Source of the DNA: Deltaproteobacteria bacterium
Lineage (GTDB): Bacteria > Myxococcota_A > UBA796 > GCA-2862545
DNA: 64,000 bases
Direction of reading: 5' to 3'
Assembly (NCBI GenBank): GCA_016938035.1
Contig: JAFGVK010000181.1
Location: 1-64,000 of the forward strand
Shown: in pieces, positions 1 to 64,000 of the stretch
Numbering within the stretch: the first letter of the stretch is position 1
Layout: the number at the start of each line of letters is the position of its first letter
The notes under the pieces: generated by a model
Databases searched by the model: none
Seen by the model: only the letters and a program-made list of their open reading frames with translations
What the model was told of the DNA's origin: nothing
Position numbers and translations under genes: made by a program

Positions 1-588
1 GGCGAAGACATCCGCTGCGGGCTGGATGTCGGCGGTGGCGAAGCGCTCGGGGGCCATGTAGGGCAGCGAGCCCACCATCATGTTCGTCGCGGTGTGGGCC
101 TCGCGATCGCCCTGCTCGGAGCGGGCGATGCCGAAGTCGAGCAGCTTGACCTGCCCGTGGGTGCCGAGGCGGATGTTGGAGGGCTTGATGTCCCGATGGA
201 CGAGGCAGAGCGCCTCCCAGGCGCTGTACAGGGCGTCTGCGACCTGACCGATGACCTGGAGCAGGGCACGGGACGGGAGGGGCGCCTCCCCTGTGAAGCA
301 GGCGTCGAGGTCCTGGCCCTCGACGTACTCGGTGACCAGGGCGACCCTCCCCTCCATCACGGTCATGTCGTGGACCCCGAGGACGACGGGGTGCTGGAGG
401 CGGGCGAGCATCCGCCCCTCGTCGCGCAGGCGCTCGACCGACTGGCTGGCGGGGGCCAGGCCGGAGCGGAGCATCTTCACCGCGACCACCTGGGTGAGGC
501 CGCCGGTGGTGGTCATGTCGGCGCGATAGACCTCGCCGAAGCCGCCGGCACCCAGACAGGTGTGGAAATGGAAGGTACGGGTGTCCAT
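1..588 (-). CDS. Ser/Thr protein kinase, N-terminal part, cut by window edge
   Basis: The reverse strand from the ATG at 588 stays open to base 1 (196 codons), so the C-terminus lies outside the window. It reads as a Hanks-type kinase domain: glycine loop GAGGFGEVY at residues 13-21, the ATP lysine in VAVKML near 39, catalytic loop HRDIKPSN near 133, DFG near 151 and the P+1 signature APER near 179. The family phosphorylates Ser/Thr of partner proteins; in myxobacteria such kinases often carry TM and sensor domains after the kinase, which cannot be seen here. A good sigma-70-like promoter lies about 50 bases upstream. Substrate unknown. Confidence 0.93.
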   Translation of the reverse strand, partial: MDTRTFHFHTCLGAGGFGEVYRADMTTTGGLTQVVAVKMLRSGLAPASQSVERLRDEGRMLARLQHPVVLGVHDMTVMEGRVALVTEYVEGQDLDACFTGEAPLPSRALLQVIGQVADALYSAWEALCLVHRDIKPSNIRLGTHGQVKLLDFGIARSEQGDREAHTATNMMVGSLPYMAPERFATADIQPAADVFA

Positions 589-635
589 GTCGCTCTTTCC
601 CCTGGGCTGGCCCTCGTCGATGGTCGTTGACGTGA

Positions 636-664
636 AGTGTACACGTGTCCATGGGGAGTCACAA
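636..664 (-). promoter_or_regulatory. Sigma-70-like promoter of the partial kinase gene
   Basis: On the reverse strand TTGTGA (664-659) is followed after exactly 17 bases by TACACT (641-636), close to the -35/-10 consensus. Transcription would start near 629, about 40 bases before the kinase ATG at 588. The spacer holds a GTGTACAC-like palindrome that could be an operator. Confidence 0.55.
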
Positions 665-821
665 GTGAGATCCCTCACAGCTCATGGGGCGGTGCATGAC
701 GGTGTCTTGCGTGGGCTCACAATCCTCGGGGACAGCAGGTCCCGAGGAACCAGACGCTCGGGACACGTCTATTGTCGCGCTCCAACGCATGGAAAGCAGA
801 TGGCGGGTCAGGGAGCCCCGC

Positions 822-1103
822 TCATGGTGCCCGGTACAGCACCCGTCGTCCCCTGGGTGCGGCGAGGAGCAGACCTCGACGGAGGAGCTCTGCGATCACC
901 CGCTGCGCGGTCCGCGCCGACACGCCGAGCACCTCGCACACCGCCTCTCTCCCGACCTGCCCCCGGGCGACCACCAACCGGAGCACCGCCTGCTCCCGCT
1001 CGCCGAGCGCCTCACCGGCGTCCGCCCACACCGGCCTGCGGTACCGCGTCGCCGAGCCCGACCCGATGACCTCGACGAGGTGCGCAACGACAACTATTCC
1101 CAC
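822..1103 (-). CDS. Small winged-helix/HTH protein (93 aa)
   Basis: A 93-residue reading frame starting at GTG 1103; an in-frame TGA lies just upstream, so it cannot be longer. The stretch from about residue 33 (EREQAVLRLVVARGQVG) through SARTAQRVIAELLRRGLL has the pattern of a winged helix-turn-helix DNA-binding domain. The piece VIGSGSATRYRR resembles the linker before the C-terminal winged helix of AlbA/AAA_4-type regulators, so this may be a surviving C-terminal domain of a longer protein. No clear ribosome binding site was seen. Its start region overlaps a cluster of CGACAACTA motifs that could be its own operator. Confidence 0.4.
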   Translation of the reverse strand: MGIVVVAHLVEVIGSGSATRYRRPVWADAGEALGEREQAVLRLVVARGQVGREAVCEVLGVSARTAQRVIAELLRRGLLLAAPRGRRVLYRAP

Positions 1104-1145
1104 CCCTCAGCGACAACTAGATTTCCCCACCGGGTGTAGTTGTCG
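1088..1145. promoter_or_regulatory. Triple CGACAACTA motif, possible operator
   Basis: CGACAACTA occurs at 1088-1096 and 1111-1119, and its exact reverse complement TAGTTGTCG at 1137-1145. Three perfect 9-mers in 58 bases lie just upstream of, and overlapping, the start of the small winged-helix ORF. The arrangement looks like a regulator binding region; no binding partner is proven. Confidence 0.45.
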
Positions 1146-1380
1146 TCGGGCGCGAGCCAGTCAGTCGCGACGCACCTCCTGCTCGGACCTGAACGCCCAT
1201 CCGATCGGGCGCAGAAGCCCCCGCCGGAGGCATCCGCCCGTCCGTCGCCCGCATGCAATGCGGCTCGCCGAAGTGAGCGTCAGGCCGGGGTGCGCCCGGA
1301 GCAGCCCGGAGCCACGCACAGGGGGTCCCGCGGAGCGGGGAACCCGAGCATGGCGAGGACTGCGAGGACCGCACGGTCAA

Positions 1381-1520
1381 GGCTCGGCCAAACGGATCCT
1401 GGGCTGGTTCGGGCAAAGTGATCCTGCTTCGCGCGGAATCCGGCCGCCACGCCAGCTCGGCCAAGGTGATCCTCAGCTCGTCAACTCCCCCAACACCCCA
1501 GCTCGGGCAAAGTGATCCTG
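1381..1520. repeat. Four direct repeats, IS21-type element end
   Basis: Four copies of a 21-bp unit of the form (A/G)G(C/T)TCGG(C/G)CAAA(G)TGATCCTG lie at about 1381-1401, 1406-1426, 1454-1474 and 1500-1520. The fourth and second are almost identical; the first and third are more worn. IS21 elements are known to carry multiple repeats at their ends, and the istB remnant lies immediately inward and is oriented with its 3' end towards these repeats, as expected for the right end. Confidence 0.65.
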
Positions 1521-1704
1521 ATCTGGCTCATCCACCACTGGGGGATGAAGCTCTGCTTCATCCCCATGACAGCCGTGAACCCGACCCCGAACGGAAGGCA
1601 GGGCTCGCCGGGGGCCCCTGCACGGACCGAAGGCACGGAAGGGGGGGGCGGGCCTTGCCGACGGGTGGGACCGGGTTGCCAGGCGTCTCACCCGACCTGG
1701 GGCG

Positions 1705-2240
1705 TCAGGGGGTCGCTCGACTCGGTCCTTCTTCCCGATAGGAGCGGCCCTGCAGTCGGATGCGGTGCACGTGGTGATGCAGGCGATCGAGCGCGGCACT
1801 CGCCAGGAGGGGGTCGTGGAACGGGGGGAACCACTCCTCCTTGCTGCGGTTCGTCGTCACCACCAGGGAGCCTCGCTCGTAGCGTCCACGGATCAGGTCG
1901 TAGAGGTCCAGCGGCTCCTCGTCCCGCAGGGGGCGGAGGCCGACGTCATCGACAATCAGCACGTCAGCGCCCAGGTCGTGGTGCAGTCGGCGGTCCCGGG
2001 TCCCGTCGCCGCGACAAGAAGTCCTCCGCGTTGATGAACAGGGCCGAGTGGCCCCGCATCACCGCCCGGTGCCCCAGGGCCTGGGCCAGGTGGCTCTTGC
2101 CCATCCCGGACTCGCCCTCGAACTGAGCCAGGCCACACACATCCGGGGCCTTCCCCCTTCTCACGAGCACGCTCGCCCATGGCCCCCGTCGCCGCCCACA
2201 GCGCAGCATGATCGCGAGCACGGGTCACCGTGGCCACGGC
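1705..2240 (-). pseudogene. istB, IS21-type transposition ATPase, frameshifted relic
   Basis: Two reverse frames together give an IstB-like AAA+ ATPase. The upstream frame (2221 to about 2010) has the Walker A motif GESGMGKSHLAQALG and FINAEDFL; the downstream frame (about 2000 to 1705) has the Walker B motif LIVDDVGLRPL, the GSLVVTTNRS sensor and a typical C-terminus. The frame changes between 1962 and 2020, and the N-terminal domain that should precede Walker A cannot be recognised. No istA transposase is present. The element therefore cannot move by itself. Family IstB proteins help the IstA transposase choose target DNA. Confidence 0.75.
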
Positions 2241-3109
2241 GGTGCTCGCCGGTGGTTCCGGTCACGAAGCCCCTCAAGGTGTGGGGCCCCGCCCCCATCG
2301 TGTTGGACCCCGCCTGGCTGATGGCGGATATGCAGCGGCCTAGCCGGTCTACGCGCACCCCTCACGCGCCGCCGGGGTTCGACATACCACTCCCGGTATG
2401 TCCATTGGTTCATCAACATACCGTAGAACCAACGCGGACTATGCTAAACTGTGTCTCCACCCGTGGGGGCTCCAAGGCACCGTATCCAACCGGAGGTTCA
2501 GGGAGGGCTCGCATGTGCCACGAGGAACGGTGGCCATGATCATCGCTTGGCCCGAGGTCTGCTCACCGCGTGCCGTGCTGGCGGAGGGAGAGGGTGCTGC
2601 CTGGGCGATGAGAGACGAATTGCCGTCAGCCTGATGGCCGCCGCCAAGGGGGCCTCGCCCTCCCTCGCCTCCCCCCTTGGGGTCGGGGACTGCGTCCCCC
2701 CCAATCCCCCCCTGCTGGGGGCTCGCTGCCCCCTCTCCCCCTGCGTGATCGGGCGCTGTCCCCGTGCCGGAGGCCCCCCGCATGACCCACTTGGGCGAGA
2801 CGATGATCAGGGCCCTGGACGAGACGGAGGACAAGCTCCTCCTCGGCGGTCGCGGGCTGGGCGCCGGGGGATCGCCCTCGCCAAGCGGAGGCCAACGAGG
2901 GTGGTGGGCCTCGGTCAACCCGCGCGGCGCAGCGCGGAGGCGCAAGCGGCCAGGCGCGGGAGGGCAGCCCTGGCCCCCTACGAGCTCGCGCGAGGCCCCC
3001 GGTGATCGCCGCACGCCTCACGGCGCCGGAGGAGGAGGCACCTCGTCCGGGTAGTGCCTCCCCTGCCCCGCTGCTAAGGTAGACGCTCTCTCATCCCAAG
3101 GAACAGACG
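2222..3109. other. Non-coding stretch between IS relic and transporter
   Basis: About 890 bases with no reading frame that I can support on either strand. The first part is probably decayed mobile-element sequence. The stretch 2640-2760 has runs of C and G and simple-sequence character. A cluster of short inverted repeats lies at 2383-2432 (listed separately). A ribosome binding site, AAGGAACAGACG, precedes the transporter ATG at 3110. Confidence 0.5.
2383..2432. repeat. Interlocked short inverted repeats
   Basis: CATACC (2383-2388) pairs with GGTATG (2395-2400), which can also pair with a second CATACC (2417-2422). TTGGTTC (2405-2411) pairs with GAACCAA (2426-2432). The sequence just after it is locally AT-richer (TATGCTAAACT near 2440), so this may be an old promoter/operator or a mobile-element end. 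No gene follows it. Confidence 0.4.
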
Positions 3110-4483
3110 ATGGCCATGACCCGCGCCCACTGGGGCTCTCGCCTAGGATTCGTGCTCGCCGCCTCTGGATCGGCGGTGGGCTTGGGGAACCTGTGGAAGT
3201 TCCCCTACGTCACCTGGGAGAACCAGGGGGGCGCCTTCGTGCTGGTCTACCTCGCGGCGGTGGTGCTCCTCGGGGTCCCGATCATGACGGCCGAGATCCT
3301 GGTGGGCCGCAGGGCACAGCTCTCGCCGGTGCCGGCCTTCGAGAAGCTGGGCGGCGGCGGGTGGAGCGCTGTGGGGTGGCTTGGGGTCGCGGCGGGGGGG
3401 GTCATCCAGTCCTACTACATGGTCATCGCCGGGTGGAGCCTGTGGTCCTTCTACCAGTGCGCCGGCTGGTCTCTAGGTGGGTACACCAGCCCCGCCGACG
3501 GCGCCTTTGGCGAGTTTCTGGCGAACGCGCCCCTCCAGCTCTCGCTCACCGCCACCTTCACCCTCGCGACCGCCTACATCGTCTGGCGAGGGATCGGCGG
3601 CGGGATCGAGACCGCCACCAAGATCATGATGCCGCTGTTGCTAGCCATTCTCCTCTATCTGCTCGGCACCGCCCTGCTGATGGACGGCAGAGACCAGGCC
3701 CTGCGGATGTTGTTCCTCCCCGATTTTTCTACCCTGAGGGCCTCCAGCCTGCTGGAGGCCGTCGGGCAGGCGTTCTTCTCGCTCTCCCTGGGCTTGGGGG
3801 CGATGATCACCTACGGCTCCTACATCTCCAAGGAGGAGTCGATCTTCCGCTCCTCTGTCGCGGTGGTAGCGCTGGACACGGCGGTCGCCCTGATCGCCGC
3901 GGTGGCGATGTTCACCATCATCTTCTCGGTGGAGGGCCTCTCAGAGAGCCTCTCCGGCTCCACGGTGGGGATGCTGTTTGTGACCCTGCCCGAGCTGTTC
4001 TACACCCAGATGCCCGGTGGCGTGCTCCTCGCCCCCGCCTTCTACGTGTTGGTGGCCGCCGCGGCCCTGTCGTCGACCATCTCCCTCGGCGAGGTGGTGG
4101 TGTCCCTGTTCATCGACAGGATGGGCTGGACCAGGGGTAAGGCCACCTTGGTCGCGACCGGCGTGGTCTTCCTGGGCTCGATCCTCGCGGCCCTCTCGGT
4201 GGGGGCGGTCCCGGCCCTGTCGAGCTTCGAGCTGTTCGCGGGCAAGGCGGGGGTGCTGTCCACCCTCGACCACGTCGCCGCCAACCTGCTCCTCCCCCTG
4301 GGGGGGCTGGGGACCACCGTCTTCGTCGGCTGGTTCCTCGGGCGCGAGGACGTGCGCGAGGAGCTGGGCGCGTTCGGCCAGAGCGCGGTGTTCAGCGTGT
4401 GGCTGTGGCTGGTGCGCGTGGTGGCCCCGGTGGCGATCACCGCGCTGCTGATCGCGGTCTTCATGGGGAAGGACTTCTCCTGA
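3110..4483 (+). CDS. Sodium-dependent (neurotransmitter:sodium symporter family) transporter
   Basis: A 457-residue polytopic membrane protein. The N-terminus WGSRLGFVLAASGSAVGLGN followed by LWKFPYVTWENQGGAF is the signature TM1 region of the bacterial NSS/SNF family (TnaT, MhsT, LeuT), where the unwound GSAVGLGN segment binds sodium and substrate. The length fits the family (about 450, 11-12 TM). It would import an amino acid or related compound with sodium across the inner membrane. The substrate cannot be told from sequence. The start is set by the AAGGAACAGACG ribosome binding site. No operon partner is obvious; the next gene begins 140 bases downstream. Confidence 0.95.
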   Translation: MAMTRAHWGSRLGFVLAASGSAVGLGNLWKFPYVTWENQGGAFVLVYLAAVVLLGVPIMTAEILVGRRAQLSPVPAFEKLGGGGWSAVGWLGVAAGGVIQSYYMVIAGWSLWSFYQCAGWSLGGYTSPADGAFGEFLANAPLQLSLTATFTLATAYIVWRGIGGGIETATKIMMPLLLAILLYLLGTALLMDGRDQALRMLFLPDFSTLRASSLLEAVGQAFFSLSLGLGAMITYGSYISKEESIFRSSVAVVALDTAVALIAAVAMFTIIFSVEGLSESLSGSTVGMLFVTLPELFYTQMPGGVLLAPAFYVLVAAAALSSTISLGEVVVSLFIDRMGWTRGKATLVATGVVFLGSILAALSVGAVPALSSFELFAGKAGVLSTLDHVAANLLLPLGGLGTTVFVGWFLGREDVREELGAFGQSAVFSVWLWLVRVVAPVAITALLIAVFMGKDFS

Positions 4484-4495
4484 TCACACACCTCT

Positions 4496-4509
4496 GATCA
4501 GGCCTGATC
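4496..4509. repeat. 14-bp perfect palindrome after the transporter gene
   Basis: GATCAGGCCTGATC reads the same on both strands, 12 bases after the transporter stop. There is no T-run, so it is a weak terminator candidate at best, or an operator for the kinase gene downstream. Confidence 0.35.
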
Positions 4510-4623
4510 CGCCGGCCCTCCCGAGGTCAGCCCCTGTACACGCCACCCGGGAGCGGCTGGCCCTGAGGCGCGGTTCTGAGCATAGGGTCCAGTCAGCCCT
4601 GCCCCGGCCCGTCAAGACGTTGG

Positions 4624-6078
4624 ATGCCGCCCATAAGTTCCGAGCCCAAGACGCCGCTCCCACAGCTGATCAGCGACCGCTACGAGCCCATCGGCAAGCT
4701 CGGCGAGGGCGGCATGGCCGAGGTCTGGCTGTGCGAGAAGCACGGGATGGCCGGCTTCCGGCGCAGGGTGGTCCTCAAATTCCTCAAGCCTGACGACGCC
4801 CGCGACCCCGAGTTCATCGAGATGTTTGTGGACGAGGCCCAGGTGGGCGCCCTCCTCGACCACCCGAACATCCCTCGGGTGGAGGAGCTCGGAGAGCAGG
4901 CCGGCATACCGTTCATGGTGCAGGAATTTGTCGACGGCCCCAGCCTGCACCAGATCCTCAAGGCGAGCAAGGATCCCCTCGACCAGCGCTTCGTGGCCCA
5001 GGTCATCGCCGACGTGGCACGCGCCCTGCACTACGCCCACGAGGCCAGGGGACGGGACGGCAGGCCCCTGAACCTGGTCCACCGCGACGTGTCCCCCACG
5101 AACATCCTGGTGGCGGCGAAGGGGCAGGTGAAGCTCATCGACTTCGGCGTGGCCAAGTTCGAGCAGCGGGACACAAAGACCCAGGCCGGCCAGCTCAAGG
5201 GGAAGATCCGCTACATGTCGCCGGAGTTCTTCCGAGGCAACGCGAGCCACAAGTCCGACCTCTTCGCCCTCGGGGTGACCTTCTACGCCCTGCTGGTAGG
5301 CCAGCAGGCCTGGGCCGCCACCGCGACCTTCGCCGAGCGGCAGGCTTACCAGCGCCCCAGCGAGCTGCGACCGGACGTCGCGCCGGGGCTCCAGGCCCTG
5401 GTGATGCAGCTCCTCGCGGAGAACCCCGACGACCGCCCCCGCAGCGGCACCGATCTCGCGGAGCGCCTGGAGCACTGGCTCGACACCCACGGGGGCAAGC
5501 TCTCTGCCGACGACATCGCCGCGGTGGTGCGCGCGCTGTTCCCCCGCCCGAATTGGCGGCGATTCCAGGCCACCGCCACCTCGGGCTCCTTCCTTGAGAC
5601 CTTCTCGGGCTCGACCCAGCTCCCGCAGTCGACCTCGGCACACCTCACCTCCTCTCAGCACACGATGACTCAGGTGCACCTCCTCCCCCCCTCGGTGGTG
5701 CGACTGGCGGTGGTGTCCCTGGTGGTGATCGCCATGGGGATGATCGCCCTCATCGCCCTGTGGGTGGTCGGCCCGGAGAGGGAGCGCACAGCGCCCGCAG
5801 AGCACACCGCCCAGCTCGACGCCGACGCCTCCCTGGCGGCGCTCCTAGACAAGGCGGAGGCTGCCCTGGAGCGGGGGGATCACGCCGAGACCTCCAGCCA
5901 CCTGCGGGCGTCGGAGCGCCTCGATGCCACCGACGCAGACCTGATGAGCCGTCAGGAGAGCCTGCGCGGACGCCTGAAGGTCAGCACGCAGGTGGCGGTC
6001 ATCGAGCGCCTGATCGAGACCGACGCCTCCAAGGCGCTGGACCGGGCGCTGGCGCTCGACGCCGAATACCCCGGCTAA
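4624..6078 (+). CDS. Ser/Thr protein kinase with TM segment, ended by an in-frame TAA
   Basis: A 484-residue product. The kinase domain (about 20-290) shows GEGGMAEVW, the ATP lysine in RRVVLKFL, HRDVSPTNI (the myxobacterial form of the HRDxKPxN loop), DFG in LIDFGVAKF and the P+1 motif MSPEFF. A TM helix lies near residues 355-378 (VRLAVVSLVVIAMGMIALIA), so the kinase faces the cytoplasm and the C-terminal part the periplasm. After the TM, residues 395-484 look like helical repeats. The TAA at 6076-6078 cuts the frame just after LDAEYPG, and the same frame continues at once with VEVAALIGRIQ and a PEGA domain, so the gene was probably one longer kinase-PEGA protein. No strong ribosome binding site precedes the ATG at 4624. 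Confidence 0.92.
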   Translation: MPPISSEPKTPLPQLISDRYEPIGKLGEGGMAEVWLCEKHGMAGFRRRVVLKFLKPDDARDPEFIEMFVDEAQVGALLDHPNIPRVEELGEQAGIPFMVQEFVDGPSLHQILKASKDPLDQRFVAQVIADVARALHYAHEARGRDGRPLNLVHRDVSPTNILVAAKGQVKLIDFGVAKFEQRDTKTQAGQLKGKIRYMSPEFFRGNASHKSDLFALGVTFYALLVGQQAWAATATFAERQAYQRPSELRPDVAPGLQALVMQLLAENPDDRPRSGTDLAERLEHWLDTHGGKLSADDIAAVVRALFPRPNWRRFQATATSGSFLETFSGSTQLPQSTSAHLTSSQHTMTQVHLLPPSVVRLAVVSLVVIAMGMIALIALWVVGPERERTAPAEHTAQLDADASLAALLDKAEAALERGDHAETSSHLRASERLDATDADLMSRQESLRGRLKVSTQVAVIERLIETDASKALDRALALDAEYPG

Positions 6079-6117
6079 GTCGAGGTCGCCGCCCTCATCG
6101 GCCGCATCCAGTCCACC

Positions 6118-6585
6118 ATGAAGCAGCCCACCTCAGCCGCCCGGGTGGTGGAGGCGCCTGCGCGGCCCGCCGGCCCCGCCCCGGCCGCCGACACCCCCTC
6201 GGAGCTCACCGTGCAGGGCAGCCCCCGTGGCGCCGTGGTCCTCCTCGACGGCGGTCCGCTCGGGACCCTACCCCTGAGTCACGCGCTCGAGGCGGGCACC
6301 CACACCGTGTCCGTGCAGCGCGAGGGCTTCGCCTCCTACAGCCAGGAGATCACCCTCCGCCCCGGCGCCTCGCTGGCGATACAGGTGGCGCTGGCCGCTG
6401 TGCCCGCCCCCGAGGAGGCTTCGGCCCCCACCCGCCTGGACGCCGCACCGGCCGAGGACTGGCGTCCCGCCCGCCTGGGCAGCGAGGACGCCGGCGCCAG
6501 CGCGCTCCGGGACCCCTTCGCCGCTGAGGCACAGGGCGCCGCCACCCCGAGCGAGAAGCTCGCCGACCCCTTCGCGAACCCCTGA
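6118..6585 (+). CDS. PEGA-domain tail, in frame with the preceding kinase
   Basis: This 155-residue frame (open from 6079, first ATG at 6118) is in the same phase as the kinase and is separated from it only by the TAA at 6076-6078. Residues about 27-95 form a PEGA domain (SELTVQGSPRGAVVLLDGGP, then GTHTVSVQREGF), a periplasmic beta-rich module common at the C-terminus of myxobacterial kinases and lipoproteins. It has no signal peptide and no ribosome binding site at 6118, so it is unlikely to be a functional separate gene. It is either the detached tail of a pseudogenised kinase, the product of stop-codon readthrough, or the result of a sequence error. Confidence 0.6.
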   Translation: MKQPTSAARVVEAPARPAGPAPAADTPSELTVQGSPRGAVVLLDGGPLGTLPLSHALEAGTHTVSVQREGFASYSQEITLRPGASLAIQVALAAVPAPEEASAPTRLDAAPAEDWRPARLGSEDAGASALRDPFAAEAQGAATPSEKLADPFANP

Positions 6586-6617
6586 TGCCCCCGACTCTCC
6601 CACAGACGGAGCTCCCT

Positions 6618-7919
6618 ATGAAGTCACCGTGGCCCGCGCTGGCGCTCCTCGCGCTCGCGGCCTGTCAGCAGCCGACCCTGCCCGACGTGGAGGGAGATCC
6701 CCTCTTCGACGGCGGCGACGGGCTCACCGCCTCCTTCGACCGCGTCGTCAGCGGCGAGATCACCGAGGACCTCACCCTCGACGCCGAGGAGCCCTGGATC
6801 CTCGACGGCCGGGTGGTGGTCACCGACGGCGCGACCCTCACCGTCGAGGCCGGGGCGACCGTCTACGGCAACCCGGTGACCCGGGGCACGCTGGTGATCG
6901 GCCAGGGCTCCCGCATCGTCGCCGAGGGCACGGCGGCCCAGCCCATCGTCTTCACCTCCCCCCGGGCCCGCGGGGCACGGCGGGCCGGCGACTGGGGCGG
7001 CCTAGTGCTCAACGGCTACGCGCCGGTCAACAACTGCGAGGGCACGCCCTGCACCGCCCAGGGCGAGGCGGAGACCGGCACCTACGGGGGGAGCGACCCC
7101 GAGGACGACTCCGGGGTGCTCCGCTACGTGCGCGTCGAGTTCGCCGGCGCCCTGGTCGACACCGAGAACGAGCTCAACGGCATCTCCTTCCAGGGGGTCG
7201 GGAGCGGCACCGCCGTAGACTACATCCAGCTCCACGAGACCTCCGACGACGGCATCGAGTTCTTCGGGGGCACGGTGGACGTCCGGCACGTGGTCATCAC
7301 CGGCGCCGGCGACGACTCCCTCGACTGGACCTACGGCTGGCGGGGACGCGCTCAGTACGTCGCCATCCAGCCTCACCCGGGCAGCGGCGACCGCGGCATA
7401 GAGGCGGACAACAGCGGCTCCTCCATGGACGCCCTGCCCCGCTCCGCCCCGGTCATCGCCAACCTGACCATGGCCGGCCACGAGGGAAGCGGCATCGGGA
7501 TGAACCTCCGCCGCGGCACCGGCGCGGGGATCTTCAACAGCATCCTCACCGGCTACGACGTCTGCCTAGACATCGACGACGACCCCACCTGGGCCAACGG
7601 CCTCACCGATCCGGAGACCCTGTCGGGGGACCTGATCGTCGCCGGCTCCTGGCTCGACTGCCCCGCCCTGGGCTCGACGAGCACCTGGAACGCGGTCACC
7701 GTCGAGGACTTCCTCGCCATGAACCAGGCGAACGTCTACCAGGCGCCGCTGCTGGCCGACGGACAGGACGCTGACTCCCCCGAGTGGACCCCCACCGCCG
7801 CCGGCACCGACACCGGCGCCCTCGCCCTCGAGGACGAGTTCTTCGAGATCACTGACTTCGTCGGCGCCATCGGCGACGATGACTGGACCACCGGCTGGAC
7901 GCAGAGCGGGACAGACTGA
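6618..7919 (+). CDS. Secreted lipoprotein with right-handed beta-helix
   Basis: A 433-residue protein. ATG 6618 is preferred over 6585 because it gives a clean lipoprotein signal peptide MKSPWPALALLALAAC with the lipobox cysteine at 16. The mature part repeats strand-turn units (TVEAGATVYGN, GSRIVAEGTAAQPIVFTS, DDGIEFFGGTVDVRHVVITG, GDDSLDWTYGWRG) typical of parallel beta-helix / PbH1 proteins that are exported in Bacteroidetes and Myxococcota. No catalytic residues can be assigned. It lies 32 bases after the kinase-PEGA frame and overlaps the next gene by 1 base (TGATG), so it is part of the run 4624-10040 and may act with it at the envelope. Confidence 0.75.
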   Translation: MKSPWPALALLALAACQQPTLPDVEGDPLFDGGDGLTASFDRVVSGEITEDLTLDAEEPWILDGRVVVTDGATLTVEAGATVYGNPVTRGTLVIGQGSRIVAEGTAAQPIVFTSPRARGARRAGDWGGLVLNGYAPVNNCEGTPCTAQGEAETGTYGGSDPEDDSGVLRYVRVEFAGALVDTENELNGISFQGVGSGTAVDYIQLHETSDDGIEFFGGTVDVRHVVITGAGDDSLDWTYGWRGRAQYVAIQPHPGSGDRGIEADNSGSSMDALPRSAPVIANLTMAGHEGSGIGMNLRRGTGAGIFNSILTGYDVCLDIDDDPTWANGLTDPETLSGDLIVAGSWLDCPALGSTSTWNAVTVEDFLAMNQANVYQAPLLADGQDADSPEWTPTAAGTDTGALALEDEFFEITDFVGAIGDDDWTTGWTQSGTD

Positions 7920-8674
7920 TGCGCTACCTCACCTTGCTCTGGCTGGCCCTCGCGCCGGCCGCCCTCGCCCAGGACGGCGATTTCGACTCCGCCAAGGCGC
8001 TGTACCAGGCGGGCGTGCAGAAGTACGACGCCGGCAGTGTCGACGAGGCCATCGCCCTCTGGGAGCGGGCCTTCGAGATGTCACCCGTTCCGGGCATCAT
8101 GTACAACATCGCCTTCGCCCATGACGAGCGCGGCGACAGCCAGCAGGCCCTCGAGGCGTGGCGCGCCTACCTCGAGGTCGCACCGGAGGCGGATCAGGCG
8201 AAGACCCGGACCCGCATCCGCGAGCTGGAGCTGATCACCGCAGCGCTGAGCGCCCCCGCCCAGGGGGTCCAGCAGCCCCCTCCCCCTGCGGTCCCCGTAC
8301 CCGACAGCAGCCCCCTCGCCGAGGTCCCCGCGGCCGGCCTCGGCAGAGGCGTCACCGTCGCGGCCCTCGGGCTGAGCTCCCTGGGGAGCCTGGGCGGCGG
8401 CAGCTACATGGCGCTCCACGCCTGGCAGCGCGCGGTCACCGCGGCCGAGCTCGGCTGCGTGACCTCCGGGGGCGCGACCCTGTGCGACGCGGACACCCAG
8501 GCCCGCCTCGACGAGGAGCGGGGGACCTGGACCGCCGGCTCCGCGCTCGCGGGCGCGGGCGTCCTCCTCGGCGCCGCCGCGGTGATGACCGCGCGCGCTA
8601 GCGAGGGCGACGAGCCCGATGCGGTGTCCCTCATCCTCCAGCCCACGGGAGCGGCACTCCATGCGCGGTTCTGA
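7919..8674 (+). CDS. Exported TPR protein
   Basis: A 251-residue protein with signal peptide MRYLTLLWLALAPAALA. Residues 20-110 hold TPR units (SAKALYQAGVQKYDAGSVDE, then PGIMYNIAFAHDERGDSQQA) like those in myxobacterial periplasmic TPR proteins found beside Ser/Thr kinases. A proline-rich linker near 115-140 is followed by two hydrophobic stretches (about 143-168 and 203-223) that could be membrane segments. Its ATG overlaps the stop of the upstream lipoprotein gene and its own end overlaps the next start by 14 bases, so translation is probably coupled. A scaffold role at the envelope is inferred. Confidence 0.75.
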   Translation: MRYLTLLWLALAPAALAQDGDFDSAKALYQAGVQKYDAGSVDEAIALWERAFEMSPVPGIMYNIAFAHDERGDSQQALEAWRAYLEVAPEADQAKTRTRIRELELITAALSAPAQGVQQPPPPAVPVPDSSPLAEVPAAGLGRGVTVAALGLSSLGSLGGGSYMALHAWQRAVTAAELGCVTSGGATLCDADTQARLDEERGTWTAGSALAGAGVLLGAAAVMTARASEGDEPDAVSLILQPTGAALHARF

Positions 8675-10040
8675 CCTCATCCCCGCCCTCGCGCTGGCCC
8701 TCGGACTGGCCGGATGCGCTCCCATCACGCCCGACGCCTGCACCTCGGACGCCCAGTGCGTCGAGGCCTTCGGCTGGGGACACGTCTGTGACGACGAGGC
8801 CACCTGTGCGGCGGTCCAGCCCACCTACGCCTGCGCGGCGGCCTGGCCGGAGGACCTGTGGACCGAGCGGGACGCCCACCGGAACGACCTCGTCATCGGC
8901 GCCCTCGTCGACAGCGAGCGCTATCCCGTCGAGCGCGCCTCGATGCGCCTGGCGGTGGACCAGATCAACGACCTCGGGGGAATCGACGGCCGGGACGTCG
9001 CGCTGGTGGAGTGCGACGTCGCCGCTCTGGATAACCAGGATCACGCGGACGCCATCCAGGGCATCGGCGGGTACCTCACCGGCAGCGTGGGGACTCCGGT
9101 CACCCTCGGGCCGATCTACAGCTCGGACGCCACCGCGCTCCTGGAGGGGACCAGCGAGCTCGTCGCGGTCTCCCCCTCGGCCTCCGGCCTGCTCCTCGAC
9201 GCCGCCCGGACCGAGGCAGCGGCCCAGGTCTGGCGGATGGTCCCCTCCGACCTGAACAACGCCCAGTCCTTCGTCCGCGACATGCTCGCCGAGGGGCTGA
9301 TCTCGCTGGCGATCGTCCACTCGCGGGACGACAACCAGTCGTCCCTCGCCGAGCAGCTGGTGGCCGACCTCGACCTCGCCGGGCTCCGCAGCGAGACCTT
9401 CGACTACGGCTCCGAGACCGAGCGCAACGCCCAGCTGGTCGAGGCGGCCTACGCCAACACCGACGCGGTGGCGCTGCTCTCCGAGGACCCGGACGACTAC
9501 GTCGAGTTCGTCCGCTCCGCCGACACCATAGGCTCCCTCGCCGACCGGGTCCTGTACGTGGGCTCGGGCGCCTACCGGGAGGACTTCCTCACCCAGACCG
9601 AGGGACTCGCCGCGCTGGACCAGGTGCGCGGCGTTCGCCCCGCGCCCCGTGAGGGCGCGGTCGCCGACGTGTTCCGCGCCTCCTACAGCTCCGCCTATGA
9701 CGGGGCGAGCCCGGACGAGGGCTCCTTCGCGGCCCACAGCTACGACGCGGCCTGGATGACCTTCGCCGCGGTGAGCTGGAGCGGGATGCGCTACGGCGCG
9801 CTCAGCGCGACGGGCGTCGCCGAGGGCCTGGGCAGCCTCTCCTTCGGCAGCCCCCTCTCCCTGGGACCCTCCGCCTGGTCGGACCTCACCGAGGTCTTCG
9901 CTGGTGCCGAGACGGTGGACCTAGAGGGCGCCTCCTCCTCAGTCGACATCGACCTGGCCACCCGCGCGGTCCGCGCCCCGGTCGCGGTGTGGATCGTCGG
10001 CGAGGAGGGCTTCGAGGACGTGCGCGAGTTCTCCTTCTGA
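8661..10040 (+). CDS. Lipoprotein of the type 1 periplasmic-binding fold
   Basis: A 459-residue protein. ATG 8661 gives the lipoprotein signal MRGSDLIPALALALGLAGC; the start overlaps the upstream gene by 14 bases. From residue about 75 the pattern IGALVDSERYPVERASMRLA then VDQINDLGGIDGRDVALVEC matches the ligand-binding receptor family (Peripla_BP_6, LivJ-like); VTLGPIYSSDATALLEG and VSPSASG continue that fold. A short Cys-rich segment (residues 25-60) precedes it. There is no ABC permease nearby, so it more likely works as a ligand sensor or binding lipoprotein together with the kinase gene at the start of this run. Ligand unknown; amino acids are usual for the family. Confidence 0.8.
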   Translation: MRGSDLIPALALALGLAGCAPITPDACTSDAQCVEAFGWGHVCDDEATCAAVQPTYACAAAWPEDLWTERDAHRNDLVIGALVDSERYPVERASMRLAVDQINDLGGIDGRDVALVECDVAALDNQDHADAIQGIGGYLTGSVGTPVTLGPIYSSDATALLEGTSELVAVSPSASGLLLDAARTEAAAQVWRMVPSDLNNAQSFVRDMLAEGLISLAIVHSRDDNQSSLAEQLVADLDLAGLRSETFDYGSETERNAQLVEAAYANTDAVALLSEDPDDYVEFVRSADTIGSLADRVLYVGSGAYREDFLTQTEGLAALDQVRGVRPAPREGAVADVFRASYSSAYDGASPDEGSFAAHSYDAAWMTFAAVSWSGMRYGALSATGVAEGLGSLSFGSPLSLGPSAWSDLTEVFAGAETVDLEGASSSVDIDLATRAVRAPVAVWIVGEEGFEDVREFSF

Positions 10041-10061
10041 TCCGATCAGAGCGCACCCACA

Positions 10062-10094
10062 GGGGCCGCCCCGGCGCGGAGACCGGGCGGTCCC
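10062..10094 (+). terminator. Strong GC hairpin after the binding-protein gene
   Basis: GGGGCCGCCCCGG (from 10062) can pair with CCGGGCGGTCCC (to 10094) with one mismatch and one bulge. It follows the stop at 10040 by about 20 bases. There is no T-tract, as is usual in such GC-rich genomes, so it is a candidate end of the 4624-10040 transcript. Confidence 0.4.
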
Positions 10095-10156
10095 GTCACT
10101 CAGACCCCTGACCACCGGTCGCACGGGTGATAGCCCCTCCCCCAGAGGATTCCGCC

Positions 10157-11164
10157 ATGCCTACCAGCCGCAGAGATTTCCTGAAGTACCTCGCCGCGTC
10201 CACCCTGGTCGTCCAGGGCTCCTTCCTGACCGCCTGCGGCCCCAAGGGCGACACCGGCGAGGAGGGCCCCTCGCTGACCTTCGCGGTGCTGACCGACCTG
10301 CACTTCAACAAGAAGGTCGACCACGTCAACAACCAGACCTTCCGCGCCGGGCTCGCCAAGGTCGCGGCGCTCGGCGTCGACCTCGTCCTCCTCACCGGCG
10401 ATCTCCTCGACGAGCTCCCCAGCGACGACCCGGCCTACTACGAGGAGCACACCGACACCGCGCTGCACCACCTCAAGGCCGCCCTCGCCGAGGCGCAGGT
10501 GCCGGTGCTCGCCACCCTGGGCAACCACGACTTCTACCTGGCGGACGGCAGCCTGGGGAACCACACCACCCCGGAATTCGAGGCCCGCCAGGACCTCCTC
10601 CTGGAGCACCTGGGCCTGCCCGCCCCCTGGTACCGCGAGGACCACGGCGGCGTCGCCTTCTACATGCTCTCCTCGATGCAGGCCGACGACCGGGTAGACT
10701 GGGAACCCGGCCTCACCGGGAGCTTCGGCGCGGAGCAGCTCGCCTGGCTGGAGGAGCAGCTCGCGGACGGGGTGCCCGCGGTGCTCGGCTTCCACCACCC
10801 CCTCGCCCTCGACAAGCTCGTCAGCGCGGGCATGGCGAAGTTCTCGTGCATGGAGGTCCCCCGCGACGAGGGCCACTACGAGAAATACGAGGGTGAGCCC
10901 TACGACGGCTGGACCGACCCCATCTACGACATCATCGAGGCACACTCGAGCCAGATCCTGGCGATCTTTGTCGGTCACTCCCACTGGTGGGCCCACGACC
11001 AGTGGGCGGGTGTGCCGGTGATGATGGGGGACTCTAGCGGCAACTCCATCCAGTTCACCGAGAAGGACGGCGAGCCGATGCGCTACCACCTGGGGCGGGT
11101 CTGGCTGGACGAGGGGCGCTTTGAGGTGTGGAACCTCGAGGACATTCCGCTTGAAGAGGGGTGA
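10157..11164 (+). CDS. Tat-exported calcineurin-like metallophosphoesterase
   Basis: A 335-residue protein. ATG 10157 starts a twin-arginine signal (PTSRRDFLKYLAAS) that ends in a cysteine (FLTACG), so it is probably exported folded and may be lipid-anchored. Metal-binding motifs of the family are all there: LTDLHFN (DxH), LTGDLLD (GD), LGNHDFY (GNH[DE]), GFHHPL and GHSHWW (GHxH). Such enzymes hydrolyse phosphomono- or diesters with two metal ions; the true substrate is unknown. The next gene, encoding a violaxanthin de-epoxidase-like protein, starts inside its 3' end, suggesting co-expression. Confidence 0.92.
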   Translation: MPTSRRDFLKYLAASTLVVQGSFLTACGPKGDTGEEGPSLTFAVLTDLHFNKKVDHVNNQTFRAGLAKVAALGVDLVLLTGDLLDELPSDDPAYYEEHTDTALHHLKAALAEAQVPVLATLGNHDFYLADGSLGNHTTPEFEARQDLLLEHLGLPAPWYREDHGGVAFYMLSSMQADDRVDWEPGLTGSFGAEQLAWLEEQLADGVPAVLGFHHPLALDKLVSAGMAKFSCMEVPRDEGHYEKYEGEPYDGWTDPIYDIIEAHSSQILAIFVGHSHWWAHDQWAGVPVMMGDSSGNSIQFTEKDGEPMRYHLGRVWLDEGRFEVWNLEDIPLEEG

Positions 11165-12089
11165 GCGCGCGGCGCGCCGCCTGGGCCTCGCCCCGCTGCT
11201 CCTCCTGGCGGGCCTCGCGACGGGCTGTGGGAGCGCCCGCGACGGGGCTCCGCCCCGCACCCTCGCCTGCGGGATGAGCCACTGCCCAGGCCCCCTCACC
11301 GCCTGTGGGGTGTCGGAGCGCTGTCGCGACACCCTGGACTGCAACCGGCGCTGCTCCGAGGCCCACCCCGACGGCGTGGGGGAGCAGACCTGTCACCTCC
11401 TCTGTCAGCTCGAGGAGGGCGTCGACAGCCGGCCCTACCGCCGGGTGGTGCAGTGCTTCGCGGACCACGCCTGCCTGCCCCGCGCCCCCGAGGGGCTCGA
11501 CGGGGCCTGCCCGGTCACCCCCGAGAACACGGGTTCCATCGTCCCCGTCGAGAGCCTCAGCCAGCTCGAGGGCACCTGGCTGGAGCTGCGGGGGCGCAAC
11601 TGCGGACGCCCAGACTCCACCTGGCAGGGGGGCTACGACCACCTGGGCTGCCGCAGCAGCTCCTGGGTGCCCGCGGGGGGCGACACCTGGTACCACACCT
11701 CCTTCGCCGGGAGCCGTGGCCCAGCCGGCCCCCACCCCTTCCTAGTGGCGGAGCCCGCGGTGGCCCCCGACGGCGGCCTGGAGGTCCACTACCTGAACCC
11801 GCCCCTCACCCCGCAGATCGAGCGGTGGTACGTCCTCTCCCGCCCCGACGACGACTGGATCGCCTACACCTACTGCGGCAGCACCCCCGCCGGCAGCTAC
11901 GCTGGCGCGAACATCATCACCCGCTCGGGCGTGTCCGCAGGCGCCGACATCCCCGCGGAGATCGCCGAGGCGATGCGCGAGGACCTCGCCCGCTTCGGCC
12001 TCGCCTGGGTGGATTTCTGTGACATCGACCACCGGGGCTGCGCGCCGCCCCGCGCTCGGGCAGAGGTCCTGCAGCGCGTGGCCGACTGA
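11151..12089 (+). CDS. Violaxanthin de-epoxidase (VDE)-like lipoprotein
   Basis: A 312-residue protein with start TTG 11151 (an alternative TTG is at 11121); both give a signal peptide ending LAGLATGC, a lipobox. Residues about 40-115 form a Cys-rich domain whose spacing equals that of plant VDE: C-x4-C-x6-C-x5-C-x5-C-x3-C, then C-x3-C, then two more Cys before a Pro. Next comes a lipocalin-like domain: GTWLELRGRNC near the start, then ERWYVLSRPDDDWIAYTYC and SYAGANIITRSG, matching the VDE blocks DDWYILSS..., DYIFVYY and GGAVVYTRSS. The Glu-rich C-terminal tail of plant VDE is missing. Plant VDE removes epoxides from violaxanthin using ascorbate in the acidic thylakoid lumen. Here the protein should sit in the periplasm or envelope. 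Substrate unknown; no carotenoid genes are in the window. Confidence 0.85.
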   Translation: MKRGERAARRLGLAPLLLLAGLATGCGSARDGAPPRTLACGMSHCPGPLTACGVSERCRDTLDCNRRCSEAHPDGVGEQTCHLLCQLEEGVDSRPYRRVVQCFADHACLPRAPEGLDGACPVTPENTGSIVPVESLSQLEGTWLELRGRNCGRPDSTWQGGYDHLGCRSSSWVPAGGDTWYHTSFAGSRGPAGPHPFLVAEPAVAPDGGLEVHYLNPPLTPQIERWYVLSRPDDDWIAYTYCGSTPAGSYAGANIITRSGVSAGADIPAEIAEAMREDLARFGLAWVDFCDIDHRGCAPPRARAEVLQRVAD

Positions 12090-12094
12090 GGGGC

Positions 12095-12928
12095 ATGAAG
12101 CACTCCCTGATCCTGGTGGTCCTGCTCTTGAGCTGTGGCGATCCCGCCCTGCCGTGGCCGTCCTCTCCGGTTCACCCGGAGCTAATCGGCGAGCCGGCGC
12201 GCCTGGCCGACCGAGGAGCGGCCCTCCAGCGCCTCGCCGGCCGCTACGGGCACTACGACGTGGTCGCCTACGAGGAGGTCCTGCGGGGGGCGCCGATGCG
12301 GACCTTTGTGATCTCCTACGGCATCACCGAGCTGATCCGCGAGGGGGACACGCTCCTCCAGCGCGACCGCTTCTGCCACGCCGAGCACCGCATCAACCGG
12401 GCGGGGATGCGCTCGTGGATGGAGGACGCTGCGGTTCGGGCCATCGTGCCCCCGGATCAGCCGGTGAGGCTGCGGGAGGAGGCGGGCCGCTGGTCACTCC
12501 ACCGCCCCGCCACCCCGACCCTCATCGGCGTGCGCGGCGACCCCTCACAGCCCCTGCCCGAGCGGCGGCGCGACCTCGACACCGTGGACGCAGACGGCGA
12601 CGGACGACCCGGTATCACCGTGCACCTGGAGGTCGAGCCGGGCCTGCGCGGCCGCGTCTGGATGGCCCGCCGGGAGATCTTTGAGGCCCACCTCACCCCG
12701 CTGGCCGACGGCCGCCTGGTGGGGCACGTGGAGGACCGCTCCGAGCAGCGCACCCTGGGGGCCTCGTCGCCGCTGTTCGCCGCAGAGGCCGATCCGCACC
12801 AGGTGGAAGACCCGGGCCTCAGCCCGCTGCTGCTGGTGCCCCTGCCTGACGAGGTGGACGGCTGTGACGCGCTGATGGCGCGGGCGGGGGAGCTATTTCC
12901 GGAGGCGCCAGGGTTCCTGGGGGACTGA
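12095..12928 (+). CDS. Lipoprotein of unknown function
   Basis: A 277-residue protein with a very short lipoprotein signal (MKHSLILVVLLLSC). It begins 5 bases after the VDE-like gene, so the two are almost certainly co-transcribed. The body holds CHAEHRINRAGMRSW, an EF-hand-like calcium loop DTVDADGDGRPG near residue 170, and a mixed beta-rich C-terminal half. I do not recognise a family. A partner role for the VDE-like lipoprotein is inferred from position only. Confidence 0.65.
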   Translation: MKHSLILVVLLLSCGDPALPWPSSPVHPELIGEPARLADRGAALQRLAGRYGHYDVVAYEEVLRGAPMRTFVISYGITELIREGDTLLQRDRFCHAEHRINRAGMRSWMEDAAVRAIVPPDQPVRLREEAGRWSLHRPATPTLIGVRGDPSQPLPERRRDLDTVDADGDGRPGITVHLEVEPGLRGRVWMARREIFEAHLTPLADGRLVGHVEDRSEQRTLGASSPLFAAEADPHQVEDPGLSPLLLVPLPDEVDGCDALMARAGELFPEAPGFLGD

Positions 12929-13014
12929 GACCCAATCCTCGGCGCGCACGGAATCGCCCCCAGCAGGCTTCGTCGGTCGGCCCTGACGTAGGAGGGGCTA
13001 CGCCTGCGTGGTAC

Positions 13015-13222
13015 CGATTCGCTGGCCTCTCGACGCGTGTCCTTGTTCCTAGGCTCGTCGCGTACAAAAGTACCCTTCCTCCTTAGGGAACGGCGGCCAC
13101 ACGCCGACACGCCTTGCGACGCGGCGCCCGTTTGCGTTCTAGAGGATTCTACGAGCAACTTCATTAGGTTGTTCCTTTGGACTGATGAAGCACACCCTGT
13201 GAGACTGTCCGCCGGACTGACC
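13015..13222 (-). repeat. Dispersed intergenic repeat, copy A
   Basis: The reverse strand matches the copies at 19811-20170, 50033-50168 and 53454-53660. Shared blocks include GACAGTCTCACAGG, GAAGTTGCTCGT, GGGCGCC, GTGGCCGCCGTTCC, ACTTTTGTACGC, GAACAAGGAC and GAGAGGCCAGCGAA. It is locally less GC-rich than the genes and has no reading frame shared by all copies. Confidence 0.75.
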
Positions 13223-13617
13223 CCTGCCGCCTGCGTCCTCCCCCCTCACGGCACGCGCGCCACCGAGCCGCTCGATCTGGCTCTGGAATGCACCCTGTCA
13301 GGGGCCCCGCCGGTGTTCCGATGGCCTCGGGACCCCAGTGCCACCGGGAGCCTGCGTCTGAACCCCGCAGGGACCACTGCCTCAGCATCGCCCGTGTCCG
13401 CAAGTGTCCCCCTCACCGGGAGGCTCTGCCCCTCTCAAGGTGTGTCTCCCTCGTGTGGGGAGGTGATGGTCAAGACGGCCAGTGGCCCACACACACGCCC
13501 CCCACCTCCAATCAGCCCGCTCTCTCCCACCTCAACGGCCCCCCCGTGCGCGCCGCCGTAGCCGGGGTTACGTCAGGGCATCCGGAACCCCTCGCTGACC
13601 CGCCCACGGAGGCCGAG
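13223..13617. other. Non-coding stretch upstream of the S9 peptidase gene
   Basis: About 400 bases with no supported gene. The forward frame of the peptidase stays open here but its sequence is compositionally unlike protein and contains no recognisable domain, so I place the gene start at 13618. The region should hold the promoter of the five-gene operon; no clear -35/-10 pair was seen. Confidence 0.5.
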
Positions 13618-15681
13618 ATGACCCGCTCCCTGCAGTTCGAAGACCTGATGAAGATCCGGCGCCTGTCCGGCGCGGCGGTCTCCCCCGACGGACGGAAGCT
13701 GGTCTTCGTGGCGGCCACCCACGATCACGTGGAGAACAAGGTCCGGCGGACCCTGTGGATGGCGGACCACCACGCTAAGACCGAGGTGGAGCTGACCCCT
13801 GGCCCCGGCAACCACCACTCGCCCGCCTTCTCCCCGGACGGGCGTCACCTGGCCTTTGTCTCATCGCGGGACGGCGAGAGCCAGCTCTGGCTGCTCCCCA
13901 CCGCCGGGGGCGAGGCTAGGCGCCTCACCAACGGGGTCGGCGGCTCCAGCCAGCCGGTGTGGTCCCCTGACGGCACCAGGATCGCCTTCGCGCGCCAGGT
14001 GGTGGTGTCCCCTCACCTGCGCACCAACCAGGTGGAGAGCGTAGAGCCCACCCAGGCCCAGGTGTACGGGCTGGTCAACCCCAAGTCGTCCGCCCGCCTG
14101 GAGACCGCCCTGCTGTACCGCCACTGGGACGGTTGGCGCTCGATGCGCCGCAACCACATCTTCATCGTCGATGTCGAGACCGGGGACATGGTAGACCTCA
14201 CCCCCGGGGACCACGACGCGCCGCCCATCGCCCTGGAGACTGGGCGCGACTTCGCCTTCTCGCCCGATGGCACCCAGCTCGCCTTCGCGATGAACCCCGA
14301 CCAGGAGGTGGCCCGGTCCACCAACAACGCGATCTGGTTGCTGCCCCTGATGGGGGTGGACCCCGCCGGGGAGGCGCGCTGCGTCTCGATCAACGAGGCC
14401 TGGGACGGAGCCCCCACCTTCTCGCCCAACGGGCGCTACCTGGCGTGGCTGGGGATGGACAAGCCGGTCCACGAGGCCGACAAGACCAGGGTGCGGCTCC
14501 TCGACCTGCAGAGCGGCGAGGTCACCACCTACCTCGACGCCTTCGACCGCAGCCCCCACGAGCTCGCCTGGCAGGGCGACGACCTCGTCTTCATCGCTCA
14601 GGACCGCGGACGCCAGTCCGTCTACCGCCTCAGCCTCCCCTCGGGGGCGATCCGGCAGCTCACCCTCGGCACCCACAACAGCGGCCTGCTCCCCGTTCCC
14701 GGGAGCCAGGCGCTGATCGTGGGGCGCCAGAGCGCCAGCGAGCCGCTCGACTACTTCCTGCTGCTCCCCGGCGAGGGGATCGAGCCCTTCCTAGGCTCCG
14801 GGCCGCTCCCCGCCGACCTCCCCGCGGACGCAGGCGCGCGCTCGATGCGGCTCACCAACAGCCGCCGCGGGGTCGCGGATCTGACCCTCAACCCGCTGGA
14901 GGAGTTCTGGTACCGCGGTGCCGATGACACCCCCCTCCACGGCTACCTGCTCAAGCCCCCCGGCTTTGACCCCGACAAGACCTATCCCCTGGTCCTCCTC
15001 ATCCACGGCGGCCCCCAAGGCGCCTTCTCGGACGATTTCCACTACCGCTGGAACTACCAAATGTTCGCGGCGCGCGGCGCGGTGGTGGCCACGGTCAACC
15101 CCCGCGGCTCCACAGGCTACGGGCAGCAGCTCACCGACCAGATCTCAGGCGACTGGGGCGGGAGGGCCTATGTCGACGTGATGAACGGTGTAGACGCCAT
15201 CCTTGCGCAGTTCCCCTTCGTCGACCCGGACCGGCTGGGGGCGGCGGGGGCCAGCTTCGGCGGCTTCATGGTCAACTGGATCCTGGGGCACTCCGACCGC
15301 TTCAAGGCCCTGGTGAGCCACGACGGGATCTTCAACTCCGAGAATATGGCCTACACCACCGAGGAGCTGTGGTTCGAGGAGGTGGAGCACGGCGGCCTCC
15401 CCCACGTCCACCGCGCCTCCCACCAGGCCTTCTCGCCCCACCTGTTCGTGGACAACTTCAAGACGCCCACCCTGGTCATCCACGGGGAGCAGGACTTCCG
15501 CTGCCCGATCTCTGAGGGCATGGGCCTGTTTACCGCCCTGCAGGTGAAGGGGGTGCCCTCGAAGTTCCTCTACTTCCCCGACGAGGGCCACTGGGTCATG
15601 AACCCGGCCAACGCCCACGTGTGGTACCACGAGGTGGTCGGGTGGCTGATGGGGTGGCTCGAAGCCCCCCACAGGAGCTAG
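13618..15681 (+). CDS. S9 family prolyl oligopeptidase / acylaminoacyl peptidase
   Basis: A 687-residue protein, the usual size for the family. The N-terminal half is a beta-propeller with PD40-type repeats (AVSPDGRKLVFVA, AFSPDGRHLAFVSSRDG, VWSPDGTRIAFAR, AFSPDGTQLAFAM). The C-terminal alpha/beta hydrolase has the nucleophile motif GASFGGF near residue 545, the acid in HGEQDFRCP and the histidine in DEGHWV. It cleaves short peptides, the propeller keeping larger proteins out. There is no signal peptide, so it is probably cytosolic. ATG 13618 follows a GGAGGCCGAG ribosome binding site. It is the first gene of a tight operon (3-base gap to the next). Confidence 0.93.
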   Translation: MTRSLQFEDLMKIRRLSGAAVSPDGRKLVFVAATHDHVENKVRRTLWMADHHAKTEVELTPGPGNHHSPAFSPDGRHLAFVSSRDGESQLWLLPTAGGEARRLTNGVGGSSQPVWSPDGTRIAFARQVVVSPHLRTNQVESVEPTQAQVYGLVNPKSSARLETALLYRHWDGWRSMRRNHIFIVDVETGDMVDLTPGDHDAPPIALETGRDFAFSPDGTQLAFAMNPDQEVARSTNNAIWLLPLMGVDPAGEARCVSINEAWDGAPTFSPNGRYLAWLGMDKPVHEADKTRVRLLDLQSGEVTTYLDAFDRSPHELAWQGDDLVFIAQDRGRQSVYRLSLPSGAIRQLTLGTHNSGLLPVPGSQALIVGRQSASEPLDYFLLLPGEGIEPFLGSGPLPADLPADAGARSMRLTNSRRGVADLTLNPLEEFWYRGADDTPLHGYLLKPPGFDPDKTYPLVLLIHGGPQGAFSDDFHYRWNYQMFAARGAVVATVNPRGSTGYGQQLTDQISGDWGGRAYVDVMNGVDAILAQFPFVDPDRLGAAGASFGGFMVNWILGHSDRFKALVSHDGIFNSENMAYTTEELWFEEVEHGGLPHVHRASHQAFSPHLFVDNFKTPTLVIHGEQDFRCPISEGMGLFTALQVKGVPSKFLYFPDEGHWVMNPANAHVWYHEVVGWLMGWLEAPHRS

Positions 15682-15684
15682 CCT

Positions 15685-17124
15685 ATGCGCGACGCGACGA
15701 CCTGCGACGTGGCGATCATCGGCGGCGGAATCGTCGGCTGCATGATCGCGCGGGAGCTGTCCCGCTACCGGCTCAAGGTGGTGCTGGTGGAGAAGGAGGC
15801 GGAGGTGGGGTTCGGTACCACCAAGACCAACTCCGGCATCATCCACCCGGGCCACCACACCACCCTCGACACCCTCAAGGGGCGCCTGGTGGTGAAGGGC
15901 AACCAGCTCTATGACACGCTCCAGGCAGAGCTGGGCTTCGGCTTCCGCCGCATCGGCGAGCTGGTTGTGGCCCGCACCGAGGAGGAGGTGGGCGTGCTCC
16001 GCGAGATGGAGGAGCTCGCGCACCAGAAGGGCGTCCCCGTAGAGATGTGGGACCAGGCCCGCCTGCGGCGCGAGGAGCCAAACCTGTCGCGCGAGCTGAT
16101 CGCCGCGCTGTTCGCCCCTACGGCCGGGGTGATCAACCCCTACGAGCTGGCCTTCGCCACGATAGAGAGCGCGGTGCTCAACGGGGTGGAGCTGTGGGTG
16201 GACGCCCTGGTGACGGCGATCGATCCGGTGGATGGCGGCCTGCGGGTCACCACCAGGGACGGGGAGCTGACCGCTCACACGGTGGTCAACGCCGCAGGGG
16301 TGTTCTCTGACAGGGTCGCCGCGATGGTTGGCGCCGACACCTTCCGCATCCTCCCGCGCAAGGGCGAGGAGTACATGCTCGACGGGCGCCTCAAGGGGCT
16401 GGTCCGGCGGCTGGTGTTCCCGGTCCCCAACAAGGTGTCCAAGGGGACGCTGATCATCCCCACCTACGACGGCACCATCATGGTGGGCCCCACCGCCATA
16501 GACACCGACGACCGCCACGACGTCTCCACCTCCCCCGAGGGGGCGCGGCAGATCTTCGACCTGGTGCGGGGCCTGTGCCCCTCGATCTCCGAGCGCGACA
16601 CCATCTCGGAATTCGCCGGGCTGCGGGCCGCGTCGGACACCGGCGACTTTATCATCGGCCGCACCGCGGTCCCCGGCTTCTACAACGCCGCGGGGATCCA
16701 GTCTCCGGGCCTGACGGCGGCCCCCGCCATCGCCCTGTACCTGATCCAGCAGATGGGTGAGGACGGGCTGGCCCTGGTGGAGAAGGAGCGCTGGGAGCCG
16801 CAGGTGGAGCACCCTGTGCGCTTCGCCCAGCGGTCGGTGGAGGAGCAGCGCGCGCTGGTGGAGGCTGACCCCGCCCACGGCAGGGTGGTCTGCCGCTGCG
16901 AGCTGGTCACCGAGGCTGAGGTCCGCGCGGCCATCGCCCACGGCGCCCGCACCGTCGACGGGGTGAAGTTCCGCACCCGCACCGGCATGGGCAGGTGCCA
17001 GGGCGGCTTCTGCACCACCAGGGTGATGGAGCTGCTCCAGGAGGAGCTGGACATCCCCTTCCACAGCCTCACCAAGCGCGGCGGCGGCTCGTGGATGGTG
17101 ACCCCCATGGGCGAGGAGGCCTAG
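15685..17124 (+). CDS. GlpA-like FAD-dependent oxidoreductase with BFD-type [2Fe-2S] domain
   Basis: A 479-residue DAO-family flavoprotein. The dinucleotide-binding motif IIGGGIVGCMIAREL is at residues 9-23, and FGTTKTNSGIIHPGHH fits the GlpA/LhgO class. The C-terminal part has the BFD-like cluster ligands CRC (about 403, 405) and CQGGFC (about 438, 443). Similar proteins oxidise glycerol-3-phosphate or 2-hydroxy acids. With the next two genes it forms a conserved triad (GlpA-like, GlpB-like, DUF1667) known from Thermotoga and clostridia. Substrate is uncertain; glycerol-3-phosphate is only one option. It starts 3 bases after the peptidase stop. Confidence 0.9.
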   Translation: MRDATTCDVAIIGGGIVGCMIARELSRYRLKVVLVEKEAEVGFGTTKTNSGIIHPGHHTTLDTLKGRLVVKGNQLYDTLQAELGFGFRRIGELVVARTEEEVGVLREMEELAHQKGVPVEMWDQARLRREEPNLSRELIAALFAPTAGVINPYELAFATIESAVLNGVELWVDALVTAIDPVDGGLRVTTRDGELTAHTVVNAAGVFSDRVAAMVGADTFRILPRKGEEYMLDGRLKGLVRRLVFPVPNKVSKGTLIIPTYDGTIMVGPTAIDTDDRHDVSTSPEGARQIFDLVRGLCPSISERDTISEFAGLRAASDTGDFIIGRTAVPGFYNAAGIQSPGLTAAPAIALYLIQQMGEDGLALVEKERWEPQVEHPVRFAQRSVEEQRALVEADPAHGRVVCRCELVTEAEVRAAIAHGARTVDGVKFRTRTGMGRCQGGFCTTRVMELLQEELDIPFHSLTKRGGGSWMVTPMGEEA

Positions 17125-18387
17125 ATGTTCGGACGGATGAACCGCAGGTACGACACGGTAGTCGTTGGCGGCGGGCCCGCCGGGATGGGGGCTGCCCTGG
17201 GGGCGCTCGACGCCGGCGCCGGCAAGGTGCTGGTGCTGGAGCGCGACGGAGAGGCTGGGGGGATCCTCAACCAGTGCATCCACGCGGGCTTCGGCCTGCA
17301 GTATTTCCGCGAGGAGCTCACCGGGCCAGAGTACGCCGAGCGCTTCCTGGCCCAGGTCATCGACCGGGACATCGACGTGATGCCCTCCTCCTACGTCACC
17401 GGCCTTGCGGTGGACTCTGAGGGCACCAAGCAGGTGCGGGTGCTCAACGAGCGCGCCGGCCTCGCCTCGATCGAGGCCGCCTCGGTGGTGCTCGCGATGG
17501 GCTGCCGCGAGCGCACCAGGGGCTCGATCCGCATCCCCGGCACCAGGCCCGCTGGCGTGCTCACCGCGGGGCTGGCCCAGAAGCTGGTCAACCAGAAGGG
17601 CTACCTGCCCGGAAAGCGGGTCGCCATCCTTGGCTCGGGTGACATCGGGCTGATCATGGCGCGGCGCCTCACCCTCGAGGGCGCCGAGGTGGTGGGAGTG
17701 TTCGAGCTGATGCCCTACTCCAACGGCCTCAACCGCAACGTGGTGCAGTGCCTCGATGACTACGACATCCCGATGCACCTCTCGACCACGGTGGTCGAGA
17801 TCCACGGCAGGGACAGGCTGGAGGCGATCACCGTCGCCCCTGTGGACGCCCACCTGCAGCCGCAGCTCGACAAGGCCCGCAAGGTGCCCTGCGACACCCT
17901 GCTGCTGTCCATCGGGCTGATCCCCGACAATGAGCTGGCCCGGCAGATCGGCATACAGCTCGACCCGGTCACCGGCGGGCCGGTGGTGTCGAGCACCCTG
18001 GAGACAAGCCTCCCCGGCGTCTTCGCCTGCGGCAACGTGCTCCACGTCCACGACGTGGTCGACTACGTCACCGCCGAGTCTCTGCGCGCGGGGGGCTTCG
18101 CCGGCGAGTGGAGCCGAGAGATCCGTCGCCCCAAGGACTCCATCCAGCTGGTCCCCGGCAACAACGTCCGCTACTGCGTCCCGCACACCCTCTCGCCAGA
18201 CCGCGAGCACACGGTCTTCATGCGGGTCAAGCAGCGGGTGGAGCCCGCCAGGCTCAGGGTCGGCGGCCTGATGGAGAAGACGCTGCGCTTCGTGATCCCC
18301 GCCGAGATGATCTCGCTCAAGATCCAACCAGAGATGCTCGACCGCTTCCACGGCGATCGCCTCACCATCGACATCGATCCGGCGTGA
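17125..18387 (+). CDS. GlpB-like pyridine nucleotide-disulfide oxidoreductase
   Basis: A 420-residue flavoprotein that starts on the base after the previous stop. It shows an N-terminal FAD motif [17 protein letters not shown], the family signature [14 protein letters not shown], a second dinucleotide motif [16 protein letters not shown] near residue 170 and the late FAD motif [13 protein letters not shown]. It is the second subunit of the GlpA-like/GlpB-like/DUF1667 triad and probably passes electrons between the flavin of its partner and an NAD(P) or quinone pool. A catalytic CxxC disulfide was not seen, so it is not a classical disulfide reductase. Confidence 0.9.
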
Positions 18388-18396
18388 GAGGGGAAC

Positions 18397-18765
18397 ATGT
18401 CCACTGAGAACTACGTCTGCATCGCCTGCCCCATCGGCTGCCCGCTGGAGCTGGTGCACGAGGGCGACCAGATCGTCGACGTGTCCGGCAACAAGTGCGT
18501 CAGGGGCGCGAAGTACGCGCGCCAGGAATTCACGGATCCTCGCCGCACCTTCTCCACCACCGTGCCCATCGAGGGCTCCAACTGGGCTCGCCTGCCGGTG
18601 AAGCTCGCCGCGCCGGTCCCCAAGGACCGCATCCTGGAGGCTGCGCAGGCGGTGCATCAGCTCCGGGTGCAGGCCCCGATCCGCATGGGCGAGGTGCTCG
18701 CTCGCGATCTGCTGGGACTCGACGGGGTGAACGTGGTGGCGACCCGCTCCCTGGGGCGCGCGTGA
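18397..18765 (+). CDS. DUF1667 small iron-sulfur-like protein
   Basis: A 122-residue protein with CIACPIGCPLEL near the N-terminus and GNKCVRGAKYA after it, a four-Cys pattern (CxxCxxxC...C) that likely binds an Fe-S cluster or metal. RTFSTTVPIEG is typical of DUF1667. It is the third member of the triad and is thought to be the small electron-transfer subunit of the GlpAB-like complex. It begins 9 bases after the GlpB-like gene (AGAGGGGAAC precedes the ATG), and its stop overlaps the next start (GTGA). Confidence 0.9.
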   Translation: MSTENYVCIACPIGCPLELVHEGDQIVDVSGNKCVRGAKYARQEFTDPRRTFSTTVPIEGSNWARLPVKLAAPVPKDRILEAAQAVHQLRVQAPIRMGEVLARDLLGLDGVNVVATRSLGRA

Positions 18766-19745
18766 GCCTCCAGATCATCGCGACCCTGGGGCCCGCCTCC
18801 GCCAGCGCCGAGGGGGTCCGCGCCCTCCTCGACGCGGGCGCCACCGGCCTCCGCGTCAACGGTTCCCACACCGACCCCGAGCAGCTAGGGCGCTACCTGG
18901 ACCTCGCGGAGGCGGGGGGGGCGCCGCTCTCGGCGGTGGTGCTCGACCTCCAGGGGGGCAAGACCCGCCTCGCCCACTGGGAGGGGGAAGTGCAGGTCAC
19001 GCGCGACGCCCCGGTGACGCTGACCGGTCCCGACGGACCGGGGGCGCTGCGGGTGGACCGAGAGGAGCTGATCCAGGCCCTGCGCCCCGGCGACGCCCTG
19101 CGCGTAGACGACGGCAGGTACGCCTTCGAGGTGCTCGCGGTGTCCAGCACCTCCGCCACCCTCCGCCCCCTCCAGACCGCCGCGCTGCGCCCCCGCAAGG
19201 GGGTCAGCGTGCCTGGGCGCCCACTCCACCTCCCCCCGCGGCTGCTCGGCCGAGACCTCGCGTTGGCCGAGATCGCGCTGGGGCGCGGGGTGGGTGAGGT
19301 CGCCCTCTCCTTCGCCTCCGAGGTGGGGTGGCTCGCCGAGGGCCGCTCCCGCCTCCCAGGCGTCCGTCTGACCGCCAAGCTGGAGCAGCCCCAGGCGATC
19401 GACGCGATCGACGCCCTGAGCGAGGCGGCAGACAGCCTGTGGCTCTGCAGGGGCGATCTCGGCGCTGAGGCCGGCCTGACCGCTCTCTCAGCGCTGCAGC
19501 GCGGGGCCCTGGACGCGGGGCGGCCCCTGCTGGTCGCCGGGCAGGTGCTCCATCACATGACCTACCACCCCCGCCCCACCAGGGCCGAGGTGTGCCAGGT
19601 GGGCGACCTGCTCTACGCGGGCGCGCTAGGCTTCGTCCTCTCGGACGAGACCGCCACAGGGCCCCACGGACCCGCCGCGGTGCGGCTGCTGCACGAGCTG
19701 GCGAGGGGCGCGCCCCCACCCCGCGCCCTCACGCCTGAGCGGTAG
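18762..19745 (+). CDS. Short pyruvate kinase-like protein (barrel only)
   Basis: A 327-residue protein starting at GTG 18762, overlapping the DUF1667 stop by 4 bases. It follows pyruvate kinase block by block: IIATLGPAS, LRVNGSH (usual RxNxSH), VLDLQGGKTR (usual DLKGPEIR), a small beta domain (about 60-145), LTAKLEQPQA with the key Lys, LWLCRGDLGAE (ARGDLGVE) and LSDETATGPHG (SGETANGKYP). The C-terminal allosteric domain is absent and several positions are changed, so activity is open: a divergent pyruvate kinase, or a phosphoenolpyruvate-family enzyme that has taken another role. Its place behind the GlpA/GlpB-like triad would fit glycerol-type carbon feeding into lower glycolysis. Confidence 0.8.
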   Translation: MSLQIIATLGPASASAEGVRALLDAGATGLRVNGSHTDPEQLGRYLDLAEAGGAPLSAVVLDLQGGKTRLAHWEGEVQVTRDAPVTLTGPDGPGALRVDREELIQALRPGDALRVDDGRYAFEVLAVSSTSATLRPLQTAALRPRKGVSVPGRPLHLPPRLLGRDLALAEIALGRGVGEVALSFASEVGWLAEGRSRLPGVRLTAKLEQPQAIDAIDALSEAADSLWLCRGDLGAEAGLTALSALQRGALDAGRPLLVAGQVLHHMTYHPRPTRAEVCQVGDLLYAGALGFVLSDETATGPHGPAAVRLLHELARGAPPPRALTPER

Positions 19746-19810
19746 CCGGTCCGCGCTGGGTCCCGATAGAGGGGACACGCGCGCCCGGTGGATGGGCGCC
19801 GGCGCGGGGG

Positions 19811-20170
19811 ACCGGTCCATCAGCCGAACAGTCCCCCAGGAAGCGCTTCATCCTTCCATAGGAACAATCAGACGAAGTTGCTCATCGAAGCTTGAGCCTC
19901 CCGTAAGAACCCCCTCTGCGAGTCGCATGACCGCAGACGCTGCGGGAGAACGCCGATTTTCGTCACAACCTGCTACGGACGAACCGGCGTTTTGGGAGAG
20001 GCAGCGCAGCGGTGGGACTTATTACGAGGGGCTCTATCTTCCAGACAGTAAACGGGCGCCGAGTCGCCAGGCATGTCGACATGTGGCCGCCGTTCCCTAG
20101 GTACGAAGCGCACTTTGGTACGCGACTAGCGCAGGAACAAGGACCCGCGTCGAGCGGCCAGCGAATCGGC
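19811..20170 (+). repeat. Dispersed intergenic repeat, copy B, split by an insertion
   Basis: Matches the other copies at both ends: ACCGGTCCAT, GACGAAGTTGCTCATCGAA on the left, then AAACGGGCGCCGAGTCGC, TGGCCGCCGTTCC, GCAGGAACAAGGACCCGCGT and GGCCAGCGAATCGG on the right. Copy B is interrupted at the middle by the 141-base segment 19894-20034, which no other copy has. Confidence 0.75.
19894..20034. mobile_element. MITE-like 141-bp insertion inside repeat copy B
   Basis: The left end GAGCCTCCCGTAAGAACCCC and the reverse complement of the right end GAGCCCCTCGTAATAAGTCC agree at 15 of 20 bases. The flanks AGCTT (left) and ATCTT (right, one base outside) look like a worn target duplication; the uninterrupted copies have a single AATCTT-like site here. 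It encodes nothing and is far too short for a transposase, so it would need one in trans. Confidence 0.55.
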
Positions 20171-20181
20171 GCCGGCGAGGG

Positions 20182-20580
20182 CTAGATCAGCCCGGACAGC
20201 ACAGCCTCTGACTGGGCGCCGATCAGGATCTGATCCACCTTGGCGTCCCGGACCACCACCACCGTGGGGGTAGCCATCACCCCGAAGCTGCGCGCGGTGC
20301 TCAGATCCTTGGACACGTCCACTGGGAACACCCCACCCCGCTCCTGAGCCAGGCGCTTCACCACCGGGGTCATCGCGCGGCAGGCGCCGCACTGCGGACT
20401 GAAGAAGTAGAACAGCCCCGCCTTGCCCTGCGCCAACCACTCCCCCATCTCGCCCTGCAGCTCCGGGGCCGGCTGCCCCCTGTTCGCCTGCATCTTGCGG
20501 ATCATGTAGAACTGCAGCCCGATCACCAGGGCGAACAGCCCCACCAGGGTGAGGCCGGCGACGATCAGGACGGTGGACAT
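20182..20580 (-). CDS. Membrane-anchored thioredoxin-like protein
   Basis: A 132-residue protein. Residues 4-25 form one TM helix, followed by a thioredoxin fold with the redox motif PQCGACR (CxxC) near residue 65 and the cis-proline in MATPTVVVV near residue 104. The short linker and single N-terminal anchor suggest that it works at the membrane, reducing or oxidising partner cysteines or serving as a peroxide/electron relay. The start is fixed by an AAGGAGTCGCC ribosome binding site. It is divergent from the lipoprotein gene at 20675. Confidence 0.88.
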   Translation of the reverse strand: MSTVLIVAGLTLVGLFALVIGLQFYMIRKMQANRGQPAPELQGEMGEWLAQGKAGLFYFFSPQCGACRAMTPVVKRLAQERGGVFPVDVSKDLSTARSFGVMATPTVVVVRDAKVDQILIGAQSEAVLSGLI

Positions 20581-20674
20581 GGCGACTCCTTGTGCGGGAA
20601 GCTACCTTTCACCGGACCCCACGGTGACGGCAAGGCCGAAGCCTGTGAGTGGTAGAGAAGCCCACGGAGAGATC

Positions 20675-21448
20675 ATGCGGCTCCTGATCCTGCCCCTACT
20701 GCTCGCCGCCTGCTCCAGGCCGCCAGACGCCCCAGAGAACCTGGAGGAGATCTCCGCCTGGATCTTCACCCACCACGGCGACGAGGAGCCAGCGGCGCTC
20801 AGCCAGGCGCTCGACAACCTCGGCCCGCTGCTCAACGCCAACGTGGACGCGGTGCGTGAGGGCTTCCAGGTGGTCGGCCTCCCCCAGGAGGCGGTGGAGG
20901 CCCTGTCCCCTGACGAGGTCCACACCGCCGCGGGGATCCTGGGGGTGTCCACGGCCCTCCTCAGCGCCTTCCCCCTCGATGACAACGCCTACGCCCAGCT
21001 AGCGGTGGACCAGGCGCTGATCCACCCCGACACCTACCTGGCCTACGCGCGCGACTACCAGGGGGACGCAGACGCCTTCCTGGCCCACCAAGACGAGCGC
21101 CTCTCCACCTTTGAGCAGGTGACCGTGTCCCTCCCGCTAGGGGGAGAGCTGGAGCACCGCACCTCAAACCAGCAGCGGTGGATCGACACGCAGTGGGGCC
21201 CGGCGCTGGTGCAGCGCTCGTGGCTGCCTGAGCGCGGCGAGGCCAACTACGAGTGGCTTGAGGTAGACGAGCAGTACTACGTCAACCTCTTCCTTCCAGT
21301 GGAGGGCGGCGTGTGGCACCTGCAGACCAGCTGGATGGTCAACGACCAGGACCTGATCCCCGACGCCACCCTGCTCTCCCAGATGGTCGACCTGATGTAC
21401 GACCTCGCCGAGGGCCTGGAGGGCTGGCTCGCGGGGCCGACCCGCTGA
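20675..21448 (+). CDS. Lipoprotein of unknown function
   Basis: A 257-residue protein with lipoprotein signal MRLLILPLLLAAC; ATG 20675 follows ACGGAGAGATC. The body is acidic and mostly helical (residues 20-110), then beta-rich with many Trp/Tyr (QTSWMVNDQDL). I recognise no family. It is transcribed away from the thioredoxin-like gene and converges on ahcY. Confidence 0.7.
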   Translation: MRLLILPLLLAACSRPPDAPENLEEISAWIFTHHGDEEPAALSQALDNLGPLLNANVDAVREGFQVVGLPQEAVEALSPDEVHTAAGILGVSTALLSAFPLDDNAYAQLAVDQALIHPDTYLAYARDYQGDADAFLAHQDERLSTFEQVTVSLPLGGELEHRTSNQQRWIDTQWGPALVQRSWLPERGEANYEWLEVDEQYYVNLFLPVEGGVWHLQTSWMVNDQDLIPDATLLSQMVDLMYDLAEGLEGWLAGPTR

Positions 21449-21502
21449 GATCCCCTCCCTGGCCTGCGCGGCCCCCGGCTCGGAGGGCCGCACCCCGCGC
21501 GG

Positions 21503-23017
<1,515 letters not shown>

Positions 23018-23139
23018 CGGGTGCTCCGTAGCTTTAGAGGGGTTGCTCGGCACCCTGTGTATCCTTGGCGGGGCAAAGACGCATGGGTTGGGCGGTAGCC
23101 CAGGCTGCGGTATGCTGCGGGTTCACCTGGAGTCACCGG

Positions 23140-23976
23140 ATGCCCCACCTGGACCTAGCGCCCAAGACCGACCTCTCCTCCTTCCGCCGCATCGCGATCG
23201 GCACCTGGAAGACCGCCTACGATCCCAGCGTGTATGGGAGCGTGCGCCTGCGGGTGGACAAGGCGCTGGAGTACCAGGAGCGGTTCCGCGAGAAGACCGG
23301 CCGCCGCCTGACCCTCACCCACATGATGGCCAAGGCCGTGGCGATGGTGCTCGCGGATATGCCAGATGCAAACGCGATACTTCGCTTCAACCGCATCTAC
23401 CTCCGCAGAGACATCGGCGTGTTCTTCCAGGTGGCGATGAAGGATCCAGAGACGGGCGAGCTGGACCTGTCCGGCAAGACCATCCACGGGGCCGACAGGC
23501 TCAGCCTGGTGGACATCTACGACGATTTTGCCGCCAGCGTCGAGAAGGTGCGGGCGGGGGAGGACAAGGAGCTGGAGGGCACCAGGAGCACCTTCAAGAG
23601 CATCCCCTTCCTGCTCCTCAACACCGTGCTCAACACCATAGGCTTCCTCAGCTATACCCTCAACCTCGACCTGCGGGGCCTCGGGATCCCGAAGGATCCG
23701 TTCGGCTCGGTGATGGTCACCAACATCGGCGCGCTCGGCCTGGAGGAGGCCTATGTGCCCCTGGTCCCCTACTCCCGGGTCCCGCTGCTCCTGGCGATGG
23801 GATCGGTGGAGGACGAGGCGGTGGTGGAGGACGGGCAGATCGTCGTTGGGAAGGTCATGAGGGTATACGCCACCTTTGACCACCGCATCCTCGACGGTTC
23901 CCACGCGGCGCGCATGGCCAGGACCCTCAAGGCCTGGTTCGAGGATCCCTTCGGCCACTTCGACCCCCTCGACTGA
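23140..23976 (+). CDS. Orphan 2-oxoacid dehydrogenase-type acyltransferase domain (E2 core only)
   Basis: A 278-residue protein from ATG 23140 (CCTGGAG ribosome binding site). It matches the catalytic domain of E2 acyltransferases: LTHMMAKAVAMVLAD, NRIYLRRDIGVFFQVA, FGSVMVTNIGALGLEEA and the active-site motif FDHRILDGSHAARM (HxxxDG). Lipoyl and peripheral-subunit-binding domains are missing, and no E1 or E3 gene is nearby. Normal E2s carry acyl groups on lipoate to CoA; without a lipoyl domain this protein may use another donor, like chloramphenicol acetyltransferase which shares the fold. It is transcribed divergently from ahcY. Confidence 0.88.
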   Translation: MPHLDLAPKTDLSSFRRIAIGTWKTAYDPSVYGSVRLRVDKALEYQERFREKTGRRLTLTHMMAKAVAMVLADMPDANAILRFNRIYLRRDIGVFFQVAMKDPETGELDLSGKTIHGADRLSLVDIYDDFAASVEKVRAGEDKELEGTRSTFKSIPFLLLNTVLNTIGFLSYTLNLDLRGLGIPKDPFGSVMVTNIGALGLEEAYVPLVPYSRVPLLLAMGSVEDEAVVEDGQIVVGKVMRVYATFDHRILDGSHAARMARTLKAWFEDPFGHFDPLD

Positions 23977-24044
23977 CCGGGGGACCTGTCAGCAGGGGCG
24001 CGCTGCGGGTTACTCACCGGTCCCAACCGGACCAGGAGCCCCCG

Positions 24045-25733
24045 ATGAACCCCTCCGCTGTCGTTGAGTGTGTCCCCAACTTCTCTGAAGGTCGCGACAA
24101 AGTCATCATCCAGGCGATCACCGACGCGATCGCCAAGGTGTCCGGCGTCACCCTCCTCGACGTGGACCCCGGCGAGGCCACCAACCGCACCGTGGTGACC
24201 TTCGTCGGCTCTCCAGACGCGGTGGTGGAGGGCGCGTTTCGCGGGATCGAGGCGGCGGGGCGCCTGATCGACATGCGCCACCACAGGGGCGCGCACCCGC
24301 GACAGGGCGCCACCGACGTGTGCCCCTTCGTGCCGGTCCGCGACATCACCATGGGGGAGTGCGCGGAGCTGGCCCGGCAGCTCGGCGAGCGCGTCGGCAG
24401 CGCCCTCGGCATCCCCGTCTACCTCTACGAGGAGGCCGCGAGCCGCCCCGAGCGCCGCAACCTCGCCGACGTGCGAGCCGGCGAGTACGAGGCGCTCCCC
24501 GACAAGCTCCGCCGCCCCGAGTGGGCCCCCGACTACGGCCCCAGCGCGTGGAGCGAGCGCATCGAGCAGACCGGCGCCACCGTCATCGGCGCCAGGCCCT
24601 TCCTCATCGCCTACAACGTCAACCTCAACACCCGCGACAAGCGCAAAGCGATGAAGATCGCCGCCACGGTGCGCGAGAAGGGCATGTACCGGAAGGACGA
24701 CCGCGGCGAGATCATCCGAGACGAGCACGGGGTAGGGATCCGCGATCCCGGCATGTTCAAGCACGTCAAGGGGATCGGTTGGTACATCGAGGAGTACCGT
24801 CGCTGCCAAGTGTCGGTCAACTTCACCAACTACAAGGAGACCCCGGTCCACGTGGTGCACGACGCGATCCGGCGCGTGGCGGACAAGGAGGGGGTAGTGG
24901 CCTCCGGCGGCGAGCTGGTGGGCATGGTGCCGATGGAGGCGCTGCTCGACGCTGGCCGGTACTACCTGCAGCGGCAGGGGGTCAACCCTGGCGCACCGGA
25001 CTCAGAGCTGATCGCCACCGCCATTCGCTCGATGGGCCTGGACGAGCTGGGACCGTTCAACCCGGACGAGCGGATCATCGAGCGGAGGATGGCGCGGGAT
25101 GGAGTGCTCGTCAGCAAGACCGTCCGCGACTTCACCGACACCCTCGCCTCCGACGCGCCCGCCCCAGGGGGCGGGTCGGTCGCCGCGCTCTGCGGAGCGC
25201 TCTCCACCGGACTGGCCGCGATGGTCGGGCAGCTCACCACCGGCAAGAAGGGCTACACCGAGCTCAACACCGAGATGAACGAGATGGCGGTGGCCGCCCA
25301 GCGCCTCCGCGAGGCCTTCCTCGCCGACGTGGACGCCGACACCCTCGCCTTCGACGCGATCATGACCGCCCTGTCCATGCCCAAGAGCACCCCGGACGAG
25401 AAGCGCGCCAGGGGCAAAGCGCTGCAGGCCGCGACACGGGGGGCGATCGAGGTGCCGCTGCGCGTGCTGGAGCGCGCCGCGGAGGCGCTGGAGCTGGTGG
25501 CGGTGGCGGCGCGCGGGAACAAGAACGCCCGCTCTGACGCCGGTGTGGCCGCGCTCACCGCAGAGGTCGCCGCAGAGGGCGCCTGGTACAACGTGCTCAT
25601 CAACCTCTCTGGGCTCCGCGACGAGGCGCTTCGCGAGGCCTACCGGTTGCGCGCGGACGCGGCGCTAGAGGCGGCCCTCGACCGCTCGCGAGAGATCCGA
25701 GCGCAGGTGCGGTTGAATTTGACCACGCCCTAA
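24045..25733 (+). CDS. ftcD: Bifunctional glutamate formiminotransferase / formimidoyl-THF cyclodeaminase
   Basis: A 562-residue fusion. Residues 1-325 are the formiminotransferase (VVECVPNFSEGRD, catalytic His in RHHRGAHPRQGATDVCPF, NLNTRD); residues 340-562 are the cyclodeaminase (DFTDTLASDAPAPGGGSVAA). It moves the formimino group from formiminoglutamate to tetrahydrofolate and then releases ammonia, ending the five-step histidine breakdown route and feeding one-carbon units to folate. This full-length fusion resembles the animal enzyme; many bacteria have separate or partial forms. HutU is in the window at 53690, but hutH and hutI are not. Confidence 0.96.
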   Translation: MNPSAVVECVPNFSEGRDKVIIQAITDAIAKVSGVTLLDVDPGEATNRTVVTFVGSPDAVVEGAFRGIEAAGRLIDMRHHRGAHPRQGATDVCPFVPVRDITMGECAELARQLGERVGSALGIPVYLYEEAASRPERRNLADVRAGEYEALPDKLRRPEWAPDYGPSAWSERIEQTGATVIGARPFLIAYNVNLNTRDKRKAMKIAATVREKGMYRKDDRGEIIRDEHGVGIRDPGMFKHVKGIGWYIEEYRRCQVSVNFTNYKETPVHVVHDAIRRVADKEGVVASGGELVGMVPMEALLDAGRYYLQRQGVNPGAPDSELIATAIRSMGLDELGPFNPDERIIERRMARDGVLVSKTVRDFTDTLASDAPAPGGGSVAALCGALSTGLAAMVGQLTTGKKGYTELNTEMNEMAVAAQRLREAFLADVDADTLAFDAIMTALSMPKSTPDEKRARGKALQAATRGAIEVPLRVLERAAEALELVAVAARGNKNARSDAGVAALTAEVAAEGAWYNVLINLSGLRDEALREAYRLRADAALEAALDRSREIRAQVRLNLTTP

Positions 25734-25744
25734 AATGGGACGGT

Positions 25745-26980
25745 GTGCTTGCCGACCTTGGATCGGAGGGTCGGCAGATATCTCATCAAGTGCTTTGCGT
25801 GAGCTACGATGACAGCTTGGTCCAGAGTCTGCGGCTGGCTGCTCCCGCAGACGCGGTCGTCCACCACGCGGCAAACCTGACCGAAGCGCGTCAGCACATG
25901 GACTCCACCGGGGAGCTCGCCCTGCTGGTCACCGAGCGGGAGCTCACGGATGGAGAAGGGCTAGCCCTCCTCAGCGAGGCGAGGGGCGAGACGCCACAGA
26001 CCTCACGCGTGATCGTGCTGCGCCAGGAGTGCGACCCCGCCAGACTGGACCTGGCGCTCAGGCAGGCTGGCCCTTTCCTGCTCATCGCCCCCCCCGTGGG
26101 GTCGGCGGACGTCCACCGCGTCGTCAGGGAGGGACTCGCGCTGCACGGGCAGCACCTCCGCCAGCAGGTCGCCACCGCAGACATGCGCCAAGGCGTGCTC
26201 GACGCGCTTCAGCAGGTGCTCGCCCTCTCAAGCCCTGAGGCCTACTCACGCGCCAACGCGGTGTCCACGCTTGGGATGATCCTTCATTTCGTCCTCACTG
26301 GACGGTCAAGCTGGGAATTCCGCACCGCCGCGACGCTGGCGGACCTCGGCCTGGTGGCGCTGGGACCCGATCTGGCCCGTGCCACGCTGGCGGGGGGCAG
26401 GTCTAGTCCCCGCCAGCGCGCGCTCGCCACCCAGGTCCCCTCGCTGTCGAGCCAGATCCTCGCGCCGGTGCCACAGATGGAGGCGGTGCGATCCATTATT
26501 TTCCAGGCAGGCAGCGATTACGGCGGCGAGCGGCAGTTGGAGGCGCAGATACTCCTCGTCGCCTCAGTGGTTGTGGGGATGCAGGCGCTCAACTACCCGC
26601 GGGATCAGATCCTCTCCTACCTGCGTGGTAAGCGCGAGCGATACTCCCAGCAGGTCGTCGACGCGCTGCCCGCCGCGCTGGACCACCTCAAGTCTCTGCT
26701 GTGTCAGGAGGTGCCGCTAGTCAACGCCACACCTGGCATGGTGCTGCGCGACGACCTCGTCGCCCTGGACCGGCTGCTGCTGCCACGCGGAACCACGCTC
26801 TCCGAGGACTCCCTCCACCGCCTCAGGGTCTGGTCGAGGGCGCACGAGGTGCCCCTCTTGCTGGTGGTCTTCGCCAGGGGCTACTCCCCTGGCGACGTCT
26901 GCTCCATGCTCTGCAAGAAAGGGGGCTCCCTCGATAACGCCCTCGCTGGAGACACGGGGGTGAGCTCCTACCAGCGATAG
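25745..26980 (+). CDS. Receiver-like + degenerate HD-GYP protein, first paralogue
   Basis: About 411 residues from GTG 25745; a start nearer 25790 is possible because the paralogue at 27928 begins there. Residues 15-125 look like a response-regulator receiver domain in which the phospho-acceptor Asp is replaced by Glu (LVTERELTDGEG against the usual LLDxxMPxxDG). Residues 150-310 follow an HD-GYP phosphodiesterase fold, but the metal ligands are lost: HD in the LLHDIGK block is AD (TLADLGLVALGPD), and no HHE or GYP block is seen. The C-terminal VNATPGMVLRDDL and LLPRGTTLSEDSL are like the tail of HD-GYP proteins. It should not cut c-di-GMP; a binding or scaffold role is inferred. It starts 11 bases after ftcD. 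Confidence 0.75.
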   Translation: MLADLGSEGRQISHQVLCVSYDDSLVQSLRLAAPADAVVHHAANLTEARQHMDSTGELALLVTERELTDGEGLALLSEARGETPQTSRVIVLRQECDPARLDLALRQAGPFLLIAPPVGSADVHRVVREGLALHGQHLRQQVATADMRQGVLDALQQVLALSSPEAYSRANAVSTLGMILHFVLTGRSSWEFRTAATLADLGLVALGPDLARATLAGGRSSPRQRALATQVPSLSSQILAPVPQMEAVRSIIFQAGSDYGGERQLEAQILLVASVVVGMQALNYPRDQILSYLRGKRERYSQQVVDALPAALDHLKSLLCQEVPLVNATPGMVLRDDLVALDRLLLPRGTTLSEDSLHRLRVWSRAHEVPLLLVVFARGYSPGDVCSMLCKKGGSLDNALAGDTGVSSYQR

Positions 26981-27927
26981 GACGAAGGGACCGGAGGCGC
27001 GCGGCGGGTGACCGCCCCTGAGGGCGAGGACGGCGTGTTCCTGACCCTCACCCGTCCAGACCGATCGGCCTTGCCCGCGGAGGGCGGGCCAGCGCGTGCA
27101 GATCTCGTGATCGAACCGGGGAGGCCGCGCCAGGTGCGGTCCGCTCCGCCGCACGACAAGGAACCGACGGGCAAGCACATGACCCGTGTCTCGCCCCCCT
27201 TCGACAGGTCCGAGCGCACCGCATCCCCCCACCCACCGTGCGGTTCGCTCCCTCTTGTCCGACCCCTCCCAGGGCGTCGCGGGGGCCCACCAACCCGCGG
27301 CTGCCGCCCGCGTTCTCACCCACCAGGCGCGAGGCCGGCCGCCCCACCGCGTGCCGTGGAGGCCCTCGCCCCCCTCGGGGGCGCGAGCACAGGGGGAAAC
27401 ACAGAGGCACCAGGCCGAGAGCCACCAGGGTCTCTCCGACACGGATCTCGAGATCTTCTGCCCGGTCTGCGCCTTCGTCGTCCCTGGAGCAATTGAGCAG
27501 CTCAGCAGCCCCCCACAGGTGAGCCGCAGAGACGATCAGACACCACGCTGGCGGTGTTGAAGCACGGTCGGAACACCTGGATGGTGGGTGCCCGGGGGGC
27601 CGCGTCTGCGCCCGCTCCATCACCACCTGGGAGGGCGACGAGACGCTCAATCCGAGGCTCTCATCCTATGTTGTTTGCCCTTCGACCTCGCCCAGTCCGT
27701 CTGGAGCGAAGGCAGCGGTCTGACGGTGCCCGCGCATCCGCGCCACGACCTGGAGGCGCCTGGGGCTCGACGCCAGAGACCGCGTGTCCCGTCCCGCACC
27801 ACAGGTTGGCCCGGACCGCTCGCGCCGCTGTACGCGCTTGTCTCACTATGTCAATCGTCCCTGTCAACCGCACAAAGCCTCAATGGCGACACCGCCTGGC
27901 CGAAAACCCTACGTGAGGGCTAAGCGT
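26981..27927. other. Long non-coding stretch between the two HD-GYP-like paralogues
   Basis: About 950 bases without a supported gene. Open frames exist on both strands, but they show Arg/Pro-rich antisense-like sequence and no domain. One forward frame contains DLEIFCPVCAFVVPG near 27445-27490, which looks like part of a zinc ribbon but lacks a second Cys pair. The stretch may be decayed coding DNA left after the duplication, or a long regulatory leader. Confidence 0.45.
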
Positions 27928-29097
27928 ATGCTACCCAACGTACTGTGCATCACCTACGACTCCAACCTGCTTGAGGCCCTACACGAGATCACAGCGGGGC
28001 TCGCCACCGTCTTTCACGCCGCTACCGCGCGGGAGGCAGCGCAGGCCCTGCAGGAGGTCCCCTGCTTCTCCGTGGTCATCGCCGAGAAGGTCCTCCCTGA
28101 TGGCAGCGGCATCACGCTGCTCAAGGAGACGCGGGAGCGCAAGGCCTTCGCCTCCAGGGTGCTGGTGGTGAGAAAGCCCTGCGACCCGGTGGACGTGGAG
28201 CAGTGTCTGCGCGTGGCGGCGCCCTTCCGCCTCATCACGGTGCCGCTAGATGTGGAGCTGCTGCGCCAGGCAGTGACCGACGGGATCGTCCTCCACGACC
28301 AACAGCTCGCGGCGAGGCGCCGGGAGGCCGAGATGCGGCGCGGGATCTTTGAGGCGCTCCAGCAGGTGCTCGCGATCGCCAGCCCGGAGGCCTACTCCCG
28401 AGCCTATGAGATCTCAGTGCTAGGCATGGCCCTGCACTATGTGCTCTCCGGGCGATCGAGCTGGGAGCTGCAGACCGCCGCCATGCTGGCCGACCTCGGG
28501 CTGGTGGCCCTAGGGCCTGACATCGCCAGGAGCGCCCTCGCGGGGCAGAGCCTGCGCGCACAGCACAAGGAGCTGGCGGAGCGCGTCCCCAGCTTCTCTA
28601 CTCAGATCCTGGCGACCATGCCCCACCTGGCCCTGGTCCGAAAGATCATCGCCCAGACCGACCCCACCTGGGAGGACGAGCGACTGTTGGAGGCCCACAT
28701 CATCATCGTCGCCTCTGCCGCGGTGACCATGCAGACCCACAACTATCCCCGAGCGCAGATCCTCACCTACCTCAGGGGGAAGCGGCGCCGCTACGCTCAG
28801 CCGGTGGTGGACGCGCTCCCGACCGCCTGGGAGCAGATCCGCGCCATGGGCTCGCGGGCGATCTCGCTGGTGGACGCCACCGCGGGGCTGGTCCTCCAGG
28901 AGGACCTCAAGGGGAGCGGAGACCTGCTGCTGCTCCCGCGCGGGACGGTGCTCTCTGACGAGATCATCCATCGCGTCCGCGGGTGGTCGCGAGAGAAGGG
29001 CGAGGCGCTGGCCATCCGCGTCTACGCCGAGGACTGCTCCCCCGCCGAGATGTGCGCCAAGCTGTGCCACGACCCCGACGGTCTGGGGCACGATTAG
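27928..29097 (+). CDS. Receiver-like + degenerate HD-GYP protein, second paralogue
   Basis: A 389-residue protein from ATG 27928 (GAGGGCTAAGCGT upstream). It is clearly homologous along its whole length to the protein at 25745 (for example SPEAYSRA, GRSSWE, LADLGLVALGPD, NYPR-QIL-YLRGKR are shared). The receiver domain again has Glu at the phosphorylation site (VIAEKVLPDGSG), and the HD-GYP part again has AD for HD and no GYP loop. The two genes are tandem duplicates separated by about 950 bases. Keeping the same lost residues in both suggests a stable, non-enzymatic function. Confidence 0.8.
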   Translation: MLPNVLCITYDSNLLEALHEITAGLATVFHAATAREAAQALQEVPCFSVVIAEKVLPDGSGITLLKETRERKAFASRVLVVRKPCDPVDVEQCLRVAAPFRLITVPLDVELLRQAVTDGIVLHDQQLAARRREAEMRRGIFEALQQVLAIASPEAYSRAYEISVLGMALHYVLSGRSSWELQTAAMLADLGLVALGPDIARSALAGQSLRAQHKELAERVPSFSTQILATMPHLALVRKIIAQTDPTWEDERLLEAHIIIVASAAVTMQTHNYPRAQILTYLRGKRRRYAQPVVDALPTAWEQIRAMGSRAISLVDATAGLVLQEDLKGSGDLLLLPRGTVLSDEIIHRVRGWSREKGEALAIRVYAEDCSPAEMCAKLCHDPDGLGHD

Positions 29098-29203
29098 CCA
29101 CAACATGAGGAGCGCTGGAGGCACCATACGGACGAAGCTGTGCTTTCACCTATCTTGTCCTTGGCACGACTCCTGCTGTTCAGGTGGCTACACAGGAGGC
29201 ATC

Positions 29204-29449
29204 ATGCCAAACCGAGACGGAAGCGGCCCCACGGGCCAGGGACCTATGACAGGACGGAGCCAGGGCCGCTGCGCCCAGCGAGCCAGCGGCAGCGGAGGTC
29301 CAGGCTGGGCCGGCGGGCGCGGCGCTGGGCGCGGCGGGGGGCGAGGCGCTCGCTGGGGGGAGCCGGCCCCCGCTGGAGCGCAAGAGGCCACCCTGGAGGA
29401 GCACATGGCCTCACTGGAGCGACAGCTCGCCGCGCTCGCCAAGGAGTAG
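29204..29449 (+). CDS. DUF5320-like small Gly-rich protein
   Basis: An 81-residue protein with a strong ribosome binding site (ACAGGAGGCATC) before the ATG. MPNRDGSGPTGQGPMTGRSQ followed by GRCAQ is the DUF5320 signature (MPxxDxTGPxGxGPMTGRxxGxC). The middle is Gly/Arg-rich and residues 62-81 form a short coiled-coil-like helix (TLEEHMASLERQLAALAKE). Relatives are mostly in anaerobes and archaea beside NifB/NifX-like dinitrogenase iron-molybdenum cofactor proteins; none is here. Function unknown. It converges tail to tail with the next gene. Confidence 0.8.
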   Translation: MPNRDGSGPTGQGPMTGRSQGRCAQRASGSGGPGWAGGRGAGRGGGRGARWGEPAPAGAQEATLEEHMASLERQLAALAKE

Positions 29450-29911
29450 CTAGGCCTCGGGGCAGAGCGAGACGGTCAGGGTGTACTCCGCCGTGTCGCC
29501 GACGGCGTGGTCGCCGGGCTGCAGGGCGATGTGGGCGAACCAGGGGCCGGTCGCGAGGCCGTCCTCATAGTCCGCGGCGATCACCTCGCCCACCACCGGG
29601 CTCCCTGCCCCCTCCACGTGCAGCCAGGTGGTGCCTGAGTGGGGGCAGGTGCCAGTGCCCAGGTCCAGATCAAAGCCCCAGGCAGGGTCCTCCCACACCA
29701 GCTCGGCGCGGACGGTCGCGGTGCCCTCGAGCACGGTGAACGCGTGCTTCAGGTGGTCATCCGAGGCCAGCACCTGGTAGGTACCGGAGAAGACCTGCTC
29801 CTCGCACGTGGGCTCGCTGACCGAGGTGTCCTCGACCGGAGAGGTGTCGTCCACCTCCTCCTTGGGACAGGCAGCGAGCGAGAGGAAGGTCAGGGCGAGC
29901 AGCTTCTTCAT
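29450..29911 (-). CDS. Small lipoprotein of unknown function
   Basis: A 153-residue protein with signal MKKLLALTFLSLAAC. The mature start is acidic and Thr/Ser-rich (VDDTSPVEDTSVSEP), the usual linker of myxobacterial lipoproteins. The rest looks like a small beta-sandwich (GTYQVLASDD, HVEGAGSPVVG, AEYTLTVSLCPEA) with three Cys. No family was recognised. The stop is the base after the end of the DUF5320-like gene. Confidence 0.7.
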   Translation of the reverse strand: MKKLLALTFLSLAACPKEEVDDTSPVEDTSVSEPTCEEQVFSGTYQVLASDDHLKHAFTVLEGTATVRAELVWEDPAWGFDLDLGTGTCPHSGTTWLHVEGAGSPVVGEVIAADYEDGLATGPWFAHIALQPGDHAVGDTAEYTLTVSLCPEA

Positions 29912-29961
29912 GGGGACTCCACTGGTGGGTGCCCCAGAGTAGCCACTCGCCTCAGGGACCG

Positions 29962-31182
29962 CTACTGTCCGCGCTCGACGATGGGCAGGCCGTGATCGGC
30001 GCTGACCTTGTCATACCAGTCGATGACCTGCCGCACATAGGCCCGCTTGTCGCGGTAGGTGCCCGGGTAGAAGCTGCGCTTAAAGCCGTGGAGCACCATA
30101 TTCCGCAGGTCCACCGACGAGATGCTGAAGGCGTCTCGGGCCTTGGCCAGCTCCTCGGTGACCGTGGTGCTGGAGACCAGGCGGTTGTCGGTGCAGAGGG
30201 TGACGGAGAGGCGGTTCTGGAGCATCTTCCCCAAGGGGTGATCCTCCACCTTCCGAAGCTGCGGCATGGTCTGCATATTCGAGGTGATGCACACCTCGAG
30301 GGTGATGCGCCGATCGGCCACATACTCGGAGAGCTGGTGCACGTAGCGGGCGGGATCGGGATCCGCGGTCACCGCGTTGGCCGCGAACAGGTGGGTCCCG
30401 TGCCCGATGCGATCCGCGTGCAGGGAGGTGAGCGCCTGGAAGATCGACTCCGGCCCGTAGGCCTCGCCCGCGTGGACCGTCTTCTTCAGGAAGTGCTCCT
30501 GCGCGAAGTCAAAGGCGGCCGTGTGATCGTCGGCCGGGAAGCCAGCCTCGGCACCCGCGAGGTCGAAGCCGACCACCGGGATCCCCAACCTGTCTCGCGC
30601 GTCCACCACCGCCCTGGCGAGAGAGAGGGACGCGAGGCCGTAGACCTCCTTGGTGGGCCACTGCGGGAGGACCCGCATAAAATCCGCGTAATACGGCGCG
30701 AACCCAGGGGTGAACATCCGCATCGCGCTGGCGATGATGCCATAGCGGAAGGGAGGGCGCCCCTGGGAGACCTGCACAGAGGCCTCGTCTTCGCGGCGCG
30801 CGCGATCCAGCCCGCGATCAACCGCCGAGAGCACCCCAGCGACGTCCAGGCCGGGCCGAACGTGAAGCTGCGGGGCGAAGCGCACCTCCAGGTAGGTGAC
30901 CCCCTCTGCGAGGCAGTCCTGAGCGAGCTCGTAGGAGATGCGCTCCAGGGCCTCCGCGTCGGTCATCACGCCACAGGTGTAGCCGAAGCCGTGCAGATAG
31001 TCCGGGAGATCCCTGTAGGTCTTCTTAAACACCAGCTCCTTCAGCCCCTCATCCGTGTACGAGGGGAGGTTCACGTCGCGCTCTTTGGCCAGCTCGATCA
31101 GGGTGCCCAAGCGGAGCGAACCGTCGAGGTGACAGTGGATGTCCGACTTGGGGAGCGCGCGGAGCAGTTCATTCGTTATCAT
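29962..31182 (-). CDS. add: Adenosine deaminase
   Basis: A 406-residue cytosolic zinc enzyme that turns adenosine into inosine and ammonia. Motifs are complete: SDIHCHLDGSL (zinc HxH), VGFDLAGAEAGFP, VHAGEAYGPES (HAGE), DRIGHGTHLF and the SVTLCTDNRL Asp block. It is longer than the E. coli enzyme (333), mainly through extra residues around 120-190 and at the C-terminus, which occurs in bacterial adenosine deaminase-like proteins. A very good ribosome binding site, ACGGAGGAAGA, fixes the ATG at 31182. It is divergent from the small membrane protein at 31211. Confidence 0.95.
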   Translation of the reverse strand: MITNELLRALPKSDIHCHLDGSLRLGTLIELAKERDVNLPSYTDEGLKELVFKKTYRDLPDYLHGFGYTCGVMTDAEALERISYELAQDCLAEGVTYLEVRFAPQLHVRPGLDVAGVLSAVDRGLDRARREDEASVQVSQGRPPFRYGIIASAMRMFTPGFAPYYADFMRVLPQWPTKEVYGLASLSLARAVVDARDRLGIPVVGFDLAGAEAGFPADDHTAAFDFAQEHFLKKTVHAGEAYGPESIFQALTSLHADRIGHGTHLFAANAVTADPDPARYVHQLSEYVADRRITLEVCITSNMQTMPQLRKVEDHPLGKMLQNRLSVTLCTDNRLVSSTTVTEELAKARDAFSISSVDLRNMVLHGFKRSFYPGTYRDKRAYVRQVIDWYDKVSADHGLPIVERGQ

Positions 31183-31210
31183 TCTTCCTCCGTAAAGGGT
31201 TCAGGATAAC

Positions 31211-31606
31211 ATGAGTTCAGTGACCCCGCGCCTCCCACTGCTGAGCTTTGCGCAGCTGCTCCTCGTGGCGGGCGGCGCGGTGATGGCGATGGGCGTCCCC
31301 GCGCTCGGTGCGCCCCTGCTGCTCCCCCTGTGGTTCGACCCGCTGGGAGGCCGCTGGGAGGCGGCGCTGCTCGCCCTGCTCCTGCTGGGGGTCGGGGCGC
31401 TGTCGCTGCTGGGCTCCCTTGGGATCGCCGCGGCGCTGCTCCTCCGCAGACCGTGGAGCTGGCGCCTGGGGCTGGTGGGAGGCGCGGTGCTCCTGCCCAC
31501 CGCCCTGGGTCCGGTGGCGGTGCTGCTCCTTGTCGCGCTGCTCCGCCCCGAGGCACGCGCGGCCTATGGGGTCGGCGCCGCGTCTACTGGCGCGCCCGAG
31601 GCGTGA
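31211..31606 (+). CDS. Small integral membrane protein
   Basis: A 131-residue, Leu/Ala/Gly-rich protein with about three to four TM helices (near 12-38, 47-75, 80-112). It has no charged motif or family mark I recognise. Start ATG 31211 is 28 bases from the divergent adenosine deaminase start. The composition is not unlike its neighbours. Function unknown. Confidence 0.6.
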   Translation: MSSVTPRLPLLSFAQLLLVAGGAVMAMGVPALGAPLLLPLWFDPLGGRWEAALLALLLLGVGALSLLGSLGIAAALLLRRPWSWRLGLVGGAVLLPTALGPVAVLLLVALLRPEARAAYGVGAASTGAPEA

Positions 31607-31741
31607 CACCTCGCAGCAGGCGCGGGATGTCGCGGCCCCCCTCCGTCGGGGCGACATCCCCACCCTGGGGCCCCACCTCTACCGCGGCGCCCGGCGCGAC
31701 GACCGGGGTGCGCCGGCGCTCGGGATGATAGGCTGGGGACC

Positions 31742-33274
31742 ATGAGCACAGGTATCCTCTCAGCCGGAGACCCCCAGACCGCCCAGGCGGGCGCTGTCGC
31801 ACTGGAGGCCGGAGGCACCGCGATCGACGCGGTGGTCGCGGCGGCCTTCGCCGCCTTCTTCGCCGAGGGGCCGCTGTGCTCCCCCGCGGGCGGGGGGCTG
31901 CTGCTCTCGGCCTCGCCAGGAGCGGCACCGCAGGCGCTGGACTTCTTCTCCGTGACCCCAGGGCTGGGGAGCGGGGGCCTGCGACCCGAGGACTTCCACC
32001 CGGTGACCGCAGATTTTGGACCCACCACGCAGGTCTTCCACGTCGGGAGGTCCTCCATCGCCGTGCCTGGCGCCCTGGCCGGGCTGCTGGAGGCTCATGA
32101 TCGCGGGGGCAGGCTGCCCCTCTCCGAGGTCCTCGCCCCGGCCATCCACCTGGGGCGTCGGGGGGCTCGCCTCGGGCCGATGATGGGCTGGGTCTTTGAG
32201 CTGCTGCGCCCGATCCTGACCCTGACCCCCGGAGCCCGCGCCCTGTACCAGGTGGGCGGCGCGGTGGCGAGCGCGGGCGACACCGTCACGAACCGGGACC
32301 TCGCCGCGCTCCTGGAGGCGCTGGGCCGCGACCGGCCCGGGGCGCTCCGCCTGTGGCGCGAGGAGCTGCTGGAGGCGGCGGGCCCCGCCGCGGGTGGGCT
32401 GCTCACCCGAGAGGACCTGGACCGCTTCCGCCCCACCTGGCGGACGCCCCTCTGCGTCCCGTTCCACGGGCACCGCGTCTACACCCCCCCACCGCCCGCG
32501 TCGGGGGGCGCGCTGGTCTCGCTGGCGCTGGCGCTGGCCGAGCGCCTCGCGCTGTGGGAGCGCGGACCTGTGGCGCTGGCGCTCGGCACCGCCGAGGTGC
32601 TTCGGGAGGTGAGCCTCGCCCGCGCCGCCCAGGGGGCGCTCGACAGCGAGCGCGCCAGAGGACTCCTAGATCCCCGCGACCTCGCCGATCGCGCGGAGCG
32701 CCTGGAGTCCCAGCTCGGTGGCACCACCCACATCTCGGTGCTGGACCGCTGGGGAGGCGCCGCCTCGCTGACCATGTCCAACGGCGAGGGCTCGGGGCAC
32801 GTCGTCGCGGGCCTGGGGGTCCACCTCAACAACTTCCTCGGCGAGGAGGACCTGCACCCCGCCGGCTTCCACCGCGGCGTCCCCGGCGCCCCGCTGACCA
32901 CCATGATGACCCCCACCCTAGCCCTCCGCGACGGGGTGCCGGTGCTCGCCCTCGGCAGCGGGGGCTCCAACCGGATCCGCTCGGTGGTGTTCCAGGTGCT
33001 GCTGCGCCACCTGGGGGCGGGAAGCCCCCTGGAGGAGGCGGTGCTCGCGCCGCGGCTCCACGTCGAGGGCGAGTCGCTCGCGCTGGAGGCTGAGGGGCTC
33101 CCCCCAGCGGCCCTGGCGGCGCTGACCGCGCGATGGTCCCAGCACAGCGTCTTCTCGGAGCGGAGCCTGTACTTCGGTGGCGTCCACGCCGTCTGCTCGG
33201 CGGGTGGGGTGGGCGATCCGCGCCGCGACGGGGCCTGTCTCGTGATACCCTCGCGCGATCCCAAGGAGCTCTGA
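31742..33274 (+). CDS. Gamma-glutamyltransferase-like Ntn hydrolase
   Basis: A 510-residue protein. The N-terminal part (GDPQTAQAGAVALEAGGTAI then DAVVAAAF) and the C-terminal part (LGGTTHISVLDRWG, SNGEGSGHVVAGLGVHLNN, GAPLTTMMTPTLALRDG, LGSGGSNRIRSV) follow gamma-glutamyltransferase. The first Thr of the TTH motif near residue 330 is the expected self-cleavage site and nucleophile. The canonical GGT transfers or hydrolyses the gamma-glutamyl group of glutathione in the periplasm, but here no signal peptide is visible, so the protein may be cytosolic and act on other gamma-glutamyl or acyl amides. Its stop overlaps the next start by 1 base. Confidence 0.88.
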   Translation: MSTGILSAGDPQTAQAGAVALEAGGTAIDAVVAAAFAAFFAEGPLCSPAGGGLLLSASPGAAPQALDFFSVTPGLGSGGLRPEDFHPVTADFGPTTQVFHVGRSSIAVPGALAGLLEAHDRGGRLPLSEVLAPAIHLGRRGARLGPMMGWVFELLRPILTLTPGARALYQVGGAVASAGDTVTNRDLAALLEALGRDRPGALRLWREELLEAAGPAAGGLLTREDLDRFRPTWRTPLCVPFHGHRVYTPPPPASGGALVSLALALAERLALWERGPVALALGTAEVLREVSLARAAQGALDSERARGLLDPRDLADRAERLESQLGGTTHISVLDRWGGAASLTMSNGEGSGHVVAGLGVHLNNFLGEEDLHPAGFHRGVPGAPLTTMMTPTLALRDGVPVLALGSGGSNRIRSVVFQVLLRHLGAGSPLEEAVLAPRLHVEGESLALEAEGLPPAALAALTARWSQHSVFSERSLYFGGVHAVCSAGGVGDPRRDGACLVIPSRDPKEL

Positions 33275-34950
33275 TGTGGCTGCTGCTCTCCCTCCTCGCG
33301 TGTACTCCCTCCCCCCACAAGGTCGGGCTCGGGCTGATCGATCAGGGCCACTACCCCGAGGCGGTGGACTACTGGCTCAAGGTCCACGCCGAGCAGCAGG
33401 CTGGCGCCAAGCGGGCCTACGAGGACGCCCAGCTCTACGCGGCGGACGCCTGTGACACGCTGGTGAGCGTCGCCCAGGACCGGGAGGCGCGTGGCGAGCT
33501 GGAGGGCGCGCTGCTCACCTGGGACGAGGCCATCCACCTCGATCAGAAGCTGGACGCCCTGGGCCTGCCCAGGTGCACCCCGGAGCTGGCCGCGGACCGC
33601 GCCGAGGTCCACCAGCGGCTGGTCCGAAAGCTGCTTGACCACGGCCTCGCCGCGATCCAGACCGAAGGCGCAGACGAGGCGGTGCAGGTGCTCCAGCACG
33701 CCCTGGAGCTGGAGCCAGGTCTGCGAGAGGCGGAGGCCCTGCTGATCACCGCACTCCACATGAGGGCCGCGGATCACCTCGCCCACCGGCGCTACCTGGA
33801 GGCGGAGGCCGACTGGATCGCGATCCTGCCCCTCCGAGAGGACGAGGAGGCCCACGCCTGGCTCGGCGCCCTGTCCCTTGCCTGGGGCGAGGCCTGGCTG
33901 GATCGGGGCGCTTGCCGCGCCGCGCTGGAGCGCTTCGAGTCCGCCCGCGAGCACGGGGCCCCCCGCGACGCGGTGGATCCTCTCATCAACAGGTCCAAGA
34001 CCTGCGCCCGCATCGACCTGATCCCCACCACGGTCGAGGACATCTCCGGAGCCGACGAGGGCGCCATCGCCTACGGGCCCGCCTTCTCCGACGCGCTGGA
34101 GTCGGCGCTCCGCGACCAGTCCAGCCCCCACCTCCGCCTGCTCGATCCCACTAGCACCCAGGCGTCCAGGGCCGACGACCCCGGCTACCTGTCCACCCTG
34201 GCCTGGCGCACCTACCGCGTCAGGGGCCGCATCACGCAGGCTGTGGTGGAGGACCGGGAGCCCCAGTCCCTGGAGCACACCGCCACCGGCACCTGGCTCG
34301 TCCTGTGCGACGCGGACGGGCTGGTGGATCCCAACGGCAAGGACCTGTGCGAGGACCGGGTGCCGGTCGTCTACCAGGAGGCCCGTATCGGGCGAATGGT
34401 GCGCCTGGACGGCAGCGTGCGGGTCACCGACGCCCTGACCGGCGAGCAGGTGCTCACCGCCCCGCTAGAGGTGGAGGTGGCGGAGGAGAGCGCCCACACC
34501 GACGGCTTCGCGATGGTCCAGGGCCGAGAGGCGGTCGTGGTGAGCGACAAGGCCGACATCCGGGTGGTGCGTCTGGAGCCAGAGGTGCTGGCCCTGCTCC
34601 AGGAGCCCGAGCCCCTGTCCCCGGTGAGCAGGCAGCAGGCCCTCGCAGCGACCGGCTTGGCCAAGGAGGCCGCTGCGGCCATTCTCGCCGCCATCGACCG
34701 CGACCCAGAGGTGACCCCGCCCACCCGCCTCAACGTGGTGCCGCCGCTGCTCCACCCCGAGGACCTCAGCTTCTCGGCGGAGCAGCCCGAGCTGGAGCCC
34801 CAAGTCCTGGTGGATCCAGGCGAGCCCCTCAGCCCCGAGCCGCAGGCGCCGAGCGAGGAGCCCCCCGTCCACGAGGCGCCGATCGAGGTGCGGATCGAGG
34901 GCATCCAGCAGCAGGTCCCCCCCGCAGAGGGCGTCTCCGCCGAGCAGTAG
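33274..34950 (+). CDS. TPR-type lipoprotein
   Basis: A 558-residue lipoprotein with a very short signal (MWLLLSLLAC). Residues 15-245 contain several TPR-like helical repeats (GLIDQGHYPEAVDYWLKVHA, LEGALLTWDEAIHLDQ, ADEAVQVLQHALELEPGLRE, ACRAALERFESAREHG). Residues 250-460 are a mixed domain with a stretch VRVTDALTGEQVLTAPLEVE reminiscent of stress-response lipoproteins that hold TPRs plus a beta domain. The tail (470-558) is Pro/Glu-rich and probably flexible. Start ATG overlaps the GGT-like stop (TGATG), so the two are translationally coupled. Confidence 0.78.
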   Translation: MWLLLSLLACTPSPHKVGLGLIDQGHYPEAVDYWLKVHAEQQAGAKRAYEDAQLYAADACDTLVSVAQDREARGELEGALLTWDEAIHLDQKLDALGLPRCTPELAADRAEVHQRLVRKLLDHGLAAIQTEGADEAVQVLQHALELEPGLREAEALLITALHMRAADHLAHRRYLEAEADWIAILPLREDEEAHAWLGALSLAWGEAWLDRGACRAALERFESAREHGAPRDAVDPLINRSKTCARIDLIPTTVEDISGADEGAIAYGPAFSDALESALRDQSSPHLRLLDPTSTQASRADDPGYLSTLAWRTYRVRGRITQAVVEDREPQSLEHTATGTWLVLCDADGLVDPNGKDLCEDRVPVVYQEARIGRMVRLDGSVRVTDALTGEQVLTAPLEVEVAEESAHTDGFAMVQGREAVVVSDKADIRVVRLEPEVLALLQEPEPLSPVSRQQALAATGLAKEAAAAILAAIDRDPEVTPPTRLNVVPPLLHPEDLSFSAEQPELEPQVLVDPGEPLSPEPQAPSEEPPVHEAPIEVRIEGIQQQVPPAEGVSAEQ

Positions 34951-34980
34951 CGGGGCCGCGCTGGGGCGGTGAGGCCCCGG

Positions 34981-35000
34981 ACAGGCGTCTAGAGGCCAGC
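34981..35000 (+). repeat. Fragment of the dispersed repeat (copy E)
   Basis: ACAGGCGTCTAGAGGCCAGC differs by one base from ACAGGCGTCCAGAGGCCAGC in copy D (53638-53657). Only this terminal piece is present, between two gene ends. Confidence 0.5.
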
Positions 35001-35017
35001 CGCTGGGCGTCGTAGGA

Positions 35018-37396
35018 TCACCTGACCGCCGCCAGCCCCCTTCCCTCCGGGGTGCCCTGAGCCAGGTCCGGCCAGCGGCCGCCCAGCTCCAGCGTCTCCC
35101 CAGCCTCCACCGCCTCTAGCAGGGCGATCACCGCTGCGGCGATCGGCTCGGGCCTCGCACCCAGCCAGCGCGCCGCCTTGAGCACCGTGCGGCGCCGCAG
35201 GCCGCTCACCCTGGTGTGGCCCTGCAGCAGGAGCAACAGCAGGGCCGCGGCGGTGCGCTCGACGCTCCCGCCGAAGCTCCCGTCCGCCCCCTGCGTGCGC
35301 CCGAGGAGCTCGGCGGTGGCGACCACCTCCGCCGGCTCATGGGGACGCGCCAGCAGCTGATCCACCACCATCCCCCCGCCGTCGTCGCCGTAGTCCGGGC
35401 GCGACCTCACCGGTGCGGAGGACTCCGCCTTGCCGAGCGCCGTGTCCAGGGCGCGTTTGGCCCGCTTCAGCAGCCCTCGGGGCGGGGACGCCGCGGGTTC
35501 GACCCTCGGCGCTGGCGCGGGCATGACCGGTGACGGAGGAGGGACCGCGCCCGATGAGAACATCGCCGCTGCCGGGCGCTGGGCCCTCGGCCCCCCCCCG
35601 CCGCTGGCGGCCCCCTCCCACGAGGCGGGCAGCTCGGAGGGCTGCACCACCTCAACCGCCTCGCCGTCCACCACCCGCCCGGTCTCCACCGCCACGAAGG
35701 CCGTGTAGCGCGAGGCGATCCCGTGCTCAACCGCCAGCGCCTCGATCATCGGCCGGAGCTCCCGCTCCAGCCCTGGGTCCACCAGCAGCCGCTCCTGGAG
35801 GGCATCGATCCGGGCCCGCGCCCAGAGCGGCCCCAGGGGAAAGGGCGACGCCACAGGGGTCACAGCGGCCTCAAACGGCCCGTCGCTGCCCTGCCCGCGC
35901 ACGGTCACCGCGCCCGAGACCCCCTTGAGCAGCATCGTCGCGCTGCTCCCCGCGAACAGCGCCTCGCGCTCCCGCCGCGCAACCTCCGCCCCCGCCACCG
36001 TGAGGCCGGTGAGCACTGGGTGGCCGAAGCGCGCCTCGAAGCGGGCGACGATCGCCTCCAGGTCGTCGTCTGGGGTGGCCAGCTCGCACACCCCTCCCCC
36101 AACCCTCGCCAGGCGCTTGAGCAGCGCCCCGTTGACCGCGCTGTCGATGCCGAGGGTGTAGACCCTGCCCACCGCCGCCCGGCGCGCGAGGACCTGCACC
36201 AACCGCTCCTCCTCCCAGGACTGCCCGTCGGTGATGAACAGCACCGTCCGCAGGCGGCCCTCCGGCGTCTCACCCGCCAGCGCCGCCTCCAGGGGGGGGT
36301 ACATCTCGGTACCGCCCCGCGCCTGGAGGGCGCTCACCCAGCCCAAGGCGGCGCTGAGGGTCGAGTCCGCGTACTCGGCGAAGCCGCCCTCGAAGCGCTC
36401 CACCCGATCGTCGAACGCGATCAGCTCGAAGCGGTCTCCGGGCATCAGCCCGCGCAGGGCGGTGCTCAGCGCCCGCTTCGCAGCGACCAGCTTCTGCCCA
36501 GACATCGAACCCGAGATGTCCACCACGAACACCACGTCGCGCAGCAGCGCCACTGGCAGCCTCACCGCGGGGGGGAGCACGGTCACCGCGGTGTAGGTCC
36601 CGTCGGTCCACGCGCGGACCGCCGCGCGCTCCGGCTCGCCCAGCGCCACCCCCAGCACGAAATCGCGGTCCAGCGTGGCCAGCGTAGAGGGCGCGATCTT
36701 CACGGTGTCGCCCAGCTCGAGCGCCACCGCGTGGAGCGACGAGGTCACACGTCGCACCGGCCCCACCACCTCCACCTCCAGGTCCAGGCTGGTGCCCCCG
36801 CTCAGGCGCAGGGGGGGCTGCAGCCTGGAGGCGTCGGGCACCAGGTCGGTGTCGGGCAGCGCGCCGAGGCCGCTGTGGCCGGTCGGCTGTCCAGAGAGGT
36901 AGCGCGGGGCGATGGTGGTGGGGAAGCGCCACCGCACCAGCCCGTCCACCGCGTCGAGCTGCTCCAGGATCACCAGCCGCACCGCGACCTCCTCGCCTGG
37001 GGGCAGGTTGCTCACCCTGAGGGTGTGGACGTCGTCGCGCTCCTGCGTGATGAGCGCCGCCCTGTGCCCCGCCGCCCGCGCCGCCTCAAAGGTGGCCTCT
37101 GCCGCCTGCCGACGACGACACGCCGCGCGCACCTCTACCGCTCCGCAGCGGAGGATCACCTCCACCACCGCGCCATCCTCCGGGAGCGGGAAGAGGTACA
37201 CCACGTCGAGGGGAGCGGTGTAGGGGTTGGAGAAGCGCTGGACTACCTCGGTCCTGGCGAGGGGCCCGCTCAGGGTCATCCGCACCCGCACGGACTCCAG
37301 CGGGAAGGGCCTCGCCTCCCCCTCAGAGAGCAGCGCCCCCAGGCCGCGAGGATCGGCGCTGGCTTCGATAGACGGGGTGAGATCGCGTAGGTTCAT
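35018..37396 (-). CDS. VIT and von Willebrand A domain protein
   Basis: A 792-residue protein without a signal peptide. Residues about 25-160 are a VIT domain (VRMTLSGPLARTEVVQRFSN then PYTAPLDVVYLFPLPEDGAV). Residues about 285-460 are a VWA domain with a complete MIDAS metal site (DISGSMS, the Thr in GGTEMYPP, and ITDGQSW). The last 100 residues contain QGADGSFGGSVERTAAAL and then LLLLLQGHTRVSG, like a QxDGSFG alpha-toroid repeat of terpene-cyclase type. VIT-VWA proteins are related to inter-alpha-trypsin inhibitor heavy chains and are thought to bind proteins. It overlaps the upstream MerR gene by 4 bases (ATGA), so both are co-translated. Confidence 0.93.
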   Translation of the reverse strand: MNLRDLTPSIEASADPRGLGALLSEGEARPFPLESVRVRMTLSGPLARTEVVQRFSNPYTAPLDVVYLFPLPEDGAVVEVILRCGAVEVRAACRRRQAAEATFEAARAAGHRAALITQERDDVHTLRVSNLPPGEEVAVRLVILEQLDAVDGLVRWRFPTTIAPRYLSGQPTGHSGLGALPDTDLVPDASRLQPPLRLSGGTSLDLEVEVVGPVRRVTSSLHAVALELGDTVKIAPSTLATLDRDFVLGVALGEPERAAVRAWTDGTYTAVTVLPPAVRLPVALLRDVVFVVDISGSMSGQKLVAAKRALSTALRGLMPGDRFELIAFDDRVERFEGGFAEYADSTLSAALGWVSALQARGGTEMYPPLEAALAGETPEGRLRTVLFITDGQSWEEERLVQVLARRAAVGRVYTLGIDSAVNGALLKRLARVGGGVCELATPDDDLEAIVARFEARFGHPVLTGLTVAGAEVARREREALFAGSSATMLLKGVSGAVTVRGQGSDGPFEAAVTPVASPFPLGPLWARARIDALQERLLVDPGLERELRPMIEALAVEHGIASRYTAFVAVETGRVVDGEAVEVVQPSELPASWEGAASGGGGPRAQRPAAAMFSSGAVPPPSPVMPAPAPRVEPAASPPRGLLKRAKRALDTALGKAESSAPVRSRPDYGDDGGGMVVDQLLARPHEPAEVVATAELLGRTQGADGSFGGSVERTAAALLLLLLQGHTRVSGLRRRTVLKAARWLGARPEPIAAAVIALLEAVEAGETLELGGRWPDLAQGTPEGRGLAAVR

Positions 37397-37860
37397 GTCG
37401 GCTCCTGCGATGAGGGGTGGAGAGAGCGTTGGAGCCGGCGCAGTACCTGCTCCGGCTCGGGGACCCGCGAGGGATCGAGCACCACCAGCACCCCAGGGGC
37501 CAGCTCGGCGCTGATCATCGGCCTGGGCGCGGGAGGCGGGGCGGCGGGCTGCCCCAGCTCCGCCAGCACCATCGCCTCCAGCTCCGCGGGGGGCACTCCT
37601 GCGAGCGCGACCTGCACCTGCGCCAGGCTGTGGCCGCCCGCCTGGAGCAGGCGCACCGCGAGGACCTGCACCAGCGAGTGGTAGCCGTACACCGCCTTCC
37701 TGCCGTCGTAGCGGGACGGGGCGCGGACCAACCCCAGGGTCTGGTAATAGCGGACGGTGCGGGCGTCCGGCGCGTCCTCGCCGAGGAGCCTGTCGGCCGC
37801 CTCCACCAGATCGGGGAGCAGCAGATCGCGATCGCGGTAGCGGGTGAGGGTCTGTTCCAT
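37393..37860 (-). CDS. MerR-family transcriptional regulator
   Basis: A 155-residue DNA-binding protein. Residues 15-75 form the MerR winged HTH (DARTVRYYQTLGLVRAPSRY, GRKAVYGYHSLVQVLAVRLL). The C-terminal half has no Cys for metals, so it senses something other than thiophilic metals or only takes protein signals. It leads the operon with the VIT-VWA gene, with a 4-base overlap. A 21-bp palindrome that contains TTGACA lies about 30 bases upstream of its ATG, which suggests autoregulation. HTH location is clear; ligand unknown. Confidence 0.92.
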   Translation of the reverse strand: MEQTLTRYRDRDLLLPDLVEAADRLLGEDAPDARTVRYYQTLGLVRAPSRYDGRKAVYGYHSLVQVLAVRLLQAGGHSLAQVQVALAGVPPAELEAMVLAELGQPAAPPPAPRPMISAELAPGVLVVLDPSRVPEPEQVLRRLQRSLHPSSQEPT

Positions 37861-37886
37861 GCTCAGACCCTACATCGCTACAGCAA

Positions 37887-37907
37887 CTACTGTCAATATT
37901 ACAGTAG
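37887..37907 (-). promoter_or_regulatory. Palindromic operator/promoter of the MerR-VIT-VWA operon
   Basis: CTACTGT (37887-37893) and ACAGTAG (37901-37907) are perfect inverted 7-mers around the AT-rich core CAATATT. On the reverse strand it includes TTGACA (37896-37891), the exact -35 consensus; a clear -10 is not seen (TGTAGG at 16 bases). It lies about 27 bases before the MerR ATG and overlaps the stop codon of the upstream gene at 37899. Confidence 0.6.
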
Positions 37908-40874
37908 CCCTGCCTGCCCGCGGAGGTAGCGCGCCAGCTCAGTCTCGAGCATCGCGACGTGGTCCCGCGCCTCGGCCTCCAGCTCGGCGTAGAGCTGCCA
38001 GGACGGCGTCCCCTCGATCATCGAGGCGCGCTCCGCCTCGAAGTACCTACCGGAGCGCTCCACCAGCCTGGTGGCCAGGCGCAGGATCTCCTGCCCGTCC
38101 GTGAAGTCGGTGCGGTGGTAGTCCGCGAAGTGCTCGAACTGCCCCGCCGGTATCTGGTCGAGGTCCGGGGGAGCGGACTCCACCTTGTACCTGCGGCGCA
38201 GCAGCTCGTGGTGATCGCGCTCCAGCTCGTAGAGCCGCTCGAACAGCTCGGCAACATCGGGATCCTTGGCGGTTCGAGCCCCCCGCTTGTAGAAGGCCAT
38301 GCTCCCCAGCTCCAGCTCCATCGCCCGCTGCAGCGCCCCCTGCGCCCTGTCCCCGCTGAGGTCGGGGCCCTCCTCGCGCAGATAGAGCGCGCCGCCACAG
38401 CTGGTGCAGCGGCCGTAGGGGAAGGCGAAGCCCTCGTAGACCTTGTGACAGTCCTGGCAGTGCCACTCGAACACCGGCTTGCAGATCATGCACAGGCCGT
38501 CGCCCTCGCCGTCCAGCGGGACGGGGGTCTGGGCGACCCTCCGCGGGGTGGGCTGCACCAGGCGATCCACCGCCAGCGGCGCCACGGCGTCCAGCGAGGG
38601 GGGCCACACGCCGTCGCGCAGGTACACCTCCATCGCCGCGGCGGCGCGCCTGCCCGCGCCCAGCGCCAGGATGACCGTGGCCCCGCCCGTGACGATATCA
38701 CCGCCCGCGAACACCCCCTCGAGGTTGGTGGCCTGGGTCGCAGGGTCCGCCTGGAGGTAGTCGCCCCAGTGGGTCGCGATGCCGGGGGTGGACTGGGCGA
38801 TGATGGGGTTCGCCCCTGTACCCAAGGCGTAGATGACCGTGTCGCAGGGGAAGTCGACCAGCGCCCCCTCCACCGGGACCGGGCTGCGTCGCCCGGAGGC
38901 GTCGGGGGGCCCCAACTCCATCTGCTGGCAGCGCAGGCCGATCACCTCGTGGCGATCGTCGAGGAGGATCTCCACCGGCGCGTGGAGGAAGTGGAACCTC
39001 ACCCCCTCCTCCTTGGCGTGGCGCAGCTCCTCCAGCCGCGCGGGCGCCTCTGCCTCGGAGCGGCGGTACACGCAGCGGACCTCCTGGGCGCCCAGCCGTC
39101 GGGCCACCCTCAGGCAGTCCATCGCGGTGTTTCCCGCACCCAGCACCATCACCCTGTCACCGTAGTTGATCGGGGTGTCCTCCAGCGGGAAGCGATCGCC
39201 GCCCATCAGGTTCACCCTGGTGAGGAACTCGTTCGCCGAGTAGACCATCCCCGCGTTCTCACCGGGGATGCCGAGGAACTTGGGGTATCCGGCGCCGGTG
39301 GCGATGAAGACCGCGTCATAGCCCATCTCCTCGCGGAGCTGCGCGACGGTGAAGGTCTTGCCCACCACCTTGTTGGTGCGGATCTCTACCCCCAGATCCT
39401 CGAGCTGCTGCAGCTCGCGCTCGATGGTGTCGCGCGGGAGGCGGAACTGCGGGATGCCGTAGGAGAGCACCCCCCCCGCCACGTGCAGCGCCTCGAACAC
39501 CGTCACCTTGGCGCCAGCCTTGGCCATGTCCGCCGCGCAGGCCAGCCCGCCGGGGCCGGATCCGACCACCGCCACCTTCCCCAGGTTGCCCGCGCCCGCG
39601 GGGGGCCTGGCGCGCTTCCCCCTGGCGTGGTCCCCGACGAAGCGCTCGAGCCGCCCGATGGCCACCGGCTCCATCTTCTTGATGAGGATGCAGTGCGACT
39701 CGCACTGCGCCTCCTGGGGACAGACCCGCCCGCAGATCGACGGGAACAGGTTGGTCTTGTGGATCTCTGTGAGCGCACCCTCCAGATCATGAACCAGAAT
39801 ATTCCTGATAAATGCTGGAATATCAACAGACACCGGGCACCCCTGGATGCAGGTGGGGTGCTTGCACTGGAGGCAGCGCTCCGCCTCGGTGAGGGCGTCG
39901 TGCCAGGTGTAGCCCAGGTTCACCTCCAGGAAGCCGAGCACCCGCTGAGCGGGGTCGCGCTCCGGCATGCGGACCTGCTCTGGCGGGAGGGACTTGAGCT
40001 TCTTGTAGTTGCGCTTCCCCTGCTCGAACAGGGTGTCTCGGATGTGGCACCTGTGATCGTAGTCCTTCTGCGCCTGCTCCTCAGAGCCCTCGAAGCGGCG
40101 CTGTCGCACCAGCAGCTCGTCAAAGTCCACCAGGTGGGCGTCGAACTCGGGCCCCTCGACGCAGGCGAACCGCACCTTTCCCCCGACCGTGACCCGGCAG
40201 GAGCCACACATCCCCGTGCCGTCCACCATGATCACGTTCAGGCTCACCACCGTCGGAACCGCCTGCGGCCTGGTGACCTCCGCGACCGCCCGCATCATCA
40301 GGAGGGGCCCCACCGCGACCACCCGGTCCGGCGCCTCGCGCTGGAGCAGCTCCGCGAGGGCGACGGTGACGAAGCCCTGTACCCCGTAGGAGCCGTCATC
40401 GGTGCAGACGATCAGGTCGTCCGCCCACTCCCGGAAGCGATCCTCCCAGAAGATCGCCTCGCGGTTGCGGAAGCCGACGATCGCGGTGGTGCGGTAGCCC
40501 GCCTGCTTGAAGGCCCGAAGCTGCGGGAAGATCGGGGCCACGCCCAACCCTCCCGCCACGAAGACCACATGCCCCTCACCTTCGACCTCGCTCTCCAAGC
40601 CCAGCGGGCCGACAAAATCCTCGAAATAGTCCCCAGCTTTGTAGGTGTTCATCATCTGGGAGGTGGTCTTTCCCAGCGCCTGGATCACCAGGGTGACCGT
40701 GCCGCGCGCCACGTCGAAATCGGCGATGGTGAGCGGGATGCGCTCCCCCCCCTCCTGCAGCCTGAGGATGATGAACTGACCGGGCTTGGCGGCGCGCGCC
40801 ACGTCGGGCGCGTCGACCTCCCAGAGGAAGATTCTCTCGGCGAGCATCTCGGCGCGGGCGATCCGGTACATCAC
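37899..40874 (-). CDS. Single-chain NfnA-NfnB oxidoreductase fused to rubrerythrin-like tail
   Basis: A 991-residue fusion. Residues 1-280: FNR-type NfnA/sulfide dehydrogenase subunit with FAD/NAD folds and [2Fe-2S] ligands VDGTGMCGSCRV and FACVEGPEFD (one Asp, three Cys). Residues about 330-790: NfnB/GltD-like part with two [4Fe-4S] motif groups (CLQCKHPTCIQGCP; ICGRVCPQEAQCESHC), FAD motif VVGSGPGGLACAADMA and NADPH motif VLGAGNTAMDCLR. Residues about 808-845: zinc/rubredoxin-like CxxC motifs (CMICK, CQDC, CTSC). The last 130 residues: ferritin-like helices with repeated ExxH-type sites (ELERDHHELL, ELEAEARDHV). Nfn performs flavin-based electron bifurcation between NADH, NADPH and ferredoxin; the tail suggests peroxide or oxygen as a further acceptor. 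That combined job is inferred. Confidence 0.92.
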   Translation of the reverse strand: MMYRIARAEMLAERIFLWEVDAPDVARAAKPGQFIILRLQEGGERIPLTIADFDVARGTVTLVIQALGKTTSQMMNTYKAGDYFEDFVGPLGLESEVEGEGHVVFVAGGLGVAPIFPQLRAFKQAGYRTTAIVGFRNREAIFWEDRFREWADDLIVCTDDGSYGVQGFVTVALAELLQREAPDRVVAVGPLLMMRAVAEVTRPQAVPTVVSLNVIMVDGTGMCGSCRVTVGGKVRFACVEGPEFDAHLVDFDELLVRQRRFEGSEEQAQKDYDHRCHIRDTLFEQGKRNYKKLKSLPPEQVRMPERDPAQRVLGFLEVNLGYTWHDALTEAERCLQCKHPTCIQGCPVSVDIPAFIRNILVHDLEGALTEIHKTNLFPSICGRVCPQEAQCESHCILIKKMEPVAIGRLERFVGDHARGKRARPPAGAGNLGKVAVVGSGPGGLACAADMAKAGAKVTVFEALHVAGGVLSYGIPQFRLPRDTIERELQQLEDLGVEIRTNKVVGKTFTVAQLREEMGYDAVFIATGAGYPKFLGIPGENAGMVYSANEFLTRVNLMGGDRFPLEDTPINYGDRVMVLGAGNTAMDCLRVARRLGAQEVRCVYRRSEAEAPARLEELRHAKEEGVRFHFLHAPVEILLDDRHEVIGLRCQQMELGPPDASGRRSPVPVEGALVDFPCDTVIYALGTGANPIIAQSTPGIATHWGDYLQADPATQATNLEGVFAGGDIVTGGATVILALGAGRRAAAAMEVYLRDGVWPPSLDAVAPLAVDRLVQPTPRRVAQTPVPLDGEGDGLCMICKPVFEWHCQDCHKVYEGFAFPYGRCTSCGGALYLREEGPDLSGDRAQGALQRAMELELGSMAFYKRGARTAKDPDVAELFERLYELERDHHELLRRRYKVESAPPDLDQIPAGQFEHFADYHRTDFTDGQEILRLATRLVERSGRYFEAERASMIEGTPSWQLYAELEAEARDHVAMLETELARYLRGQAGLL

Positions 40875-40963
40875 GTCTCCAGGGACAAGGGGGAGGTCGT
40901 TCTATGCCACAGGCGGCGCACCGCCAAGACAGGTGCTAACCCAGATTGAAACAATGCTATCTT

Positions 40964-40993
40964 TCGAGATGTATCACATTTCCACTATCTCGA
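40964..40993. promoter_or_regulatory. Inverted repeat in the divergent Nfn-fusion / GyrI-like intergenic region
   Basis: TCGAGAT (40964-40970) and ATCTCGA (40987-40993) are perfect inverted 7-mers, centre spaced by 16 AT-rich bases. The region 40875-41044 separates two divergent genes and is clearly less GC-rich than the coding DNA, as expected for a control region. Confidence 0.45.
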
Positions 40994-41044
40994 TCCTCGG
41001 GCAGGTGCGGTACGATGGCCTCGCCCCCAACCCCAGGAGCCAAC

Positions 41045-41515
41045 GTGTCCCAGACCCCAGCCCGTCGCGAGGTGCCAGCGCAGCCCATACTTGGCGTTCG
41101 TCGCGTGACGTCTATCGAGCAGGTGGGCGCGATGATGGGGGAGCTGTTCCCCAAGCTGTATGGGGTGCTGGTGCTGCGCCTCGCCAGACCCGCCGGCCCT
41201 CCACGCTCCATCTACCACAGCCCGGATTTCGACCCCGAGCGGCTCGACGTGGAGGCTGCCCTGCCCACCAGGCGGCTCGTCAAGGGGATGGGGGAGGCGC
41301 AGGCGCGAGTGCTCCCAGCCCACCAGGCGCTGGTGCTGCTCCACCACGGCCCTTACGAGACCATCGAGCAGACCTACAGGGCGCTGCAGCAGGCGATGGA
41401 GGCCCAGGGGCTCGTCTCCGCTGGCGCGCCCTACGAGAGCTACCTGGTGGGCCCCCCCCGCGCGAAGCCGGAGGACTACCGCACCGAGGTGAGCTGGCCG
41501 GTCAAGCCGGCCTAG
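41045..41515 (+). CDS. GyrI-like small-molecule-binding protein
   Basis: A 156-residue protein. GTG 41045 is chosen because CCAGGAGCCAAC precedes it. The sequence GVRRVTSIEQVGAMMGELFP, then VLPAHQALVLLHHGPYETIE and the C-terminal SYLVGPP with EDYRTEVSWPV are the blocks of the GyrI/AraC effector-binding (SHS2) fold, including the Glu-containing tail strand. It stands alone, without an HTH, so it may bind a hydrophobic drug or metabolite and act as a hydrolase or sink. It is divergent from the Nfn fusion and its end overlaps the opposite stop at 41512. Confidence 0.85.
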   Translation: MSQTPARREVPAQPILGVRRVTSIEQVGAMMGELFPKLYGVLVLRLARPAGPPRSIYHSPDFDPERLDVEAALPTRRLVKGMGEAQARVLPAHQALVLLHHGPYETIEQTYRALQQAMEAQGLVSAGAPYESYLVGPPRAKPEDYRTEVSWPVKPA

Positions 41516-44022
41516 TCGACCGACTCCAGCGCCCCCGCCTCCACCGAGGCGCCCTCCAGCACCGAGAGGAGCTCCTCCCGCGCCTGCTCCCAGGGGGCGG
41601 CGTGCGGGTAGACCACCTCGATCAGGTTGTCGAAGAACACTGTCCCCGCCGGCATCAGGTAGGGAGTCCCGGCCCCCAGCGGCCCGTGATCGTTGCCCAC
41701 CATCACCGTGTACGGCACCCACACCCGCACGTCGATCGGGTAGTCGGGCGGCGCGTACCACGCGACCGACAGGCTGAACCCGTCCTCCGCGCTGTTCACC
41801 CCGTAGAAGCCCTCCACCTCGGGCACCAGCGGGCTGATCACCGCCCCCTCGACCGAGAGGAAGGGCTGCTGCGACTCCCAGGGGCGCACGCCCTGCGCCC
41901 ACTCGTCCGTGTGATCGATGAGCAGATCGGTCATCGCCACCGCCTGCACCTTGGCCCACAGCTCCGGACGGTGCGCGAAGCGCCACCAGGTCCAGGTGAA
42001 GGCCATGGTCCCCAAGCCCTCTCGCACCCCCGTGCCTTGCACCACCCCCACCACCGGCCCACGCGCGAGCACGGACATCTCGCCGACGCCGTCCTGGAAG
42101 TCCACGTCCCACGAGCCGGAGTAGACGCCATTCCCACAACAGGAGAGGGTCTGGGAGCTCAGGTTCTCCGAGCCCTCCACCCCCAGGTAGTCGAGCAGCC
42201 CACCCGCCGACGGGTCGAGGAGTACCTCGGCCCTGTCGTTGCTCAGGACCGCCTCGTCCACCACCAGGTCGGTGTCGTAGGGCAGCGGCGCGCTCGGGTC
42301 GCCGACCCGGAGGTAGACGGCGAAGGGCTCCCGGGCCCCAGCAGCCAGCACCTCAAGGGTGTCCAGATCTCCGTCCTCACCGTACTCGAAGGCGAGCGCG
42401 CCCGCCTCGTCCCCCGCCGGGTCTGCGTGATCCGCCTTGGCCATCAGCGGCCCGACCTCGTCGATCCACTGCGAGGGGATCACCGGAAGGCCCGCCTCGC
42501 ACGACTGGCGCACCAGGCGCAGGCTGCCCAGATCCACCGGCCCCTCCACCCCCGCCGCGTCGAGCTGCGCGCGCAGGTCCAGCGCCACCACCGCCGGCGC
42601 CGAGGCCAGGGCGCGGGAGCCGCCGGTGATCGTCACCGGGATCCGGTGCGGCCAGGACGCGTCCCACCACGCGTCCTCTGCGTCGGTGGCGCCGTCACAG
42701 TTGTTGTCTATGCCGTCGCAGACCTCCAGCGCGGCGGGGTGGACCGCCCGATCCGCGTCGTCACAGTCGGTCGCCTCTGCCAGCCACCCCTCCGGGGCCT
42801 CACAGCTCACCGCGCTCCCCACCTGCCCCGCGAAGCCGTCCCTGTCGAGATCCCTGTACCAGGTGGGCGCGTCCACCGCGTCGGTGTCCACCACCCCGTC
42901 GCAGTTGTTGTCCACCGCGTCGCACACCTCGTCGACCCCGGGGCTGACCGCCTGGTCTGCCGGCGCGCAGTCGGTGTCATCCGCCACATAGCCCTCGGGC
43001 GCGGCGCAGGCTCGGGCGCTGACCGAGGGGTCTCCATACCCGTCCGCGTCGAGATCCTGGTACCAGGGGAGCGCGTCCACCGCCTCCTCGTCGACCTGCC
43101 CGTCGCAGTCGTCGTCCGCGCCGTCGCAGGTCTCCACCGCCCCTGGGTGGACGGTGGAGCGCGTGTCATCGCAGTCGCCACCGGCGTCGACGTAGCCGTC
43201 AGGGCCCTCGCAGCCGACGGACTCCACGCCGCCGCCGTACCGATCCCGGTCGCTGTCGAGGTACCAGGTGGTCGCGTCGGTGGCCTCCTCGTCCACCTGC
43301 CCGTCACAGTCATTGTCCGCGCCGTCGCACCGCTCCTCTCCGCCGGGGAAGGCGCTGGCGTCCAGATCGTCGCAGTCGGTGTCGTCGGCGACCGCCCCGC
43401 CGGGAGCCTCGCAGGCCACCACAGAGGCGCCAGGGTCTCCGTAGCCGTCCTGGTCCCTGTCCAGGTAGAACAGGCTGCCGTCCACCGGGTCCTCGTCCAC
43501 CACCCCGTCGCAGTCGTTGTCGAGCGCGTCACAGCGCTCGTCCGCACCTGGGTAGACCTCCGCCCGCTGATCGTCACACTCCTGACAGGCGGGCACCCCG
43601 TCGCCGTCCTCGTCCGCGTAGCCGACGCTGCCGTCGCAATTGTAGTCGGCAGGGTCCGCGCAGTCCGGCTCGGCGGCGCCCGGGTGGAAGGCGGGATCCG
43701 CGTCGTCACAGTCCGTCCCAGCCGCCACCGCGCCCTCCGGCGCCACGCAGGCGGGGCTCCCGGTCTCCGGGGCGCCGTAGCCATCGCCGTCACCGTCGGT
43801 GTACCAGAGGGGGGCGTCCGCGGCGTCCTCGTCCACCGCCGCGTCGCAGTCGTCGTCGACGCCGTTGCATGACTCCTCGGCGTCGGGATGCACGCTGACG
43901 TCGCTGTCATCGCAGTCCACATCGGACAGGTAGCCGTCACCGTCCGCGTCCACAACGGCTGCGTCCTTGGTGCGGCAAGCGGTGAGCGCGAGCAGGGTGA
44001 ACAGGGCGACGCGGAGCTGCAT
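41512..44022 (-). CDS. MopE-type metal-binding repeat lipoprotein with DUF2341-like domain
   Basis: An 836-residue lipoprotein (MQLRVALFTLLALTAC). Residues 20-450 hold seven tandem units of the putative metal-binding (MopE) motif: DxDGDGY, DCDD, P..EE.CNGVDDDCDG and VDE, rich in Asp and paired Cys. Such units bind calcium or copper on the cell surface. After them WWDASWPHRIPVTITGG starts a DUF2341-like beta domain, followed by about 350 residues with a galactose-binding-like or glycoside-type beta-sandwich appearance, not assigned. It belongs to the surface proteins common in Myxococcota. It converges with the GyrI-like gene, overlapping by 4 bases. Confidence 0.9.
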   Translation of the reverse strand: MQLRVALFTLLALTACRTKDAAVVDADGDGYLSDVDCDDSDVSVHPDAEESCNGVDDDCDAAVDEDAADAPLWYTDGDGDGYGAPETGSPACVAPEGAVAAGTDCDDADPAFHPGAAEPDCADPADYNCDGSVGYADEDGDGVPACQECDDQRAEVYPGADERCDALDNDCDGVVDEDPVDGSLFYLDRDQDGYGDPGASVVACEAPGGAVADDTDCDDLDASAFPGGEERCDGADNDCDGQVDEEATDATTWYLDSDRDRYGGGVESVGCEGPDGYVDAGGDCDDTRSTVHPGAVETCDGADDDCDGQVDEEAVDALPWYQDLDADGYGDPSVSARACAAPEGYVADDTDCAPADQAVSPGVDEVCDAVDNNCDGVVDTDAVDAPTWYRDLDRDGFAGQVGSAVSCEAPEGWLAEATDCDDADRAVHPAALEVCDGIDNNCDGATDAEDAWWDASWPHRIPVTITGGSRALASAPAVVALDLRAQLDAAGVEGPVDLGSLRLVRQSCEAGLPVIPSQWIDEVGPLMAKADHADPAGDEAGALAFEYGEDGDLDTLEVLAAGAREPFAVYLRVGDPSAPLPYDTDLVVDEAVLSNDRAEVLLDPSAGGLLDYLGVEGSENLSSQTLSCCGNGVYSGSWDVDFQDGVGEMSVLARGPVVGVVQGTGVREGLGTMAFTWTWWRFAHRPELWAKVQAVAMTDLLIDHTDEWAQGVRPWESQQPFLSVEGAVISPLVPEVEGFYGVNSAEDGFSLSVAWYAPPDYPIDVRVWVPYTVMVGNDHGPLGAGTPYLMPAGTVFFDNLIEVVYPHAAPWEQAREELLSVLEGASVEAGALESVD

Positions 44023-44151
44023 GGAGGTCTCTCACAGGACTGGACCACCCCCTCTGCATTGCGCCGAGGGGAACCCACCTAGCCAGCAGCCTAGCATCTA
44101 CGCTCCGCACCGGCTCGGGCAAGTGCGGCGCCCGAGCCCAGCGAGCGTCCG

Positions 44152-44634
44152 CTACCTGCGCTTCTTCAGGTCCCGCATGATGTCCATCGCCGACCTGCCG
44201 CCCTGCGGCGCGTCGTCCTCTTCCCTGGGGACGTGGACCGGCAGCGAGCCCGACGACGGCGTGGGCGCGGGGGTCATCCCACGCTCGCGCATGCTCTGCT
44301 CCTTCTGCTCCTTGCTCACCGAGCGAAAATTGCGGGAGCCAGAGCGCTGAGAGCGATCGTTGTTGGCCTGGGTGAAGCGATCAGCGAAGTTGCCCCGCCC
44401 CTGGTAGCCGCCGGGCACAGGCCCCTGCTCGAACTGCCCTGGGACCAGATCGTCGAGGGACATCTCCTCCGCCTCGTCCTCTGCAAAGGGATCGGCGATA
44501 CCGAAGAAATCCACCACCTTCAGGGGCTCGCCGCAGTAGGGGCAGGCGGGCTTGCCGTCGCGGGTAGAGGCGCGATCCGGGTCGAAGGCCGCCCCACAGC
44601 TGGGACAGCGCGCGTGGTCAAAATACATGGACAT
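44152..44634 (-). CDS. Zinc-ribbon protein of unknown function
   Basis: A 160-residue protein with two CxxC knuckles near the N-terminus (CPSCGAAF at 10, CPYCGEPL at 31) that form a zinc ribbon. The rest is acidic (about 45-70), then low-complexity Gln/Arg/Ser, then a basic C-terminal helix (MDIMRDLKKRR). GAGGAGTTCTC before ATG 44634 is a good ribosome binding site. It may be a nucleic-acid- or protein-binding adaptor. No partner gene is evident. Confidence 0.75.
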   Translation of the reverse strand: MSMYFDHARCPSCGAAFDPDRASTRDGKPACPYCGEPLKVVDFFGIADPFAEDEAEEMSLDDLVPGQFEQGPVPGGYQGRGNFADRFTQANNDRSQRSGSRNFRSVSKEQKEQSMRERGMTPAPTPSSGSLPVHVPREEDDAPQGGRSAMDIMRDLKKRR

Positions 44635-44672
44635 GAGAACTCCTCACAGACTCACCGCAGCACCCTAGCACA

Positions 44673-45713
44673 CTACTCCCCCGTCGCGGCGCCGAGCAGG
44701 TCGCGCAGGGGATCGAGGAGCGCGCCGTACCGATCGGCCCGGCGCACTGAGCTGCTGTAGACCGGCCGGCGCACCTGTGCGTGCGAGGCGGTGTGCACGT
44801 CCCGGCGGACCTGGTGCGGCCTGGCGCAGGCGTCGTCCCACGGCAGCCCGACGAAGGCCACGATCCGCCTAGCCCAGCCCTCGGGGTCGGCGACCACCTC
44901 CTCGTAGGGCACGTCGAGGAGCTGCAGGTCCGCGACCTGGCGCCAGTGCTCCATCAGGCGCAGGTACTGCAGGTAGAAGGCGCCGATCCACTCCAACTTG
45001 GTAGCGTAGGACAGCCCAGGACCGAAGTTCTGCGAGTAGATCGACACCGCCATGTCCAGGGGGTCCCTGGTGCAGTGCAGCACCCGAACTCCAGGGAGCA
45101 AGCGGGAGATCAGCCCCAGGTGATAGAAGTTGTGGGGCATCTTGTCCACCACCCGCGCCGCGCCGGGGGCCCTGGCCGCCAGGTCGGCCTGATAGCGCGC
45201 TCCCAGCCGCTCGATCTGGGCGGCGGTGATCCGCTCTGGGGCAAGGTACCACGCCTCCGCGCCGATCATCCCGGCCAGATCCACGGCGACCTGCCGCAGG
45301 TCCTCCAGCTCGCCCGCCCCATACACCGCCGGGTGCGCCGCGAGGATCTGCTCCACCAGGCTCGTGCCAGTGCGCGGCATCCCCAGCACCAGCACCGGGA
45401 GCGTCGCCTCGCCAGGCGCCGCGGGGATCCCGCGCAGCACGTCGACCCCCAAATTCCGAATCATCGCCGAGACGGCCGCCTCCTGCTGCGCCGGATCGAA
45501 GCTCAGGCCCCGCAGCGCGTGACCCCGCCGGTGCGCGAGGAAGGACTGCTCCCATCTGCCGGCAGCGTCGTGCAGATCGGCGAGGGCGTGGTAGACCACC
45601 GACGCCTCGTGCGGCCCCAGCTCCGCCTGCGCGAAGGGGAGCAGCACGGGGAGCGCCTCGTCCCCCCGCTTGAGGCGCCGGCAGACGTCCGCGAGGCGCA
45701 CCGCCGAGAGCAC
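44673..45713 (-). CDS. Sulfotransferase domain, cut off from its TPR part by an in-frame stop
   Basis: About 346 residues from GTG 45713. Residues 108-140 include the PAPS 5'-phosphosulfate loop LVLGMPRTGTSLVEQILAAH and residues 205-230 the 3'-phosphate motif LHCTRDPLDMAVS; VDKMPHNFYHLG is also typical. Sulfotransferases move sulfate from PAPS to a hydroxyl of a sugar, protein or small molecule. The same frame runs upstream through RIPREQNT to the TAG at 45738-45740 and then into the TPR protein, so both halves were probably one TPR-sulfotransferase. A helical repeat (residues 1-75) already starts this part. No ribosome binding site precedes 45713. Confidence 0.82.
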   Translation of the reverse strand: MLSAVRLADVCRRLKRGDEALPVLLPFAQAELGPHEASVVYHALADLHDAAGRWEQSFLAHRRGHALRGLSFDPAQQEAAVSAMIRNLGVDVLRGIPAAPGEATLPVLVLGMPRTGTSLVEQILAAHPAVYGAGELEDLRQVAVDLAGMIGAEAWYLAPERITAAQIERLGARYQADLAARAPGAARVVDKMPHNFYHLGLISRLLPGVRVLHCTRDPLDMAVSIYSQNFGPGLSYATKLEWIGAFYLQYLRLMEHWRQVADLQLLDVPYEEVVADPEGWARRIVAFVGLPWDDACARPHQVRRDVHTASHAQVRRPVYSSSVRRADRYGALLDPLRDLLGAATGE

Positions 45714-45737
45714 GGTGTTCTGCTCGCGCGGGATACG

Positions 45738-46634
45738 CTAGAGCAGGGCATAGGCCTCGTCATAGCGCCCTCTGCGCTCTAGCACCGTCGCTAGGCCCGC
45801 GACGGCGTCCGCGCCCCCCTCCAGCGCGGTCGCCTGGCGGAACTGCTCCTCCGCCTCGTCGAGCATCGCCCCCTGGACGAGGTTGAAGCCGAGCTTCACG
45901 CGATACAGCGGGACCTGGGGGGCCACCACCGACGCCGCGCGGAAGCAGGCGCGCGCCTCGACGTTCTCGCCCAGCCGCACCAGCGCGTCACCGAGCGCGA
46001 CCAGGGCGCGCGCCTCGCGGGGCCTCAGCTGCACCAGCCGCCGCAGCGCCCCAACCGCGTCCTCCACCTTCCCGAGCTGGAGCAGGGCGCGGCCCAGCGA
46101 CTCCCACCCCTCGGCGAAGCCTGGGTCCGCGGTGAGGTAGCTGCGCCAGGCACCCGCCGAGAGGGCGAGGTTCCCCCTGCGTCCAGCCTCCTCGGCCAAC
46201 CACCTGGTGCTCCAGGGGTGTGACGGGGTCAGGTCCAGGGCCCTGCGGAAGCAAGCGCTCGCCTCCCCCCGCTGGCCGATGGCCTCCATCCCGAAACCCA
46301 GCTCGCCCCAGCTCCTCCCCGACGCGGGATCCAGCTCCACCGCGTCGCACAGCACCTGCACCCCCCGAGGCGCCTCCTGGAGCGACACCAGCGCGGCGCC
46401 CAGCGCTCGGAGCAGTGGCACGGACCGCGGCAGCCCCCGCTGCGCCTGCTCCAGCCACTCCCTGGCCCGCTCCGCCTCTCCATCGGCGAGGGCGAGCTGC
46501 CCCAGGAGCAACAGGACCTCGGGACGATCTCCCGCCTCTCGCCGGAGGGAGCGGAGGAGGCGCCTGGCGCCCTCGGGGTCTCCGCCCTCCAGCAGCTCGG
46601 CGGCTCTGGTCACGCGCTGTGAGTACTTCTTCAT
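45738..46634 (-). CDS. TPR protein, N-terminal half of a split TPR-sulfotransferase
   Basis: 298 residues from ATG 46634 to the TAG at 45738. It is made of TPR units, about seven (for example AAELLEGGDPEGARRLLRSL, LGQLALADGEAERAREWLEQ, LGFGMEAIGQRGEASACFRR, LGDALVRLGENVEARACFRA). The last unit breaks off after YDEAYALL, where TAG interrupts, and the TPR pattern plus sulfotransferase domain go on in the same frame. The full TPR-sulfotransferase layout of about 650 residues is common in proteobacteria. Either the gene is a recent pseudogene or the stop is read through or a sequence error. Confidence 0.82.
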   Translation of the reverse strand: MKKYSQRVTRAAELLEGGDPEGARRLLRSLRREAGDRPEVLLLLGQLALADGEAERAREWLEQAQRGLPRSVPLLRALGAALVSLQEAPRGVQVLCDAVELDPASGRSWGELGFGMEAIGQRGEASACFRRALDLTPSHPWSTRWLAEEAGRRGNLALSAGAWRSYLTADPGFAEGWESLGRALLQLGKVEDAVGALRRLVQLRPREARALVALGDALVRLGENVEARACFRAASVVAPQVPLYRVKLGFNLVQGAMLDEAEEQFRQATALEGGADAVAGLATVLERRGRYDEAYALL

Positions 46635-46789
46635 GGGGGCCTCATCGACCGGGGTGAGGAGGGCTTGACCGCCAGCAAGGATAGCGCCGCGGCGTCCCCC
46701 GGCCCAGGCGACACCGTGGGGCGGACACCCGATCGGACGACAGGATCGCCCCGATCGCATAGAGGGGGCTCCTCTGCCACGGAGCCCAC

Positions 46790-47752
46790 ATGACCCGCAT
46801 TCTCCCCCTGATCGCCCTCCTCGCGCTAGGCTGCAACGGCGGCAACGACACCGGTGACACCGAGGAAGAAGACCTGCCGGTGTTCAACCCCGACGACCCC
46901 GGCGTCCACATGTTCCTCACCCTCGGTGGCCTGGAGATGATGGGCAGCCCGATGGAGCTCGCGGTCGCTGGTTTCGGTCCCGCGGCGCGCGAGGACTTCG
47001 ATCAGGAGGCGCCGGACACAACCCCCCTCGACAGCTGCGTCGCGCTGGTCCAGACCGATCCGGTGGGGGAGTGCGCCGGCCCCGCCGACTGCGCCCCCGA
47101 GCAGCAGTGCGTCCCCGACTACGACGATGACGGCAACCCCGAGCCGGGCTCCGAGCACTGCGAGACCCCCCGCGCCCTGATGGATGTGGGCCCGATGACC
47201 CTGGAGGGGAGCAACGCCGGGCCGCTCCAGCTCACCTACAACGCGGGGCAGGACGGGGCCTACACGAGGCCAGGAACCGACGGCACCCTCGACGCGGGGA
47301 CCCTGGCCTGGGACACCACCTACAACTTCTACGGCGACGGCGACGCGGCGCAGGGCATCGGCCCCTTCTCCGGCGAGGTCTACCTCCCCGCCCGCCTCCA
47401 GCTCACCGCCCCGGCGATGCAGGACGTGGGGATGGGGATGCAGGGGGTGAAGATCAACACCGCCGCCCCCCTCACCCTCACCTGGACCGGCTCCTCTGCG
47501 CTGCCGCTCACCATCGATCTGTCTGGGGGATCCATGGGCGGCGACTCCGGCGCGATCCACTGCCGCGTGGCCGACGACGGGGAGTTCACCATCTCCGCCG
47601 AGCTGGTCGCGGCGGCCCACCTGGGCGATATGGCCTTCTTCAACATGCTCACCCTCGAGCGCGCCACAGCGGGCAGCGCAGAGGCGGACGGCCTGTCGAT
47701 CGCGAAGGTGGACACCACCGAGACCCTGCTGATATTCGCCGGCCCGGAGTAG
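46790..47752 (+). CDS. Lipoprotein of unknown function
   Basis: A 320-residue protein with signal MTRILPLIALLALGC and an acidic Thr/Asp linker (GNDTGDTEEED). Cys-containing loop ECAGPADCAPEQQCVPDYDD near 95 and repeated beta-rich blocks (PAMQDVGMGMQGVKINTAAP, TIDLSGGSMGG) follow. This layout is shared by many myxobacterial surface lipoproteins of unknown role. It is divergent from the TPR gene at 46634. Confidence 0.72.
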   Translation: MTRILPLIALLALGCNGGNDTGDTEEEDLPVFNPDDPGVHMFLTLGGLEMMGSPMELAVAGFGPAAREDFDQEAPDTTPLDSCVALVQTDPVGECAGPADCAPEQQCVPDYDDDGNPEPGSEHCETPRALMDVGPMTLEGSNAGPLQLTYNAGQDGAYTRPGTDGTLDAGTLAWDTTYNFYGDGDAAQGIGPFSGEVYLPARLQLTAPAMQDVGMGMQGVKINTAAPLTLTWTGSSALPLTIDLSGGSMGGDSGAIHCRVADDGEFTISAELVAAAHLGDMAFFNMLTLERATAGSAEADGLSIAKVDTTETLLIFAGPE

Positions 47753-47819
47753 CCCGCGGGCCGGCACCGGCGACCCTGGCGAGGGTGTGGCACAGCTGAC
47801 TGCCAGTAGGAGGCGGACG

Positions 47820-49955
47820 ATGTCGATGCAGCGCGCGAAGGGCTTCGGGGCACTGGAGGGGGTGTTTCGCCCCACCCTGCTGACCATACTCGGCGCCCTG
47901 CTCTATCTGCGAGAGGGCTGGCTGGTGGGAAGCACCGGCCTGGTCGGGGCGCTGCTGGTGATCGGGGCGGCCTATGCCATCACCGGGACCACCGCCCTCG
48001 CGGTCTCGTCGATCGCCACCAACGTCCGGGTGCGCCCCGGCGGGGCCTACGCCATCATCTCGCAGGCGCTCGGGCTGGAGGCGGGCGGCGCGATCGCGAT
48101 CCCGCTGTTCACCGCGCAGGCCCTGTCGGCCTCGATGTACCTGTACGCCTTCGCAGAGGGCTGGAGCTACCTGTTCCCGTCCCACCCGCGCGGGGTGGTG
48201 GTGGGGGTAGCCTTCGTGATCGTCGGCGCCCTGGCCTGGCGCTCCGCCTCGCTTGCCTTCAAGGCTCAGTCGATCATCGCCTGGCTGGTGGTGATCGCCC
48301 TGGCCTCCGGCTTCGGGGGGCTGTGGACCACGGAGCTGCAGGCACCCACCCTGTGGGCGCACGGAGAGGTGAGCCTCGCGACCGCCTTCGGGCTCTTCTT
48401 CCCCGCCGCCACCGGCATCATGGTGGGGGTGGGCATGTCGGGAGAGCTGGCGGATCCCCGCAGGGCGATCCCCGCGGGCACCCTGGGGGCCTGGGCCCTG
48501 TCGGGGCTGGTGTACGCCGCTGCCGCGGTCTACTATGCCGCCATTGCCGCTCCCGGCGACCTGGTGAGCAACAGCCTGGTGATGGTGGACCACGCCCTGT
48601 GGGGGCCGCTGGTGCTGCTGGGCCTGCTCGCCTCTACCGCGCTGGCCGCCCTCTCCTCGCTGGTGGCGGCGCCCCGCCTGCTCCAGGCGATGGCCGAGCA
48701 CGGGGTGCTGCCCAAGAGCGCCTGGCTGGCGGAGCAGACCGACGACCAGCCGCGCCACGCCCTGATCATCGCGCTGGGCATCAGCGCGCTGGGCCTCCTC
48801 TCGGGCTCCCTCGACGCGATCGCGCCGCTGATCACCGCCGCGTTCCTCGTCACCTATCTGGCGATCAACCTAGTGATCTTCTCTGAGCAGCGCCTGGGGA
48901 TGCTCTCGTTCCGCCCCACCCTGCGTGCGCCCTCGTGGGCCCCCGTGGTGGGGATCGCCGCCTGCGGCCTCGGGCTCACCTCGGCGACCGGGACCGCCGG
49001 TATGGTGGCGCTGATCGCGGTGATGAGCCTGTACCTGTGGCTCTCCAGCCGCAAGCTCAACACCCCCTGGGACACGGTGCGTTCGGGCATGGCGGTGTCG
49101 GTAGCCCAGTGGATCGCCCGGCTGACGGTGGGGATGCCCAGGTCACCCCGCGCGTGGCGCCCCGATCTGCTCGTCCCTGTGGGATCTCTAGCCGAGGCCA
49201 AGGCCCTGAAGCCGCTGGTGCGCGGGCTGACGGTCAGGGCGGGGAGCTGCCGCCTCGTGGGCGTGTCCAGCGCGTCAGAGCCGCTGTTCACCCAGCTCGC
49301 CGCGGTGGCGGGTGAGCTCAACGCGATGGGCACGGTCACCACCAGCACCTCGGTGCGGGCCGACGATTTCGGCGAGGGGGTGGAATTGGTGCTGGACGCG
49401 CAGCGCGGCGAGCCGCTCCCGGCCAACCTGCTGATCGCCGACGGAACCCTCAGGGAGGAAGAGGACCTACAGCAGATGCTAAGCCACTGCATGCAGCGAG
49501 ACGTGGGCCTGCTGCTGATCGCGCCCCACCCCAAGCACGCGATCCGCCCCGGCGCGCGCTTTGTCGTCTGGCTGTCGGACCGCGCCCCCGAGTGGAGGCT
49601 GGAGCTGCAGATGGGCAACCTCGACCTGCCGCTGCTGATCTCCTGGCTGCTCACCCACGGGGAGGACGGCGGTCAGCTCACCCTGGCGACCGCGGTGCGG
49701 GACCCCTCCCAGCAGGAGGCGGCCAAGGCCTTCCTCGCCGAGGTGATCGACAGGGGCAGGCTCTCAGGCCGCACCGCCACCTTCGTCTCCGCGGCCCCCT
49801 TCCTCGACGCGGTCCGCGAGGCGCCGGCCGCCGACGTGCACGTCTTCGGGCTGGGGGACACGGTGGACAGCGCGTGGCTGCGGCTGCTCCAGTCCACCTC
49901 CGGATCCACCTGTCTCTTCGCCAAGGACGCAGGCGGCGCCTCCTTCCTGGCCTAG
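47820..49955 (+). CDS. SLC12-like cation-chloride cotransporter family protein
   Basis: A 711-residue protein; ATG 47820 follows AGGAGGCGGACG. The N-terminal 430 residues form about 12 TM helices with the APC/SLC12 signature GALEGVFRPTLLTILGALLY, IATNVRVRPGGAYAIISQA and TGIMVGVGMSGELADPRRAI. This matches bacterial relatives of Na-K-Cl cotransporters. The C-terminal 270 residues are soluble and hydrophobic-patterned like the cytosolic domain of that family (LLVPVGSLAEAKALKPLVRG). It probably couples cation and chloride or amino acid movement; the substrate was not determined. Confidence 0.88.
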   Translation: MSMQRAKGFGALEGVFRPTLLTILGALLYLREGWLVGSTGLVGALLVIGAAYAITGTTALAVSSIATNVRVRPGGAYAIISQALGLEAGGAIAIPLFTAQALSASMYLYAFAEGWSYLFPSHPRGVVVGVAFVIVGALAWRSASLAFKAQSIIAWLVVIALASGFGGLWTTELQAPTLWAHGEVSLATAFGLFFPAATGIMVGVGMSGELADPRRAIPAGTLGAWALSGLVYAAAAVYYAAIAAPGDLVSNSLVMVDHALWGPLVLLGLLASTALAALSSLVAAPRLLQAMAEHGVLPKSAWLAEQTDDQPRHALIIALGISALGLLSGSLDAIAPLITAAFLVTYLAINLVIFSEQRLGMLSFRPTLRAPSWAPVVGIAACGLGLTSATGTAGMVALIAVMSLYLWLSSRKLNTPWDTVRSGMAVSVAQWIARLTVGMPRSPRAWRPDLLVPVGSLAEAKALKPLVRGLTVRAGSCRLVGVSSASEPLFTQLAAVAGELNAMGTVTTSTSVRADDFGEGVELVLDAQRGEPLPANLLIADGTLREEEDLQQMLSHCMQRDVGLLLIAPHPKHAIRPGARFVVWLSDRAPEWRLELQMGNLDLPLLISWLLTHGEDGGQLTLATAVRDPSQQEAAKAFLAEVIDRGRLSGRTATFVSAAPFLDAVREAPAADVHVFGLGDTVDSAWLRLLQSTSGSTCLFAKDAGGASFLA

Positions 49956-50032
49956 AGGCCCGCCGCGCTGGGGACTCCCCCGCGCGGCCTGATGGAGCGC
50001 GCGCGGCGCGAGGGCGTCGGAAGGGGGCGTCG

Positions 50033-50168
50033 GGGCTGGCCTGCGACCCCAGAGGAGCGCGACGCGGCGCCCGCTGACCGTCTGGAAGACGCGACGAGCC
50101 ACTTCATCGGACGGTTCCTATGGAAGGATGACGCGCGTCCTGTGAGACTGTCCGGCGGATGGACCGGC
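50033..50168 (-). repeat. Dispersed intergenic repeat, copy C (internally deleted)
   Basis: The reverse strand begins CCGGTCCATCCGCCGGACAG and continues through TCTCACAGGACGCGCGTCAT, CATAGGAACCGTCCGATGAA and GGGCGCCGCGTCGCG, like copies B and D, then jumps to the final GCAGGCCAGCC. About 70 bases of the middle part are missing compared with copies A and D. Confidence 0.7.
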
Positions 50169-50230
50169 GCCGCAGCTCCGAGAGGTCGGCGATGTGCCCC
50201 AGGATCGCGGCAGCACCGCGCCAAGAGCGC
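50169..50230 (-). pseudogene. Left-over 3' end of a radical SAM paralogue
   Basis: 50185-50222 and 50249-50286 are 36/38 identical and 64 bases apart. The second copy is the 3' end of the radical SAM gene; the first lies after that gene's stop and reads RGAAAILGHIADLSELRRR against RGATAILGHIADFSRLR in the gene. The changes are mostly synonymous or conservative, so it looks like the tail of a second, deleted gene. It is joined directly to repeat copy C. Confidence 0.6.
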
Positions 50231-51685
50231 CTATCGCAGCCTCGAGAAGTCGGCGATGTGCCCTAGGATCGCGGTAGCACCGCGCCGGAGGTAGTCGAGA
50301 TCATCGACGCTGCGGGCGCTGAGCAGCTGCCGGCCCGCGAAGACCGGGTTGAGGTACAGGCGGTAGAACTGCCCCGCCATGCGGACCACCTCCTCCGGCG
50401 CCATGTCGGTGAGCCTGCACGCTGGCTCGGTCATGTCAAAGCGCTCCCACTCGGTCGCCCCGAACCTGAGCCAGTCCCGCTCGACGCAGAGGTCGTAGAG
50501 CGGGGTGCCGGGGTAGGGCACCACCACCGTCGCCTGCAGGTGGTGGGCGTGCCCCTTGTAGAGCAGCTCCCGCGCGAGCCCCAGGGTGCGCAGGGCGTCG
50601 GCCCTGGTCTCCCAGGGGTAGCCCACCATCGCGGTGAGCTGGACCTGCAGGCCCGCCTCTGACGCGATCGCGGCCCCCTCGCGGATCTGCTCCACCGTGA
50701 GCCCCTTGTCGATGATGTCGAGGGTGCGCTGGTTGGCGGACTCCAGCCCGATGAGCAGCTTGCGGAAGCCCGCGCGCCGCATCCTCCGGGCGCGCTCCAC
50801 CGTGAGGTAGTCGAAGCGGAAATTGCAGTCGAACACCACCTGCTCGTTGAGGCGGCGCGCCACCATCCCCTCGGTGAACCGGTCGAGCCACCCCCCGCCG
50901 GGGAGGGTGCCCGTGTCATCAAAGACGTTCTTCGCCCCGTAGGCGTGAACCAGGTGCTCGACCTCGTCGAGGAGGCGCTCCGGCGGGACCACCCGGAACT
51001 TGGGGTAGGTGGTGGTCCAAGAGCAGAAGGTGCACCGGTGCCAGGGGCAGTCCCGCCCCGCCATGGTCCACATAAACGGCAGCTTGTACTTCCACTTTTC
51101 AAAGTACAGGTGGGCGTTGGTGAGGTGCCGGTCCACCCACGGCAGCTCGGTGAGCCGCCCATCCATCGGGGCTGGGCCCGAGTGGTGGTACAGCCCCTCC
51201 CCGTCCACCCAGGCAAAGCCGGGCCCCAGCGGGGCCCCCTCCTCCAGGTGCGTCACCAGGGCCCTGAGCGAGAAGTCGTAGTCCCCTCCCAACAGGGCGT
51301 AGTCCACCCCTTCGGCGCGAGCGCTCTCCTCTGGCAGGGCCGTGACGTGATCGCCCATCAGGACGATGATCACGTCGGGGTCGATCTCCTTGAGCAGCGC
51401 GGCGATGCGGTGGTGCTGCCTCACCACCGGTGTCTTGGTCTCCATGGCCACCAGCCGCGGGCGAAAGTCCCGAAATCGCTTCACGAAGCGCGCCCAGGAG
51501 CGCCGCTCCGCGATGGCGTCCACCCACAGCACCTCGTGCCCCAGAGACCGCAGCAGGGTGGCGGCGGAGGCGGGGACCATTGGGAACAGGTAGCTGGGCT
51601 CGTGAAACCACTGGAACTGGCGGTTCTGGGTGAGCATCGGGCTCCCCTTCCCCTCCAGCGGGGGGTAGGCGATCATCACGCGCAT
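50231..51685 (-). CDS. B12-binding-domain radical SAM protein
   Basis: A 484-residue protein of the class B type. Residues 1-150 form a cobalamin-binding-like domain (MIAYPPLEGKG, LLRSLGHEVLWVDA, VLMGDHV). The radical SAM core starts near 205 with GRDCPWHRCTFCSW, a CX4CX2C variant instead of the usual CX3CX2C; the family is known to accept this spacing. LIGLESANQRTLDIIDKGLT and VGYPWETRADALRTL are typical of the core, and the C-terminal helical domain ends in RRGATAILGHIADFSRL. It may methylate or alkylate a lipid, hopanoid or natural product. The target is unknown; neighbours give no pathway. Confidence 0.9.
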   Translation of the reverse strand: MRVMIAYPPLEGKGSPMLTQNRQFQWFHEPSYLFPMVPASAATLLRSLGHEVLWVDAIAERRSWARFVKRFRDFRPRLVAMETKTPVVRQHHRIAALLKEIDPDVIIVLMGDHVTALPEESARAEGVDYALLGGDYDFSLRALVTHLEEGAPLGPGFAWVDGEGLYHHSGPAPMDGRLTELPWVDRHLTNAHLYFEKWKYKLPFMWTMAGRDCPWHRCTFCSWTTTYPKFRVVPPERLLDEVEHLVHAYGAKNVFDDTGTLPGGGWLDRFTEGMVARRLNEQVVFDCNFRFDYLTVERARRMRRAGFRKLLIGLESANQRTLDIIDKGLTVEQIREGAAIASEAGLQVQLTAMVGYPWETRADALRTLGLARELLYKGHAHHLQATVVVPYPGTPLYDLCVERDWLRFGATEWERFDMTEPACRLTDMAPEEVVRMAGQFYRLYLNPVFAGRQLLSARSVDDLDYLRRGATAILGHIADFSRLR

Positions 51686-51773
51686 GAGCTCTCCTGTCCG
51701 GTGTGCTTATCCCCCCGGGGCGGGCTGGACGAAGCCCCCAGCGGTGCCTACCTTGGGCGCTCCGGAGGTGCCC

Positions 51774-52235
51774 GTGTCCCCTCGCCCCGTCTTTGCCCTC
51801 GCCGGCGCCGCCATCCTCGCGGGCGCCCTGCTGCTCGCCGGCCGCGGCCTAGTGCTCCCCGTGGAGGCCGGCGCCTCGTACCAGGCGGGGATGAGCCACG
51901 ACTATGTGCTCGCCGCCCAGCTGGTCCAGCAGCTCCGCGACGAGGGGCGGCGCCTGCCCCGCACCGAACAGGAATTCGTGCGCCTGTTCGCCAGCACCTC
52001 GCCCGCGCTCCAGGCGACCAGGCTAGAGGGCACCCGCTGGCTGGACCCCTGGGGGAGCCCCATCCATTACCGACGCGAGCGGCTCATGCTAGCCCTGGGC
52101 GAGAGCGTCCGCATCTACAGCGACGGACCGGACCGCCACGACGACAGGGGCTACGGCGACGACGTGCCCCTAGACAGTCAGCACCCGGTGGGTGCGGCGG
52201 CGGCGAGGGTGATCAGCGGGCTGGTGGACGAGTAG
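51774..52235 (+). CDS. Protein with type II secretion GspG-like C-terminal domain
   Basis: A 153-residue protein, GTG 51774 after CCGGAGGTGCCC. Residues 5-30 form one TM helix or signal anchor. The C-terminal part LDPWGSPIHYRRE and IYSDGPDRHDDRGYGDDV matches the end of GspG-type pseudopilins (DPWGxPYxY, SxGPDGxxGTxDD), including the calcium-binding Asp-rich loop. The prepilin peptidase motif (GF[ST]L..E) at the N-terminus is missing and no other T2SS gene is nearby, so it is a stand-alone relative and not a standard pseudopilin. Confidence 0.65.
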   Translation: MSPRPVFALAGAAILAGALLLAGRGLVLPVEAGASYQAGMSHDYVLAAQLVQQLRDEGRRLPRTEQEFVRLFASTSPALQATRLEGTRWLDPWGSPIHYRRERLMLALGESVRIYSDGPDRHDDRGYGDDVPLDSQHPVGAAAARVISGLVDE

Positions 52236-52242
52236 GCAGCGG

Positions 52243-52626
52243 CTAGGAGAGGGTCATCGACACCGTGGTCTGCCCCACCGACTCCATCACCACCAAGGTC
52301 AGGTTCTTCCCGTCTTTCTCGTAAATGGCGGTGAAGGTGCCCATCGAGTCGTCGGAGTAGGTCTCGCTGTAGCCCTGCGCCTTGACGTAGCTGGTGTAGA
52401 TCTCCTGCATCTCGGAGACTGGGCGCGCGTAGTTGATCGCCACCGAGGAGTCTGCGCTGAGGATCACCTTGCCGTCGTCGAGGGGGAGGGACATCTCGGT
52501 CCACGGCGAGGTCAGATCCACCGTGTAGTCGAAGGTGTAGTCCCCGTCCATCGACGAGGTCCCCCCACCACAGGCCAGGGTCGCGAGGGCGAAAAACGAG
52601 GCGGCGAGCACCGTGCGAAGCTTCAT
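52243..52626 (-). CDS. Small lipoprotein of unknown function
   Basis: A 127-residue protein from ATG 52626 with signal MKLRTVLAASFFALATLAC and lipobox Cys at 19. The mature part is a small beta-rich domain (GDYTFDYTVDLTS, FTAIYEKDGKNLTLVVMESV) with no Cys. The longer start at 52659 would spoil the signal peptide. Converges with the GspG-like gene. Function unknown. Confidence 0.72.
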   Translation of the reverse strand: MKLRTVLAASFFALATLACGGGTSSMDGDYTFDYTVDLTSPWTEMSLPLDDGKVILSADSSVAINYARPVSEMQEIYTSYVKAQGYSETYSDDSMGTFTAIYEKDGKNLTLVVMESVGQTTVSMTLS

Positions 52627-52707
52627 GACATCTCCTATCGTCGCATTAAGACGCACCACCCTACCTCACTGACGCCGCCCGATCCACACACATGCTAGAA
52701 GGTGTCC

Positions 52708-53289
52708 ATGTGGACCCTCGCAGAGACAGCCTCCTACGAGGAGGAGATCAAGCGCTCCCGCTTCATCGCGGTGGCCATCCGCCTCGATGACCCCTCCGAG
52801 GCCCCCGACTGGCTGGAGGCCCTGCGCCAGGCGGAGGCGACCCACAATTGCTGGGCCTGGCGGGTGGGGGACGCCTACCGCTCTTCGGACGACGGTGAGC
52901 CCGGCGGCACCGCCGGCCGGCCGATCCTCGCGGCGATCGAGAAGCAGGGGCTGGACTGCGTCCTGGTGGTGGTGACCCGCTACTACGGCGGGGTGAAGCT
53001 GGGGGCTGGGGGGCTGGTGCGGGCCTACGGGGGCACCGCCGCCAAATGCCTGCACCAGGCCGCGCTGATCGAGGTGTTGCCCACCGCCGAGCTGGAGCTG
53101 GCGGTGCCCTTCGCCCGCACCGGCCCGATCTGGCAGCTGATCGAGGAGCGCGGCGCGACCCGGCTGGAGGAGCGCTGGGACGAGCGCGGCCTGCGGCTGC
53201 GCATCCGGATCTCCGAAGACCAGGTGGAGGCCCTCGCGGCGGGCCTCACCGATGTCACCAGGGGGGAGGCGGAGCTGACGCGCCTCTAG
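52708..53289 (+). CDS. YigZ/IMPACT family protein
   Basis: A 193-residue cytosolic protein; ATG 52708 is well placed after AGAAGG (GTG 52702 is also possible). The family block runs through KRSRFIAVAIRL, ATHNCWAWRVG, SDDGEPGGTAGRPIL and VVVTRYYGGVKLGAGGLVRA (the UPF0029 signature). The C-terminal half is the ferredoxin-like DUF1949 domain. Eukaryotic IMPACT affects translation under amino-acid stress; the E. coli YigZ role is unsettled. It has no close partner here. Confidence 0.92.
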   Translation: MWTLAETASYEEEIKRSRFIAVAIRLDDPSEAPDWLEALRQAEATHNCWAWRVGDAYRSSDDGEPGGTAGRPILAAIEKQGLDCVLVVVTRYYGGVKLGAGGLVRAYGGTAAKCLHQAALIEVLPTAELELAVPFARTGPIWQLIEERGATRLEERWDERGLRLRIRISEDQVEALAAGLTDVTRGEAELTRL

Positions 53290-53453
53290 CGCGTCGAAGG
53301 GGTGATCCGGACCGAGCACATCGAGGCGGGTTCCTCCGTGAAGGCCGAAGCCCGCTCGGGAGGTGGGCGCACGCTGGAGCCCGTGACCGACGGCGGGTGC
53401 ACGCCAGGGGCGACACCACCCGACGGGCGCGGAGAGGGTCACCTGAACGAGCC

Positions 53454-53660
53454 CCGGTCTATCCGCGGGACAGGCGCACAGGACCCGCGTCATCCCTCCA
53501 GAGGTGCCATCCGATGACGTTGCTCGTCGAATCTTGCAGACTGAAGGCGGGCGCCGAGCCGCGAGGCGTATCGGCGCGTGGCCGCCGTTCCAGAGGAAGG
53601 AAGCCAACTTTTGTATGCATCCAGCGCAGGCACAAGGACAGGCGTCCAGAGGCCAGCGAA
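53454..53660 (+). repeat. Dispersed intergenic repeat, copy D
   Basis: The best full-length copy in this orientation, about 207 bases: CCGGTCTATCCGCGGGACAG at the left end, TGACGTTGCTCGTCGAATCT, GGGCGCCGAGCCGCGAGG, GTGGCCGCCGTTCC, AACTTTTGTATGC, CACAAGGACAGGCGTCC and AGAGGCCAGCGAAGC at the right end. It fills much of the gap between the YigZ-like gene and hutU; the remaining bases 53290-53453 show nothing. Confidence 0.75.
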
Positions 53661-53689
53661 GCTGGTGCCCCTGACCGCCGCGCCTTGCG

Positions 53690-55711
53690 CTACACCCCCG
53701 CCAGGGCCGCGCGGACCAGCTCCTCGTCCGCCCGCTGCGGGAGGGTGACCCGCATCAGCGGCTCGTCCTCCATCGCCTGCTGGATCGCGAAGATCGCTCC
53801 GTCGTTGCGGGCCCAGGAGCGGCGCGCGAGCCCATTGGAGACGTCCCAGGAGAGCATGGACGCGGCCCGGCGATCGGCGTCCGCGGAGCCGTCCAGCACC
53901 AGCCCGAAGCCCCCGTTGATCACCTCTCCCCAGCCCACGCCCCCCCCGTTGTGGAGGCTGACCCAGGTGGCGCCCCTGGCCGCGTCACCGATGACGTTCT
54001 GCACCGCCATGTCCGCGGTGAAGCGTGAACCGTCGCGGATGTTGGCCGTCTCGCGCCAGGGAGAGTCCGTGCCGGACACGTCGTGATGATCGCGCCCCAG
54101 AACCACCGGGCCCTGCAGGCGCCCGTCTGCGATGGCGGCGTTGAAGGCCCTCGCCAGGGCCGCCCTGCCCCGGCGGTCCGCGTAGAGGATGCGGGCCTGG
54201 GAGCCCACCACCATCTTGTTCTCGTCCGCGGCACGGATCCAGCGGACGTTGTCGAGGGTCTGCTGGCGGATCCTGGGATCCGCGCCCGCCGCCTGCGCCT
54301 CCAGCACCTCAGCGGCGATCCTGTCGGTCAGCGCCAGATCCGCGGGATCCCCCGAGGTACACACCCAGCGGAAGGGCCCGAAGCCGTAGTCAAAGACCAT
54401 CGGTCCCATGATGTCCTCGACGTAGGACGGGTACACGAAGCCCCCGTCCTCGCGGAAGATGCCCTCCGCCCCGGCCCGCGAGGCCTCTAGCAGGAAGGCG
54501 TTGCCGTAGTCCCAGAAGCGCATCCCCCGCGCGGCGAGGCGGTGGATGGCGGCGACGTGACGGCGCAGCGAGGCCTGGACCGCGTCCCGGAAGCCAGCCG
54601 GATCCGCGACCATCGCCACCTTGGCCTCCTCGTAGGACAGGCCCGCCGGGAAGTAGCCGCCCAGGAAGGGGTTGTGGAGCGAGGTCTGGTCCGAGCCCAG
54701 GTCAACGTGGACCCCCTCGTCGGCGAGGCGCTCCCACAGGTCCACCGCGTTGCCCAGATAGCCGATGGAGAGCGGCTCCCGGTCGCGCACCGCCTGCGCC
54801 ACCCGCGCCAGCAGCCGGTCGAGGTCCTCCTCCGCCTCCATGAGCCAGCCCTGGGCCTGGCGCTTGTAGAGCGCCTCGGCGCTCACCTCGGCGATCACCC
54901 CTACCGCGCCCGCGATCACCGCCGCCTTGGCCTGAGCCCCGCTCATTCCGCCCAGGCCAGAGGTCACGAACAGCTTGCCCTCCAGCCCCTCCCCTGGGTC
55001 CAGCCCCAGGTACTGCCGGCCCGCGTTGAGGAGGGTGATCGTGGTGCCGTGGACGATCCCCTGGGGGCCGATGTACATGAACGAGCCCGCGGTCATCTGC
55101 CCATAGGAGGTGACCCCCAGCGCCGACATCCGGTCGTAGTCGTCGCGCGAGGAGTAGTTGGGGATCACCATCCCGTTGCTCACCACCACCCGCGGCGCGT
55201 CGGGGTGGGAGGGGAACAGGCCCAGCGGGTGCCCGGAGTTGAGCACCAGGGTCTGCTCCTCGGTCATCTGGGAGAGGTACTGCATGGTGAGCAGGTACTG
55301 GGCCCAATTCTGGAACACCGTGCCCGTGCCCCCGTAGGTGATCAACTCGTAGGGAAACTGCGCGACCGCCGGGTCCAGGTTGTTCTGGATCATCAGCTGG
55401 ATCGCCGCGGCCTGCGGCGTGTGGGCGGGGTACGCGCCGATGGCGCGGGCGCGCATCGGATAGGAGGGCCGGAGGCGGTGCATGTAGATCCGCCCCCAGG
55501 TGCGCAGCTCCGCCGCAAACTCCGGCGCCAGCTCCCTGTGCATAGGGGCGGGGAAGTAGCGAAGGGCGTTGTGGAGGGCCAGGGCCTCCTCGGACGCGCT
55601 CAACACCGCGGGCCGCGCCGGGGCCCGGGGCACACCAGGATCGGTTGGGGGGTGGGGCGGGAGCTCGCTGGGAATTCCCGCGCTGATGACGGCCTTGAAG
55701 TACTCGCTCAC
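53690..55711 (-). CDS. hutU: Urocanate hydratase, long form
   Basis: A 673-residue enzyme from GTG 55711, with the strong ribosome binding site ACAGGAGGTCCTG. It uses tightly bound NAD+ to turn urocanate into imidazolonepropionate, the second step of histidine breakdown. Motifs: ELITYGGTGTVFQNWAQYLL, VVVSNGMVIPNYS, FVTSGLGGMSGAQAKAAV (NAD-binding), SLHNPFLGGYFPAG, FRWVCTSGDP with the active-site Cys region and SLHNGGGVGWGE. It is about 110 residues longer than the E. coli-type enzyme and fits the long animal/clostridial type. hutH and hutI are absent nearby; ftcD at 24045 is the only other pathway gene. Confidence 0.96.
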   Translation of the reverse strand: MSEYFKAVISAGIPSELPPHPPTDPGVPRAPARPAVLSASEEALALHNALRYFPAPMHRELAPEFAAELRTWGRIYMHRLRPSYPMRARAIGAYPAHTPQAAAIQLMIQNNLDPAVAQFPYELITYGGTGTVFQNWAQYLLTMQYLSQMTEEQTLVLNSGHPLGLFPSHPDAPRVVVSNGMVIPNYSSRDDYDRMSALGVTSYGQMTAGSFMYIGPQGIVHGTTITLLNAGRQYLGLDPGEGLEGKLFVTSGLGGMSGAQAKAAVIAGAVGVIAEVSAEALYKRQAQGWLMEAEEDLDRLLARVAQAVRDREPLSIGYLGNAVDLWERLADEGVHVDLGSDQTSLHNPFLGGYFPAGLSYEEAKVAMVADPAGFRDAVQASLRRHVAAIHRLAARGMRFWDYGNAFLLEASRAGAEGIFREDGGFVYPSYVEDIMGPMVFDYGFGPFRWVCTSGDPADLALTDRIAAEVLEAQAAGADPRIRQQTLDNVRWIRAADENKMVVGSQARILYADRRGRAALARAFNAAIADGRLQGPVVLGRDHHDVSGTDSPWRETANIRDGSRFTADMAVQNVIGDAARGATWVSLHNGGGVGWGEVINGGFGLVLDGSADADRRAASMLSWDVSNGLARRSWARNDGAIFAIQQAMEDEPLMRVTLPQRADEELVRAALAGV

Positions 55712-55781
55712 CAGGACCTCCTGTGAAGAGGGCCACTGTATGGGCTGACCGGGAGCCCTGCCAGGGATACTCTATCCGCCA

Positions 55782-57065
55782 ATGCGAAAGCTCTTCCTCG
55801 GCCCGGACTCCCCCCTCTGGCCCGCCGCCATCGACCTGGAGATGGACGGACGGTGCGAGACCCACTTGATCCGCCCGGACGCCACGGAGCTGCCCGCGTC
55901 TCCCGTCGATCAGGTGCTCATCGGCACCTCAGTCGACCTGTGGTTCGTCCGCCCGCTGCTGATGATGGCGGCGGAGGGGCACCTTGGGGACGTGCGGGTG
56001 GTGCTCGATCACGGGCACGAGGACCTGGGCAGGCTGGGCTGGCGGGCACGTCCCTGGCTGCGGGCGATCCACGAGCTGGTCTCTGACGCCCCCAAGCGCA
56101 GGGGCAGGCCGCCCAAGGGCGCGCCCCCCCCGCCCCCGCCCCTCCCGGCGATACTCCCCGCACCCAGGGTGGCCTCGCGCAGCCTGGAGGAGATCTTCGA
56201 GCAGTGGACCCCCCCGAGGGTGAGGTTCGCGCCAATCCCTTCGCGCTTCCCCGCGCGCCTCCAGCTCCAGACCACCACCGCCTGCAGGGCTGCGTGCCCC
56301 TGGTGCCCCCATCCGGGTCCCGACGCACCGGTCCACCGGATGGACGAGGGGCTGTACCGCAGGATCCTCGCCCAGTGCGCGGTGGGCAAGCCGGACGTCA
56401 TCGAGCTCTATTTTCACGCTGAGAGCCTGCTAGACGAGCGCCTGGAGGCCTTCGCCGCCGACGCTCGCGCCGCGGTGCCCGAGGCGCTGGTCACCACCGT
56501 CGTCCACGAGAACGCCCTCGACGAGGGGCGCGCCCTCACCCTCGCGGCGGTCATGCCGGTGATCTTCGTGTCGCTCAACGCCCCAGGGCAGAGCGCGGCC
56601 AGCCTCAAGCCCCGCATCGAGCGCCTGGCGCGACTAGCCGCCCCCTTCAAGCGGGCGGGCGGCCAGCTGATCCTCACCACCCTCGAGAACCTGCTCCCGT
56701 CCGGCACCCGCACCGCGCTCCGCAAGCTGGCCAAGGCGCACGAGCTGCCGCTAGAGTCCTTCCGGGCCACCACCCGCACCGGCGGGGTGGATCTCGCGCC
56801 CTACCTTCGCCCCGGCGCGACCCACCCGGGGCAGGGCGCCCTCTGCGAGCGGCCGTTCACCACCGCCTACGTGCGCGCCAGCGGCGAGCTGGTCCTCTGC
56901 TGCGAGGACTGGACCTACTCCCGGAGCATGGGCAGCGCCGAGGACATCGCCGGCGCCTGGGTGGGCCCGGCCTACCAGCGGGTGCGACAGGAGCTGCTGG
57001 ACGGCGCCCCCTCCTCCCCCTGCGATCGCTGTGACCTGCTGCTCGGTCAGCCCCCAGCGCCCTGA
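55782..57065 (+). CDS. Radical SAM protein with SPASM-like C-terminal domain
   Basis: A 427-residue protein. The radical SAM motif is CRAACPWC near residue 169 (CX3CX2C). The C-terminal Cys cluster ALCERPF, LCCEDW and CDRCDLL is of the SPASM/twitch type that binds extra Fe-S clusters, as in peptide-modifying enzymes. The N-terminal 150 residues are an unrelated domain with a Pro-rich linker and KRRGRPPKG, an AT-hook-like sequence. This points to a peptide or protein modifier; no substrate peptide was recognised. It is divergent from hutU, and its end is followed by the MBL gene in 16 bases. Confidence 0.85.
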   Translation: MRKLFLGPDSPLWPAAIDLEMDGRCETHLIRPDATELPASPVDQVLIGTSVDLWFVRPLLMMAAEGHLGDVRVVLDHGHEDLGRLGWRARPWLRAIHELVSDAPKRRGRPPKGAPPPPPPLPAILPAPRVASRSLEEIFEQWTPPRVRFAPIPSRFPARLQLQTTTACRAACPWCPHPGPDAPVHRMDEGLYRRILAQCAVGKPDVIELYFHAESLLDERLEAFAADARAAVPEALVTTVVHENALDEGRALTLAAVMPVIFVSLNAPGQSAASLKPRIERLARLAAPFKRAGGQLILTTLENLLPSGTRTALRKLAKAHELPLESFRATTRTGGVDLAPYLRPGATHPGQGALCERPFTTAYVRASGELVLCCEDWTYSRSMGSAEDIAGAWVGPAYQRVRQELLDGAPSSPCDRCDLLLGQPPAP

Positions 57066-57081
57066 CCTCTCCGGAGCCTCC

Positions 57082-57870
57082 ATGTCCCTTCGCATCGCAG
57101 TGCTTGGATCCGGCTCCAAGGGCAACGCCACCTGGATCGGCTTCGGCGCCCACGGCGTCCTGTTCGACGCCGGGCTCTCCACCAGGCAGATCTTCACCAG
57201 GATGGAGGCGCTGGGGCTGGGCCGTGCCCCGATCGACGCGGTGCTGCTCACCCACGATCACCGCGATCACGTCGGCGCGGTGGGGGTGCTCGACCGGCGC
57301 CTCACCAAGCTGCGGGGCGCGCCTGTGCCCTTCTGGATGACCGAGGGCACCCGCGAGGGGCTGTCCGAGGAGCCGGAGCGGGTCGCGGTGCTGCAACCTG
57401 GGCGCGGCGTCTCGGTGGACGGCGCCCACATCGAGGCGATCCCCATTCCCCACGACACCGCCGCGCCGGTGGCCTTCGCCCTTCGCTACGGCGGGACGAG
57501 GGTCGGGGTGATCACCGATCTGGGCGCCGTCACCCCGCGGGTGGAGGAGGCCTTCGCCGGCCTGGACGCGGCCATCCTGGAGTTCAACCACGACCTGGAC
57601 CTGCTGATGGAGGGGCCGTACCCCTGGCCGCTCAAGCAGCGCGTCGCTGGCAGGCAGGGGCACCTCTCCAACGAGCAGGCCGCGACCCTGGTGTCGCGCG
57701 CCGCCTCCCCGGGCCTCAGACACCTGATCCTGGGACACCTGTCGGAGGAGAACAACCGGCCCGAGCTGGCCTTCGAGGCGGCTCGGGCAGCGCTGCTGGG
57801 GCGGGGGCTGGGAACTCAGGTCACGGTGGCGCAGCAGCACCAGCCGACCCTGATCCGCCTCGACACCTGA
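57082..57870 (+). CDS. Metallo-beta-lactamase fold protein (YycJ/WalJ type)
   Basis: A 262-residue protein from ATG 57082 (CCGGAGCCTCC). The N-terminus LRIAVLGSGSKGNATWIGFG and the zinc motif LLTHDHRDHVGAV (HxHxDH), then IPIPHDTAAPVAFAL, VITDLGAVTPRV and HLILGHLSEENNRPE, are the marks of the YycJ subgroup. Relatives are 5' to 3' DNA exonucleases or phosphodiesterases. Co-directional with the radical SAM gene at 55782. The zinc ligands are all in place, so it should be active; substrate unproven. Confidence 0.92.
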   Translation: MSLRIAVLGSGSKGNATWIGFGAHGVLFDAGLSTRQIFTRMEALGLGRAPIDAVLLTHDHRDHVGAVGVLDRRLTKLRGAPVPFWMTEGTREGLSEEPERVAVLQPGRGVSVDGAHIEAIPIPHDTAAPVAFALRYGGTRVGVITDLGAVTPRVEEAFAGLDAAILEFNHDLDLLMEGPYPWPLKQRVAGRQGHLSNEQAATLVSRAASPGLRHLILGHLSEENNRPELAFEAARAALLGRGLGTQVTVAQQHQPTLIRLDT

Positions 57871-57926
57871 CACGCCCCGCCGGCCTCCCGTGGCGCGCTC
57901 CAGCTGGCGCGGCCCCCCAACGCAGA

Positions 57927-57956
57927 GAGGCGCTCTCAGCAAGCTGAGAGCGCCTC
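57927..57956. terminator. Perfect 13-bp hairpin between MBL gene and tRNA genes
   Basis: GAGGCGCTCTCAG (57927-57939) pairs perfectly with CTGAGAGCGCCTC (57944-57956) around the loop CAAG. It sits 8 bases past the 3' end of tRNA-Glu on the reverse strand, and 57 bases past the MBL stop on the forward strand, so it could end both transcripts. No T-run follows. Confidence 0.65.
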
Positions 57957-57963
57957 AAGAGAG

Positions 57964-58035
57964 TCACCCCAAGGGGAATTGAACCCCTATTGCCGGGATG
58001 AAAACCCGGTGTCCTAACCTTTAGACGATGGGGTG
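57964..58035 (-). tRNA. tRNA-Glu (anticodon TTC)
   Basis: The reverse strand folds as a cloverleaf: acceptor CACCCCA / TGGGGTG, D arm with GTCTAAAGGTTAGGAC, anticodon stem CCGGG/CCCGG around the loop TTTTCAT (anticodon TTC), T arm with GGTTCAATTCC, discriminator A. CCA is not encoded. The first pair is C1-G72, which differs from the usual G1-C72. Confidence 0.95.
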
Positions 58036-58041
58036 AAGGGG

Positions 58042-58114
58042 TGGGCCGCACAGGGCTCGAACCTGTGACCCTCGGCTTAAAAGGCCGGTGCTCTGCCAAC
58101 TGAGCTAGCGGCCC
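58042..58114 (-). tRNA. tRNA-Lys (anticodon TTT)
   Basis: The reverse strand gives acceptor GGGCCGC / GCGGCCC, D arm GCTCAGTTGGCAGAGC, anticodon loop CTTTTAA (anticodon TTT) and T arm with GGTTCGAGCC, discriminator A. CCA is not encoded. It lies 6 bases upstream of tRNA-Glu on the same strand; both probably share one transcript. Confidence 0.97.
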
Positions 58115-58153
58115 GCAAAGAGCGCACTGGTTCTATCACGTGCGCGGGCCTTG

Positions 58154-59041
58154 TCAATCTTCTTCGCCATCTCGTCGCCCGTGGGGGTGAGCCTCGCGGT
58201 AGACCGCCTGCAGGGTCGCCGTGGACACGTGGGTGTAGCGCTGGGTCGTCGTCAGCCTGGAATGCCCGAGCAGCTCCTGGATCCCCCGAAGATCGGCGCC
58301 GCTATCTAGGAGGTGGGTCGCAAACGAGTGGCGCAGGGCGTGGGGGTGCACCCCCGCGACCCCCGCCCTCAGGCCCACCTCGCGCACCAGGCGGTACATC
58401 AGGCGGGAGGAGAGCCGCCCGCCCCGCTGGTTGAGGAACACCGCCCCCCGGGGGTCGGCGCAGACCTGACAGAGGGCGCGCAGCGCCTCCACCGCGGGCT
58501 CCCCCATAGGGACCCTGCGCTCCTTTCCGCCCTTGCCCCGGCGCACGCGAACCATCCCTTCGCCCAGCGACAGGTCCTCCCAGTCCAGCCCCTCCGCCTC
58601 CCCTACCCGGAGCCCCGCCCCATAGAGGATCTCTACGAGGGCGCGAGCCTGCAGCTGGCGCCGGTCCCCTCCGCCGACCACCTCACAGACCTGATCCGCC
58701 TCCGAGGCAGAGAGCACCCTGGGGAGGTGGCGCCCCACCCTAGGGCTCACCAGACCCTCCGCTACCGCGCTGGCGACCAGCTCCTCGCGCAGCGCCCAGC
58801 GAAAGAGGGTCCTGAGGGCGCTGACATGCCGAGCCACCGTAGCGGGTGACCTGCCCCGGCCCACCTCGAACAGCAGGCGGCGCAGCAGCGGGAGATCCAC
58901 CGAGGTCAGCCCCCGCTCTTCGCGCGCCATGAACGCCTCCAGCGCCTCCACCGTCCGCGCGTAGGCCCTGAGGGTGTGGCCTGACAGCCCGCGCTCCACC
59001 CGCAGGTGCTGGACGAAGGCAGCGGCCCACCCCCCACTCAT
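58154..59041 (-). CDS. xerC: Tyrosine recombinase of XerC/XerD type
   Basis: A 295-residue DNA recombinase with the usual length and all active-site residues: Arg in GAGLRVGEAEGL, Lys in RGKGGKERRVP, HxxR in HALRHSFATHLL, and the Tyr in TTQRYTHVS after LGHSRL. The N-terminal SAM-like domain (FVQHLRVERGLSGHTLRAYA) is typical of Xer. Xer proteins resolve chromosome dimers at dif. It is the last gene of the infB-dprA-smg-like operon, and its start overlaps the smg-like stop by 4 bases. The two tRNA genes follow. XerC and XerD cannot be told apart with certainty here; integrase of an element is unlikely in this context. Confidence 0.93.
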   Translation of the reverse strand: MSGGWAAAFVQHLRVERGLSGHTLRAYARTVEALEAFMAREERGLTSVDLPLLRRLLFEVGRGRSPATVARHVSALRTLFRWALREELVASAVAEGLVSPRVGRHLPRVLSASEADQVCEVVGGGDRRQLQARALVEILYGAGLRVGEAEGLDWEDLSLGEGMVRVRRGKGGKERRVPMGEPAVEALRALCQVCADPRGAVFLNQRGGRLSSRLMYRLVREVGLRAGVAGVHPHALRHSFATHLLDSGADLRGIQELLGHSRLTTTQRYTHVSTATLQAVYREAHPHGRRDGEED

Positions 59042-59295
59042 GAGTAGAGAAAGGGCCAGTCCTCGCGCAGCACGCCCTCTTCCTGCAGCGCGCTGCCGTC
59101 GGGTCCGAATACGGTGGCGGCGGACATCTCTCGGACCAGGGCCAGATCGACGATCGTGCCCCCCTCAGTTCCGACCAGATCGGAGACACCGAACAGCACC
59201 TGGTCCAGGGTGTCGTTGTCGATGTGGCCGTAATCCAGCATGACCTTCAAGTATCTTGAAGCCCTACCGGTAAGCTGTACCCGCAGTGCGCTCAT
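59038..59295 (-). CDS. Short Smg/DUF494-like protein
   Basis: An 85-residue protein between dprA and xerC, overlapping both (ATGA at each end). Residues 8-55 (LTGRASRYLKVMLDYGHIDN then DTLDQVLFGVSDLV) look like the C-terminal half of Smg (DUF494), whose gene sits next to dprA in many proteobacteria. E. coli Smg has about 157 residues, so this is a short form. The role of Smg is not known. Position in a known synteny group is part of the evidence. Confidence 0.6.
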   Translation of the reverse strand: MSALRVQLTGRASRYLKVMLDYGHIDNDTLDQVLFGVSDLVGTEGGTIVDLALVREMSAATVFGPDGSALQEEGVLREDWPFLYS

Positions 59296-60305
59296 GGACG
59301 TCTCCAGCCCGGAGCGTAACCCTGCCCCGAGACCCTCACCACCTGCCCCCTGGCCTCAGCCTCCGACAGCCGCCCCAACAGCTCCACCACGGTGAGCCCT
59401 GTGAGGCGCGACACCCTGTCCAGTGAGTGCCCCTCCAGCACCGCCTGGAGCCAGGAGGGCTGGTCCGGCCCCCGCACCCCCAGCAGCTCCTCCACGAGCT
59501 CCTCAAGATCCACCACCACCCCCGCGCCGTCCGCAAGCAGCCTCAGGCAGCCCGCCGCCTGCGAGGCGCCCAAGGGCCCGGGCACCGCGTACACGTCCCT
59601 CCCCTGGTCCGCGGCGAACCGGGCGGTGTGCAGCGCGCCGCTCTTGAGCGGGGCCTCCACCACCACCACCGCCTGAGACAGCCCGGCGATCCATCGGTTG
59701 CGGCGCGGAAAGGTGTAGGGCATCGCCGGCGCCTCATCGGGGAAGACGCTCACTACCGCACCTCCCGCCTCGACGATCGCCCGCCGGAGCCCCCGGTGGG
59801 AGGGGGGCGCGGTGGTCCCCAGGCCGTGCGCCAACACCGCCACAGTCCTCCCGGTCCGGAGCGCCCCCCTGTGCGCCGCGCCGTCGATCCCCCTGGCCAG
59901 ACCGCTCACCACCGCGGCGCCCGCCTCACTGAGCAGGCTCCCCAGCCGGGAGGCCACCGACAGGCCGTACCTGGTCGCCTCCCTGGTCCCCACCACCGCC
60001 AGCGCCGGCAGGTGGAGCACGTCCACCGCGCCCTCCACCACCAGGACCGGCGGGGGCGCGTCGATCTCCCGGAGCAGCGCCGGGTAGCTCGGTGAAGCCA
60101 AGGTGATCACCGTGCCCACCGTCCGCCTGGGCGCGGTGCGGGCCCAGGCTGCGGCCCGAGCCGGTGCCACCCCCAACGCAACCAGCGCCTCGGCCCCCCC
60201 GCGCTCCAGGGACTCCCAGCCACCGGCGCGCTCCGCCGCCCCCAACAGATCCCACTGCCCAGCGTAGTCCTGTGCTCCGGCCCAGAACCCTGTGATCTCA
60301 TCCAT
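59292..60305 (-). CDS. dprA: DNA processing protein DprA
   Basis: A 337-residue protein with a Rossmann fold of the DprA/Smf family: LPALAVVGTREATRYG, VVSGLARGIDGAAHRGAL, TVAVLAHGLG, FPRRNRWIAGLS, KSGALHTARFAADQGRDVYA. The C-terminal 60 residues form a winged helix (VSRLTGLTVVELLGRLSEAE). DprA protects incoming single strands and loads RecA in natural transformation. Also present in non-competent bacteria. The N-terminal SAM-like domain (VALGVAPARAAAWA) is in place. Downstream it overlaps the smg-like gene by 4 bases. Confidence 0.95.
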   Translation of the reverse strand: MDEITGFWAGAQDYAGQWDLLGAAERAGGWESLERGGAEALVALGVAPARAAAWARTAPRRTVGTVITLASPSYPALLREIDAPPPVLVVEGAVDVLHLPALAVVGTREATRYGLSVASRLGSLLSEAGAAVVSGLARGIDGAAHRGALRTGRTVAVLAHGLGTTAPPSHRGLRRAIVEAGGAVVSVFPDEAPAMPYTFPRRNRWIAGLSQAVVVVEAPLKSGALHTARFAADQGRDVYAVPGPLGASQAAGCLRLLADGAGVVVDLEELVEELLGVRGPDQPSWLQAVLEGHSLDRVSRLTGLTVVELLGRLSEAEARGQVVRVSGQGYAPGWRRP

Positions 60306-60392
60306 GTCCGCCTCGCCCTTGGAGTCACCTATGCGCTCCAGGAGCCGACGCGCCCACTGCGGGGGGAATCCTTCCTCCCCAACACAGGGCGC

Positions 60393-61034
60393 TCAGGGGA
60401 CCCGAAAGACCTCGGCCTCGAACCCCTCCTCCACCGCGCCGGCGGCGACCAGGGTGGCGAGGGCCCTCTTCGCGGCATCCTCACTCCCAAAGGCCCCGAC
60501 CCCCGCCCTGCGCCCGGCGACACCGTCCACCAGGACCAGCGCCTGCCACCAGGGCTCTGGCACCACCAGGGAGGCCTGTCGCACCGCCAGCAGCTCCTCC
60601 TCATCCGAGAAGAACCCCAGCGCGACGGCCCAGGGCCCCACAGGGGGCAGATCGTCCAGCGCTCCCTCAGGGCTGTCCTGGAGGCCGGCCTCCACCGCGG
60701 CCTGGCCGACGGTAGGGGGCACCGCCACCGGGCCTGGGGGCGCCTGCAGCTCAAGCCGCAGCGCGTCGGGATAGGACAGGCCGCTCACCCCGCCGGTGGG
60801 ATCCGCGCTGGCCTCAACCCTCGCGAGCAGCTCGACGAGCGACTCCTCCGCCGCGTTGTCGACGAGCGCGACGCGCTCATGCTCACCACCCTCGCCGCGG
60901 GTGCGCTCCCCGACAACAACGCCCGCAGCGAAGCTCCCGCTAAGCGCCACCAGCGCGCCGACTATCGCGGCGTTGAGCTGCCCCCGCGAGAGGACCACCT
61001 CACGTCGTCCTCGCCGCCGTCCCAGCTCACCCAT
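60393..61034 (-). CDS. Membrane protein with SPOR-like C-terminal domain
   Basis: A 213-residue protein from ATG 61034 (an earlier GTG at 61070 would overlap the infB region). Residues 23-45 form one TM helix (AAIVGALVALSGSFAAGVVV). After a linker, residues 130-213 (GPWAVALGFFSDEEELLAVR, and AGVGAFGSEDAAKRALATL) look like a SPOR fold, a domain that binds denuded peptidoglycan at the septum. That assignment rests on pattern only. It lies 39 bases behind infB and 87 before dprA, so it is probably in the same operon. Confidence 0.65.
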   Translation of the reverse strand: MGELGRRRGRREVVLSRGQLNAAIVGALVALSGSFAAGVVVGERTRGEGGEHERVALVDNAAEESLVELLARVEASADPTGGVSGLSYPDALRLELQAPPGPVAVPPTVGQAAVEAGLQDSPEGALDDLPPVGPWAVALGFFSDEEELLAVRQASLVVPEPWWQALVLVDGVAGRRAGVGAFGSEDAAKRALATLVAAGAVEEGFEAEVFRVP

Positions 61035-61073
61035 CCGTCCACCCCTGCCAGACCCCACGGGGGGCGCCACCGC

Positions 61074-63872
61074 CTAGGCGGTGGTCACCTCTTCCATGGT
61101 GTAGGTCTCGAAGATATCGCCTTCCTGCAGATCGTTGAAGCCCTCAAAGCGCACACCGCACTCGTAGCCATCAGCGACCTCGCGGACATCGTCCTTGAAG
61201 CGCTTCAAGGTGGCGATGCGCCCCTCCCAGACCTGGCGCCCGCCGCGCAGCACCCGCGCGGTGTGGTTTCGCCCGATCTTGCCGTCCTTGACGAAGCAAC
61301 CGGCGATGGTCCCGACCTTGGAGATGACAAAGATCGCCCGGACCTCCGCGCTCCCGTGGCGGACCTCCTCGAGGTCTGGGTCCAGCAGGCTGACCAGGCG
61401 ACGCCGAACGTCGTCGAGCAGGGTGTAGATGACCGAGTAGAGCTGCGGCTCGATCCCGAACCGGTCGCAGGCAGTCCTGGCCTTGGCGTCGACGCGGACG
61501 TTGAAGCCCACCAGCATGGCGTCGTTGGCGCCCACCAGCGTGACGTCAGACTCAGAGATGTTGCCGACTCCGGCGTGGAGGATGCGGATCTCGGTCCCAT
61601 CGACCTGGAGCCCCTGCACCGCGGCCCGCACTGCCTCCAGCGAGCCGTTGACGTCGGCCTTGATGAGGACGTTGAGCGTGACGCGCTCCTCCTGTCCCGC
61701 CGCCGCGAAGATGTCCTCCATGGTCCGCCGCTTGGCGGGACCAAAGGCCTCATCGCGCTTCTGCTGAGTGCGGTGATCGACGAGGGTGCGCGCGTTCTTC
61801 TCGTTCTCGACCACCGCCATCACGTCGCCCGCGTCCGGCAGCTCGCCGAGCCCGACGATGGACACTGGGACCGAGGGACCAGCGACCTTGAGGCGCTTCC
61901 CCCGGAAGTCGGTCATCGCGCGGACCTTGCCGTAGGTGGTGCCGATCACGACGTGATCGCCGAGCTTCAGGGTGCCGTTCTGCACCAGCACGGTGGCCAC
62001 TGCGCCCCTGCCCCGCTCCATCTGGCTCTCGATGACGAGGCCCTCGGCGTGCCTGTCCTCGTTGGCGGTGAGATCGAGGATCTCTGCCTGGAGGAGGATG
62101 GCCTCGAGGATGTCCTCGATGCCGAGGCGCTTCAGCGCGGAGATTTCGCAGAACTGCGTCTCACCGCCCCAGTCCTCTGCCAGCAGCCCGCGCTCGCTGA
62201 GCCGCTGCTTGATGGGGTCGGACTTGACGCCCGGCTTGTCCATCTTGTTGACCGCGACGATGATGGGCACCCCAGCGGCCTTCGCGTGGGCGATGGCCTC
62301 CTCAGTCTGGGGCTGCACGCCGTCGTCGGCGGCGACCACCAGGATGACGATGTCCGTGGCCTGGGCACCGCGAGCTCGCATCGACGTGAACGCCGCGTGG
62401 CCCGGGGTGTCGATGAAGGTGATGGTCTGACCTTCGTGGTCTACCTGGTAGGCGCCGATGTGCTGCGTGATCCCGCCCGCCTCACCCTTCGCCACGTTGG
62501 CGTCGCGGATCGCGTCGAGCAGCGTGGTCTTGCCGTGATCGACGTGCCCCATGATGGTGACGATGGGCGCCCGGGGCACGCGGTTGTCCTCCTCCTCGAC
62601 CACCGAGACGTGCTGGAGGAATTTGTCCTCCTGGAACCCGACGTTCTCCACCTCGTAGTCGAACTCCGAGGCCACCACTGCTGCGGTCTCGACATCGAGC
62701 ATGTCGTTGACCTTGACCATCATCCCCATCTTCATCAGCACCTTGAGGATCACGGGGGCCTTGAGCCCGAGCTCGTGAGACAGCTGCGAGACAGAGATCA
62801 GGTTGTCCACCCGCACCTTGCGCTTAGCCGCCTTGGGCGCGACCGTGGACCCACCCCCGACCCCCTTCTTCAGGGAGCGAGGCGGCTTGGTGAGAGCGAC
62901 CGGCGTGGTGGCCCGCTTTCCCCTGCCGCGGCGGGCATTGCGACGATCGTCGCCCTGCCCGACGGTCTCTGCCTGACGCCGGCCCCTGGGCGCAGCGGGC
63001 GCAGCGGGACCTGCCGGCCCCGCCGGAGCCGCCGGGGTCCTGCGACCCGCGGTCTCCTGAGCCACGCGGTTCCCGCGCGGGTTGCTGGGGTCATAGCCAG
63101 GCGGTAGCGCGACGACGGCCTTTCCGTAGCCCTGGAACCTGGGCGTCTCGGGGAGCACCCCGCGCTCAGGGGAGGCGGCCCGCTCAGGGCTCTTCTCGGG
63201 GGCCTTCTCCCGGGCGGGCTGGCGCTCACGAGGAGGCGCGGCGGGACGAGCCGCGGCGGGACGAGCCGCGGCGGGACGAGCCGCGGCGGTTGGGGGCGCA
63301 GGAGCCTCCACCGGCGCCGTGACCTCCACCGGCGCGGCAGCCACAGGGACCTCCGGGACACGCACCGGCGCCTCCACCGCAGGAGCCTCCACCGCAGGAG
63401 CCTCCACCGCAGGAGCCTCCACCGCAGGAGGCTCGGCCTTGGCCGGCGGTACGGGCGCCGCTACCGGCACGGGGGCAGCCTCGACAACCACCTGTGGGGG
63501 CGCGGGGGCCGCTGGCACCTGCGGCGCCTCTGGGGCGGGCGCTGCCGCGACGTCTGGCGGCTCAGTCGCTATGGGAGCCGCCACCGAAGCCTCAACGACG
63601 ACCTGAACCGGCTCCGGAAGCGTCGCCTCCACCGCGGCCCTGCGGCCCCGGGCCACCGGCGCCGCCGCAGCATCTGCGGCGGTCTCGGTCTCGTCCGCGC
63701 CGCCATCAAGATCGTCCTTCTTGCGCCTGCGAACCACACGCGAGCTCACCCGCGTCTGCTGTGCCCCTTTGCCACCTGGATCGGCGACGGGAGTCTCCGC
63801 ACGCCCGCGACGGGAACCGTCACCGGACTTGTTTGCGGAAAACAGCTTCTCCTGAATGTCCTTCGTCGACAT
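61074..63872 (-). CDS. infB: Translation initiation factor IF-2
   Basis: A 932-residue GTPase; ATG 63872 follows AAAGGGAATTC. It places initiator tRNA on the ribosome. Residues 1-370 are a low-complexity Ala/Pro/Glu region with direct repeats. The IF2_N domain (NLISVSQLSHELGLK, KMGMMVKVNDML) precedes the G domain (about 440-610) with GHVDHGKTT (G1), DTPGHAAF (G3) and NKMDKP (G4). Domains II-IV follow, ending in GDIFETYTMEEV. The stretch upstream (63873-64000) is non-coding or the end of another gene outside the window. Confidence 0.98.
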   Translation of the reverse strand: MSTKDIQEKLFSANKSGDGSRRGRAETPVADPGGKGAQQTRVSSRVVRRRKKDDLDGGADETETAADAAAAPVARGRRAAVEATLPEPVQVVVEASVAAPIATEPPDVAAAPAPEAPQVPAAPAPPQVVVEAAPVPVAAPVPPAKAEPPAVEAPAVEAPAVEAPAVEAPVRVPEVPVAAAPVEVTAPVEAPAPPTAAARPAAARPAAARPAAPPRERQPAREKAPEKSPERAASPERGVLPETPRFQGYGKAVVALPPGYDPSNPRGNRVAQETAGRRTPAAPAGPAGPAAPAAPRGRRQAETVGQGDDRRNARRGRGKRATTPVALTKPPRSLKKGVGGGSTVAPKAAKRKVRVDNLISVSQLSHELGLKAPVILKVLMKMGMMVKVNDMLDVETAAVVASEFDYEVENVGFQEDKFLQHVSVVEEEDNRVPRAPIVTIMGHVDHGKTTLLDAIRDANVAKGEAGGITQHIGAYQVDHEGQTITFIDTPGHAAFTSMRARGAQATDIVILVVAADDGVQPQTEEAIAHAKAAGVPIIVAVNKMDKPGVKSDPIKQRLSERGLLAEDWGGETQFCEISALKRLGIEDILEAILLQAEILDLTANEDRHAEGLVIESQMERGRGAVATVLVQNGTLKLGDHVVIGTTYGKVRAMTDFRGKRLKVAGPSVPVSIVGLGELPDAGDVMAVVENEKNARTLVDHRTQQKRDEAFGPAKRRTMEDIFAAAGQEERVTLNVLIKADVNGSLEAVRAAVQGLQVDGTEIRILHAGVGNISESDVTLVGANDAMLVGFNVRVDAKARTACDRFGIEPQLYSVIYTLLDDVRRRLVSLLDPDLEEVRHGSAEVRAIFVISKVGTIAGCFVKDGKIGRNHTARVLRGGRQVWEGRIATLKRFKDDVREVADGYECGVRFEGFNDLQEGDIFETYTMEEVTTA
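63241..63285. repeat. Tandem 15-bp repeat, 3 copies, inside infB
   Basis: GCGGGACGAGCCGCG is repeated three times exactly (63241-63255, 63256-63270, 63271-63285), coding ARPAA units on the reverse strand. Unit length is a multiple of three, so gain or loss of copies keeps the frame. Confidence 0.9.
63370..63429. repeat. Tandem 15-bp repeat, 4 copies, inside infB
   Basis: GCCTCCACCGCAGGA is repeated four times exactly (63370-63429), coding VEAPA-type units on the reverse strand in the flexible N-terminal region of IF-2. Confidence 0.9.
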
Positions 63873-64000
63873 GAATTCCCTTTCGGATCCCGTGAGGGAC
63901 GCCGCTAAGCTACCCAGCGCTACGACCCAGTCGTCCAGCGCCGGGCCTCCATCCACCCGCGGATCGCGGGCTCCTGTGATTGCAGGCGAGCCTTTCTAAC
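63873..64000 (-). other. Upstream region of infB
   Basis: 128 bases at the window edge. No frame could be supported; nusA or a ylxR-like gene, which usually precede infB, would lie outside. The sequence holds a short hairpin (CCCGCGGATCGCGGG, near 63956). The infB ribosome binding site is at its lower end. Confidence 0.4.

Follow-up and report, generated by a model that had tools for sequence, protein, structure and literature searches.

The gene at 11151-12089 of the window, the whole 64,000-nucleotide stretch of DNA that was analysed, encodes a 312-residue bacterial lipoprotein that, as judged from its sequence, belongs to the violaxanthin de-epoxidase (VDE) superfamily and has the two-part build of the plant enzyme, a ten-Cys module followed by a lipocalin region. 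VDE is a light-protection enzyme of plants and algae. Homology to it over both domains is well supported; the residues of the bacterial protein indicate that it is not a canonical VDE. We give a probability of roughly 0.5 to the reading that it is a putatively exported, VDL/VDR-like lipoprotein, composed of a ten-Cys helical module and a VDE-type lipocalin, which would most likely take an isoprenoid as the ligand for acid-base chemistry. The VDE-like gene, its parts and its two immediate neighbours lie on the forward strand.

The Pfam VDE model (PF07137), with which the earlier note on this DNA had proposed to check the protein, matches it at 1e-11 with 45.2 bits, above the curated cut-off of 25.7, in two ordered stretches, an N-terminal one (profile 3-105) and a C-terminal one (profile 171-241). 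All ten Cys residues of the plant VDE N-terminal domain are kept (C-x4-C-x6-C-x5-C-x5-C-x3-C-x12-C-x3-C-x16-C-x5-C), and the spacing, claimed in the same note to be that of plant VDE, does match the ten Cys positions of Arabidopsis VDE (AtVDE; C9/14/21/27/33/37/46/50/65/72, PMC13181403). Cys spacing and AlphaFold pLDDT place the module at 11268-11474, and the Pfam match and the AtVDE alignment place the putative VDE-type lipocalin region, with a C-terminal helix and a CxP motif, at 11553-12050. The proposed line-up of the lipocalin blocks with those of VDE also holds: ERWYVLS...SYAGANIITRSGV of the bacterial protein aligns with DDWYILSS...GYGGAVVYTRSSV of AtVDE, and WYxLS...Y.G...YxGA...TRS..V...IP is shared in register. 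The local score of the lipocalin half against AtVDE (3cqn) is 66, compared to a mean of 29 (sd 4.7) for shuffled sequences, none of 1000 being as good, and BLASTP gives 8e-5 in a single comparison of the two. Residues 78-254 of the AtVDE sequence used agree letter for letter with PDB 3cqn. The Cys and catalytic positions of this sequence agree with PMC13181403, while one listed position, L135, reads I.

Of the Cys-rich domain plus lipocalin barrel foreseen for the fold, the former is modelled confidently by AlphaFold (AF2), being all helical with a pLDDT of about 84-95 in most 10-residue blocks, and the latter is not (pLDDT about 45). A rerun led by the second bacterial homologue, L009 (see below), left the lipocalin part no better. 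Foldseek with the AlphaFold model gave no match at E <= 0.001, the confidence of the model being too low for this result to have meaning.

The Cys domain alone is a common module of this bacterial phylum. Elsewhere in the phylum, Pfam VDE matches comprise the Cys domain only, and a search of the fetched loci by spacing found 92 distinct copies of the module in 64 loci; the same search in 178 kb of background loci found none. The module-bearing proteins (L004, L010, L011, L027, L032, L048 and others) are extracytoplasmic and mostly lipoprotein-like and carry one to several copies, often in tandem, joined in some to CGDGxCDxxE repeats and in one to an alpha/beta hydrolase. The module has neither a Pfam family of its own nor a solved relative; Pfam tags some of the module-only proteins as "VDE lipocalin domain" despite the absence of a lipocalin. 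An HMM of 56 bacterial copies, with those of the window and L009 left out, scores AtVDE at 34.4 bits, while for 500 shuffles with the Cys residues fixed the mean is 12.8 and the highest score 26.1. Since the loci had been picked by the VDE model, the test was redone with 24 copies that this model had not picked, which gave 28.0 bits for AtVDE (shuffle maximum 25.6); with the same HMM the window module stands out less, 13 of 500 shuffles reaching its score. Between the cysteines, the consensus of the bacterial copies has L after C9, N-P before C27 and L after C33, and is near the plant CLLKGC...CIANPACAANVACLQTC. The module by itself carries many bacterial proteins past the Pfam VDE cut-off, as would be expected if the protein were a Cys-rich lipoprotein of bacteria that matches VDE in its C-terminal half by chance, but the independent match of that half to 3cqn, unequalled by any shuffle, and its motifs in register make such convergence very improbable.

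The VDE-like ORF starts with TTG, with GAGGA eight bases upstream. Its residues 1-25 (11151-11225; KRGERAARRLGLAPLLLLAGLATG) form a predicted lipoprotein signal peptide (LLLLAGLATGC) and are followed by the codon of Cys26 (11226-11228). The lipobox, which is not ideal, and the absence of the Glu-rich C-terminal domain, the protein stopping shortly after a CAPP motif, were both seen as described earlier. The protein is accordingly predicted to be lipid-anchored and extracytoplasmic. The neighbours, too, are those that had been described: the VDE-like gene shares 14 bases with the 3' end of a gene (10157-11164; 10157 being the more likely start from start codon context) encoding a Tat-type calcineurin-like metallophosphoesterase with a lipobox (Pfam Metallophos 6.4e-11), and six bases after its stop a lipoprotein gene begins (12095-12928; lipobox LLSC), for which Pfam and NCBIfam searches returned no family. 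The metallophosphoesterase neighbour was found in none of 20 genomes of the same family at E 1e-20. The stretch 6585-12928 is a run of lipoprotein genes, one of which (8619-10040) encodes a branched-chain amino acid type periplasmic-binding domain. With a GC3 of 0.933, the VDE-like gene matches its neighbours (0.90-0.95) and is hence native to the bacterium and adapted to it; the operon overlap and this GC3 speak against contamination or a eukaryotic gene, and both were rejected.

The functionally important residues of VDE were taken from a 2026 review (PMC13181403) and located by the AtVDE alignment. D163-x3-C167 (11637-11651) corresponds to D114-x3-C118, E224-x-W226 (11820-11828) to D177-x-W179 and Y241 (11871-11873) to the catalytic Y198. 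D114, C118, W179 and Y198 are thus kept, and the catalytic Asp177 is replaced by Glu, the residue that VDL and VDR carry at this position (PMC13181403). The ascorbate site is not kept as a whole, with D114 retained as D163 and Q119 replaced by R168, and the pH-trigger His121 is S170. E224, R168, S170 and the loss of the tail therefore mark a superfamily member that fails the defining features of an ascorbate- and pH-dependent VDE and that appears nearer to the VDL/VDR type, as this is described, than to the canonical enzyme. The reading of the gene as a VDE thus stands as far as homology of both domains goes; its enzymatic part stands only partly in view of D177E, Q119R, H121S and the lack of a strong ZEP-like monooxygenase match.

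The host genome carries crtB, crtI and a lycopene cyclase gene (TIGR01790, 244 bits) on a contig other than that of the VDE-like locus, in a cluster (L067 1-20000, contig C8) that also contains CrtD-like and weak CrtC-like genes; carotenoids are therefore probably made by the host. The two loci have no clear link. A search of the genome (89% complete) with FAD_binding_3 for a zeaxanthin-epoxidase-type flavoprotein gave a best match of about 33 bits, far below what a true zeaxanthin epoxidase is expected to score. Zeaxanthin epoxidase is therefore unlikely to be present, and violaxanthin is unlikely to be the native substrate. Of the two gene sets that the earlier note had named for a search, the crt cluster was thus found and a strong epoxidase match was not. 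This bears on the idea that the protein is a canonical ascorbate-dependent violaxanthin/antheraxanthin de-epoxidase, obtained from an alga and acting on prey or environmental pigments. Its lipocalin half is nearer to AtVDE than that of the other bacterial homologue and the gene is almost unique in the phylum, both in line with such an origin, but the three substitutions, the missing Glu-rich tail, the weakness of the best flavoprotein match and the native GC3 render it improbable.

We propose that in the lipid-anchored protein a disulfide-clamped ten-Cys helical module precedes a VDE-type lipocalin barrel, which would take in a hydrophobic isoprenoid, plausibly a carotenoid from the host's own crt cluster. 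Trp226 may stack on this ligand, and Glu224 together with Tyr241 could perform acid-base chemistry on its epoxide or hydroxyl end, as in VDL. VDL works without needing a reductant. Against this proposal stand the low pLDDT of the lipocalin part, the replacement of Q119 and H121, the missing link to the crt cluster and the fact that many lipocalins bind without catalysing. The acid E224, combined with a Tyr and a Trp inside a hydrophobic barrel, would fit acid-base isoprenoid chemistry or simple binding. The latter leads to a non-catalytic carrier, the barrel of which would bind and shuttle a pigment or lipid within the periplasm, while the Cys module would act as an unspecialised anchor or adhesion domain. 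Most lipocalins are binders (PMC13181403), the module is present in many unrelated extracytoplasmic proteins and the reductant site is not kept; the catalytic cavity, however, still has its acid, its Tyr and its Trp (E224, Y241 and W226), and we regard such a carrier as a possibility to be taken seriously, with the odds against it. On our preferred reading, that of a VDL/VDR-like lipoprotein, the protein probably binds, and perhaps acid-catalyses, a carotenoid or other isoprenoid.

Of about 590 genomes in the phylum, only the window genome (G000) and G135 have both domains together. A search of 70 further genomes of the class found no relative, and none was found among plasmids and viral contigs. 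Scans of the genome collection, to which exact short motifs only are visible, returned 24 stretches by alignment patterns, without a relative, and 10 by motif pattern, none of them VDE-like. A match in G513 (L051) at the C-terminal motif was rejected, as it made no coding sense. The G135 protein (L009, 335-1315, reverse strand) is a second full-length bacterial VDE-like protein (Pfam VDE 1.6e-13), about 25% identical to that of the window; their lipocalin parts show a weak likeness (2 of 1000 shuffles as good), and of the two, it is the window protein that lies nearer to AtVDE in this half. L009 shares with the window protein the Cys module, a lipocalin-like region, Glu at the D177 position and Trp at that of W179, and it keeps D114/D117/C118/Q119. 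Unlike the window protein, it has no equivalents of C14 and C65, does not keep Y198 (by hand alignment) and has an N-terminal membrane segment instead of a lipobox. The joint loss of C14 and C65 fits a predicted disulfide (1 in 9 for a random pair of the ten); L040 seems to miss C14 only. L009 adjoins a cluster of P450 and CoA-transferase (CaiB/BaiF) genes, with genes for an alcohol dehydrogenase and an AraC-type regulator nearby.

Coesel et al. (2008) searched 915 microbial genomes for the VDE Cys domain, found it in none and concluded that VDE is a eukaryotic invention, with a proposed origin by fusion of a protozoan Cys domain and a lipocalin after primary endosymbiosis (PMC2483416); the 2026 review places VDE in eukaryotes only and treats its origin as an open question (PMC13181403). 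No paper on prokaryotic VDE homologues was found in the literature, these two included. The present data contradict the absence of VDE homologues from bacteria. Eukaryotic VDE could conceivably, though this is rather unlikely, derive from a bacterial lipoprotein that arose by fusion of the common ten-Cys module with a lipocalin, the window protein being a surviving, isoprenoid-modifying, non-photosynthetic relative. The full architecture in bacteria and a module-rich phylum make the origin of VDE testable by phylogeny and biochemistry, and a minimal bacterial version, without the tail or the ascorbate site, could reveal the barrel's own role.

The ten-Cys modules elsewhere in the phylum share with the VDE-like protein the C-x4-C-x6-C-x5-C-x5-C-x3-C core, the later CxxxC and similar inter-Cys residues, but stand in proteins without a lipocalin domain. 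VDE of plants and algae (PF07137, PDB 3cqn/3cqr) agrees with it in having a ten-Cys module and a lipocalin region, as well as W179, Y198, D114, C118, WYxLS and TRSxV; it differs in having D177, Q119 and H121 (Glu, Arg and Ser in the window protein) and the Glu-rich tail, and in bearing a lumen transit peptide, whereas the window protein has a lipoprotein signal and a bacterial host. VDR, compared by description, likewise has Glu at the D177 position and keeps Y198, while its Cys residues reportedly differ in position and it had no pfam 07137 signature in 2008. VDL of chromalveolates, also compared by description, has a larger lipocalin domain and algal hosts, but resembles the bacterial protein in its Glu at the D177 position and in a Glu-rich tail that is reduced or absent.
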